A DNA stretch of 64,000 nucleotides from Pomacea canaliculata (lineage: Eukaryota; Mollusca; Gastropoda; Architaenioglossa; Ampullariidae). Under the pieces are notes generated by a model. That model had not been told where the DNA came from and searched no databases. It saw nothing but the letters and a program-made list of their open reading frames with translations. The stretch is from assembly GCF_003073045.1 (NCBI RefSeq), contig NC_037598.1, forward strand, positions 10,471,543 through 10,535,542, in the 5' to 3' direction. The stretch's first letter is position 1; every line of letters begins with the position of its first letter. This document shows positions 1 to 64,000 of this stretch, in pieces. The position numbers and the translations under genes are program-made.

Positions 1-1059
1 GAGCACAAAGGAAAAGGATATTATCACGACCATCCCTTGACCATTTGGTGGTGTCATGGATGACTCACTTTAACAGGCATCAGCAGGTACTTGTCAATGG
101 CATCTTTTCTAACTCCATCCCAACGTGCATTTCGAGGCTGTGTCCTATCCATGCTTTTGTTTATACTTATCAGTATACAGGCTTGTGTCTAGTAACACAT
201 TCACGCCGAAAAAATTGCGCATTCCGTCAAGAAGGAACACAACGAGTGTCTTAGGTTGCCGGACCAAGGACTTTACAAGACAGTCAACAAAACACTGAGC
301 ATCCACCCACCATGGTTAGTCACTGTCCCCTACTTGTACATTAACCACATCCAAGGCATGGACACAGACAGAGAAAGTAATGACTCAAAATACAAAACAT
401 TAAACAAAACTAAATAAAGCTGGCTAGAATGTTATCTTCCGGACAGTAACCTTCTGCCACGTCACAGATCAGAACACACTACTTACTGTCGCATTACTGT
501 GTTAAATTTAAAACTTCAAAAAGATGGTAAAATAGCCTTTCCCTGTAAACTATGACATCTTAAAGCTCTAGTGGGACAAAACTCTTTTTCTCATCACCGA
601 GTGAAGGTAAGTTGCTATTTCCTGAATTTCGTTGAATACCTTTCTTCCTTTCTGGTGACACACTTCTAGTAACATCGCTATGTACAAAAGAGGTCAGCAA
701 CATGAAGTGCATGGTTGTATTTTGATAATTTATGCTGTAAATGCTTCAGGTAACTGGACCATTAGTCAGGTGTACACACGTGACAACACGTTTGACTTCC
801 GTGTGTGTCGTTGACCTCACGCTATACATGTATATTCTTACAACTCTTACACTCCAACACGACACTCGTATAAATATGCAACACAGTGTCCATCTTGTAT
901 TTATGATTAATGTTTAATAATACAGAAAAAATATCTTGACGCTTACTGATGTGTGACTCTAGCAAGTGTAGCTTATAAACACGATTTAAAACAGTGTGAT
1001 TCGAAACTAGTTGCGCTTAGCCTTCATGGGACAAAGCAAGGTGTGTACAGGTATCTCCT
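1..1059. other. Flank without a recognised gene
   Basis: I see no exon, RNA gene or repeat that I can support here. Short open frames lack splice context and recognisable motifs. The stretch lies 3' of the lectin gene on the minus strand, so part of it may be that gene's 3' untranslated region. Confidence 0.4.
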
Positions 1060-3464
1060 TTAGTTTTCAAAGGAAAGTAGCGACGGTCGCCAGAGAATTG
1101 TAATCCAACCGATGGCCGCAGCTGAGGTTCCCGACTTAGGAGGTTCAGTTGGCTTCGGCGTCGTAACTGAAATTAGCAAGCAAAATAATCATCATCCGTC
1201 GATCAAGCTAAGCCCGTTTTTTTTTTACTAAATAAAACTTTATACAGCAAAACCACTTGCGCAAAATTAGAGTTGTCTTACACAGGTGCCACCTTTACAG
1301 TTCCAGCTTAAAGTTTCGTTAGAGAATAAATAGAAATCAACAATTGAAATTACTGTTTGCAGACTGTCATCGCCTAGCTTTAGTTCTCTGCCTTATCTAT
1401 TTATTTTAAAATTAACTCACTCGTAGTTGTAGCTAGTTGTAGTTGTAGCTGTAGCTGTAGTTGTAGCTGTAGCTGTAGTTGCGAGTACCTTTCGTTCACA
1501 CCAGGGGCCCTCCCATCCAGTTTCGCACACTGGAAAAAAGCAATACGTACACAAATAACAGTGACAGGTGTGTTTCAGGTGTGAGTGCAAACAGTGAGAA
1601 CTATTCACGAGTGCATGCACTTGAACCTTCAGTTTTAAGATAGGAAAAGTAAGTGTGTATGTCAGAGTGTTTGTTTAGATATGTATATATGTTGTGTAAT
1701 GCTTGACCTTCGGGTTCAGTAAAGATAAGAATTTAGGGGAAAAAGGAAAAGACGGGAAAAACCCTGCAATTATTTTTATATATATATAAAAAACATTATC
1801 CGATTACAGTAGGTTACAGAAGAATTACAGTACAATTATTTATTGTACGAATTTACTTTTGGTTTTTATTTTTATTTATATACTGGTTTATATTGATGCT
1901 GTGGTCTAAGAACTGTTACTTACCCCACACCTGCAGCTCACAGAAATCTATAAACGGGTCCTTGTCGTCCAGAGTTGATGTGTCTCTGGACAGCCTGACC
2001 ACACGTCCTGACACCGGCGGGTCAAAGGGGATTTCCGTCCTCAAGGAAAGGCTCTGTGGTGTGAAGACGTACCTCTCGACACCGTCCACCGTAAGGCGGA
2101 CATAACTCAAGCGGACAAGCTCTGCAATCATGTGAAAATGCTTCTTGCATATTATCTTTAAACATTGCTGAAAATAAACCTTGCTACAAACCACGTAAAC
2201 AACAATCAACATATTTGTTAATACTTACGTCCATTACGACCGTAGACAGTGATGATCGCAATATCAAAGTGTTGCCCCAAGTCCACCTCCCAGAAAGGAC
2301 TTTTGTCATTGTCTGCTGTGTGGATACAATTCGGGTTGCTTGCGTGGATGTTGATGGGTCTAAATTCTGTGTCAAAGTTACCGTTGACAGCCAGACAAGC
2401 CGGACCTGACTTCAGCTTTTTGATGTTATTGTCGTAGGCAGAACTCATCGTCGCTGGTTTACCAAGCGCCTCGTTACCTGATAAGCAAAAACGATCTAAC
2501 ATGTGTTTAACGCATTATATTAAAGTACAAAAATAATAATTATATTTTTTAAAAAAATAGGTTAAAGATGGAGAGATATAAGGAGAGAGGGACAGTAAAA
2601 CTTTCTTATCTACAGGTTGAAGTCTTTGACTAGCAAGCGTTCATTAAAAGCTCATAGCCATGCTATCTAACATCTTTATTTGTATTTCTACTTAATGTCA
2701 TATAATAAATATCCATATAAACAAAATTTATAAGCAGATTTAAGTATATCAACATATACATACAGCTAAATATAGTGATCTTTAAAAAAAAGAGCCGTTT
2801 TGAGAATGCTGTTATGCTTTGATACTAAACTGGAATATTAAAAGGGTTAAAGTACAACAGGCACATTAAAAGAAAGATGAACACAGTTATAGTAATTACA
2901 AAATTAGACATATTAGGTTCAAAAGTAAACAATGTATATAATACGTCTTTTGCAGTTGCCGACAGGTAAGCAGATTTGTGCGAAGTTACATCCCCCTGGA
3001 GACTGACAAGCACACGTCTGACCTGAAAGGCGTAAATAAATAAAGATGAATAATGGAAGTGACACTGGAAAATGCTGTCTGAAACGTCCACACGAATTTT
3101 AGGCTACAGACCAACTCGACCTCTAACAAGAACTACTTAGATGGTGAAACGACTCGATTTACTTGATTGGGAAAAAAAAGCTTTGGCGAAAAGGATCGTG
3201 GTCATCCATAGGAGCAGTTTATATATTTAAAAAAGTTTGTTAATAAAATATTTAATGATTACTGGAAAAAATGGTTCTTAAAAGGATTCTAAAACACCCA
3301 TGCAACGCTTCTAAAAGCAGCTTTTAAATTTACTTTTTAAAAAAATGATGAGGTTAAGAATTATGCAAATGAGCCCTGAACTGAAAGATAAGCATCACAG
3401 ACTTACCCCATGCTTGAATAAGAAGACATGCAAAAAAATAAGCCAGACATAGCAGCCACCTCAT
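1060..3464 (-). CDS. Secreted or tethered fucolectin (FTP/F5-8C-like) plus EGF protein
   Basis: Exons run 3407-3464, 2945-3022, 2229-2477, 1924-2121, then a fifth exon ending at 1529. All joins through the fifth exon's start are phase 1. Exon 1 is a clean signal peptide (MRWLLCLAYFF...QAWG). Exon 2 is a short Cys-rich linker (CACQSPGGC). Exons 3-4 form one galactose-binding jelly-roll of the fucolectin type, with motifs AVNGN, CIHT and FWEVDLG and the closing FCELQVW. Exon 5 holds an EGF end (CETGWEGPWC) followed by an optional Thr/Ala stalk read from a microsatellite. The family binds fucose or related sugars outside the cell. The 3' end is unsure: donors at 1488 (phase 0) or 1420 (phase 2) both fit. 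An acceptor after 1166 opens a TTPKPTEPPKSG tail to a stop at 1060, but that tail needs phase 1, which neither donor gives. Confidence 0.75.
1423..1481. repeat. GTAGCT/GTAGTT microsatellite, possibly coding
   Basis: An imperfect array of GTAGCT and GTAGTT units. On the minus strand it reads as alternating Thr and Ala with Ser/Tyr at the end, continuing the open frame of the lectin gene's EGF exon up to a strong GTGAGT donor at 1420. It may be a mucin-like stalk or intron sequence, depending on which donor is used. Confidence 0.7.
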
Positions 3465-5284
3465 CTATCACTGTGAAAAGTAAACAATGGTGCGCGCTGA
3501 CTGACTGAAGCCACGAGTTAATTAATGCCCCGTCGTCTGCAAGACGCAAAGTACTAAACCAGTATACAAGCGAAATAATACAAGTCACAGAGACTGCTAA
3601 GTTAAACTCTTGTTAAGTTTCCTTGAGAACTACACTCACAACACAAGGTCCAGCATTGACACTCAGACCCAAAGGAAATCGAGATGACATTAGGGGTCAA
3701 CAGGACGGAGCAGAAATTCATAAACATTTCCCGAACCTTTCTTGCTGCCCTCGTTAAAATGTGTAATGAAATGCGAAGAATGCACAAATCGCCTAAATAA
3801 ATCTTTAATAAAATGTTTCGCTTTAAAAAGTAGCTGAAAAGTTATTATGACCCTAGTATGGAAGCGTAATTCGGATTTCCGATGGCGCGGCAAAGCCGTT
3901 GTATACGCGTACACTAATTAGAGATCGCATTGTTGTCTGAAAGGAACTGCATCAGGCGAGAGGCGTTGGCTGTGTAGCAAGGGTCGGCACCAGGTCATGA
4001 CCTTAACCCTGGCAAGGCCATTCGAGAACGAGGCAGCGTGACAACCGCCATGCAGCCAGTCTCTTTCTTCCCTGGCATTGTATCTACGAAAGTAGTGTAG
4101 AGAGTGCAAGAATGTGAGGGTGGGTGCGAGGGTTTCAAGACGGTAACTTTTTTCTTAATGTAACCGATTTATTAAGAGGCTGCACAAGTTATATTGTGAT
4201 AGTTACATCTCGCTTCTGCTGCTTTTGTGTTTCAGGCTGGAGTGGTCTCCTCCTTGACTAAGTTGCCTTCCTCGTGAGAAGTGAAGTCTTCTTGTCGAAT
4301 GTGTTACTAACTTTTTTTTAATCTGTTAAAAATAACTTGATTTTTTGGAATTATTTTTCCTGGACACTAGTGTACGCTTGTCTTGACATCTATAATAATA
4401 GTTCTGTCACGGACACGTATAGCACACAGACATGTACACTACGTCATTCCCACGTGTTCTCTCAGTCAAAACAAAACAAACATCTCGTCATGGGCTTCCC
4501 GTTATGCTTTATAGCTTTTCATCGTGTTCTATTTTCTTTTGATGCAGAAAAACAAGACATACCAGTGTAATGTATTGAAAATATTACAACAAATCACAAA
4601 GTAAACTCCCCTCCACCCCTATCCGAACTCCTACCGTGATGCTGTAATATAAATATATATTATTCCGTAAAAACTCCACTCTGTCTCAAGGGTAGAAGGA
4701 ACGGAGATCAGATGAAGGGGTGGGGAAGGATTTTTTTTCACATCACACACCACAAACTACCATCACTGGAAATTCACTTGGAAAATTTTTATTAGACATC
4801 ATACATCGTATGCTACTTTTTAATGTTGCAATTGCGACTCACTGCCGAGTAACACTAAATAATTTCACCAAACTGAAATAATTTCAACAGTCCGAAATTC
4901 ATAGATTTTTACGAAAAGTTTTGATTTTAGTAAAATATATTGTGAAGCTGTAATCCCTTTGAAACTCAGACCCAGCATAAAAAAGTCCACGATTTGCATG
5001 TAAAGTTTTGACTTCGATCTATACTCTATCATTTTATACATAAAAAATAATAAAAAGACTGAGAAATTATTAGACACTATTTGAGAAGCACCAAGATAAA
5101 ATGTTAGTAGTGTCAATCAAGCAACATAAATGCAAATGCTCAAGTCAGGCATCACACAATAGAAGCTTCAGTACATGTAATTAATGAGATAACTAGAGTT
5201 TAGTGAAAGATCTTATTGGAAAAATACACTACTCCACTTGTAAGTTTATAATATGGATTGTTTCTGTCTTCTTCCCACAAAGGT
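3465..5284. other. Intergenic: lectin gene promoter side and G1 3' side
   Basis: No convincing exon. It separates the 5' end of the lectin gene from the 3' end of G1, both on the minus strand. The open frames at 3600-4110 have no domain signature or splice context. Confidence 0.4.
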
Positions 5285-8200
5285 TTAAGGAAACCAGATG
5301 GCGATGACTGTAATAAGAGTCAAAAATGCGGTTGTAACAGAGTCAGAAAGACAAAGTTTTCCCTTGAGATGAAGTGCCTGCAACCAAGGAAGAAATACGA
5401 ATGAAAACAAGGACATGACATCCTCGTCAAACGAACAGAAAGATTCGATGGACTTAATGATGGTTTTCTCTTTCTGTGTGTGTGAGAGAAAGAGGGAGAG
5501 AAAGTGTGATTGACACTATTGTAAAGGTGAGTATTTCTGGCATTTAATTCCCCCTGAATAGTATTGCTAATGCCACTCTATGTTCGTGCCTAACAAAGAA
5601 CAACAACACGGAATGCACAATGTTACAAGAAAATGAACCTGAAGAAGACAGATAATTCGCAAATGAATAAAAGAATAACAGATTCTTATTTTTTTTATAC
5701 TCTTTCAAGGAAAACAATTATGCTTAAATAAAAATTTACTTTTCTTTAAAAGTACCGATGCTGCTGTAAATTTAGCCATTGTTTTGTAATCACGTCTTCA
5801 AAAAAAAAAAATTATCGATTTGAATCAAGTTTTTTCAATGAAATGGTCTGCCGAATGATCAATAAAATCAATTATATTTTAAACACTTAGCAGAATACGG
5901 TGTACGGAGATCAACTGGCACTGAACTTTTTTCATTAATGTGCACTAATTTTTATATTTTAGCATTACAGGCCCAACATACTTAAGAAGAGGCTTTTGAC
6001 AACCATCCACACACAAACAAAACTATTATAAAACTTACAAAAGTCTGTTGTATAGCCATTTTCACAGCCATTTGGACATACTCCTTGATATAATTACAAG
6101 CTGATCCCTCTTTGCAGTGACCGCACACCTGATGTAGAAATGTACCGTTAGTAGAAACACAAAGCTACCATCAGTGTGTTGTTGATAAGGACATATATAT
6201 ATATAGTAAGAAGGTTTGTGTTTCAAAAAATATATTAGCAAAAAAAAAACCTTGGATATTCCAGATCATCTAGATGTTAGAAAGATATACAAAATAGATA
6301 TATGAAATAATGACGGAACAAATATTCGGGCTACAGTATGACTAATCAGCATGAATAAAGAGTTCAAGATCTGTCTGACCTTTCTAAAACTTTTGTTTGG
6401 CACAGTTTATCAAAATACCTTTGTGCAAGCAGGGCCGTATGTACCAGAAGAACAAGCTGCACATAAGAAAGTATACATGGTCATGCCATGAACCAGAAAT
6501 ATTATCAGCTCAACGCAGAAATACTTCGCTGTAAAACACTTACATTTGCAAGAAATGTTATTTTAACACTTTCTTGCTTGTAGATTATTCAGCAAAGAAA
6601 AAATAATTTCTAGCATTTTCTTTTCCTTCTAATAGCAAAGATTTAAGTAATATTATATATTGTGCATTCTTAATGTACGCATCTTATCAACAGAAAATAA
6701 TTAAAAAGAAAATGTACTTGTATCACAAAGATCGCCTTGATATCCATCCTGACAGCCATTTAGGCACTGTCCCGTGATGTAGTTACAGCTACCTGCAATT
6801 TTGCAGAATCCACATTCCTAGAAATCAAGTAGAAACACAGAAATTTGTATCGTGACAATAATGAACACGGAGAACCAGTGTAGGCAGTTGCACACCTACA
6901 TCTTATTTTTATGTACTGTGATGCGGGAAGGTGGGACAGGGAAATCTCCCACAATTAAAACCTAATATAAAATTGTCGAGATATTTACAGCCAAAAACAA
7001 CCTTAATAATTAAAAGAGCCTGGTGTACAGGATTTTAGAGAAGCAGGCAGTAAAGCCGACGGCCTTGGGTAGCTAGAGAGAACCAGTGCAGGTGTGAATG
7101 TCCTCTAGGGTTGGAGGTCCTGGTGTGAAAATTGCATAAAATAAGGGGTGTGTCCTGCTGATTGGTTGAAAGATCCTGTGTGTGTGTGTTTCGTGCATTC
7201 AGGGTTGTACTTCATGTGTGTGAGCATGTATAAATCTCAAGTAGGGAACAAGAACTTGCGCCATTCTTCACATGTAATCAAAAGGAAATAAAACAAAACA
7301 AAATAAAATAAAGTAAAATAAAAATTAAAATTAAATCAAACGACAGCAGGAATATAATGTGACAGACAATAAAATAAAATAACCATGCAAAATGTTGAAT
7401 AAGCTTTATATAGTATGAAGGACAAGAAACCATGCTAATATCAACGAGCAATGAACCGAAATGGAAAATCTGTAAGAATACCTTACTGCAGTCTGGACCA
7501 AACGAGCCACTTGGACATGCTACAACGAGAAAATACATTTTACCTTTAAAACAAGTTCGGTTCTTATAATCTCAAAAAATATCAAAGAAAACTTGATTTG
7601 CATATTTTCCTTTAGGAAACAGGTTGCAAACCTGATGATCTTCAAACTTCTGCAGTCTGTTAAGTTTGCTACAAGACGAAGATCTTTGTTTCGAATGTAA
7701 CTTTGCTATTATCAGCAGCGGGGTTGTTTTCAATTTTTACATAAATGTCAAGATGAATACAATCAGCTCTTAAGCTTTTTAATGGTATATAAATATTCAG
7801 TTGACAAGACTTTCTGTAATTTCTTGCGGTGGCAATGTGACAGTTTTAAAGCATGTCTCAGATTTATACAACTTGTTTTTTAATACTACACAGGTCGTAA
7901 CAGTTTACATTTTTTCTGTAGGCATTAATCTGATGATCTCAGCAACAGGGCAAATGAGTCAGCAACCCCTTCATATGGCCACAACATTGATTGTGCCTAT
8001 GATGTATTTTATGTTTACATTAGCTTACATCCACGACATCAATCCCTAAAAGTATTTAAGACAATAAAGTTAACAAGTCAATTATCCTATTTCATGGCAG
8101 TAATCTTCTCAAGACGTATTTTCAGCAGACAAACATATAGCAGTAAAAGCTCACTCTTCATCGCAAAGTGACTTGTTGATAACCATCCTGACATCCGTTG

Positions 8201-11200
8201 AGACATCTACCTGTTACGGGGTGACACGAATCTTTGTCTTTGCATTGACCGCATGGCTGATGTTCGAAAACCAATTGACAGAATAAATGTTAAATATCAT
8301 GTTCAGATTAACACATCGTTTTTTGAAAAACAAAAGCTGGTTAGAAAATACTAAATCCCTAAATGTAAGAAAATTCACCGACTGCACAGCTCACGTTAAA
8401 CACAGTCTAAGGCACAAGAAAGACTGAAAGTTTATGTTAATTACTATTCTAAATTGACATCGGGTGTCTTGATCACACTTATGAATATTCAAAAGGAATG
8501 TTGTTTGTTTGGCCTGTTGGCAATAGAGAGACAGTTTATGATTTAAATTTTTCCAAAGCAAACTGTGTTATTTGGGAATCAGCACCTCGTATGAACTTAT
8601 TCCAGCTATTTATTGTAGTTGATAACAAAGTAAATGACAGGTAACAAATGCAAACTTATGAGTGTACTGATACCTTATTGCAGTCGGGACCATAGGTGTT
8701 TTGAGGGCACACTGTAAATAAAAATAAGTCATCCTTGTGAGCTCACCGTAGGCAAGAAAATTAGATTTTAAAAGGGCATGATATGATAAATGTTCCTTAC
8801 TGATACATTTAGGACATGCAAATAAGCAAATAACTACTTGGATCACAAAAAGGATGCTGTTATTTCTGAAAGCTTGAAACAAAACTGTATACTAAGAGTT
8901 CTTACAGTGTCTTACCCTCATTGCAGTTGGGAGTCTGATAGCCATCCTCACACCCGTCTAAACAAACTCCTGTCACACTGTTGCAGTTGGACTGAGTTTT
9001 ACAGTGACCACATAGCTTGTACATAGACAAGATATCAATGGTTATTACATTAAATACATGTCTTATGTCAGCTTATAACTTTATTTTCAGTGTTTGTGTA
9101 TGTGTGTGTTTGTGTGCGTGAGAGAGAGAAAGACTAGGCTAATGATAAATGTATTTGCACTATTATCTATTATAGACAAAGTCATGTTCACCTTGAATGC
9201 TTCCTCTGTATCTAGAGAGCCATCTAATATTTACTGAGTCCTGTTTCTGCTATTGTACTTATTAGCATTCTGTCAGATAAAATTTCTAATCTATGTATTA
9301 AGTGTACTTCTAAAAGAAGAAAATTTAATCAATGAAGTGTAAATATGTGCATTTTATGACTTTCTATGCATTTATTTTTTTTATTAATGCTAATGTATAT
9401 ATTGTTTATTTTAATGCAAAGTTGTTGGTACCTGCTTACATGATGCCCCAAAGGAACCCACAGAGCATGCTGAGAAAAAAAACGATTCTGAAATCGTAAC
9501 TAATTACTGCTTAGAAAAAAAAGTAAAACCACAAAAACGCGCATTATGATTCAATTATTATACCATTTGTATAAGAAACTACTTTATAACAATCTCCTTT
9601 TGTCTGTTAAACATTGTGATGAAATTTTCTGCAGATTTACTTGAAATTAGAGACAGTTCTGTAAACCTATATTGCCCATCATCATGACTTGAACAAAAGT
9701 GAGAAAATGTTTTTATTATGTCCCTTGCATGTAACAAAGATTTGACTATAAATGTATCATATTTGGTATATTTAATCTAAATTTTTCTAAACATTGAGTG
9801 CAAATTAAAGAGCATATAAAATTCAGCTAAACCAATACCGTACTTTCATTGCAGTGTGGTGAATCATACCCGGGATCACACCCGACTAAACAGACTCCCG
9901 TCACGCCGTTACACGTGGACCGACCTTTACAGTGACCGCATAGCTTGTACATACAAACATAAACAGTAGTCGTGAGATTAAAATAAATATAAATTTCAAT
10001 GCTTATAGTTAATACAAACATAAACATATTAAATGATGAACATGCACTCTAAATCTCCTCGTTTATTTCGCATCTACTTCTAAAATATTTTTATTTATTT
10101 GTATGGACATGACAAGTTTCGTTGAATTTTTTATTATAATCTTATTACTTGTACGTTTGTATGAATAACCACAATTAACAATGGCATCTTCACCTTGTCT
10201 TTTATGTCATATAAACAAAGATGTCCATCTCTGAGATTATTTGAAATGTTTTTCTCTTATCGTAAGGCCAGCAGGTAAAAATGTTATGTGGTTGCTATAT
10301 TAAGATCGTTTCTGGGTTTTCATTTACAATCATTTTGTTCGACTAATAATGCATTCACGTTAACATTTCATGTCTACTAAAAGCTTCACTTATAAAAGAT
10401 TTGACAGTTGATTATCTGAGCATAAGAGACATTTTTATAGACATAACCTTTCATACACATTTTGGTTTCGTAATGCAAAGACTTGTTTTACCTGATTACA
10501 TGATGCCCCATAAGAACCAAAAGGGCATGCTGAAATATAAACGGCTTATATATCACAATTGTCAGGAAATTTTTTGGAAATTTTTTTGTGAGAAATAAAG
10601 AGACTATATTGAAAAATCACAAGTTTCAAGATATAGCGGCTTTTTACTTATTCTTTGTAAAACTTATGCAAATTAGGAACATTTATTTCTTTTAAACACT
10701 TACGCATTAAAGTTAAATTTTCTCACATAATATCTAATAAATTATCTTGTTTAAAAATACTTTACTTTCATTGCATCGTGGTGAAAGGATAGCCAACATC
10801 GCATCCATCTAAACAGATTCCTGTCACTCCATTGCATGTGGACTGAAGTTTACAGTGACCGCATAGCTTGTACATGGACACGTGATCAGTGGCCATGTTA
10901 GTACAGTCAATACACGTTTGATATCCGCTTATAACTTATATAGAATGAATTCTTCATATATACTAACTAAATCTTTTATTACACGGAATCACGCTCAGAA
11001 TCAGGATTCATTCGAGATTAATACAAAAATCAGGGTACTGTGTGGTACATAAAGGAACAAAAAAATAGTCAACGATGAGGATGAAGTACAGACGACAATA
11101 AACACATGGGTAAACATCAAGAGTCAGCTAAAAGGTAGTGAGCTAATAAATCGACAATATCAAAATATCAACAAATATACAAGGAGAAGGGGACAGAGAA

Positions 11201-14200
11201 ACAGGTTAATAGCAGGCTATTATATTTCACATGTATTTGTGTAAAATGAAAATGAAAGACGGAGACTTTTACCTTAATCTATGTGTAAAATAAAAACCTG
11301 CCTTATTTTAAATATTTTCTAACTCTGACACATAAAAAATTTTGTTGTTGTAATATTCAGGTCTAAGTATTCTGTTAGATAATACTGAATTACTGTAAAA
11401 TGTCATATCTATGTATCAAATGTACACGAAAAAATTAATTTATTTACCAAAAAGTAAATAACGAGTTTGACAGGTTTTAAACTTTGTTGTAGATATAAAC
11501 ACTAATGTACATATATTTATATATGTTTCGTAATGCAAAGCTATTTATACCTGGTTACATGATGCCCCATAGGAACCAGGAGGACATGCTAAAAATATAA
11601 ACAAACGACAATGCGATTCAACAATGTCTTTAAACCATTTACTGTTTTTAATTAAACAATAGTCACTGATAATAACAAGTTTTTTCAAACTCAATTTTCT
11701 AGTTCTCTTATGTGTTAAACTACTATTTAATTGAGACATTTTTGTTTTTCCACATTTTAATGAGTTTCACACAGATTTACAGAAAACGAGTAAACTAGTT
11801 CTGAAAAAAAGTTCATATGACAAATCAGATTATTTTCACAAACGAAGTTCAAATGCTTATTTTCTTACCATTACAAATAACGGAATTTCTCCTTTGACTT
11901 AGATTATCAGGAGACATATACTTTATTTAAAGCTAACCTATGGTGTCATGACACTGATGCAATTAAGTCATATATATTGAGATTTATAACAATATAAAGA
12001 TCATTAAAATACCTAGTATATTATCTGTAAAATATCTTACTGTCATTGCAGTGTGGTGACCGGTAGCCACTGTCACACCCGCCTGAACAGACACCCGTCA
12101 CGGTGTTGCACGTGGACTGACTTGTACAGTGACCACACGGCTTGTACATAAAGATATATAGTCAGTGGGCATGTGATTAATACATTAAATACATCTCCTG
12201 ATAATCCAGTACACACACTTTCGTACGAAATTATACACTTACACACAACATACACACATTAAACTTGTTTTATTACTTTGTGAGATAATCTTATTTCAGT
12301 CGTGTACGAGAGACATAACAAATAGGTAAATGTTTAAAATTTATTTGTACGATTATCTATTGTAGACAATGTAATGTTCACCTTGATTTTTGTATAATAT
12401 GAACAAAGATATGTAACGGAGGTGTGTACAGCGACATGACAACGAAAGTAACTGTGTAAATAGGTTGTAGTGTCGTCCCCTTATATTTTACTTATTTATT
12501 TTTTAATAAAATGTTATGTGTATGAAAGTTAGATATTTTTTTGCTTTTATAATCTTATATTATTATCAAATGCATTTACAACAGCTCAGGTGCTCACGTG
12601 ATTATATAATTTTGCTTTGTTTGATGTAGGTGGTTATCAAGCACAAGGACTTTGAATTGTGTATGTGTTTGTGTTTGTGTTTATGTGTGTATACATCACT
12701 AGTGTTGCTTACAAGATCTTCCGATGCTTCCTCTATGTAAGAGACAGCTAATATTTACCTAGTCCCGAGACAAAGATTCGTTTCTGCTATTGTATTGATT
12801 TCCATTATGTCAGGTAAGTGAGGAATTATTGTAAAATTTATAATCTATGTAATAAATGTACTTCACACGGAAGAAAATTTAATCAGTGAAGTGTTAATTT
12901 GAGCATTTTAGAACTTCCAATGCATTTCCTTTAGTTTTATTGATGCTTATATATCAATTTGTTTTTAATTCAAAGCTGTTAATACCTGATTACATGATGC
13001 CCCAAAGGAACCAAAAGGACAAGCTGAAAAATAAACACCAACGATATTAAAATTGTAAGAGTTCTTAAAACTTTATTATCTAGAAAAACTAAAACCGCAG
13101 ATAGCAGACATTATGATTCAACTTTTTTACTTCTTGTATGAGAAATTACTCTATAATAATATCCTTTTTTTTAAAACACTCTAATGAAATTTTTCTACAG
13201 ATTTACTAAAATTGTAGACAGTTTTTAAAAGCTATATTGCCCATCATCATGACTTGGACAAACGGGATAAAATGTTTTTATTATGTCCTTCGCATGCAAC
13301 AACTTTTGACTATAAATTTATCATATTTTCATTGTAACCAAATATAATAACGCAAAAGTATATAAGTAAAGTTCCTGAACAATACCGTACATTTATTGCA
13401 GTGTGGTGAATCATACCCGGGATCACACCCGTCTAAACAGACTCCCGTCACGCCGTTGCACGTGGACTGACTTTTACAGTGACCGCATAGCTTGTACATA
13501 CAAACATAAGCAGGGTCGTGAGATATAATTAAACATACATTTCAATGTTTATAACTAATACAAAAACATGCACACTAAATGATGCACATGCACATTAAAT
13601 CTTTTTATTTACTTTATGTCATCTAAAATGTTTTTTTATTTGTGTGGGTATACCACGTATCGTTGGTTTATTTTTCTTATTATTATATCATCATTATATA
13701 TATTTCTATGGATATCCACAATAGACAACATTTTTATCTTGGTTTTTATGTATTATAAACAAAGACTTCCGTCTGTGCGCTTATGTTTGCCTCTAATCAT
13801 AAAGACCGCAGATAAAAGTGTTTGTGGGGTTCGTATATCAAGATCGCTTCTGGGTTTGGATTCACAACCATTTTGTCGGATTAAATTTTATATCATAGTA
13901 AAATTTAATATCTACTAATAACATTACTAAACAAAAATTTCAGTTTTGATTAGTTAAGCGTAAACTTAAAGGAATTTCTTACTAGATTATAGTGACATTT
14001 TCATAGACAAAGCATTTGACACATATTTTTATTTGGTAATGAATACATTTTATACCTGACTACATGATGCCCCATAGGAACCAGCTGGACATGCTGAAAC
14101 ATAAACAGCAAGGATATAACAATTGTAAGGAAATTCTTTAGGCCATTGTCTTTGCGAAATAAAGGAACTATGATCACAAATCTCAAGTTTAAAGATATAG

Positions 14201-16977
14201 GATTTTTTATTTATTCTATGTGATATAATTGAAAATGAAAAATAATTGTCTTTCAATTATTGCCTTCTTTGATTACTGCATTGTGTAATGTATAACCATT
14301 TTAAACATTTTAAAATACTAATCTCACCCAGATTTACCCTAAACTAGCAGACATCAGTCACAAAAGCAGTGACAACTTATCAGGATGACTAAGACAGCTA
14401 AATGTTTTTATTATCTACCACACCGACAAAAGTTCAAAACTGATTAGACCACAGTGTCAGGTCTACTTTATCTAAGCTCAACTAAACAAAGTGCGTCAAC
14501 ACTGACCCCGTGACAGCATTTATCGAACACAAACAATATTATCAATTATACAAAGCAAAATTATCTCGTAAAATTTCTAAGAATTATCTTACTTTCATTG
14601 CAGTGTGGTGAATGATAACCATCCTCGCACTCGTCTGAACAGACTCCCGTCACGGTGTTGCACGTTGACTGGTTTTTACAGTGACCACACAGCTTGGACA
14701 TAGACATGTGGCCATTACATTAAAACAAACATTTGAAGTCCACTCATAACTTAGACAGACACATACTAAACACGATATACACACTAAATCGTCTTATTTA
14801 CCTCACAGATGTTACATCACACACACACATGATCTTCAGACCTATGCTCTACTCATTAAATATTTTATTTCTTCCTCGGGGTAACACGAACAATTTTATT
14901 TATTTGTATGTGTTTTCATGTTGATGATGTTACAGATGCACTTCAAACTAACAGTCATCTGTCATTAAACGACTAATATGATACTTACTCAGTCAAGACG
15001 ACTCAGATAAACAACGTTAAATGTATTTACATTTATATGACAGTCGTCAGAATTTTGGGGGTTAACAATAAGAGCATCTCTACCAAATAACTATTATCTA
15101 CTCTCCCCTGTGGAAAAAAGCACTGTTCTACTAACAGCTAATTTATTTCAAGAGCTAACATTTTCCACATGTGGTGTGACGACTTTCTTACTGAATTCTC
15201 TACAGTCAGTAATGCTCCTATTATACAATATGTTTTATACCTGACTACACGATGCTCCGTAGGACCCAACTGGACACTCTGTAAATAATCACAAGTGACA
15301 GGAACTATCATCAGAACTGGCAGAAACTATAGTCAGTACTTACAATGATCATTTCTACTTCCTAGCAGTATAAACAAATTTAAAATACAGAAATCAACCA
15401 ACATTCCAAGTTATATTCGAAGAATTAACAATGTTGAAATTGGTCGACACATAATTACAATACTTGAAGGATATACAGTATTTAAGGATGAATATTAGTT
15501 CAGAGCCAGGTATACAATTATGGTCAAAGTCGGTAAGGGCTCAACGAATAATTACAAGATTATCCAATCTGTTGTTGTTACTTTGCATTCACTAAGATTT
15601 TGACCTGTTTCTATTTCAAGTGAAGAAGAAAGATGAAAATAAAATGGTTTACCTTCGTTGCATTTACTCCCTTGCCAGCCAGGTGTACAGCCATGAAGAC
15701 AAAAATTAGTTTCAAGGCTGCAAGACTGGTTCCAGCAATTCAGACACCCGAGGCTTTCCTGCCTGCACCCCGAGTGCTTGGCTTCGTACACTGGAAACGA
15801 CATGAACATTGAGTACAACTGTCGTCAACGCTAACCTTTAATACAACCATCACTGACTTAGACCCTCGATAAAACTAAAATTCAATTAATATCTACATTA
15901 TTTATAAGAAGGCTCAAAACGTAGTGGCCAATGTTTTTAGACAGTCACGACCTTAGTAAAAATGTGTTTGTTAAAAATAATAAAAATAAAAAAAAAAAAA
16001 AAATGTTTCTTTCGAAAAAGTGAGTTCTGGAGATTTCTGCATACATGAATATGTTAAAATGCCCTGTCTCCTACCTGTCTTCTCACTATGAGCATGCTCA
16101 TTGGTGATTATGTTTGCGATGTAATGCTCGAAAATGGACCAAACAACTTCTTTGTTTCTCACGGATATTTCTTGTATAAAACACAGCTTCTGGCCGACAC
16201 TTGCAGGTCGCCAGGTTTTGCAAGTAACATGGAGTTGACTCTATTCCATGACATACGTGGATCCACTGGACCAAAAAAATAACTGTGCTGAGCGATGCTA
16301 ACGATTGCATTTTTGCGGCGGATCCCATCTGACTAGAAAAATGTCATGTGCTGCTATTATACTGTTAGGAGTTTCTCCGACTGGCCAGTGCGAACTTGTT
16401 TATCGCTTGAAACCAATGGAAAAAAATACTTTACCAGGAATGTAAACAGTCGTGTCTCGGTAGTGACCTAACTAACAAAACAAAAAAAAACAGCGTGTGC
16501 GATGATTACCGAGTGATCATATATAGTATCGTGTAGTTTAAGAGTTTTTGAGTGTACCTGAATATTTATAAAACACAGTCCACCTGCTGTAAATAGATCC
16601 CTTCAGGTATTCTACCTTAACGTGGTATTCAAATCAAACCAAAAATGTCAGAATATATTCAAAGCTTGACAGTTCACTGACCTGTGTAACACCATAAGGG
16701 CAAAAAAATAAATAAAATACAATAAATGCCACACTTGTTCGATCGTCCGAAAGCGCACGCACACACACACGGAACACCTCTTACCTGCAACAACAATACA
16801 TGTCAGAGATACAGCACAGCAGGCAGCGACGACGATTTTGACGACCTTGCTGTTCGCAGTCGCTGCTGTGCTTTTCTGTTGTGGTTTTGTTGATAAAGAT
16901 GATGTCAGAGGCGTGAGTTGGTTAACAGTAGGGATGGAATCCCCATTGGTAATAAGGTTGTAGTTATCCGTCTTCAT
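5285..16977 (-). CDS. G1: type II membrane protein with about nine EGF modules, partly decayed
   Basis: Exon 1 (16785-16977) encodes a 43-residue tail beginning MKTDNYNLITNG and a membrane segment VVKIVVAACCAVSLTCIVV. Exon 2 (15653-15790) is the six-Cys half-module. Then come 38/100-bp pairs: 15241-15278/14593-14692, 14056-14093/13391-13490, 12986-13023/12041-12140, 11551-11588/10766-10866, 10492-10529/9844-9943, 9432-9469/8916-9015, 8674-8711/8155-8256, 7482-7519/6718-6817 and 6419-6456/6039-6128. The last exon ends at stop 5285 with the tail LITVIAIWFP. Modules read CPxGSYGxxC...CGHC...C...VTGxC...GC.DGY...C. Exons 10766, 8155 and 6039 have abnormal lengths (101, 102 and 90 instead of 100, 100 and 91) and shift frame, so this is a decaying copy or holds sequence errors. 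The family is SCARF/MEGF-like; cell-surface recognition is inferred. Confidence 0.75.
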
Positions 16978-17138
16978 GACCGGCCACCCGCTAGTTTTTC
17001 ACACTATCCTTGTTCAATGTGTCGCTCACTAACACTTTCGAGTCATGATAACGATTAGACTTTGTACTTCCTCAATACCTTTTTCATTCAAAAAATGAAG
17101 AGTGCAGTGGCGGTTGTGGAGCTACTCTTCACGTTTTC

Positions 17139-17146
17139 CTATAAAT
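17139..17146 (-). promoter_or_regulatory. Candidate TATA box of G1
   Basis: On the minus strand ATTTATAG lies about 160 bases upstream of the G1 start codon and is followed by GGAAAACG. The TATA-like core plus a downstream GGAAAAC matches the arrangement before G2 and G3. This is the weakest of the four candidates. Confidence 0.4.
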
Positions 17147-17390
17147 GTTCACGAGCTTGTTCACAGTATCGTTCAGTACATGTAAGAGCTATGTTGATAA
17201 ATGTGTTTGTTTTAAAACTGAGCTGAGCTGATTACTTGGAAAATCTTTCATTTATCTCCACTTGCTACCTGACCCACTGACCCCTATTCATCCAGGTTTT
17301 AGTTTCGTCTGTTTGGCCTTTAGACATCATAGTGATAAAGTGCTTCCACTTTACATCGTACGGTCCTGTGTTAAGATTTTGTGTCAGGAC

Positions 17391-18923
17391 CAGGGATGGG
17401 GAGTAGCTGTAGCCTAGCTACAGCTACTGTAGCCGGCTACAAATTTTGTAGCTGTAGCTTAGCCGGCTTCAATTTTTAAAAAAAAGTAGCTTGTAGCCCG
17501 TAGCTACATTTTAGAAAAGTAGCTGTAGCTTGGCTACATGTGGCTACTTTCACGACATGTAGCACTCTAGTAGTGTACAAAGTATAATGTCTTTGGTTGT
17601 AGATTTCCATCTATATTCAAATTTCAGCACGGCGCAATGTAAAAGATAGAATGTGCTTTGCGCGAGGGAGGAATGATGTTCAACAATGTAGCGATGTTTG
17701 CAAAAAAATGTCTTATTGCGACGAAATAGAACGTCTGTGCAGAATGTTCGAGGGAGGGAGAATAAATAGCAGGCTGACATGGTGTAGATATAAAAATCAG
17801 ACATGGTACCCCGACTCAGTGTGAATGTGGCAATTAAATATTTAGAAAATATTTAGAAAAATGTCATTTTATCAAAAGTAATGTTTATACCATATCTCAA
17901 ATGCATACTTTGTAGCTTATGCATTCTAAAAAAAATTGCAAAATTTTACTGCTGTAGCACAAGCAATCTGAGAAATTGTTTATAGTTTAGGACTGGATGT
18001 CAAAAACGACAAACAGAGAAATTCAAGCTTAAAGATTTAAAATAAATAATATATCAGATATCATTTTGAAAATTATATTTCAGTGTTTAATTCTACATTT
18101 GACATCCTACTATATAATTTCTATTTAGTATGCCAGGACTATACTTTTCACCCTATCAGCTTTTGGAAACAATTAGTTTGTGTTCCTTTCTTTGTTTCAG
18201 TGTCAGTGTTAGAAAAAAAATGCCTTATGATCTGCTTGCCTAAATTAGATTAAGCAGTGTTTTACTTAAATTCCATGCAAACTCATTTATTTCAATGGTC
18301 TGTTGTTCATATGTCACAGTATTGATAAGAGGTTGACATTTTTCATCACTACATAACCTAACTTATTGAAAATTCCACCAGGTACCTGATACTTAAGCAT
18401 CTGTTTAGTTTTCATTTCTAAGTAACAGGAACAAATAGTTATAGAAAACAAATGTTTATCGGAAAACTTATATAATTTCTTTTGTCACTAAAACAGGATG
18501 AGAGAAAAAGATCCAGAAAATGTTTAATATAATCGTAAAATACGTGTACTTATTGTGTGAAAAAGGCCGGGGGGAGGAAGGGGCAAGGAATGAATGAAAG
18601 CATTTATGGATTCACTAAATAAAATGTCGGTATATCGCAGTTCTCCGTTCATTATTATAATAAAACTTTGTGTAAAGCAAGTAATAGTGTTAGTGTGTAT
18701 GTTTGATGTTTGTGTATGTTGCTAACGCCAGCTGGCTACAGCTAACTTGTTATAACATCACACTTTTAAAAGTAGCCAAAAAGAAGCTGGCTACATTTAA
18801 AAGTAGCCCAAAGTAGCTGGCTACTTTTTGCAAAATTGTAGCTGTAGTGTAGCCGGCTACATTTTGAAAAAAAGTAGCTGTAGCCTAGCCGGCTACAAAT
18901 TAAAAGTAGCTTGCCCATCCCTG
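17391..18923. mobile_element. Non-autonomous hAT-like DNA transposon
   Basis: The left end starts CAGGGATGGG and the right end finishes CCCATCCCTG as an inverted repeat. Exact 8-bp target duplications GTCAGGAC flank it at 17383-17390 and 18924-18931, as expected for hAT elements. Both subterminal regions carry many short motifs (TAGCTGTAGC, TAGCCGGCTAC) that could be transposase binding sites. No open frame resembles a transposase, so the 1.53-kb element would need one supplied in trans. The intact TSD suggests a fairly recent insertion between G1 and G2. Confidence 0.9.
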
Positions 18924-18931
18924 GTCAGGAC

Positions 18932-19864
18932 ACACATATTTATCTGTGTGTAATGCCTGATGAGTGTTTATCAGTAAGCATCCTATTATATCGATCTTTT
19001 AATGACAGCTTCCCTTGCCTACACAGTGTCATTATTAGCTCACTACCTTTTGAAAAAAAATACAACTGTTCAAGGATTGCCCACCCTGCATTTCTGTAAC
19101 CAATTAACTGTATAACTATAGTCTCAGAAAAGAGACACAATTTTTCCACAGAATTATGGATTCTGTTGTCACATTTTTATCTTTCGCCTTGGGTTAGAAG
19201 TTGTGTTGTTGTGGAGAAAATTTTGCTGGAGATAACGAGGCGATAGTTGACTGCTTCGCTCACAAACTGACCAGGGAAACAACAGGGAGCTAACTGCAGA
19301 CGGATATAATAAAATCGTCTTTTCCTGCTGAATAGCTTCCCTTTGACTACAGATGCGATGGAGAGTAGACATGCACAGTTTGACTTTTGTATCTCTTTCC
19401 ATACTAGAGCACTATCATCATCTGTTTACATTGGTTATATGTGGAAAGCTACCTCAGGATCATTCTCGCTTTTAGCCTTGGCTCGCAGTACATGATCGAG
19501 TAAGTCAACAACTCAAAGAACAAGCATTATGATTAAAGACAACACATTCATAGCTCACCAAAGGTATTTTTATTAAATAAAAAATATTGGAAATGAAGCA
19601 ATGTAAACCATCAAAGACAAATTAAGGCTCATTGCAGAGCTTCAAACTATCGAAACATAATGTACATTTTTAAAATCATAAGCTAATATATTTTAAAAGA
19701 GGTAAAGATGTTTAGTACAAATTTTGTTCAAGAAATAGTAAATCCTTGCATCATCAAAAATATACATTAAAAGCTAGAATAATTACAAGCACTAATTATG
19801 AGACTTAAACACTTTTATGTTCAAAGAAAGCATGCAATTTCCGCTCAGGCACGTTCAAGAACTT
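18932..19864. other. G2 3' region with poly(A) signal
   Basis: Minus-strand AATAAA (plus TTTATT) lies at 19569-19574, about 290 bases past the G2 stop. The stretch around it aligns by eye with the 3' region of G3 (27240-27560), so it is a paralogous 3' untranslated region. No hydrophobic last exon is visible where G3 has one. Confidence 0.55.
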
Positions 19865-22800
19865 TCAAAATATTCTTACATCTGGGTAGAAGCCATAGTC
19901 GCAATCTCGTGTCATGGGGTTACAACCGCTGAAATAGCCAGTCCTTGTACGTCTGTCAAAAACCTTCTTGGTAAATAGAAATAAAAATTAGAAACTTGTG
20001 CATGTACTTTTGTATTGTAAAATACTTTTAGTGGTGGAAAAAAACAAAGAGAGTAATTACAAACAGATGTCTACGACTACATAAGAAAGAAGGAAAAAGG
20101 CAATATGGAATACTGGGGGATAAGAAGAGATAAATTTAACGAATGAATTACGATTCTACTTTGTAGAAATGAACAATATAGGCTGCCAAAAGCTTATGTG
20201 TAAAAAGTGCATTATATTTTTTTTTCTAATTTGACTGCAAAAATCTATAATCTATGTTCTGTTTTAAGATAGCATCTCATCCGTGGCTCATTCACATACC
20301 TTAATGCAAAACCAACTGTACGTCCCATATGCACACTCTGAAAATAAAAATACATCCTCTTGGTGACTGCAGCTTAGACAGGTCTTGGCTACCTCTGATT
20401 AAGTTGCCGTTATATTTAGACCACCGTACAAGGCGTTCCCTACTTCCATTTAAAGGCGAATCTTAGAAATATAAAAACAATGATTTATTTAATTATTCAA
20501 TATTTCAATGCTAATTTTGTAGCTAATAAGCTGTAATTGTGTATTTCAACACACTAGACAATCGCCTTTTAAAAATAATTATGAGAAATGTACAATTTGC
20601 AGATGTATGAGGAACTAAATTTCTAAAAATACTGTTTCATCGAAGAATAAAGGCAAAGAATGAAGAAATTGCAAAAGGGGCTTACTTTGTTTACAGAATG
20701 GATATTCATATCCTAAAGCACAGCCAGACAGGCATCGTCCTGTCACGTGATCGCATGTATTTCCACGTCGGCAATGACCACATTTCTGGAGGAAAAAAAG
20801 CTTAAAATTTCAAAAGTTTTAGGAACAACCTTTCTGTATTCACATAATAAAGGCAGGAACAAGTCAATTTAAAAATATAAAGCCCAAAAATGGGAAAAGT
20901 AAACTGCTTGTAATGGTGATTTATATTGACTGGATCCACACACATACACAGTCGCTCACAGAAATGATAAAAGCGGTAAAGTTCTTCGCGCGCAGGTCAA
21001 GCAATAGTGATAAAGAAGACTAGGTCAAAATTTATTTATTTATTTATTTATTTGGTCAAATCATCGCATGGATAAAGAAATGCTCATTGTATGCCATGTC
21101 TAACGCCTTCTTAAGGTCCTTTTCTCCTTTCTAACACCACTGACTGAGGCTTAAAATACCCGCTTCTAAAATCTTCTTACCCGTTTGCACGATCGTCCAT
21201 AGAAACCCGCAGGACATGCTGACAATGAAATCAACAAATACATTTAATTTGAAGAAATTATTTTTTAATGATGAAGAATGTAAAACGATTAACAAAGTTA
21301 ATAAACATCATGGTTAATGCATTGTAAATGTATCTTGTAAATATAAAAACACATTAAAATGCAGTTATTTTTCCTTTTAAAGTTTTCTCATATAAAGATC
21401 TAATTAAGCCAATAAATGCTGGTTTTAGTCTGTTGCTAAGCTACAACTTCAGCCTTCTCTTAAAAATATTTTTAACTCAATGATTGATTTTTGTGTCCGC
21501 TGTTAATAGTATAAAAAAAAAAAATTCAACCTAATAAAATAAACCTTAAAAAGTGGTGATGGTAGTCCTTCAATACGTCTTTTATATCTTAGTAGAATTC
21601 GTTAAGAAAGGGATTTAGTGCATAGAAACACTAATTTATCATTTTAGATCAAATTACTAATTGGTAATGAGTAATTTTATTCATGGATTTAAAAATAGCA
21701 TGCAAAGCATATTTGTTCGAAATGCAAATTTCTCAGTTAAAAAAAGTCCAATCAAAAGTGAGCGTACTTTCTTTACAAAGTGGTGTTGTATACCCGTCGT
21801 CACAGCCCTTTGGACAACTTCCTGTCACGTGGTCACAGACTTTTCCGGCTTTGCATTTACCACACGGCTGCAGAAAACAAAATGTCGAATGTTGTCAGAA
21901 TTCAGGAATAAATGCATCTGATATTTTACTACTGCAGTTGACCAAATCTTCTTTTTTATTTTACATTTAAGAAATTCTGCAGTGGCGATGAAGTAAATGC
22001 AATTTTTCATCATATATAGAAAACCTTAAAGCAATCAGAGAAGCAATGTGTGGGGAAAAGAAATCGCTCCGCCGACTTAGTTCCTTCCCTTTGACTACTA
22101 GATCCGCTCATTGTATGTCATGTCTACCTCCTTCTTGAAATCATTTGCTTCCTACGATTTGCTTCCTTGATATCACGACTGAATGAGGTTTATAATACAC
22201 GCTAAGATCTTCTTACCTCGTTGCACAATCGTCCATAGAAACCGGCCGGACATTCTGAAAATGAAAGCAACAGATATATTTAGTTTGAAGAAAGTATTTT
22301 TTTAAGATAAAAAATATACGACATTTAACAAAATTAATAAACATCAGGTGTACGGTATTGTCGTATGTATTTTGTAAATATATAAAATGACATGATAATA
22401 GAGATAGTTATACTTTTGAAGTTTTCTCACAAATAATATTTTTAACACAATGATTGCTCTTTGTGTTTGTTGTTAAAAGTTAAAATTTAAGCTAACAAAT
22501 AATCCTCAAAAATGGTGGCGGTAGTCATTTAATACGTTCTTTATAAAAATTATCTTCGTCGTATTCGTTAAGATAGTGATTTAGTACATAGAAATACTAA
22601 TTTATGATTTACCAGCTAATTAAATAGGACATTCATTAATGGGATTTAGGAATAGCAGGCAAATAATAATATTCGTTCAGAATGCAAATTTCTCAGTTAA
22701 AAGAAGTCCAATCAAAAGTGAGCGTACTTTCTTGACAAAGGGGTGCTTTTGTATACCCGTCAGCACAGCCGTGTGGACAACTTCCTGTCACGTGGTCACA

Positions 22801-25800
22801 CTCATCAAACACATGTTTGCATCTACACAGCTGCAGAAAACAAAATGTCGAATGTGTTGTCAAATAAAGAAAATAGTGTTCCTTGTATTTATAGTTAGTA
22901 ACTGTTTAGAATTAATCTGCTAATTGCGAGAGCATAAAATGTTTTGTCGAGTACATTCACCTACCTGACTGCACTCAGGACCGTACCAGCCAAGTGGGCA
23001 GGCTGGAAGTAAAATACAGTATCACATTAATAAGCTCAAAACAAAAATCTTACGAGTGATTCTTATGTAAAGGTGGTGTAGCTATAGTGCTCAAAGTTGC
23101 ATTATGCAGCTTTACATTTCAGTTTTCACTATGTCAAATTTTGGCCTTGTCCGATCTCGATAATCAAACGCAGAACTGCTCTTAATAAACAATAGAATGA
23201 TAAAACAGTATACATGTAACTGACATACATATTTAGTGTTTTATGAACGTTTTAAGTAACTTAACTAATTACTTTTGTTTATCCTAATATATATATAAAG
23301 ATCAATAGCCATGGTTGTTGGGAGTAAGTAATATTGCGAGTTTTTTTTTTTTTAACAGACATCGTATATTGGTAGGTATTTTCTTTCTTCAAATCTCTAA
23401 ATGCACGATTTTGTAAGTTGTAAACTAAAGCACATAGAAGCAAAAGCTGATTTCTTACTTTAGTGGAAACAATCAGCTGTCTTTATAAGCTAGCTGAGAA
23501 GAAGACTTCATTACCATATCGTAGGAAACTGCACTAGCTATACATATTCTATTTGTTTACGTAGAACCACAGAAAACAAACTTACTTTCATTGCAGTGAG
23601 ATCCCTCATATCCATCCTTACAGCCCTGTGAACAAACTCCTGTCACACTGTTACACGTGTCCGGACTTTTACACTGACCGCAGGACTGGCACAGAGAGAC
23701 ATCATTGGAGGTCACGTGAGTACACTAGAGTCATGTGACTAGTGTCCATGTTATTAAAACTGAGATTTGAGTAGAGGTCCCGTGTTTACCTAAGACACGT
23801 TTAAACTACAACATTTATAATTTATTCATACATACACACCTAATGAATATCTATATAAGATTACTTAAAGTACTGTTCTATTGATTTATACTCGTTACCT
23901 CACACTACTGTTTATGATATTAATATTGGTATTAACTGCAGTGTGGTAAGCTGTTATCTGCTGAAGACAGAAGACCAATGAACGAAGAGGTTTCAGTCTC
24001 GTACCTGGTTACACGAGGTACCATGGTAACCAGCAGGACACGCTGGAAAATAAACAGCAGCAATGTTGCAAGTCTCAACAAAAGTCGGGATAACTATAAA
24101 CAATAAATAAGTATAATTAATTAAAAAAACATGTGCTGTAAGACATAATTTGCTTTTGATACTTGCGATAAATTGTTCAATACTATTTTTAAAAATGCAA
24201 ATATTTTGTCTTTCAAAGCTTCCCGAAGTGTACCTCTTGTAGAAGTAAAGGATATTTATTATCATGCTTATGTGCCTTAGTTAATTAAAAAAAAATGAAA
24301 GCTACAAAAGTAAATAAATCAAAATTAAATTATATATTTATATATATCTTATAAACCTATAAATAAAAACCGCATCACTGGAATGCTATAGAAATAAATA
24401 AAAGTGATAAAATAATCTCACGTGTGTTGCAGTGTTCAGTCGTATAGCCAGCCATACAGCCGTCCGGACACACTCCTGTAACAGGGTCACAGTGTGTGTC
24501 CTCGCTACAATGGCCACAAGTCAAGTTGCAGTCAGGACCATGGAAACTTTGTGAACATCCTTGTGTGGACAGGTGAATAAAGTAGTTTATATTACAGAGC
24601 TGTGTTGGATTTTAAATTATATTTGTGTTTATTATTTCATTGGCAGATATAATCCATCGTGTAACAGCTACCTTACTAATAACTGTTAAACTTGTTTTTG
24701 AATATTTTCTTAGAAGCAAGGATCTATAAATTCATTTCGTTTTACACCGTCAACTGTGTCTTTAAGCACACTAAGTAGAATATGTGACTATACAGAGCAT
24801 GATTTTGTTAGTTATAACTTGTTTCCGTGAAAAATAATTTAAGAACCCATAACTTCACAAGGACATAGAGATATTCTGTGGAACTAAACATGCGTTTATA
24901 AAAGGTAAAATCTGACTACAAGTGAATATGTAGTGGAAGATAATCACTGCACTTAAAGCTCAGGGTTATGAAGACAGACAATGAACTCCCAATACTCGAG
25001 AGGTAAACAACTAACCCTCGTCACACCTGCTCCCTTGCCACCCAGCTGTACAGCCGTGAAGACAAACCTTGGTTTCTACATCACAAGACACGTTTGTGCA
25101 GCTCAGACACTCAAGACCTGTATCCTTGTGCCTCTCATAGACAGTAAAGTAAACTGGAAACTGGGAGAGATACATAAAGTTATCATATATAACCAAAACA
25201 ATGTTACCTCTCAAAATTAAAATCAGTGAGTCACGGCAGGCTTTACTAGTATAACAAATTCTGTAATGTAACAAGTTTCACTAAAGAAAGAAAGAATTAT
25301 TACAAGAGGAATAGTAGAATTTTATTATTTTTGCTGGATTAAATAATCTACTAAGTGATTAAAATCAGGTGCTGTTGCTTATGAGTAAATATAGAGTATT
25401 ATTTTATTGTATGAACATAGATGCTGGTATAGATGTGTATGAATAAATGGAAGTAAGCTTGATACTAATGTCCCCATACATGTACTTCACTTGATGTTTG
25501 ATGCAAGGTGTACACTTTGATGTTTGTTAAGCTGATTTACATTACATCCCATCTCCAGTAGTTTTCTGTGCATCGGTTTTCACACAGGATTTCATTCTTG
25601 AAGACACGAAGACATGTTTTCTTATACAGTTACGCATCAGTGCAGCTGATTAACAGTTTAATTATCAGTCTTGAAAACATGACTGACTGGGGAAAAAACT
25701 GACAATAAACTAAACACTTGGCATGATTCTGTTTGAAAGTAATTGCCACATGAAGTGGCAATCTTACATGTAGTAACTTCAATAAACGAGTATTTGTCTT

Positions 25801-26238
25801 TCGTCAGAATAAATTGAAATTCTTACCTGCCATACCCAGACACAAGCTTAGAAGCAGTATAACAAAAAAGTAAATTGCGATGAGTTTCCTAGTATTCTCG
25901 CTCTTTACTTTCGTTTTCGTCCTCTGTATCAAATCTGCCATCTTTGTCCTGGCTGCTTGCACTGTGGGCACCAGCTTCCTTTTCACACTTTCTATTTTAG
26001 GTTTCAGCTTTTCTTTTGCTCCTCGCAGTGCAGACAATAATTTTGTGTTCCATAGTTTTGTCTTGGTCCCGTGTACTGCAACCACAACCTCTGCTTCTTT
26101 CTGTTTATTTAATGACAAAGCAGTGACGTTGCACTCTTCCTCGCCGTTCTCATCACACCTTTCATCGTCGTTCACATCGCACCCTTCATCTTCATCGTCT
26201 TCGATGTTGATGTTGCTCTCTTGGAGTTTTCTACTCAT
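19865..26238 (-). CDS. G2: type II membrane protein with six EGF modules, C-terminal anchor exon missing
   Basis: Exon 1 (25827-26238) gives a long tail of about 115 residues: first acidic (DDEDEGCDVNDDERCDENG), then lysine-rich and probably helical (KTKLWNTKLL, KPKIESVKRKL), then the membrane segment LIAIYFFVILLLSLCLGMAG. Exon 2 (25016-25153) is the half-module. Exon 3 (24422-24559) is a complete 46-residue module without its usual intron. Pairs follow: 24005-24042/23586-23685, 22965-23002/22728-22830 (one extra codon), 22217-22254/21768-21867, 21181-21218/20686-20785 and 20300-20337. The final exon ends near 19946 and holds a degenerate half (SGCNPMTRDCDYGFYPD), then runs through a would-be donor into stop 19865. 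All joins are in phase. The paralogues' hydrophobic tail is not found, so only the N-terminal segment would anchor it. Extracellular recognition is inferred from the family. Confidence 0.85.
21031..21053. repeat. TTTA tetranucleotide repeat
   Basis: Short perfect TTTA array inside an intron of G2. Confidence 0.9.
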
Positions 26239-26387
26239 TGTTCTGCAGTTCTACACCCGTGCAATGCCAGTATTCTCCAAGACTGACAGTGAATGTTATT
26301 TTGCGTCCAGCACAGCTCCTCCGAGTGCTAATTTATTCAAAGGTGATGTCATCACTGGAAGCATAGTTCAACGGTGTTTTCCGTTGG

Positions 26388-26397
26388 CTATATATAG
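26388..26397 (-). promoter_or_regulatory. TATA box of G2
   Basis: CTATATATAG on the minus strand lies about 150 bases before the G2 ATG. It is followed by CCAACGGAAAACACCG, a block shared with G3 (CCAGCGGGAAAACACGA) and in part with G5. Confidence 0.75.
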
Positions 26398-27567
26398 ACT
26401 TCTCTAGAACCACGCCATAATGTTAACCTTCTGCGATGTGATGCATGTGTAAGAAAGATCTTCAATTGACAGGATTTTTAAGTCTCTGCATGAAATGTTA
26501 TCATGATTGTATGTGTATGTAGCTTCACCATCTTTCAGACAAACACAGATTAACTGTGTATGAGGTTTGTCACTCACTCCTCTCAAGGGTATATAAGGGG
26601 TTAATGTGTTATGTAACTGCGCTGCGTCTTCTATTGGCTGTGACTATTTTTAGAACATGGGTTTTTATCCCTCTAGGAATCAGCTGCACACAAGATTGTT
26701 TAGAGCTAGATGTCTGGCATCTAAGAAGAAGTCAGTGTCTTGTATTCACCATCCAGTCAATGTGTAGGGACATGTTGCACAGCCTGGACCATGGCTGCTA
26801 ATACATTTATTGCCTGGGGCCGCAGCTATACTGGGTGTTCACATAATTCTTCTCTCAGTGGTTTAAAAATGAGTTTTCGTTCTAATCACGAGTTGCTTAT
26901 CTTTATTTATTTAATAGTATTTGTCATATGCTTCATATGAATTGTTCAATATATATATCTTTTGATGGTGCATGTTACGAATAATGAAATAAAAACATTT
27001 TGTACTCATACAATCATTTGTTGCCAGGTAAACGATCCAAAATCATCGAGTAACAGTAAATTTCAAAATTAAATGGTTAATAACCATGTTATTTAGTGTA
27101 AATCTGCTGCTTCAGACCGGAAAATAGGTTCTTGAGGCTTTGTCTCGCAGTATATATATATAATCAAGTAACTCAACGACTCATGCACAGAACAAACATA
27201 ATATTTAAAGACAGCATATTCATTAAAATCTCAAAAAAGTTCTTTATTCACAGAAAAATATCGGAAATGCTACACTTTAATCAGTGAAAAATCTCAAGTA
27301 TTTTTCCAAGCTGAGCTTCAAACCTCCTGAATATTCTACGTTTTGAAATCATCAGCAAATACATCTATTTGAATAGAGATAAATATTTATGTATAAATTA
27401 TGTCGCGAAAACCCTGGAGTAATAGACATTTCCTCTAAAAAGGAGACATAACAAAATAGAATATTTACAAACTCTGAGATTACAAAAGTTTTATGTTCAA
27501 CTACTTTCCCCTCACGCACTCGCACAATTTACTTAGCAGAAGCATGATGATATAAACTCCACTTAGT
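26398..27567. other. Intergenic between G2 promoter and G3 3' end
   Basis: Holds the G2 upstream region and the G3 3' untranslated region. Minus-strand AATAAA is at 27243-27248, about 320 bases after the G3 stop. No other gene is seen. Confidence 0.5.
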
Positions 27568-30500
27568 TCATATAAACCAGACTGTAAGGATGGTAATAGA
27601 GGCAGCAGCCACGCAGCCGGTCAGAAAGATTCTCGCTGAAGCTGAGGTACCTGCAGCCAAAAAAAAATGCAAAGTATGTATTCAATATGAGACTACAGAC
27701 ATAATACTGATGCTTTAACATTTTACAGGGTAATAGCACTTGGTCAAGTTGTGTCATCTTTTTGCTCATCACTCATTTCATTCCATGAGCCTTTGCTTAT
27801 ACCATCAACTAGCAAGAAAAGATTATTGGCAACTTCAAAGACAGGATTACTGGGAATAAAAGCGATAGCTTTTAATTATAGAGAACTTCAAAGACAACTT
27901 GCTTTTACCTGCATTATTTTGACCATCGTGGCCATAGGGGCAACCTCCTGTCTCAGGATCACAAACTCTATGTTTGCAGAGATTGCATGTCTTCCAGAGA
28001 CAATTGTTTAGGAAAAACAGAAATGAAAATAATAAACATATGCATGCGTATGTATATTGTAAAACACTTCTACTCCTTCTAGTCATAATGGCAAAAACAA
28101 AAGGAGTAATGACAAACAATTAATTATCTATGGCAGCGTATAGAAGAAGACAAGATTAGATAATCTTAACGAACAAATGTAGACATTGCTGTATAGACCT
28201 TTTGTATTAAAAATTAAGACTACCGAACGACTAAACCTTTACTAAGCTGTCATACCTCATTTTATTTCATGAAATATGCTCTTTAAATACATAAAGATGT
28301 AGTTAAAAAATTATTAAAATACCATAAGGCAGTTAGGACCGTATGTACCACCGTAACAGCCTGCAACAAAGAAACAGTCATTTTACTGACCAGAAATATT
28401 CAAACACATATTTTGAAGACAGTTGGTATAAACAGTTAATCTAACTATAATAGTGATGTCAATTAATTTTTATGGTTTCTGCTTTGTATATAATTTTAGA
28501 TAAACTATTTTCCGAGTGAATGTAGTGTCCGAGTAACAGCCCTGTAAGTTGTATTCAAAGCTGATGAATTTTTAATTCTTAAAAAGTCCTCGGTGAGTTC
28601 ATGATGGATCATGATCATGTTGTGTTGTGGTTCTACATCATGTCATGGACTGTAAGACTGACAAAGCTTTAATGCCATTCACTCTGTCCATGCCTGTAGC
28701 CCTAATCTCCCAAAACTTCTTATTTTTTTGTAGAAAACAGACAAATTTGCAATGAACTTACTTTGTTTACAATCTGATTGTTGATATCCGCTGTCACAGC
28801 CGCCTTGGCATCTTCCTGTAACCTGATCGCATGCCCTTCCATATATGCATTTACCACATTTCTGGAGAATAGAATTTTATATAGATACTGTATAGATGTA
28901 AAAAAAACACCACTATATATTTAGCCGATTTAACTGTCCAGATTTATTTGCAAAACACAGTTAACATACCTGTCTGCAATCTTGACCATAGCTACCATCT
29001 GAGCACACTGAAAATAAAAATATGAAAACATGCCTTTTGTCAGTTCGCTTTAGATAGGTCTTTGCTACCTCTACTTATGTTGGAATTGTATCGACTGACA
29101 CCACCCTACAACCCATTTTAAGGCGTCTTTGTTTCCATAAGTAGATACAATTTTATTGTTAAAAGAAAATTGTTCATTTTATGATTAAAAGCTACTTTTC
29201 ATTTTTAAAAGTTAATAAAATATATTTTTGTATTTCAGCACACTAGAGAATCGTCCTTCTCAAACATTGACAAGCGTAACATTTGTACGGGGAACCAAGA
29301 TGTACTTTTCATCGTAGAATAAAGACAAAGAATAACGAAACAGCATAACAGACTTACGTTTAATGCAATATGGTTGCTGGTATCCATCAGCACAGCCGTT
29401 TGGACATGTTCCTGTCACATGATCACATATATTCCCGAAATTGCATTGCCCACATGTCTGGAGAGAACAATGAACGATACATAATGCCAAATAAATTAAT
29501 CATATTTTTATTAATTTAACTTCCATAATGTACTTTGAGATAAAACGTAACCCAGTACAGATTCACGTACCTCTCTGCAATCCTGACCATAGTGACCATG
29601 TGGGCATGCTGAAAATAAAAACATTCTGTCCAGGTGAGTTCAAGGGACAAATAAGCTGCCGAGGCCTGCTAAAGCTGGTATTGTACCTACACCACCATAA
29701 AAATCATTAAAACGCTTCTCATGCTTCATATTTTTTTTCTATATTTTGCTGAGTTTATCTTAGAAATACTGATAGCAGCCATTTTTGTCTAAGTCAAAAA
29801 AATGAAAAAAATATTGGACCTTTCGGAAATAAAAACAGATGATTCTTTATAATGCTTTTTTGAAATGAAGCTAGATATAGATCAAGTTAAAACAATTGTT
29901 TCTCGTAAAAAAAAGTCTATTTCTAAGGCATATCTTCACTATTCGTATACAGATATTGAATTTAGGAAAGGAGTACTTTAGCTAGCTCTAGACTCTTGAT
30001 TTTAAACCGAACGTAAAAAAAAATATATATCTCCTCATCGAACAACACACAAAAACAAAGAATTAACAAGGAAGCTTACGTTCATTACAAAGTTGTGTTC
30101 GATATCCATTGTCACAACCATATGGACATCTTCCTGTCACGTGGTCACATGCATATCCGAATTTGCATTTACCACATGGCTGCAGAAAAGCAAAGTAAAA
30201 AGTCAGAAAAAATGGAATCTTCTATTTTTACTGATGTAGTTGAACAAGTCACCTGTTGTTCCTGTGTTCAGAAACGTCTACAGTATGAATAATACAGTCT
30301 ACAGTACAAAGTACATTATCTATATATCAAGATAGAATTAATGAAACTGTAGGCGTAAAACCTTTTCATTTTACATTTGTTATCTTTTACATGTATATCA
30401 TGCAACTGTATCTTAAAAATATACAAATTATAGCTCATCACCATAACAACACGCACGTGGTTATAACAATTATCAGTTAATTGCATCTCATGAGTTTTTG

Positions 30501-33500
30501 TAAAAATGTTGTTACGATTGTCTTCATGTTCTATCCCACTGTAAGCGTTAAATTGTTTTACCATGTAGATTTTTTACTAATCTGAATTATTCTAAGTTTC
30601 TAATGAACGATGTGTACGACTTTGATATTTTGTATCTATCCCACAAAACTTAAATAAATGCTTAGAGAATAAAACAGATTGACAGAATGAGTCTTTTTAC
30701 ATTAAGTAAAAGCTCAACTCATTGTATGTCGTATCCACCGCTTTCATCATGTCATTTGCTTCTTTAATAGCCTCACAGAATGAGGCTTGTAATACACGCA
30801 AAAGTCTTCTTACCTGGTTGCACCATGATCCATAGAAACCAGCATGACATCCTGAAAATGTAAGCAATAGGTAAAGTCATTTTTAAGAAAGTTATTTAAA
30901 AAAATGCAGAATATTTAAGTTAATAAATCTATGGTGATAATGTGTTGTTACAAGTTATTCGGAAGTAAAATTCACATTAAAATGCGCTTTTTGTTTTACT
31001 TTTTATAGTTTTCGATTTAAGGATATGGATAGGAAAAGAAAAGCCTTGCAAATAATATTTGTTCAAAAAGTTAATTTCTTAAGACAATAGTACCAATCAA
31101 AAGTCAGCGTACTTTCTTTACAACGTGCTGTTGTGTACCCGTCGTCACAGCCGTGTGGACAATTTCCTGTCACGTGGTCACATACATCTCCGGGTTTACA
31201 TTTACCACATTGCTGGAGAAAGCAAAGTCAATAAATCATGTAAAATTCAGAAAATTAACGCGTCTGATTTGTTACTCATGCAATTGATGAAAATTCCTCT
31301 TGTTTTTACATTTAATTTTAAAAGTTCTACCTTGACGTTAAAAATATGTTCATAATATGTGATATGATAAATAAATAGTATATACAGTGAGAAAAAATAA
31401 CAATGGTAACAAAGTATCATGCAAGGTACCAAAGATGTCATTTGCGATATAATTATTAAAAATTTAGAATCTATCTTCCATTTAAGGTAGCTTAAACTGT
31501 TGTGCCGTATTTTACTCACCTGTTTGCACTCAGAACCGTACGAGCCAGGTGAACATTCTGGAAGTAAAATACAGTAACATACTGAATAGAAAGCTTTCAC
31601 TGTTTCCATGGTGTCCAGTCACTTAATCCCCAGACACTTCATCCCCGACACTTCATCCTTGACACTTCATCCCCTAGACTTTTAATCCCCAGACACTTCA
31701 TCCCCTCCGATCATTAGCTTACCTTTCATATTAACAGCAATTACCTCGCGAACACTCAAGAACACTTTTCATATCATATTGTTGAAGAACATTAAATTTA
31801 CTAGCTTATATGAACTTTAACTAATGTTGTAGATGTTCAAATGACGTTGAAGTTAATAGCATGATTTGAATTTGAATTATTTGAATTTCAATTAATAAAT
31901 TTCAATTAAATTTTTCGCTGACTTCATAATTTTTATAGTTAAGGATTTAGTCTAGGGATTAAGTGTCTGGGGATTAAGTGTCTGGGGATTAAAAGTCTAG
32001 GGGATGAAGTGTCGGGGATGAAGTGTCGGGGATGAAGTGTCTGGGGATTAAGTGACTGGGAACCTGATTCCATATGTTAGCTTCTGGTCATATCAAATCT
32101 AGACAGAACAAAGCTCATAATTTCTTTTTATAAACAATACAGGGATAAATATAATATACATTTGATTTATATATGTTTATATTGTTTTTATGAACGTTTT
32201 CAGTTGCATGATTAAATACTGTCGCCGACCCTGAACATTATTTATCTAAACATTTGACAGCTATGGTTTTTCATGGGAATAAAATTGCTCTTTGATTTCA
32301 TAGACATAGTACATTTGTAGCTTAAATGTATATTTTATAGTGAAAATGATGAATCAAACGTGAGCTCACTTTCTTTACAAAGTGCTGTTGTATACCCGTC
32401 TTCACAGCCGTGTGGACAATTTCCTGACACGTGGTCACACACATCTCCGGGTTTACAGTTACCACATTGCTGGCGAAAAGCAAAGTCAATAAATAATGTA
32501 ACATTCAGAAAATAAACGCGTCTGATATTTTATTCAAGCAATTGATAAAATCTCCTCTTGTTATTACATTTAATTTTAAAAGTTCTACATTGGCTTAAAA
32601 ATATCCTCATATATAATAAATAAATAGCATATACCGTGAGGGAAAAAGCGTAGACGCCAAATGTTTTCATCTTACAAATAGTAGCCTTTAACCTTTTTTA
32701 TGCAACTGATAAATATGCGTTCAATCCTGTAAGCGTGCTTTCTAAAACGTGCTTTCATGGTCCAAACAAAGAATCAACAGAAGACAAATGAATTAAAAAG
32801 CAATCATATTTATTCTAAGAAATAAAACACAGCCCTTAAGTCATGGCTGATCACCATCAAAGTTTTACGAGATTATTTAAGGTATTAAACTGCTTTTAAA
32901 GAATTGAAGACAACGAATGTTGCTACATTGGTATTTACAAACATGCATAAATAAACTGGAAAGTAGCTAGGGGAGGGCATCCATGGGAGAAAGAGAGATC
33001 ACGATTAAGAGACTGAATTGTTCCCCTTTGACTACCAGATATACCCATTGTATGTCCTGTCTACTACTTTCATATAATTACTTTTTTAATGTCTACACTC
33101 AATAAAATGAACATTGCTGTACACACTAATCTTCTTACCAGATTGCACGATGGTCCATAGAAGCCAGCAGCACATGCTGAAAATGTAAGCAAAAGGTATA
33201 TTCAATTTGAAGAAAATTCTTCAATGTAGGATGAAGAATTGAAATATTTTTACAAAGTCAATGAACCTAGTAGGTTCAGGCGTTTTATACATATTTTAGG
33301 AATAAAGAAAAACATCGAAACACAGTTAACTTGCCTTTTAATGTTTTAACTCTTAAAAGTTGTTTTAAAAAATTAATAAATATTATTTTTACCTATTACT
33401 AATGTGTAATTGGGAAACATAGAAAGCATATAAATTTAATAACCATATCAAAAAAGGCTTCTGCATCCAAACATTGAACAAACACAATGATTTAAGTACA

Positions 33501-36500
33501 TTAAATTGTCATGTCATGGCTCTAGAATCTATTTCTAATTAGCTAAGGAGGCATTTTTTGGATATATTTTAAGAATAGTATGCAAATATATACTTGTTGA
33601 AACTGTAAATTTCTGAGTTAAAATATACGAAACAGACGTACTTTCTTTACAAAGTGATGGTATAAACCCATCGTTACATCCGTTTGGACAATTTCCTGTC
33701 ACGTGGTCACATACATCGCCTGCTTTACAGTTACCACATGACTGTAAAAAACAAATTGTCGAGTTTGTTGTCAAATAAGCCAAATATGTTTTATTAGAGC
33801 AACAAAATATCATGCAAGGTAGCAAACATGCCAGTTGTGTTATAATTATTAAAATTTTAGAATCTATCTTCCATTTAAGGTAGCTTAAACTGTTGTGCCG
33901 AGTACATTAATTTTACTCACCTGTTTGCACTCAGAACCGTACGAGCCAGGTGGACATTCTGGAAGTAAAATACAGTAACATACTGAACAGAGAGCTTTTC
34001 ACTGGTTCCATATGTTAGCTTCTGGTCACATCAAATCTAGAAAGAACAATGCTCATAATTTTTTTCATAATCAATACAGTGATAAATATAATATACATTT
34101 GATTTATATTTGTATATATATTTTTTTGAACTTTTTCAGCTACATGACTAAATACTGTCGCTGACCCTGAACATTATTTATCTAAACATTTGACAGCTAT
34201 GCTTTTTCATGGGAATAAAATTGCTCTTTGATTTCACAGACATAGTACATTTGTAGCTTAAATGTATATTTTATAGTGAAAATGATGAATCAAACGTGCG
34301 CGTACTTTCTTTACAAAGTGATGTTGTGTACCCGTCGTCACAGCCGTTTGAACAACTTCCTGTCACGTGGTCACATACATCGCCTGGTTTACAGTTACCA
34401 CATGACTGTAGAAAACAAAATGTCGAATTTGTTGTAAAATAAGGCAAATACGTTGTCCCAGAGTAAAAAAGTATCATGGAAGATAGCGAACGTGACATTT
34501 GCGATATAATTATTAAATATTTAGAATATATATCTGTTTAAGTTGCTTATAATGTTGTGTCGAGTACATTCACCTACCTGTTTGCACTCAGGACCATACG
34601 AGCCAGGTGGACATTCTGGAAGTAAAATACAGTATCATACTGAACAGAAAGCTTTATACTGGTTCTACTATAAAGGCAGGGTTGTCCATGGGACATATTT
34701 TTCTATCCCGTCCCATCCCGTCCCATGGCAATTTATGCCTGTCCCATCCCGTCCCATCCCACGGGATGTTTCCTATGGGATTCCCATGATATTAACAATC
34801 CTATGGACAACACTGAAAACCACTTTTCGGCTTTTGTTCTATAATTCCTGCTACTTCACATACAATAGATGATTCAGAGGAAAGATTTAAATCCTTGATG
34901 AATGAAATAACAGTAAATTTATTTTGCAATATCAAGTATCGACTACCATGGGAAATACAAATGTGTGCTGTCCCATCCCATCCCATCCCATGGGACGTTT
35001 CCCATGGGATTCCCATGGGATTCCCATTCCTATGGACAACACTGTATAAAGGTCATGGGACTACACTGCTTACAATTACATCATAAAGCTTTACTTTTCA
35101 TTTGTACATACCTTTGTTAATTTCAGTCATGTCAAGTCGAGAGAGAATAAAGCATATTATTTCTCTTCATAAACAATACAATGATGAAAAATAATATAAA
35201 TTATACATATATATATATATAGTGTTTTAAAAACGTTTTCAGTTACTTGACTAAAAAATGTCCTTAACCCTTAAAATTATTTATCTAAATATTTGACAGC
35301 TATGGTTTTTAATGGGAAAAATTTGTTTTCACACACATAGTATATTTGTAGCTCTTATCTGAATTGTACATTTCTTAGTGAAAATGATGAATCAAACGTG
35401 TGCGTACTTTCTTTACAAAGTGATGTTGTGTACCCGTCGTCACAGCCATGTTGACAACTTCCTGTCACGTGGTCACATACATCTCCTGGTTTGCATTTAC
35501 CACATGGCTGAAGAAAGCAAAATGTCATGTTCTATCCCACTGTAAGGGTTAAATTGTTTTACCATGTAGATTTTTATACAAGTCTGAATTATTCTAAGTT
35601 TCTAATGAACGATGTGTACGACTTTGATATTTTGTATCTATTCCGCAAAACTTAAATTAATGCGTTAGAGAATAAAACATAGATTGACTGAATGAGTCAT
35701 TTTACATTCACTAGCAGTTCAACTCATTGTATGTCGTATCACCGCTTTTATCATGTCATTTGCTTCTTTAATAGCACCACAGAATGAGGCTTGTAATACA
35801 CGCAAAAGTCTTCTTACCTGGTTGCACCATGATCCATAGAAACCAGCATGACATCCTGAAAATGTAAGCAATAGGTAAAGTCACTTTTAAAAAAGCTATT
35901 TAAAGAAATGAAGAATATTTAAGTTAATAAATCTATGGTGATAATGTGTTGTTACAAGTTATTCGGAAGTAAAATTCACATTTAAATACGTTTTTTGTTT
36001 ACTTTTTATAGTTTTCGATTTAAGGATATCTATAGGAAACGAGACGCATTGGAAATAATATTCGTTCAAAAAGTTAATTTCTTAAGACAATAGTACCAAT
36101 CAAAAGTCAGCGTACTTTCTTTACAACGTGCTGTTGTGTACCCGTCGTCACAGCCGTGTGGACAACTTCCTGTCACGTGGTCACACACATCTCCGGGTTT
36201 ACATTTACCACATTGCTGGAGAAAGCAAAGTCAATAAATAATGTAAAATTCAGAAAATTAACGCGTCTGATTTGTTACTCATGCAATTGATAAAAACTGC
36301 TCTTGTTTTTACATTTAATTTTAAAAGTTCTACCTTGGCGTTAAAAATATGCTCATAATATGTGATATGATAAATAAATAGTATATACAGTGAGAAAAAA
36401 AGCGTAGACGCCAAATGTTTTCATCTTACAAATAGTAGCCTGTAACCATTTTTATGCAATTTATAAATATGCGTTCGTGCCTGTAAGTGTGCGTTCCTCC

Positions 36501-39500
36501 ACGTGCTTTCGTGGTCCAAACAAAGAATTACCATTAGAAAAATGAAATAAAAAGCAGACTTTCGTATTCTAAGAAATAAAACACAGCCCTCAAGTCATGG
36601 CTGATTACCATTAACATGTTACGAGATTTTTGAGGCATTAACTTCTTTGAAATGAATTGAAGACAACGATGATTACTTCATTGGTGTTCTCCAACATGCA
36701 TAAATAAACTTGAAAGCAGCTACAAGAAGAGGATGCGTACGAGAAAGGGAGATCACGATTAAGGAACTGAATTGTTTCCCTTTGACTACCAGATATACCC
36801 ATTGCATGTCCTGTCTACCACTTTCATTAAATTGCTTTTTCAATACCTACACTCAAGAAAATGAATCTTGCTATACACGCTAATCTTCTTACCTGATTGC
36901 ACGATGGTCCGTAGAAGCCAGAAAGACATGCTGAAAATGAAAGTAATAAGTAAAGTCAATTTTTCAATTTTTAATGTAAAACATTTTACAAAGTCAATGA
37001 ACCTAATAGGGTGATGTGCTTTAAACATATTTTAGGATAAAAAGAAAACATCGAAATACATTTATGTTGCCTTTTAATGTTTTAACTCTTAAAAGTATTT
37101 TTAAAACACAAAAATATTGTTTTTTACCTGTGGGTAATGTATAATGTGTAAACAGAGAAAGCATAATTATAAATTGAATAACCCTAAACAAAAAGGCATC
37201 TGGATCCGAACATTGAACTAACACAAAGATTTAAGTATATTTAATTGCTACATCATGGTTCTAGAATCAATTTCTAATTAGCCAAAAAGGAATATGGTTG
37301 AGCGATTTTTTAAAAAAGGATGTAATTAATACTTGTTCAAACTGTAAATTTCTGAGTTAAAATAAATGAAATAGACGTACTTTCTTTACAAAGTGATGGT
37401 ATAAACCCATCGTTACAGCCGTTTGGACAATTTCCTGTCACGTGGTCACACACATCGCCTGCTTTACAGTTACCACATGACTGTAGAAAACAAATTGTCG
37501 ATATTGTTGTCAAATAAGCCAAATACATTTTATTAGAGCAACAAAATATCATGCAAGGTACCAAACATGCCAGTTGTGTTATAATTATTAACATTTAGAA
37601 TCTATCTTCCATTTAAGGTAGCTTAAACTGTTGTGCCGAGTACATTAATTTTACTCACCTGTTTGCACTCAGAACCGTACGAGCCAGGTGGACATTCTGG
37701 AAGTAAAATACAGTAACATACTGAACAGAAAGTTTTTCACTGGTTCCATATGTAAGCTTCTGGTCATATTAAATCTAGAAAGAACAATGCTCATAATTTC
37801 TTTTCATAAACAATACAGTGATAAATATAATATACATTTAATTTATATTTGTATATATATTTTTTGAACGTTTTCATTTACATGACTAAATACTGTCGCT
37901 GACGTGGAAAATTATTTATCTAAACATTTGACAACTATGGTTTTGCATGGGAAAAAAATTGCTCTTTGATTTCACAGACATAGTACATTTGTAGCTTTTA
38001 TCTGATATGTATATTTTATAGTGAAATGATGAATCAAACGTGCGCGTACTTTCTTTACAAAGTGATGTTGTATACCCGTCATCACAGCCGTTTGGACAAT
38101 TTCCTGTCACGTGGTCACATACATCTCCGGGTTTACAGTTACCACATGACTGTAGAAAACAAAATGTCGAATTTGTTGTAAAATAAGGCAAATACGTTGT
38201 CCCAGAGTAAAAAAGTATCATGGAAGATAGAAAACATGACATTTGCGATATAGTTGTTAAATATTTAGAATCTATATCTGTTTAAGTAGCTTATAATGTG
38301 TCGAGTACATTCACTCACCTGTTTGCACTCAGGACCATACGAGCCAGGTGGACATTCTGGAAGTATAATACAGCAACATACTGAACAGAAAGCTTTATAC
38401 TGGTTCTACTGTAAAGGTCAATGGACTACACTGCTTACAATTACATCATAAAGCTTTACTTTTCATTTGTACATACGTTTGTTAACTTCTGTCATGTCAA
38501 GTCGAGAGAGAATAAAGCATATTATTTCTCTTCATAAGCAATACAGTGATTAAAAATAATATAAATTATACATATATATATATAGTGTTTTAAAAACGTT
38601 TTCAGTTACTTGACTAAAAAATGTCCTTAACCCTTAAAATTATTTATCTAAACATTTGACAGCTATGGTTTTTAATGGGAAAAAAATTTGTTTTCACACA
38701 CATAGTATATATGTAGCTCTTATCTGAATTGTATATTTCTTAGTGAAAATGATGAATCAAACGTGTGCGTACTTTCCTTACAAAGGGATGTTGTATACCC
38801 GTCGTCACAGCCATGTTGACAACTTCCTGTCACGTGGTCACATACATCTCCGGGTTTGCAATTACCACATGACTGAAGAAAACAAAATTGCGAATGTGAT
38901 ATCAAATAAAGCCAAGAATTTTCTCTGAGTTACAAATCCTTCACTATTTCGATGTAGGAACGTGTCGTCTGTGTTATAATTACTAAATGTTTAGAATCTG
39001 CATAAATTCTGTGCCGAGAAAATTCTCTTACCTGTTTGCACTCAGGACCGTACGAGCCAGGTGGACATGCTGGAAGTAAAATACAGTAACATACTGAACA
39101 GAGAGCTTTTCGCTGGTTCTTCTGTAAAGGTGGTGTAAATAAACTGCTCAAAACTGCATTATACAGCTTTACTTTTCATTTGTCACATTTGTAAAATAAA
39201 TGAAATAGACGTACTTTCTTTACAAAGTGATGGTATAAACCCATCGTTACAGCCGTTTGGACAATTTCCTGTCACGTGGTCACACACATCGCCTGCTTTA
39301 CAGTTACCACATGACTGTAGAAAACAAATTGTCGAAATTGCTCTCAAATAAGCCAAAGAATTTTTATTAGGGTAACAAAGTATCATGCAAGGTACCAAAC
39401 ATGTCATTTGCGATATAATTATTAAAAATTTAGAATCTATCTTCCATTTAAGGTAGCGTAAACTGTTGTGCCGAGTACATTAATTTTACTCACCTGTGTG

Positions 39501-42500
39501 CACTCAGAACCGTACGAGCCAGGTGGACATTCTGGAAGTAAAATACAGTAACATACTGAACAGAGAGCTTTATACTGGTTCCATATGTTAGCTTCTGGTC
39601 ATATCAACTCTAGACAGAACAAAGCTCATAATTTCTTTTCGTAAACAATACAGTGATAAATATAATATACATTTAATTTATATATGTATATATTGTTTTC
39701 ATGAACGTTTTCAGTTACATGACTAAATACTGTCGCCGACCTTGACAATTATTTATCCAAACATTGGACAGCTATGGCTTTGCATTGAATAAAATTGCTC
39801 TTTGATTTCACATAGAGTACATTTGTAAAATAAATGTATATTTTATAGTGAAAATGATGAATCAAACGTGCACGTACTTTCTTTGCAAAGTGATGTTGTA
39901 TACCCGTCTTCACAGCCGTTTGGACAATTTCCTGACACGTGGTCACATACATCTCCGGGTTTACAGTTACCACATTGCTGGCGAAAAGCAAAGTCAATAA
40001 ATAATGTAAAATTGAGAAAATAAACGCGTCTGATATTTTATTCAAGCCATTGATAAAATCTCCTCTTGTTATTACATTTAATTTTATAAGTTCTACATTG
40101 GCTTAAAAAATATCCTCATATATAATAAATACATAGCATATACCGTGAGAGAAAAAGCGTAGACGCCAAATGTTTTCATCTTACAAATAGTAGCCTTTAA
40201 CCTTTTTTATGCAACTGATAAATATGCGTTCAATCCTGTAAGCGTGCGTTTCTAAAACGTGCTTTCATGGTCCAAACAAAGAATCAACAGAAGACAAATG
40301 AATTAAAAAGCAATCATATTTATTCTAAGAAATAAAAACACAGCCTTAAGTCATGGCTGATCACCATCAAAGTTTTACGAGATTATTTAAGGTATTAAAC
40401 TGCTTTTAAAGAATTGAAGACAACGAATGTTGCTACATTGGTATTTACAAACATGCATAAATAAACTGGAAAGTAGCTAGGGGAGGGCATCCATGGGAGA
40501 AAGAGAGATCACGATTAAGGGACTGAATTGTTCCCCTTTGACTACCAGATATACTCATTGTATGTCCTGTCTACTACTTTCATATAATTACTTTTTTAAT
40601 ATCTACACTCAATAAAATGAACATTGCTGTACACACTAATCTTCTTACCTGATTGCACGATGGTCCATAGAAGCCAGCAGCACATGCTGAAAATGTAAGC
40701 AAAAGGTATATTCAATTTGAAGAAAATTCTTCAATGTAGGATAAAGAATTGAAATATTTTTACAAAGTCAATAAACCTAATAGGTTGATGCGTTTTATAC
40801 ATATTTTAGGAATAAAGAAAAATATCGAAACACAGTTAACTTGCCTTTTAATGTTTTAACTCTTAAAAGTTGTTTTAAAAAATTAATAAATAATATTTTT
40901 ACCTATTACTAATGTGTAATTTGGAAACATAGAAAGCATATAAATTTAATAACCATATCAAAAAAGGCTTCTGCATCCAAAAATTGAACAAACACAATGA
41001 TTTAAGTACATTAAATTGTCATGTCATGACTCTACAATCTATTTCTAATTAGCTAAGAAGGCGTTTTTCGGATATATTTTTAAGAATAGTATGCAAATAT
41101 ATACTTTTTCAAACTGTAAATTTCTGAGTTAAAATATACGAAACAGACGTACTTTCTTTACAAAGTGATGGTATAAACCCATCGTTACAGCCGTTTGGAC
41201 AATTTCCTGTCACGTGGTCACATACATCGCCTGCTTTACAGTTACCACATGACTGTAAAAAACAAATTGTCGAATTTGTTGTCAAATAAGCCAAATATGT
41301 TTTATTAGAGCAACAAAATATCATGCAAGGTAGCAAACATGCCAGTTGTGTTATAATTGTTAAAATTTAGAATCTATCTTCCATTTAAGGTAGCTTAAAC
41401 TGTTGTGCCGAGTACATTTATTTTACTCACCAGTTTGCACTCAGAACCGTATGAGCCAGGTGGACATTCTGGAAGTAAAATACAGTCACATATTGAACAG
41501 AAAGCTTTATACTGGTTCCATATGTTAGCTTCTGGTCATATCAAATCTAGAAAGAACAATGCTCATAATTTCTTTCATAAACAATACAGTGATAAATATA
41601 ATATACATTTAATTTATATTTGTATATATATATATATATTGAACTTTTTCAGTTACATGACTAAATACTGTCGCCGACCCTGAACATTATTTATCTAAAC
41701 ATTTGACAACTATGGTTTTTCATGGGAATAAAATTGCTCTTTGATTTCACAGACATAGTACATTTGTAGCTTTTATCTGATATGTATATTTTATAGTGAA
41801 AATGATGAATCAAACGTGAGCGTACCTTCTTTACAAAGTGATGTTGTGTACCCGTCGTCACAGCCGTTTGAACAATTTCCTGTCACGTGGTCACATACAT
41901 CTCCGGGTTTACAGTTACCACATTGCTGTAGAAAACAAAATGTCGAATTTGTTGTAAAATAAGGCAAATACGCTGTCCCAGAGTAAACAAAGTATCATGG
42001 AAGATAGCAAACATGACATTTGCGATATAATTATTAAATATTTAGAATCTATATCTGTTTAAGTAGCTTATAATGTGTCGAGTACATTCACCTACCTGTT
42101 TGCACTCAGGACCATACGAGCCAGGTGGACATTCTGGAAGTAAAATACAGTATCATACTGAACAGAAAGCTTTATACTGGTTCTACTGTAAAGGTCATGG
42201 ACTACACTGCTTACAATTACATCATAAAGCTTTACTTTTCATTTGTACATACGTTTGTTAATTTCAGTCATGTCAAGTCGAGAGAGAATAAAGCATCTTA
42301 TTTCTCTTCATAAACAATACAATGATAAAAATAATATAAATTATACATATATATATATATAGTGTTTTAAAAATGTTTTATGTTACTTCACTTAAAACTG
42401 TCCTTGACCCTTAAAATTATTTATCTAAATATTTGACAGCTATGGTTTAATGGGAAAAATTTCTTTTCACAGCCATAGTATATATGTAGCTCTTATCTGA

Positions 42501-45231
42501 ATTGTATATTTCTTAGTGAAAATGATGAATCAAACGTGTGCGTACTTTCTTTACAAAGTGATGTTGTATACCCGTCGTCACAGCCATGTTGACAACTTCC
42601 TGTCACGTGGTCACATACATCTCCTGGTTTGCATTTACCACATGGCTGAAGAAAACAAAATGTCGAATGTGATATCAAGTAAAGCCAAGAATTTTCTCTG
42701 AGTTACAAATCATTCACTATTTCGATATAGGAAACGTGTCGTCTGTGTTATAATTGTTAAATTTTTAGAATCTCCATAAATAATATTCTGTGCCTAGAAC
42801 ATTCTCTTACCTGTTTGCACTCAGGACCATAAGAGGCAGGTGGACATGCTGGAAGTAAAGTACAGTATCATACTGAACAGAGAGCTTTTCACTGGTTCTT
42901 CTGTAAAGGTGGTGTAAATAAACTGCTCAAAACTGAATTATACAGCTTTACTTTTCATTTGTCACTATTTTTCTAAACGTTACCCATGTCCGGTCTAGAG
43001 AGAATAAAGCGCATCATTTGTAATAATAAACAATAGAATAATAAAAATAATATACATATTGTGATTATATTGTCTTAACACATGTTTTGAGTTCTTAATT
43101 AAATATGGTTGTTGACCCTAAGTAGATATTTATATATTAATAGGTGGATGTAAGTATTACTTATGTTTAACAGACATCGTAGATTTGTAGCTATTTTTCT
43201 TTCTTGTCATCTCTGCATTCACGATTTTGTAAGTTGTAAAAAAGGTTATAAAAACAAATGCTGATTTCTTACTTGAGTGGAAACAATCAGCTGTGTTTAT
43301 AAGGTACCTGACAAGACGACTTCCTTACTGTATCGTGAGAAAATGCAGTAGCTATACATATATATTCTATTTGTTTATATAGAACCACACAAAACAAACT
43401 TACTTTCATTGCAGTGAGATCCCTCATATCCATCCTTACAGCCCTGTGAACAAACTCCTGTCACACTGTTACAAGTGTCCGGACTTTGACACTCACCGCA
43501 TGACTGGCACAGAGAGACATCATTGGAGGTCACGTGAGTATATTAGAGTCATGTGACTAGTGTCCATGTTATTAAACTAAAAACATTTCAGTAAAGGTCA
43601 TTTCATCTTAGACACATTTAAAACGATAAGGACAAAGAAACAAATGTATAATACAGTTATTGATAATTTATTCATAAATACTTATTCATGAATATTTATG
43701 CATATGAATTTGTATGTTAAAGATTAAATTAAGTACTGTTGAATTGATAAACACTCATGATGTCACTAAAGTGAACGGTCTTAACATTATATTGAAATGG
43801 ATTAAGTGCCATGCCCTTCCTGTTGTTATCTGCTGAGGACAGGGTGATCAGTGAACAAAGGTTAGAACTTTGATGTTTTAGTCTCGTACCTGGTTACACG
43901 ACATTCCATAGTAGCCGGCAGGACACGCTGAAAATAAACAGCAGCAATGTTACAACAATAATTATATTATGAGAATAATTATAAACAATAAACGATAAAA
44001 TTTATTCACAAAACACATGATGTAAAACATAATTTGTATTTCGATCCTTGACATAAAATTTTGAATACTGTTCTTAAAAGTGTGAATATATTTTTTCTTT
44101 CAAAGCGTTCTGAAGTGTACCTCTTGTAGTAAAAGAGATTCCTTATCGTGCTTATTTGTCTTAGTTTATTGACAGTTGAAAAATCCAAGCTAGAAAATAA
44201 AAATCAAAGTAACTTATATATAAACAATATTTTCAAAACAAAATAATAAAAACCGCATCATCGGAATATTATAGAAAGGAATAAAAGTGATAAAATAATC
44301 TCACGTGTGTTGCAGTGTTCAGTCCTATAGCCAGCCATACAGCCGTCCGGACACACTCCTTTAACAGGGTCACAGTGTGTGTCCTCGCTACACTGGCCAC
44401 AAGTCAGATTGCAGTCAGGACCATGGAAACCTTGTAAACATCCTTGTGTGGACAGGTGAATAAAGTAGTTTTATACTACAGAGTTGAGTTGGATATAATC
44501 CATCATGTAACAACTATCTTTGATTTTAATAACTGTTAAACAAGCTTGTCATTTTCAAAGCTTTTGGGAAGTAAATATTAATAAATATACTTTGTTTTAC
44601 ACTGTACACTGTCTCTTCAAGCTAAGATTAAGAAGACTTACTATCAACTTTGAACACGTGAGAGGTAAACAACTTACCCTCGTCACACCTGCTCCCTTGC
44701 CACCCAGCTGTACAGCCGTGAAGACAAACCTTGCTTTCTACATCACAAGACGCGTTTCTGCAGTTCACACACTCAAGACCTGTATCCTTGTGTTTGTTTG
44801 TACTGGTGTAAACTAGAAACGTGACAAATACACAATATTATTATGTTTTATTGAAAAATAATAACCTTCCAAACTTTAACTAGTAAGTCGTGACAGGCTT
44901 TATATAACAATTATGTAATGCAACAGGATTACCAATGTCACAAGTTATTAATGTGATTTACTAGAAGCTTCTGTGAACAGTTATGTCTTGTCAAAAAAAT
45001 AATAAAGATCTTACCTGCGATACCAATGCACAAGCTTAGAAGCAGTAGAACAGAGCAAATTACGATGAGTTTCCTAATATTGACACTCTTTACTTTCGTT
45101 TTCGTCCTCAAAGCAGTGTCGCTGCACTCTTCCTCGCTGTTCTCATCACAGCCTTTATCGTCGTCGACATCATACCCTTCATCTTTATCGTCGTCGATGT
45201 TGATGCTGCTCAGAAGGCGTTGTCTACTCAT
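27568..45231 (-). CDS. G3: giant EGF-array type II membrane protein, 42 exons
   Basis: Exon 1 (45015-45231) encodes an acidic tail (DDDKDEGYDVDDDKGCDEN), a basic patch and the segment LIVICSVLLLLSLCIGIAG. Next are the half-module 44678-44812 and the unsplit module 44305-44442. Nineteen 38/100-bp pairs follow; first bases on the plus strand are 43890/43404, 42811/42546, 42096/41826, 41431/41153, 40649/39878, 39494/39215, 39032/38773, 38319/38050, 37659/37381, 36893/36116, 35818/35408, 34578/34306, 33921/33642, 33139/32370, 31520/31113, 30814/30080, 29571/29358, 28970/28762 and 28323/27909 (82 bp). The last exon, ending at 27650, gives TSASARIFLTGC then a hydrophobic end TILTVWFI. Every pair I measured keeps its length, so the frame looks open: about 1,060 residues. 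Modules read CPPGSYGPEC..SCGNCKPGDVCDHVTGNCPNGC.DGY...LC, eight cysteines each. SCARF/MEGF-like; ligand unknown. Confidence 0.9.
30525..31460. repeat. Segmental duplicate, copy 1 (partner 35528-36470)
   Basis: This segment, with exons 30814-30851 and 31113-31212, matches 35528-36470 almost base for base at an offset of about 5,004 (exons 35818 and 36116). Introns match as well as exons, so the duplication is recent. Edges are approximate. Confidence 0.85.
31610..32067. mobile_element. Fold-back MITE with repeated internal motif
   Basis: The two ends are inverted copies built from repeats of CACTTCATCCCC and CACTTAATCCCCAGA, joined by a short AT-rich middle. TTCCAT is present on both sides (31604-31609, 32068-32073), a likely target duplication. 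The same intron position at 34005, 37740, 39580 and 41515 has a single uninterrupted GGTTCCATATG, which defines the empty site. No coding capacity. The family is not known to me. Confidence 0.88.
34677..35044. mobile_element. hAT-like MITE, copy A
   Basis: The element runs from CAGGGTTGTCCATGGG to CCTATGGACAACACTG, with exact 8-bp duplications TATAAAGG at 34669-34676 and 35045-35052. Its ends hold runs of CCCATCCCGT and a palindromic CCCATGGGA block. Copies of this intron at 38400 and 42185 lack it. It has no open frame of note. Confidence 0.9.
39460..42660. repeat. Segmental duplicate, copy 2 (partner about 31490-35520)
   Basis: Second copy of the four-module block. It lacks both MITE insertions, so it serves as the empty-site reference for them. 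Confidence 0.85.
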
Positions 45232-45373
45232 CGTTTTGCGTTTACAACCTCTTACTATGCACGTATTCTCTAAGATGGCGGTAAACGTTTTGCTTCCCGT
45301 GCAGCTGCAGCAAGTGGTGATGATATACGTGTGATTCTGTCACTAGCTGGGAGCATCGTGTTTTCCCGCTGGC

Positions 45374-45384
45374 GATATATATAG
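45374..45384 (-). promoter_or_regulatory. TATA box of G3
   Basis: CTATATATATC on the minus strand lies about 145 bases upstream of the G3 ATG and is followed by GCCAGCGGGAAAACACGA, closely matching the G2 promoter. Confidence 0.75.
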
Positions 45385-46754
45385 GAACACGCCACAATGC
45401 TTAACCCCTGTGCTCTCTTGAATACGTACAAAAGATCTTAATTTGAGAGGATTGTTCAATCGTTGTATGAAATGTTTTAGTGTTTTAATGTGTATGTAGC
45501 GTCACAATTTCTTAAATGAATGCATAAGTCGAACTTAGTATGAAATTTATCTATAAACTTTCATACAAGTAGTAAAGGGTTAATCTTTTCTGCCGCTGAC
45601 GTGGCCTTACATTACGTGTGACTATTTTTAAAACACAGGCGTCTAAGCAAGAGTCGAGGGAGTAGGAGTACACAAGGTTGTTAGGTCAATGTCAGGTGAC
45701 ATGTTGTACAGTCTGGACCCTGGCTGATAATAAATGTGTCGCCTGGGTCCACAGCTATGATGGGAGAGTCCCTCCCTTAAGAAAAAATCTGGAACTGCAG
45801 GAAAATCTCCATGCTACCCCTTGACAGCGACTTACCCTAACTTAATAACTACCTCCCCTCCGCCTCCTTGTGACAGCAGTGTAGAGTATTTGCTTTATGA
45901 GAAGTTGTAGTCTAGACATACGTGTTTAGTTTATTCTGTGCTATCCATCCAACCTCATCTTTCTTTTTTTTTTTTTTTTTGACTTCTTTCAACCGACACG
46001 GCCATATCTTTCTAACTGATGTTAATAATTCTCCAGGTAACTAATCTGCTTCTTGCCGTCGTATCGCTTCTTGTTTTGACCTTTTCTGTAAATGTAATGA
46101 ACGAGCTGTGTCTGACATCTTCATCGCTAATGTCGTCAGACCTCGACTGATCGTTTTGCGGTTTCACATCCACACACACACACGCGCGCGCACACACACA
46201 CATGCACATACACCAATGAACATGCGCATGCACACAATCCCTTTCAGACACTGGGTAGCTTGTTTAAACCGCGGACATGTCTAATTTCTTTCTGCTTGAC
46301 TCTATTGTTAAGGCGTGAGGTGATTTTTGGAACGATAATAGTTTAGCAGATTGTGTTTAATTTGTTTTAGTACATTCAATATTTAAAAAGTTCAATAGTT
46401 AAAAAGAAATAAAAGATCATAATTAGAACAAACACATTCTATAAATTTCTCTGTGTGTACTTTATTTTCTTTTCTACTGACTGCAGATACTTTAAGAAAA
46501 TTCTTTCGTCGCAGATAGATAAGTTCCTTTTCTTAGAAGTAATCTATTTTCTGATGTATTAATCATGTAAGCAAACTAAACCAATGCAGATTTTCTGGTG
46601 GTTGATTTTCAGCAATGACAGAAATTTTCATCCATTTAATCCATTTATTATGTTAGTTTCCTATGCAAAGAATAAATCTACAATGTACATGTGCTAACAT
46701 ATGAATCTCCATAAATATATACTTGTATTATTCCTCAAGAAAGAATGATCAGTG
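45385..46754. other. Intergenic between G3 promoter and G4 stop
   Basis: Contains a CA/CG dinucleotide array at 46170-46206 and the G4 3' region, with a minus-strand AATAAA at 46644-46649. No other gene is seen. Confidence 0.5.
46170..46206. repeat. CA/CG dinucleotide repeat
   Basis: Alternating purine-pyrimidine run of CA units with a central CG stretch, in intergenic DNA. Confidence 0.9.
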
Positions 46755-49700
46755 TCAACAAATCCAGATAGCACTGCATGCAGCGACTGCCACACAGGCA
46801 ACTACAATAGAGCCTGACACAATGATACCCGCGTCCTTTGTACCTGTAACCAAGGTAGGATCTGCGTTAAACATATTACAGACCATCAAAACATGCTTCA
46901 ACTGCCCGCAACAAATCTGAGTTCATTTAAATAGTAATGGCTCAGTTGCCTTTGTAATTTTTCGACTGCTGACTCCCTAAAACATCACAAAGTAAATATT
47001 GAGTAACTTTCTGTCTTTCTATCATCATCTACCGGATTTCAATTACCTTTACCTAAAGTGGGAACTATAAAGACAACTTACAATAGTCGGTGTTATAACC
47101 ATCCTCGCAGCCATCGGGACAGACTCCTGTTACATAATTACCAGCAGCTCCATCTTTGCAGTGGCCGCACACCTAATGCATGTCAGTATTTTCAGTAAAT
47201 AGCAAGAAAATAATACATTATACATTTAAGCAGCAGTTATAGTTTGGAAATGGAAAGAAAGTAGAAATGAAAAGGCCACTAAACCATTGAAAATAACTGG
47301 AAACAATTAATAAGAATTATTAGGTGGAAAGGCAAGGAGAGAACTTTGAGAAGTAAGAATTTCTACCCAACTAAAATTCTTGTGTGTATTGAAGCCTTTG
47401 GGCTACATTTTTTAACAGTAAAGACAAGCAAATGGCTGTCAAACAAAGCTGTAACAAAACCAATGATTAGAATACCTGTGAGCAGCCAGAACCATATGTA
47501 CCGGGATAACAAGCTGCAATAAGAAAAAAATATTTATCAATGATCTCTCCTGAAAAGCTGAGTTTATCCCAAACTATTGATAATGCAAAACGTTCGTGAG
47601 CAATGTAAAATACATGATTGTTGTCCAATCTGTGCAAAATCGTGGATTTAATTATGCAAATGTGCCTTTAGTCCAATAATACCATCAATAATTCAAATCA
47701 TGAAATTATTTATATTGTTTCTATTCGTTTTCCTCTTTAAACAATTTAGAAAAGTCTCACAAACTTAAATGTACCTGTGTTACAGCGGTCAGTCTGATAC
47801 CCATCCTCACACCCGAATGGACATATTCCAGAGATGTAGTTACAAGTACCCATGTTTTTGCAATGTCCACATTCCTGACAAAGAACTTCAGTCTTAAGCT
47901 ATCAGAGTGTTAAACTAATTTTCAAGCATACTAAAAACAATCACCAGACCGACACGAAAATTTATAATTTTCAATGCAAGACAAATAGGAGCATTAGGAA
48001 TACTGTGATAACAAAGTCAAGATTAGATAGTGGCATTAAAAAGAAATGTTGTTGCAATTATTTCCCTCCTCCTCTGGGTGTTTCTGTTTTGTTGTTCTGT
48101 CAGCAGGTAAAGGCTATATCTAGTCTTGTGAACAGTTTAATTATGGGAGAAATTTTACTAGTCGAAAATGAGGTACTTGCTGCCTGACAAGCATTTTCAT
48201 GGTGTACAAAACACTAGACACATCACCTTGAGACATTCACTAAGTGACACATGATAAATACCTTGCTGCAATCGGGGCCATATGAGCCGGCAAAGCATTC
48301 TGCAAGAGAGAAAATATCTGTATAAGTTTTCAACATTACATTTCATCTAAACTCCACACTGGCTTCAAACGGCACCAACAAGTGAAAAAGATAATCAGTT
48401 GCTCCTCTAGGAATAACAGTTTAAAGTGTTATTTTAAAATTAAATCACTCAAACAAAGCTATCCGTTGAAATAACATACTTTTCGTAAATTAAATTCGTG
48501 TAGCTGTAAAATGTTACGCACTAGTAGCAATTGTTTTACTTTAGCAGGAAGTCATTCTAAATTTTAGAAGCTAATTGAATCCTCTGAAGAATATCTCAAT
48601 TACAAAAGCATGATAACATGATAACATCGTACCTGTAGTAGCTATTATTTATCAACATCAGAAGAGCAGTTGAATTTCTAAGGAATCTTACCTTCATTAC
48701 AATACACTTGTCGATACCCATCTGCACAGCCGTATGGACATCTTCCTGTCACGTGGTCGCAAGTGTCTCCCCATTTGCAATTTCCACATGGCTGGCGAGA
48801 AGGAACACAATCTATATTCTAAATCACGTAGTTTAGCAATAATTAAACTGTTTGAACTTATCTACATAATTACATCAGAAAAAAGAAATATCATACATTC
48901 TTGTACCTGTTTGCACTCTGAACCATAGCTACCAGGTGGACACTCTGAAAATACACACATACCACCTTGGTGAGTTCAACACACAAAAATCTGTAAAACG
49001 TTTAACACCTTTATCCACTCAAATGACAAATGACTAACTTAATACCAATGGAAATTTATAAATTGGGGAGTAGAAAAAGTTAAAAGTTTTGAATCAGTGT
49101 CAGACTAATAAGCAGAACCGTCACACCAGATTCCTAACACATACAGATGAATGAAATGGCAAGGGAGGTAAGCAACTTGCCTTCCGTGCATTTGCTCCCC
49201 TGCCACCCATCGTTGCAGCCTTGGAGGCAAAGCTTGGTTTGAGCATCGCAAGACTGGTTCCTGCAGTTTTCACACTCAAGACCTTCCTGGCGACCTTGCT
49301 TAGGCCACATGTAGACTGGACAGACAATGTCACTGACTTAAAATGTCTTGCTCCTAATCACAACTATATTTTATTACATTGTGAATCAGGTTGAGGGCTT
49401 TAGGTTTAGGCAGAACAATACAGAAGAGCACAACAACAAAGACAATGCATACATGTTTGTACTCAAGTGAAGAAAGGGAATTTAATATGCGTGAACTAAG
49501 CATTAAATTTTAGAAAAACTGACAAAAGAAATACGGAAATGAATTTTCTTTTATGCAAGAGAGACAGTCTCCCTCTCAAATATGAATCATGTTGAAGGGC
49601 TGTTTATTAACACCCAAGACAGAACACTGAATATCTGCCCGTTATGTGAATTGCTATTCCACTTTGTTGATTGCAAATATTGAAACCCAAGTATCAGCAG

Positions 49701-50415
49701 ACTATCCTTACCTTTATCTACAAAGAGTAGTTACATGTAGAAAATTGTTTTCTTTATTATGCATTTAAGGTAGTAACTTCTCTAAACGATCATTTGTTTG
49801 TGGAGTTTATTTTGTCAAAAACAAAAAACAAAGTTCCTAGACAGCGGTGAAGAGTTTCCCAGTATTGTCGCTGCTTACTTTCGTTTTCGTTCTATGTATT
49901 AATATTTTTGTATTTTTAATAACAAAGCAGTCCCGCTGCAATCTTCATCGTTGTTCTCATCACACAGTTCTCTATTAATCAGACCCACACCCGTACAATG
50001 CCAGTCTTCCCCAAGACTGGGAAACACGCCATAATGATTTTTGACCTTCTGATGCATGCGCATAAGCGTATATTTTTATTTGTCATCACCTCATCACCAC
50101 TTATAAACGATCGTGAAAGACTTACCTTGAACACGTAATTAAAGAAAATATAGTGTTCTATTTTTCGTGATAGCAATCTTTGAAAACTGCGACATACCGA
50201 TAACAGGTAGGTTTAGTCAACACCTATTAACATTGTCATACAAAGAAGAAGATAAACTTACCTATCGTTGCAACGCATACTATCAACGCAGCAGCGAGAA
50301 GAGCAATAATGAATTTTTTGTTTACATGTGTTTTCGGAATTTGCTCAAACCTCGATGTTATTGTCGCTGCTTCCTCCCTTTCCGGCAGAAGCCCTGTTCT
50401 TTCTCCTACTGCCAT
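46755..50415 (-). CDS. G4: short EGF-array type II membrane protein with dileucine tail
   Basis: Nine exons: 50262-50415, 49181-49315, 48907-48944, 48692-48791, 48262-48299, 47775-47874, 47476-47513, 47082-47172 and 46755-46843. Exon 1 gives the tail MAVGERTGLLPEREEAAT and the segment FIIALLAAALIVCVATI. E5-x3-L9-L10 fits an acidic dileucine sorting signal. A half-module and three full modules follow. The last cysteine is completed across the final splice, then comes the hydrophobic end GIIVSGSIVVACVAVAACSA-IWIC. Joins are in phase and no stops are seen. Intron 2 on the coding strand begins GC rather than GT (AAG|GCAAGT), a known minor donor class. Module 3 has Gly where the fifth cysteine should be (AAGNYVTG). 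The first exon is unrelated to those of G2 and G3, and a relic of theirs lies in intron 1. Confidence 0.87.
49795..50070 (-). pseudogene. Relic first exon and leader of a G2/G3-type gene inside G4 intron 1
   Basis: Reading the minus strand, the segment matches G2 exon 1 and its leader in order: a block near 50000-50060 with ACGCCATAATG and CCTTCTGATGCATG, then ACACCCGTACAATGCCAGTCTT, then the acidic-tail region near 49930-49960, then CTTACTTTCGTTTTCG near 49875 before the membrane segment. It lacks a usable start and open frame, and the TATA part is deleted. It sits where the first exon of G4 would be expected if G4 had come from a G2/G3-like gene. Confidence 0.8.
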
Positions 50416-51074
50416 GGATTCACTGAGGTTCTGTCCGTTAAAACTTTGTTGCTTCTTTTATCGGATCTCTTCTCGCCCTCAGGTTTAATTAACATCGCAA
50501 TGCGCGCACACCCAGCTCCGAAGTTTCATCTCGCCGCGAGGCCACTTCGGGGTCATCAAAGGTCAGCCCAGCCTCTATGTGGAGCAAAGGTCGAGTCGTG
50601 TGTCAGGCAGCGGCTGCGCTAGCGGGTGAATCCACCCGTAAATGTAGAGACGACCCTCCACGCCTCTAATTCGCGTGGGCTCGCTAAAGATGGCTTCTGC
50701 ATACTTGATGCTGTATGATGCGGAGGGAAATCGCAGAAACAGAATATTTCGCGATCGGTATTTTTAAAGTTTACATTTAATAACGTTACAGCGTACACAA
50801 TTATCTGTGATACTCCATCTTAAAGAGCATTTTCAAAACATTTACGTGTTGTAGTTTTTTTTTTAAAAAAAATAAAGGTTTTGTTTACTGGCAGTAAAAT
50901 CAAATGAAAGATTGGAACTGTATGAACACATACGTCATTCCCCCCCCCCACTTCCATATCTTACGTTAGTACCAGTGACGTCAGACCTCAACGAGCAAGC
51001 GACACGCGACAATCACAAACTGTCGTTAGAACATTTCTACAGATACAGTCGATTGCGGCTGTTGGTTCTGCGAG
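50416..51074. other. Divergent promoter region between G4 and the PLAT gene
   Basis: About 660 bases separate the two start codons, which point away from each other. I see no clear TATA box for G4. The stretch from 50500 to 50700 is GC-richer than its surroundings and CpG-containing, and a run of C lies at 50940-50949. Shared regulation is possible but not shown. Confidence 0.4.
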
Positions 51075-52600
51075 ATGTGGCGTTTGGTCTGTCTGCTCCT
51101 GTTTCTTGGAGCTTTTGGTGTCATGGTAAGCGGTGGTTGTAATGTACATTAAGAATACACTTACAGTACACAAGCAGAAATATTTTTGGTCAGGAAAAAA
51201 ATGTGTGGGTATAAAAGATAAATAATGAACGTAAGACATTTTTAAATTTATTTAATTTTTTGTTGGAAGTTTATTGTGTTTACATCTTAGATACCTGATG
51301 CGGTTACACACTCCAATGTCTATATTACCCTCTATGTTAGGAGGGGAACGTCTGAAGCTATTCGCTTGAACATAAGTGGAACGACATGGAAAGAGGAACT
51401 TTTAACATATTCTCTGGTGTGTTTTTTTTTTCTAGGGTTCAAATTGGAGATTAAAACTTATACATCGGACAAAGCTGACGCAGGAACAGACTCCCGTATC
51501 TATATTACTCTCTTTGGAACTCTCGGATCTTCCGAAGAAATAGAATTAGATAATCACGAAAACAACTTTGAGAGAGGAAAGATTGACAGATTCTTTGTAT
51601 CAATGGACGACATTGGTGAAGTGTGCTCAGTGCGCATCAGGTCTGACGATAGTAAACTTGCTTCTGGCTGGCATCTCCAAAAGGTAAAATATAACTTTAA
51701 AACCATTTCTATGCAGTAAATGCTAATGAAAAGCTGAATTATTGTGCTTGGGTCAAATACTCAACTAATATAAATCTGTCAATAGCTCCATAGCATCTGG
51801 TTACTGTGCCACGTTCATGTTTTACAAATGTAAAAAGACTATTCGCTTTTAACATGATTGTACCGTGATAGTTTGAGCCGGCATGGCTCAAAAATAGAAC
51901 AATATTTTTCCAAGATTTATTTCATTTAAGTGGACACATTTCTTTTATCACAGGACAGCATTTAGATTAAACTGCGGTAGATATCTCAACTGATTACCAC
52001 GAACAACATTGTTTACTATACAGACTAAAATTGAATTGTTAAAATTTATTATACGGTACGTTTCATTTGTTAAGTTTAATATATTCATAACAAAGCATTA
52101 CACAAGCGAGAAGTCCCCTAAGGAATTTGCAGTTAAAGACTTAAATTCTTTGCCTAAAACTAATGGCATCAGGCAAGCAATATTTTCTATGACACCTGAC
52201 ACACGAACTGTTATTTTACCTGGTTATGACTTTAGTAATAGTACATCTTTTATGATAAAAGCAATTAAGTTCAATGTTTTGTATTAGCCTTTGCAAGAAA
52301 ATTTTGTCGTGGTTGTCCTTTTTGCAAATTTAAAGCTCAATGATACAGAAAAGAAAGTTCTCCGCGTGTCTGAAGACATTAAATGTCTTATTGCTTATGA
52401 TTCCTGAAGTGATTACACATTTGTCGCTAAGCTCGTATCTCCCATACATATACCACGTTTTTGTGCTTTTCTCCTACTCACAGATTTGGATTAAATCAAG
52501 ATCAGAAAACAATTTTTGGTGTAACTGCTGGTTATCAAAGGAGACTACATTACAGAGGGAACTCACCCCTGAATACAAATGCCACATGGCGAAGAAATAA
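51075..52600 (+). CDS. Small secreted PLAT/LH2-domain protein
   Basis: Exon 1 (51075-51125) is a signal peptide (MWRLVCLLLFLGAFGVM). Exon 2 (51291-51683) and exon 3 (52484-52600) join in phase 0, about 186 residues in all. The second half of exon 2 plus exon 3 is a PLAT domain: DKADAGTDSRIYITLFG, an FERGKIDRF turn, DIGEVCSVRIRSDD, SGWHLQK, then FWCNCWLSKE and REL at the end. PLAT folds bind lipids or protein partners, often with calcium. The first half of exon 2 reads like a second, clipped PLAT start (DAVTHSNVYITLYV...RGTSEAIRL), followed by a run (VCFFFLG) encoded by what looks like a polypyrimidine tract and CTAG acceptor. A shorter transcript starting exon 2 at 51436 would need a different exon 1 donor. 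It is the only plus-strand gene in the window. Confidence 0.75.
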
Positions 52601-54406
52601 GTAAATCCTAGTTACCTATCCGAATATATCAGAAATATATAATGCTAACACTCTTTGCTAAAAAGGCAAAATTTGTTGCTATGTGTTTTTTAAACTGGCA
52701 TATTTTACATCTTGTAGAAGAGTGTAGATGTTTCTAAAACATTCAACTATCCTGTTAAAAATTCACAACTTGACTAACACTGATTTTGTGAAATGAAAGT
52801 AATGTGATTAGGTTTGAAACACACTTTTTTTGATTAACATCAGTCTACATTGACATTAATATACCGTCTGACAATGACTGTTATCAGGTAAACTGATGTG
52901 GGTGCAGACTTTGAATACGGCGTTGACCAACCAGCATAAAGGTATTGAAAATATCAGACATCTAAAATGCAAGGTGAAAATAAAAAGTTGAACTGCAAAC
53001 TTTTCTCTTTTGTGATTTGAAAAAAATGTATTTTTGGTAGCTGCTATAGACAACAACATATCTCCAAACACATACACACATGTCCTCACTACATGCCTGT
53101 TCATCTGTTTGTGTGTGGTAATAAGACAAACGCACACTTAAGTTGCATATGCACGAAATATCTCTCTCACAAACACACACGCGTACACACAGACACATAC
53201 ACAAAGCTCGACGAGACACTGCAAAGGACGATGAGGATAAGGATGAGGAGTTAATGAATGCTTCAAGAGGCGATGACGAATCGTGGGGTATGACACATTA
53301 TTTATTATTGTTATTAACGGTCTGAGGCTCGAGTGAATGTGAAACCACACTCCGACACTATTGCAGCCATGCTCATTTACTTATCTACAAAAAATGTGTA
53401 ATCTTTTCATTCTTTTTGCTGAGATGTCTGATGTAGTAGACGTGTGGTGCCACAGAACACTGCACATTCACAGAAAACCTGTTTGTTCAAGGTTCTCCAC
53501 GACAACATTTTCTTACAGACAATCTAAGGTCTTTTTTTTAACTCTTTACAAATTTATTTGCTCATACATTTGTCTAATATCTATGTTAGATATTTGTGCA
53601 TTCACGATAACAAAGCATAAGCAATAAGAATCTAATGTCTTCATATTAATTGGAAAATTTATGTATATCTCTTGACTCGTTAAAAATATGTAACATCCGT
53701 TTATCTTTATTATTTCACAGTAACATACGACATTTCACTGAAGAGACAAACATGAACTGCATTGAAAAAGATTAGACATATAGACAAGTAAGTTAATAAT
53801 AAAAAAACAAGCCTTTATTGAGGCCATCAGGACATCGAGAACAAGATGTAGAGACCTTGTAATCAAGGAAAGCTGGAACTGGCAGTCGGTGTAGATCGCA
53901 AGAAGGAGACCTCATTGTCTGATTTTCGTCTATACCTTTGAAATTAGTCTGAGACAATGGCAATTAAGTTAAGGACATGATGTGGTTAGAGCAGATGGTG
54001 ACAAACATAACTGCACACATCAAACCTTGGTTCTTAAAATATCATTACTAATGAGTAATAAAAGACAAACATAAAATCGTGAAGAAGATCCAAGTATCAA
54101 GGACAGAGTGTATTATGATTTTGCAAACACAAACAACTTTGTACATAAGTCATCAACAAATAAAAAAAAAACACATCTATTATAATAGTAATCATTTCTT
54201 TTAATCAAAATTACTTCAAAAACAGGAGCAATTGCAACTTTTTCCTGAAAGAAATTACATACATTAAATAAATGTTAGTCTCTTATTATTATGAAGCTTC
54301 TAGTAGCTTCCCGTACAACGGGAAACATTGCAAAGAGTGTGCGCGCATTACACATATGAATATCCACCATGTTCATAAAGAATGTCCAGTCTCATCATCA
54401 CCCTGT
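52601..54406. other. Intergenic between PLAT gene and G5 stop
   Basis: No exon is supported. A minus-strand AATAAA at 53814-53819 could end the G5 transcript. A CA-rich stretch lies near 53166-53200. Confidence 0.45.
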
Positions 54407-57400
54407 TTACAAGAACCATCTTCTATTCACTATAAGAGCTGTCAAGCAGAAAGTTGCTATAGAGCCTGACACAATGACTCCAGCCTTACTCGTACCTGCA
54501 ACCGAGATAAAACTGCTTCTGTAAAATCTATTAATAAAATTATTACAAAACACTTTAAAGAACTTTAATCAAATTTGAGCTCACTGGGGTCTTTTTGTCG
54601 GCTTTTCTTTGTTTCTTCACCTTATTACATTTTTTGCTTAAAACATCACAAAGTAAATATCGATGGTAATCTTGTCTTAAGGTGTTGTCCTGCTGTTAAT
54701 ACTAACGGGAATTCACAAAGCCTTTACATTAACTGACAACTCTAAAGACTTACAAAAGTCGGGTTTGTATCCGTCCCGGCAACCATTGGGACACACTCCT
54801 GAAGCGGGATGACATGTCGATCCCACTTTGCAATGGCCGCACACCTAATACATAATAGTATTTTCGGATATATAGCAATGATGATGGTACACGTGTGTGT
54901 GAAAGTCTCAGGAAGTAATTATGAAAACAAAATGTAAAGATGTCTAAAGGACGGAAGGACATTCAATAAGAAATTTAGTCTCCTCTTAGTTTCAAACTGT
55001 ATACATTTGGAAACATCTACACTACACTTTGAAAAAGCGTAGATTGTATCTCTTTAAAGTTATCGCACTTATCATTAAGTTGTAATAAAGGTAAACAACA
55101 GAATACCTGTGAGCACCCAGGACCATATGTACCGGGAAAACAAGCTGCAAAGAGAAAAAAAATTATCTGCCATTGAACTGATCACAAATATATCGGAGTT
55201 AAGCTCGCAACAATATTTATACAAGAACGTTTCTTTAATTAACATTAAATTTCAATCACAATAAAAATAATTAAAATCGCATTTCATATAGATTATATTG
55301 CTTCAATTCATTTGCCATGTTAATCAAATTTGAAAAGCATTACAGATAACTGTACCTGTATTACAAAAGTCGGTCTGATACCCGTTCTCACACCCAAACG
55401 GACACTTTCCACTGACAATGTTACAGTAGCCATAGATTTGCAGTGTCCACATTCCTGATACAAAAAAACAACAATATAAAATTGTCACAGGTAATTCTTA
55501 AACGTACTCGGAAAATAGTTAGATAGAAATGACAATTTTAATTTCGAAATACAAGACAAATTGGAGCACCAACAAGATTGTGCCAACAAATTTAAGGTTG
55601 TAAAGTGGCATCATAAAGTTTTGTTGCTGCAAATTATTTCCCTAATCTCCCGTTGGTTGTTTTTTGCTAACATCTACAGGTTATGGGTATTCTCTTAAAA
55701 TTCTTGGACAAATTATGTCCAAAGCGAGAACTGAACGCACAGCCTGAGATGTGCAACCTGAAAATCGTTTTCCATGTCGCACTGTACGGTAAACAGTTTA
55801 CTAATTTTTTTTCTGATAACGAACGATGATAAGATCAGAATACCTTGCTGCAGCCTGGACCATATGAGCCTGCGGAGCATTCTGTAATCGAAAATATTAG
55901 GTCATAATAATCAACACTGCACCTTTACCCACACAATACTCTCACCCAGAAGAAAATTAAAAAGATACTAATTTTTCCATAAATAAGTGAAAGTTTAAAA
56001 CAACTCTGGCTTTGCAAGAAACGTAAGTTTATGTACCTGGAGAATGGTCTATATGTTGCACACATTCAGCAGTTACTTAATCTTCAAAAGGAGAAAAGTC
56101 ATTTAAAAATTTGCAAGTCTTAAAATGTTTACTTGAGGCCTGTTGAAAGTATCTAAATGCCACAGAAAAAAAACATTGGATGTTAATATTTATGCCTGAG
56201 TATCTCTTAACGTTTATTGAAATCACATTAGACAAAATGTCAATATTGCAACTGAGCTTACCTTGAAGACAAAACAATGGCCGATACCCATCTTCACACC
56301 CGTTTGGGCATCTTCCGGTCACCTTGTCGCAAACTTTTTCGCTTTTGCATTTACCACATGGCTGTTAAGAGGTAAATCATATATGTCACCAAACATACAA
56401 ATTAAAACAAATGAAAAACAAATCCATGCTAATGATTAAACTGTTCACATTAATCTACTGTGCCACGAAAAAAGAAAATCCAATGTCGTACGCCGTAGGT
56501 ACCTGCTTGCAATCCGGACCATATCTTCCATCAGGGCATACTGAAAATAAAAACATACTTTGTGAGTTAGCACGGAAAAAGTCTGCAAAAGTGCAGAAAC
56601 TCCTCTGTTGCTCTTTCTAAAATTTTTGTTCATTGTTGAGACTAAGAATTATGCATACAACCAACTCACATTCTTCGCTTATTGGTATCAAAATACATCA
56701 GAAAAATTGCCGTGAAATAAACAGGATGAGAATTTGTTTCGTTAATTTAAATGAAAGATACTGCAATACAAAGACTGACGCTAATAAATAGGTACTTAAT
56801 AATAAGTGATATACGACTTTTATTGCTCCTAAGATTAAAGCTGTGACATTTTATTTGTGTACCTTGTTCTTTAAATCAGACCATTATATACACGAGTAAG
56901 AAAAAAATACTCTTTTTAAAAACAAATTTGTCTTTTCAAGATTTATAGACTCACTTTCATCACAAAGAGGTCCTTCATAGCCCTCCTCACAGCCATTTAA
57001 ACAGAATCCTGTCACGCTCATGCACGTGGCCAGACCTTTACAGCGTCCACATTTCTAGTCAAGACATGTTGCCAGTTGTCATTTGAGATACAGAAGAACG
57101 TTACACTTCTATTTATCTACTCATACTCTATTGTTCGTTAATAAATTATCATGTCGTGACATAGAGATGTCATTATTTTCATTATATCCTGCCATTGTTA
57201 CAGAGGGATATTTTGTTTTTTAAAAAAAATCACTTGACGAATTGTCCATTACAGGAAGACCGTCATACCTGACCGCACGATGCTCCATAGAGACCGGCAG
57301 GACATGCTGAAATTTGATTACCAGATTGTTCAAAATAAAATAAATGGAATGAAATACAATCATTCCATAATTTACATACTGTGATGCATGATATGCACTT

Positions 57401-60366
57401 GTTGAATAATATCTTTAATTTGATATTCTTAAGCTTCAATTATTTGTGCTTTCAACATTTTCTGATGGGTACGTTTCAGACAAATATTGAAATCAGCCTT
57501 TGATCAATGGCTTTTGAAAAAAATTAAGTGCTCATAACACAGATGAACGTCTGTAAAAGAATTAAGAGATTTATTATATAAGGTCATAATCTTACTCATG
57601 TCGCATTGTTCTGTTGTATAGCCATCCATACAGCCCTCAGGACACTTGCCCTGTAACAGGGTCACAGTGTGTGCCCTCCCTACAATGGCCACAAGTCAAG
57701 TTGCATGCAGCGCCGTAGGAACCTGGTGAACAGCCTTTCGAGAGAAAAGAGATAATTACTATACAACAGCTTCGAAGAAGTACAACATTGTTTTTATCTA
57801 AATTAACTTTTTAATGGCTACTTTGTTATCAGACTCGTGCATTCCTTGCCTTTTTGTAGAAGCTTTTATTATATAAAACTTTGTCTCATATCTTTAAAAT
57901 AATAAATACAGAAACGCTTTCCTTCGACAGCTCAAAGAAGCATTTCTGTAGGTCTGAAATAAAGAAACTTACTTTCATTACAGCGAGGTCCCCGATAGCC
58001 GTTCTCACAACCGTCTAAGCAGACTCCAGTCATGGGGTTGCAAGTGGCCTGACTTTTACAGCGACCACATGACTAGTACAGAAACACGTGATCAGTGGTC
58101 ACGTGACTAGTACAGAAACACGTGATCAGAGGTCACGTGACTAAAACTTCCAGCGATGAAGAGGAATCAGCGTGTGCTCAATATGGCTAGTCATAGATTA
58201 TTTAGACTTACTATGCAAATATTTATAGGCTATAGCTACAGTTTTAGTAACATAAAATTAATTAGCAAATGTAAACACCATGCATACATATTTATAGTAC
58301 AAACACCTTATGCACTTCATCCGTTTAAAATTGGCTTTAAATAGAACGTGGAAGACAATGAGACTGTCGTGTATCTTTTTCATATTAGTAGGAACAAGTA
58401 TTTCTTAGTGGAAAGAACGGACCATGTATTAAAGACAGATATAGAGTATAGTTTTCTCTATTGTTCAATATCCTGGTTTCTGTGTCATTTTGTACAACTA
58501 TACGATAAACTTACCTGCGTACACGATGCTCCATATGAACCAAAAGGACATGCTGAAAAGTAAGCAGACACGCATACCGGTTTTTTAAAAACTCCAAAAA
58601 TATTTAAAAAGGTAATGAATAAAAAGATGTTCAGACCATAAAGCACATTCGTTCTCTTAAGAACAAGCTGATCTTTAACCTTTGAATATTAGCTGTAATC
58701 TGCCATATGCCTCCACTCTCATTATCCCCAGACACAGACACACACACAAAAAAAAACAAAAAAAAACGTGTGGTGAGCATCTTACCTTCCAAGCACTTGG
58801 TCCCTTGCCACCCAGCTGTACAGCCTTGAAGGCAAACCTTAGTCTGTCCATCACAAGAAGCGTTCATGCAGTTCAAACACTCGAAATCTTCATAGCGGCA
58901 TTTCAACGCATAGTAGATTGCTGGAAAAGGTAAACAAAGCCATAAAAATGTCACGGCATCAAACTATTCATATTGATATTGACTAATACCAAAAAAAACC
59001 TTCAAAAATATGTAGGTCAAAATCTTACACTGGTACCGTTACCTCAATGAAGCATTTTCCTAGGTTGGTTGCTTGGTTGGTTGGTTGGTTGGTTTGGTTT
59101 GGTTTGTTTGGTTAGTCGGGTTTTTGTTTTACCGATGTCATCTACCATAAATATTTCAGCATTTCATCGAAAATGGTAACACAAATACCTATGTGCGTAT
59201 ATGTGTGTGTGTGTGCGTGCGCGCGAACTCTTCAGAAATTTTCTGTCGTTCGGAGGGACGAAATATGCAGAAGGCGGGTTAGAACAGAGGAAGAGACGCC
59301 AGTTGGCAAAATTACAGGGTACTCGACACACACCTCAGTTCAGGCACATTGCCAAGACCGAACATCTCGCTGATAGTTGAAGCTGAGGGTGGAAAGTGCA
59401 CAGAAGATAAGAAGAGCAGCTCTGTGCTCAACACAGTTCCTTATTTCACCCATAGTTACATCTTTCGCTAAGCAGCAAGTCTTGACGAGGATGGCACCTG
59501 CCTGGGTGAATGTATGCTCTGCATTATGCTTGTGTACACTGGTTTGTCTGTGTAACCTTTGTAGACAAAACAGTCAAGGGTGAGGTTATTATCCGTCTAC
59601 ACTCTACACCAACCCCCTTTTCTCTAGTCAGTAGCAGTGCACTGTGAAAGATATTTTCTGTTCATCCTTGCCGCCATCTTGTTGAGTATGTGTGTTGCAG
59701 TAAGTGGAAATACGCAGACAACTCGACACGGCGGAGCACTGTGCTCGGTTCACAAGGTCTATGTTGACGAGACAGTGAACTCATAGTCTACCCGTGTCGG
59801 CGGTAGCTGTAACTGTGTGGCATACCCGAAAGACGACTCAATCAAACACAGAGAGGTAGAGAGTGAAGAAATTGAAGTGTGTATGTGTGACACCAAACCG
59901 GATGTGTTCAGATAGCGACTCTATGTGCGATACGGCTTATTTTTATAGCTTTTAGGAGAATTATACACTTTCGATTTCATTCTTATATGTTGGTAATGTG
60001 TTCGCCTTCATTTAAAAAAAAATGAATCATCATCATCATCACTGTATGATTATGTTCTGGTTATGTCTGGTTACTAATAGGGGTTGTGTGCAGTGTGTGG
60101 ATAAGTGGCTGAATGGGTACATGGAGGGTACAAATGAGCAAAATCACGAATGTAAGTGGCAAACTTACCTATTCCCACTGAGCATGCAGCGACGACAACA
60201 GCAGGGGCAACGACACAGGTCACCTTCATGTTTACTTTTTTCACTATTCCTAGTGAAGACGACCTTCTTGTCCTTGCTTTTTCCTCCCTCCGTCTCTACA
60301 TGTCCTCCTCTGAGTCTGTGCTCTCGGCAAACCGTTGTCGATGGTATCTCTGTCACTTTTTTCCAT
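54407..60366 (-). CDS. G5: EGF-array type II membrane gene with several one-base breaks
   Basis: Exons are 60169-60366, 58786-58920 (half-module), 58515-58552/57973-58072, 57596-57734 (unsplit module), 57269-57306/56955-57054, 56503-56540/56262-56361, 55844-55881/55356-55454, 55107-55144/54754-54844 and last exon 54407-54495. Exon 1 ends in a membrane segment (VTCVVAPAVVVAACSVG), but the frame from the best ATG (60366, MEKSDRDTIDNG) does not reach it. The exon is 198 bp where phase requires 199 or 196. An in-frame ATG at 60229 would leave almost no tail. The unsplit module has one extra base (139), and exon 55356 lacks one base (99). The last exon reads KAGVIVSGSIATFCLTALIV, close to G4. So it is either a pseudogene in progress or carries sequence errors; the module order resembles G2/G3 with one pair inserted. 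Confidence 0.7.
58071..58138. repeat. Two 34-bp direct repeats with CACGTG boxes
   Basis: Two copies (58071-58104, 58105-58138) differ at one position. Each holds CACGTG, TGATCA and GTCACGTG. They lie at the 3' end of a G5 intron, just before the 100-bp exon 57973-58072. Related single copies lie at the same intron position in G1 (near 10880) and in G2 and G3 (near 23710 and 43530). Confidence 0.85.
59063..59112. repeat. GGTT tetranucleotide repeat
   Basis: Imperfect GGTT/GGTTT array in G5 intron 1. A TG/CG run at 59202-59225 follows. Confidence 0.9.
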
Positions 60367-60485
60367 CCGGGCTTCCTTTCCCGTTAGAGTTAACTCTCTT
60401 CTTTGGGACTTGATCTTTCTCTCCTACTACGCTGCAGGCGATGAGTGGCTGGTTAACCAGTCGTTCGTTTGGGTTTCCCCGCTGG

Positions 60486-60495
60486 CTATATTTAG
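60486..60495 (-). promoter_or_regulatory. TATA box of G5
   Basis: CTAAATATAG on the minus strand lies about 120 bases upstream of the G5 ATG, followed by CCAGCGGGGAAACC, resembling the G2 and G3 promoters. Confidence 0.65.
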
Positions 60496-60819
60496 CGCTG
60501 TCACTCTGTCTTGCGTAGAAAGCATCCGGTATATTCTGTTTTCGATTCTTAAATCACTGCTCAAAAATTATTCCTGCTGCCATGTGAATACTGTGTTAGA
60601 AATCATCTGGGTGTACTGCAAAACATAATGAGACCACTCAGAGCGATGGTATCTTCGCAAGAGTGCGTACATTGGTGTAACTGTTTTATGCATGTTTGAG
60701 TTCTTGCTTTGTAAGAGGCTAGTCACACACTTTCCCATAATTAAAAAAACCACAACATTGAACTCCAATCTAGTGACTTTTTTGTCGAGCCCTAGTCAAT
60801 TGCTGTGTCTCTCCAGCAA

Positions 60820-61045
60820 AAAGCGTGTTGAAGGTAAAGATTTTTTCGAGGTCGGTGGAGAGGGAGGTATTAGAGGCCCCATCTTTTCTCCATCGCTCCC
60901 TTACCTTCCCCATTCTTCTATGGAGTCAGGTACCAATTTCCAACAGCCAAGAGGACTGGGAGAAGTTTGTTGTGCTACACGGGTGTCGAACCGGCACACC
61001 TCTCAGCTCGAACACTAGCACTCTAACCACTCGGCTATTTGCTTC
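60820..61045 (-). mobile_element. tRNA-derived SINE
   Basis: The minus strand carries a tRNA-like head: TAGCCGAGTGGTTAGAGTGC (A box, 61018-61037) and GGTTCGACACC (B box, 60982-60992), spaced as in a tRNA promoter. A body of no coding potential follows and seems to end near CTTTACCTTC around 60830. The body is not foldable into a working tRNA gene. The 3' edge and target duplication are uncertain. Confidence 0.75.
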
Positions 61046-61452
61046 ATTAAACTGTGGAAAGTCTAGTTTACAGCAGGCTAAAGTAGAGAACTTTTAACTA
61101 TATTTCGATAAATATGCTACTAGGTTAATATATATATATATACACATATTATATATTGTATATACTTGAAGAAGTCAAGATGTGATAGAAGGTAAAGATT
61201 ATAATTAAGAACCACTAATACTAAGCTAATACTTTATTTCTGTTTAAAGACTCCAAGTAAGGTAAGGAGAATTATCACCATGTCACTGAATAAAATGAAG
61301 AAAAAAATGGGAATTTTGACTCGTTTTAATAGCACCACAAATATCTACAAAGCGTCTGTTGTGAAGGAGCTCATATCGCTTTCAGATCACATCCAAGCAT
61401 GCGCGCTCACACACACACAAAATAAACTTATTACATCCTGTAGACTGATTCA

Positions 61453-61784
61453 CAGTGTTGTCCATAGGAATGGGAATCCCATGGGAAACGTCCCATGGGA
61501 TGGGATGGGATGGGACGGGACAGCACACACTTGTATTTCCCATGCGATACTGATATTGCAAAATAAATTTACTGTTATTTCATTCATCAAGATTTAAATC
61601 TTTCCTCTGAATCATCTATTGTATTTAAGTAGCCAAAAGCCGAAAAGTGTTTTCAGTGTTGTCCATAGGATTGTTAATACATGGGATCCCATGGGAACGT
61701 CCCTGGGATGGGACGGGATGGACAGGCATAATGCCATGGACGGGATGGGATGGGATAGAAAAATATGTCCCATGGACAACCCTG
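61453..61784. mobile_element. hAT-like MITE, copy B
   Basis: Same family as 34677-35044, in the opposite orientation. It starts CAGTGTTGTCCATAGG and ends CATGGACAACCCTG, with exact 8-bp duplications CTGATTCA at 61445-61452 and 61785-61792. It keeps the CCCATGGGA palindromes and GGGATGGGAC runs. Confidence 0.9.
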
Positions 61785-61792
61785 CTGATTCA

Positions 61793-62694
61793 GCAGCAGG
61801 ACCAAAACCTATTTTATACATTCAAGCATAAACACCATTGACACAAATTAAAAAAGGTATATAAAAAAATTCTGAAAGTCGGATAGAAAAAGGTGGGTAG
61901 TACAGGCTACGATCAGATGAGGTGAGCAAGGTCAGATTAGGACATGCCCCAGGAATTTTTCCCTTGCCTCCAGGTGAAAGACCGTTAACACTACAATGTC
62001 TAACAGTCATTACATGTGTTTCTTGCAGAGTTAATAACAAGAGTAGCACCTGCATTGTCTCAGTAGTATGAAGGTTTTTTTTTTACTCTGGCACAACAAA
62101 AACATTTAAATAGATTTCTAATATCTTAAAATGTTTTTAAATGACTAGAATATTCTTCAACAGTTTGGAAAAAAAACTTGGGTACTCAGATATTCTTAAT
62201 TTAAACAATATACAATATGCTGAACAATTTTAATATCAGCGTTAAGTCCGAAAAATAAGTAGTAAAGCAGATCGAACACTGCAGGTATTAAAAGAAAACA
62301 TACAAATATATCAGAATATGCGGAACAATATTAATATTAGAGAAAATGAAAACAAAAGGGTAAAACAGACTGAAAACTACATGCAATATGAGGTCATGTC
62401 AACATATTCTTTGGTATTAGAAGCAAGTCAAAACAATAAAACGGACAACATATTTAACATCAAAGTCATGTTTGATGTCAAAAATCAAAACAGCTCAGAA
62501 ATGGCAAATCTCATTACAGAAAAATTATCGACATATTACAGTAAAATTAAATACGCTTTTAAAAATTTAGTTTCCAGTACAAAGTAAATATTTCAAAAGT
62601 CTCACAAGCGCTGCACACATGATCACTCATGAACTGACAAATATTCTTTTATTAATCTTATAAAAAAAAGTCTAGTCTCGTATCTCCACCCTGC
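61793..62694. other. Intergenic, G6 3' side
   Basis: No supported gene. An 89-codon plus-strand frame at 62318-62587 has no recognised domain. A minus-strand AATAAA at 62648-62653 lies soon after the G6 stop. Confidence 0.45.
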
Positions 62695-64000
62695 TCACAG
62701 AAACCAGAGGACACTGATTGCAAGGACTGTCAGACAGGCAGCTGCAGGAGAGCCCGACAGAGTGACTCCTGAGTTTTGTTTTGTGTACCTGCAAAACATA
62801 ATCATTGTTGAACATACTACAGAATACCACTGAACAGAATGTCATTCAACAAGTGTTAGTTCATTCACATTGTAATGCCCTCTTTTTTAATCACTTTACT
62901 TTGATATAAATTTTTCTTCAGCCAACTTAAAACAAACATCAGAAATACTGGTGAAACATCCTGCTTAGTTATTATCACTGACTGAATTTCCTACAGACAT
63001 GTAAGTAAGCTGGGAACTGTAAAGACAACTTACAATGGTCGTTGGTGTATCCAGCCTGGCAACCATTGGGACACACTCCTGTGACATGATCACAGGTAGT
63101 TCCCTGTTGCAATGGCCGCAAACCTGATACATGGTATTTTCCAAATAAATATCAACGATAATAATACATGTCTCCAAACTATAATTATGGACTACAAAGA
63201 CAAAGCTGTTTCAAACACCTGCAGCTAAAGCATAAATAATAAGAAAAACAATGAAAAAAAGAGAAAAATGGCCCCAGAAAAGCTCGAATCTTTGCCTTTA
63301 TCTAAAAAATACAATACTGAAATATCTGGACTACACTTTCCAAAAGTGAAGACAAGCAGACTGTCTTCTTGTTCTTCACTGTAACTACATCAACCATACA
63401 GCTATAACAAAGGTAAACATGAAAATACCTGTGTGCAACCAGGACCATACGCACCGGAACGACAGTCTGCAAAAAGAAAAAAAAATGTTTTGTCACTGAA
63501 CTGACCTGAAATACATGTGAGTTTAGCACAAGACAATGGTGGTACAAAAAAGTGAATCTATTGTCTTTAAAATTACAGACTTACTTAATTTGACAGGATT
63601 AGAACAGTTTACTCATATTTGAAACAGTTTTCTTGGTAAACCAATTTGTAAAACATCTGAAAGAGAAATTTACCTTCATTACATAAGTCGGACTGATATC
63701 CATCCTCACATCCGAAAGGGCAAAATCCAGTCAAGTAGTTACAAGTACCCATGTTTTTGCAGTGTCCACATGCCTGATGAGAAAAGCAGTGTTAAAGTGT
63801 TGCAGTTAATCATTACAAAGTACTGAGAAACACAAAAATGGAAAAGAAGGAGAATTTAAATTATAACAGGAGTAATGTATTAAAGTTTAGAAGAGTTGCA
63901 TATTAATGTTACTGTATTTTTTTCCCAACCAGGGCGATATCATAAGGACAAGTCCATACATGTAAAAGAGTGTATTCTGAGAGAAACTATGGGTGTCGGA
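62695..64000 (-). CDS. G6: 3' part of another EGF-array membrane gene, cut by the window edge
   Basis: Exons seen: 63674-63773 (100 bp, CGHCKNMGTCNYLTG), 63429-63466 (38 bp, CRSGAYGPGC), 63034-63123 and the last exon 62695-62788. The gene continues past the right edge, so exon 1 and earlier modules are not visible. The penultimate exon is 90 bp where G4 and G5 have 91; one base is missing before TACCTGTGATCATGTC, so the cysteine pattern shifts frame. The last exon also holds 17 rather than a multiple of three bases before the conserved GVTLSGSPAAACLTVL tail ending WFL. Two such faults suggest decay or sequence errors. Its closest relatives here by sequence are G4 and G5. Confidence 0.7.

Follow-up and report, generated by a model that had tools for sequence, protein, structure and literature searches.

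The question raised by this locus is whether a decayed first exon lying in an intron is the discarded exon of the gene that now holds it, or a copy that came from elsewhere. The evidence below indicates that this relic most likely came from neighbouring genes and is not the host gene's own discarded first exon.

The locus consists of cysteine-rich genes arrayed in tandem on the minus strand, in the window C9:10471543-10535542, which is the whole stretch of 64,000 nucleotides analysed here. Positions are those of the window unless C9 is given. The genome searched comprises 440 Mb in 24 contigs. No literature on this array was found among open-licence PMC papers. The genes in the window were numbered G1 to G5 in order of increasing coordinate. 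G6 starts at the right edge of the window, and G7, near-identical to G6, lies about 55 kb beyond it. Between G6 (C9:10535154-10545251) and G7 (C9:10592686-10600429), exon 1 is 99% identical and exon 2 differs at 1 of 136 positions. Their near-identity reflects either a recent duplicate or an assembly duplicate. A PLAT-domain gene (51291-51700, plus strand; Pfam E 1.7e-14) lies head to head with G4. Its first-exon stretch, 50945-51100, has seven more matching places in the array region, giving about 8 places in 193 kb.

Each first exon in the array codes for an N-terminal tail plus a hydrophobic segment; those of G2, G3, G4 and G6 end in phase 1. The first exon of G6 is clearly related to those of G2 (score reached in 0/1000 shuffles) and G3 (5/1000). 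Together with the comparisons of the G4 exon, this indicates a single homologous first exon across the family. G4 thus holds two versions of it, a working one with a G6-like intron start and a dead one of the G2/G3 type. The exons and the relic are as follows.

25827..26238, minus strand: coding part of G2 exon 1, the closest relative of the relic
45015..45231, minus strand: coding part of G3 exon 1, without the mid-tail segment retained by G2
50262..50415, minus strand: working exon 1 of G4, encoding a short tail with ERTGLL and then a transmembrane segment, with donor GTAAG and a phase 1 end
49181..49315, minus strand: G4 exon 2, the first cysteine-rich module, with a GC-AG donor
49754..50062, minus strand: the relic, a decayed G2/G3-type copy spanning upstream region, leader, exon 1 and the start of intron 1, identified by blastn, alignments and shuffles

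The exon at 50262-50415 opens a chain of 9 exons that stays in frame to a stop codon. Exon ends were placed manually according to reading frame and splice signals, and one donor is GC instead of GT. At 49175-49181 (minus strand) the donor of G4 exon 2 appears as GCAAGT, and that of the corresponding G3 exon is GTAAGT. The tail sequence ERTGLL is a candidate dileucine motif of the pattern [DE]xxxL[LI]. In the 260-aa G4 protein no Pfam EGF family was found at E <= 1; the protein is similar to solved EGF-like chains (6u11_A, E 3.3e-10; Tie2 chains, about 1e-5 to 4e-6).

G3, G4, G5 and G6 have a C-terminal hydrophobic stretch with almost nothing after it, which resembles GPI-anchor signals (window 46755-46843, 27571-27681 and 54410-54559, and on C9 just left of window 62698-62841). 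No clear case of such a stretch was seen for G1, G2 or G7. A combination of N-terminal signal-anchor and GPI-type C-terminal end in G3, G4, G5 and G6 would result in a tetherin-like topology.

Homology and decay of the relic

The relic is located in intron 1 of G4, with alignable limits at about 49754-50062. Four blocks in it were matched by blastn in the window.

49987..50019, minus strand: matches the G2 5' leader 26253-26285 (91%, 33 bases, E 2e-7)
49905..49965, minus strand: matches the G2 acidic-tail codons 26098-26158 (82%, 61 bases, E 8e-12) and the G3 acidic-tail codons 45109-45150 (88%, 42 bases, E 1e-9)
49849..49902, minus strand: matches the G2 pre-transmembrane codons (TKTKV...) 25879-25932 (85%, 54 bases, E 2e-12) and G3 45064-45108 (82%, 45 bases, E 2e-7)
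49770..49797, minus strand: matches the start of G2 intron 1, 25770-25797 (86%, E 3e-4)

The matches to G2 (three exon/leader blocks) and to G3 (two) are collinear and on one strand. Alignment of the relic with G2 and G3 gave scores of 85 and 89, respectively, and neither was reached in 200 dinucleotide-type shuffles. The corresponding numbers of shuffles equalling the score were 35/200 for G1, 106/200 for G5 and 2/200 for G6. The search of the whole 440-Mb genome with the relic returned the relic itself and two G2 pieces (E 1.7e-8 and 3.2e-8). Among the best candidates, which were scored, there was no match outside the array at E <= 0.001, and the G3 pieces missed this threshold. Both possible sources are thus in the same array, G2 at 24 kb and G3 at 5 kb. 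These results bear out the earlier note in two respects: it had taken 50262-50415 as the working exon 1 of G4, and it had seen a degraded copy of the G2/G3 leader and exon 1 between that exon and exon 2.

The relic has lost its signals. ATT stands in place of the start codon, the part that would hold the TATA motif is absent in the alignment, and the transmembrane segment and the splice donor are gone. Both tail blocks survive with a large gap between them. They are now in different frames, and each ends in a stop.

Coding constraint is lost as well. In the main alignment, counting only columns without a gap in the relic, G2 or G3, the changes unique to one sequence are split between coding and non-coding positions as 16:16 in the relic, 3:15 in G2 and 6:34 in G3 (relic against both others, Fisher p 0.001). 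The per-site coding/non-coding ratio is 1.33 (CI 0.67-2.67) for the relic, 0.27 (0.0-0.73) for G2 and 0.24 (0.07-0.46) for G3. Four other alignments gave 34:24, 35:24, 33:14 and 34:24 for the relic, in the same direction, with counts inflated by the forced alignment of the lost segment. The whole branch of the relic therefore looks unconstrained. Its coding part has changed as fast as its non-coding part, and nothing in it points to a long period of use. The relic is a dead, pseudogenised exon.

The relic holds upstream, leader, exon and intron sequences, and it is thus a DNA-level copy. A retrocopy is ruled out by the presence of intron 1 and upstream sequence. A cluster of variable first exons of the UGT1 or protocadherin kind is also disfavoured, as the second first exon of G4 has neither a start codon nor a donor.

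Affinity and age of the relic

In the 259 shared columns of the main alignment, there are 60 differences between the relic and G2, 82 between the relic and G3, and 68 between G2 and G3. The distance of the relic to G2 is thus close to that of G3 to G2. In the four other alignments it is somewhat larger (95, 96 or 95 of 294 and 71 of 260 for the relic, against 79 of 294 and 63 of 260 for G3), which speaks against a transfer. The relic retains both ends of the mid-tail segment that is present in G2 and missing in G3, which points to G2 or the G2/G3 ancestor as the donor. The tree of the relic, G2 and G3, which omits the poorly aligned G5, did not separate the possible branchings (AU test 0.37, 0.41 and 0.64), again a point against a transfer.

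Synonymous sites give a clearer contrast between the relic and the body of G4. The relic differs from G2 at 2 of 16.7 synonymous sites and from G3 at 2.5 of 16.2; these counts are small and come from short blocks, with 29 codons chosen because they could be aligned. G2 and G3 differ from each other at 1.5 of 16.5 sites in exon 1 and at 0 of 20, 2 of 27 and 2 of 19.3 in three other exons, a total of 5.5 of 82.8 over the four. In exon 2, G4 differs from G2 at 12 of 19.2 sites and from G3 at 12 of 18.5. The relic and the G4 body differ in this divergence (Fisher p 0.002 and 0.007, on rounded counts), which suggests that the relic split from the G2/G3 line long after the G4 body had. We conclude from these sequence comparisons that the relic probably derives from G2 or the G2/G3 ancestor, at about the time when G2 and G3 split and well after the body of G4 had separated.

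A test of relative age by exon 2 distance (ratio 1.04 for the relic, CI 0.86-1.28; 5.19 for exon 2, CI 2.94-14.17) was dropped in favour of the synonymous sites, because exon 2 of G2 and G3 may be homogenised, which would inflate the ratio. Homogenisation would fit the 0 of 20 synonymous differences in exon 2, against introns that differ by about 20-29%. Exon 2 of G2 (25000-25135) and that of G3 (44660-44795) nevertheless show several amino-acid differences, and the pattern hints at gene conversion or selection. Non-coding identity is also a poor clock and alone cannot date the relic, since the intron starts of G4 and G6 are 69% identical (111/160) while synonymous sites in exon 2 are near saturation.

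The 5' end of G4 and the origin of the relic

Three more features bear on the origin of the relic.

50096..50266, minus strand: the 3' tip of G4 exon 1 with its donor and the first part of intron 1, with homology to G6 C9:10544784-10544955
26381..26397, minus strand: TATA-type motif of G2, also present at G3 45366-45382 and G5 60479-60495
50518..50757, plus strand: piece of a dispersed repeat lying ahead of G4's working exon, with at least 39 other matches in the genome, 71-86% identical

The donor and the first ~165 bases of G4 intron 1 are homologous to those of G6 (and G7), beyond the window. The match to G6 consists of 47 bases at 81% (E 2.8e-7) and 60 bases at 73% (E 5e-4). The score of the comparison was reached in 0/200 shuffles for G6, and in 117 to 175 of 200 for G1, G2, G3 and G5. 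The working exon, at least in its 3' part, is thus an inherited exon of the family. The body of this exon is related to G6, G3 and G5 (0/200 shuffles each) and to G2 (1/200), with 83/200 for G1. Two results for this exon count against a transfer of the relic: its scores to G3 and G6 are equal (41 each), and the match between G4 and G6 is modest at the protein level (reached by 33/1000 shuffles). The pairwise intron and shuffle comparisons were made without G7, which was included in the exon matches, the alignment and the exon 2 tree.

The changeover from G6-type to G2/G3-type sequence in G4 intron 1 falls within about 50062-50096. No trace of a mechanism was found at the junction, which again weighs against a transfer, and no repeat either. 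The rest of the intron, about 49300-49760 (minus strand), has no relative in the introns 1 of G1, G2, G3, G5 and G6, and it was unique in the genome search. At E <= 0.05, intron 1 of neither G5 nor G6 contained a G2/G3-like piece. An Rfam scan of 49300-51200 gave two matches far below the gathering scores, taken as chance.

The G4 exons downstream of 48317 match G1, G5, G6 and G7, and no G2/G3 match to the 3' exons was found at E <= 0.01. The best blastn scores for exon 2 are to G7 (82%) and G6 (81%) over 116 bases, followed by G3 (77%) and G2 (74%) over 120 bases. In the exon 2 tree, G4 is placed with G6 and G7 weakly (bootstrap 31), a further point against a transfer; its 3' exons and intron 1 start point to a lineage other than G2/G3. 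By plain distance in exon 2, G5 is nearest to G4 (0.261). Exon 2 of G5 is nearer to G2 and G3 (dS 0.67 and 0.58) than to G4 (1.21), which is another point against a transfer.

The promoter of G4 differs from those of its relatives. Allowing up to 3 mismatches, the window contains the motif CTAAATATAGCCAGCGG at three places, those of G2, G3 and G5, against an expectation of 0.12. It is also visible at G6 and G7, and the same window search did not find it at G4 or G1. The sequence upstream of the G4 exon, 50416-50760, did not beat shuffles against the upstream sequences of G1, G2, G3, G5 and G6. The repeat fragment sits 102 bases ahead of the start codon of G4. Its number of matches is a lower bound, as the best 40 of 85 candidates were scored. 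Three of the 39 matches were aligned, and a reading frame starting near the end of the shared part was present in two of them. Pfam recognised no family in this reading frame, which may resemble Harbinger-type transposases. In G5 (60165-60430, minus strand), the TATA motif is kept, but the frame leading to the hydrophobic segment is interrupted upstream by two stops. The sole in-frame start (MKVTCVV...) would give almost no tail.

The promoter and the N-terminal end of the tail of G4 thus appear to have been replaced in a separate change, with the repeat fragment now at the expected place of the promoter. The earlier note had claimed that G4 changed both its promoter and its cytoplasmic domain through a new exon. 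The differences in promoter and N-terminal tail are confirmed by the missing TATA motif and the dissimilar upstream sequence, but the exon is not wholly new, having a G6-like donor.

Taken together, the relic is probably a partial 5' duplicate that was copied at the DNA level into intron 1 of G4 and died early. The copied stretch would have run from the upstream region through the leader and first exon into intron 1, in G2 or in the G2/G3 ancestor. The recipient would be G4, a gene of the G4-G7 kind with its own first exon already upstream. As first exons in the family end in one common splice phase, G4 might in principle have gained from the insert an additional first exon with a G2/G3-type tail, but early decay is what the sequence shows. 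We infer the direction of the transfer and its single step from the patterns above, and the exon would have been dead on arrival or soon after.

The earlier note had favoured a swap, in which the ancestor of G4 used a G2/G3-type promoter and exon 1 that died in place while an upstream exon took over. Such a swap is unlikely. The succession of working exon, relic and exon 2 along the strand agrees with it, the relic includes both flanks of the old exon, and the present promoter of G4 is without the TATA motif of its relatives. However, the working exon shares its donor and intron start with G6 and G7, the relic is too similar to G2 and G3 at synonymous sites relative to the G4 body, the 3' exons of G4 do not match G2/G3, and the relic shows no period of coding constraint. 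These four observations argue against the replacement of an ancestral G2/G3-type exon of G4 by a new one.

A gene fusion is rather improbable too. By unequal crossing-over or deletion, a G6-type promoter, exon 1 and intron start would have been put before a G2/G3-type 5' end. The downstream exon 1 would then be stranded in the fused intron, and G4 would have swapped its exon by capturing that of a sister. One event would set the G6-type exon and intron start directly before the G2/G3-type upstream region, as seen at the changeover. A body of the G2/G3 kind is then expected, yet the 3' exons are of the G1/G5/G6/G7 kind, so that a G4-type body would already have had to acquire a G2/G3-type 5' end. 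An exchange of bodies in the G2/G3 line may be considered as well.

That the relic is still in use, as a minor exon or an intronic regulatory element, is very improbable. Its non-coding changes are not above those of G2 (16 against 15 of 148 columns in the main alignment), but it has no start, TATA motif, transmembrane segment or donor, it contains in-frame stops, and its coding part is unconstrained. Chance similarity or a common repeat is refuted by the shuffles and by the genome search at E <= 0.001, with nothing found in its favour.

If the relic is a transplanted copy, an intermediate phase with two promoters can be imagined, doubtful as it is. G4 would have had its own and the transplanted first exon, putting either tail on the same ectodomain, and loss of the transplant, together with replacement of the TATA promoter by sequence beside the repeat fragment, would have fixed the short dileucine tail. 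The array would then be a natural record of the exchange of tails and promoters between sister receptors.

Comparison with known systems

The locus probably represents ordinary birth-and-death evolution with a twist: first exons, carrying promoter and cytoplasmic tail, would move within the array and then die. An intronic relic need not be ancestral to the gene that hosts it. The cysteine-rich ectodomain persists, but the tail varies: G2, G3, G6 and G7 retain it, G4 has an altered one, and G5 seems to have lost it. This pattern of variability may interest students of fast-evolving receptor families. The mechanism is already known in kind, and the array adds a readable example.

In Drosophila yakuba, partial tandem duplications shuffle 5' exons and regulatory sequence (PMC5460883). 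As would be the case here, 5' regulatory and exon sequence is carried from gene to gene by DNA-level tandem duplication, with chimeric structures as the result. The duplications in that species are polymorphic and come with RNA data. G4 presents a single decayed insert, fixed in the assembly, in the intron of a paralogue and known from DNA alone.

In Schistosoma japonicum, dispersed duplicates of a core promoter and a signal-sequence exon are described (PMC3434034). There, too, a module of promoter and first exon is copied to new surroundings. Those modules are genome-wide and linked to repeats, whereas the G4 relic is local and present in one copy, with no repeat found at its junction.

Clusters of the UGT1 type contain dead variable first exons, as pseudogenes and relics (PMC1885805). 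They resemble the array in having tandemly duplicated first exons with promoters, some decayed and others working. The first exons of UGT1 share one constant set of exons. In contrast, each gene of the array has its own body, and the dead exon lies in the intron of a paralogue.
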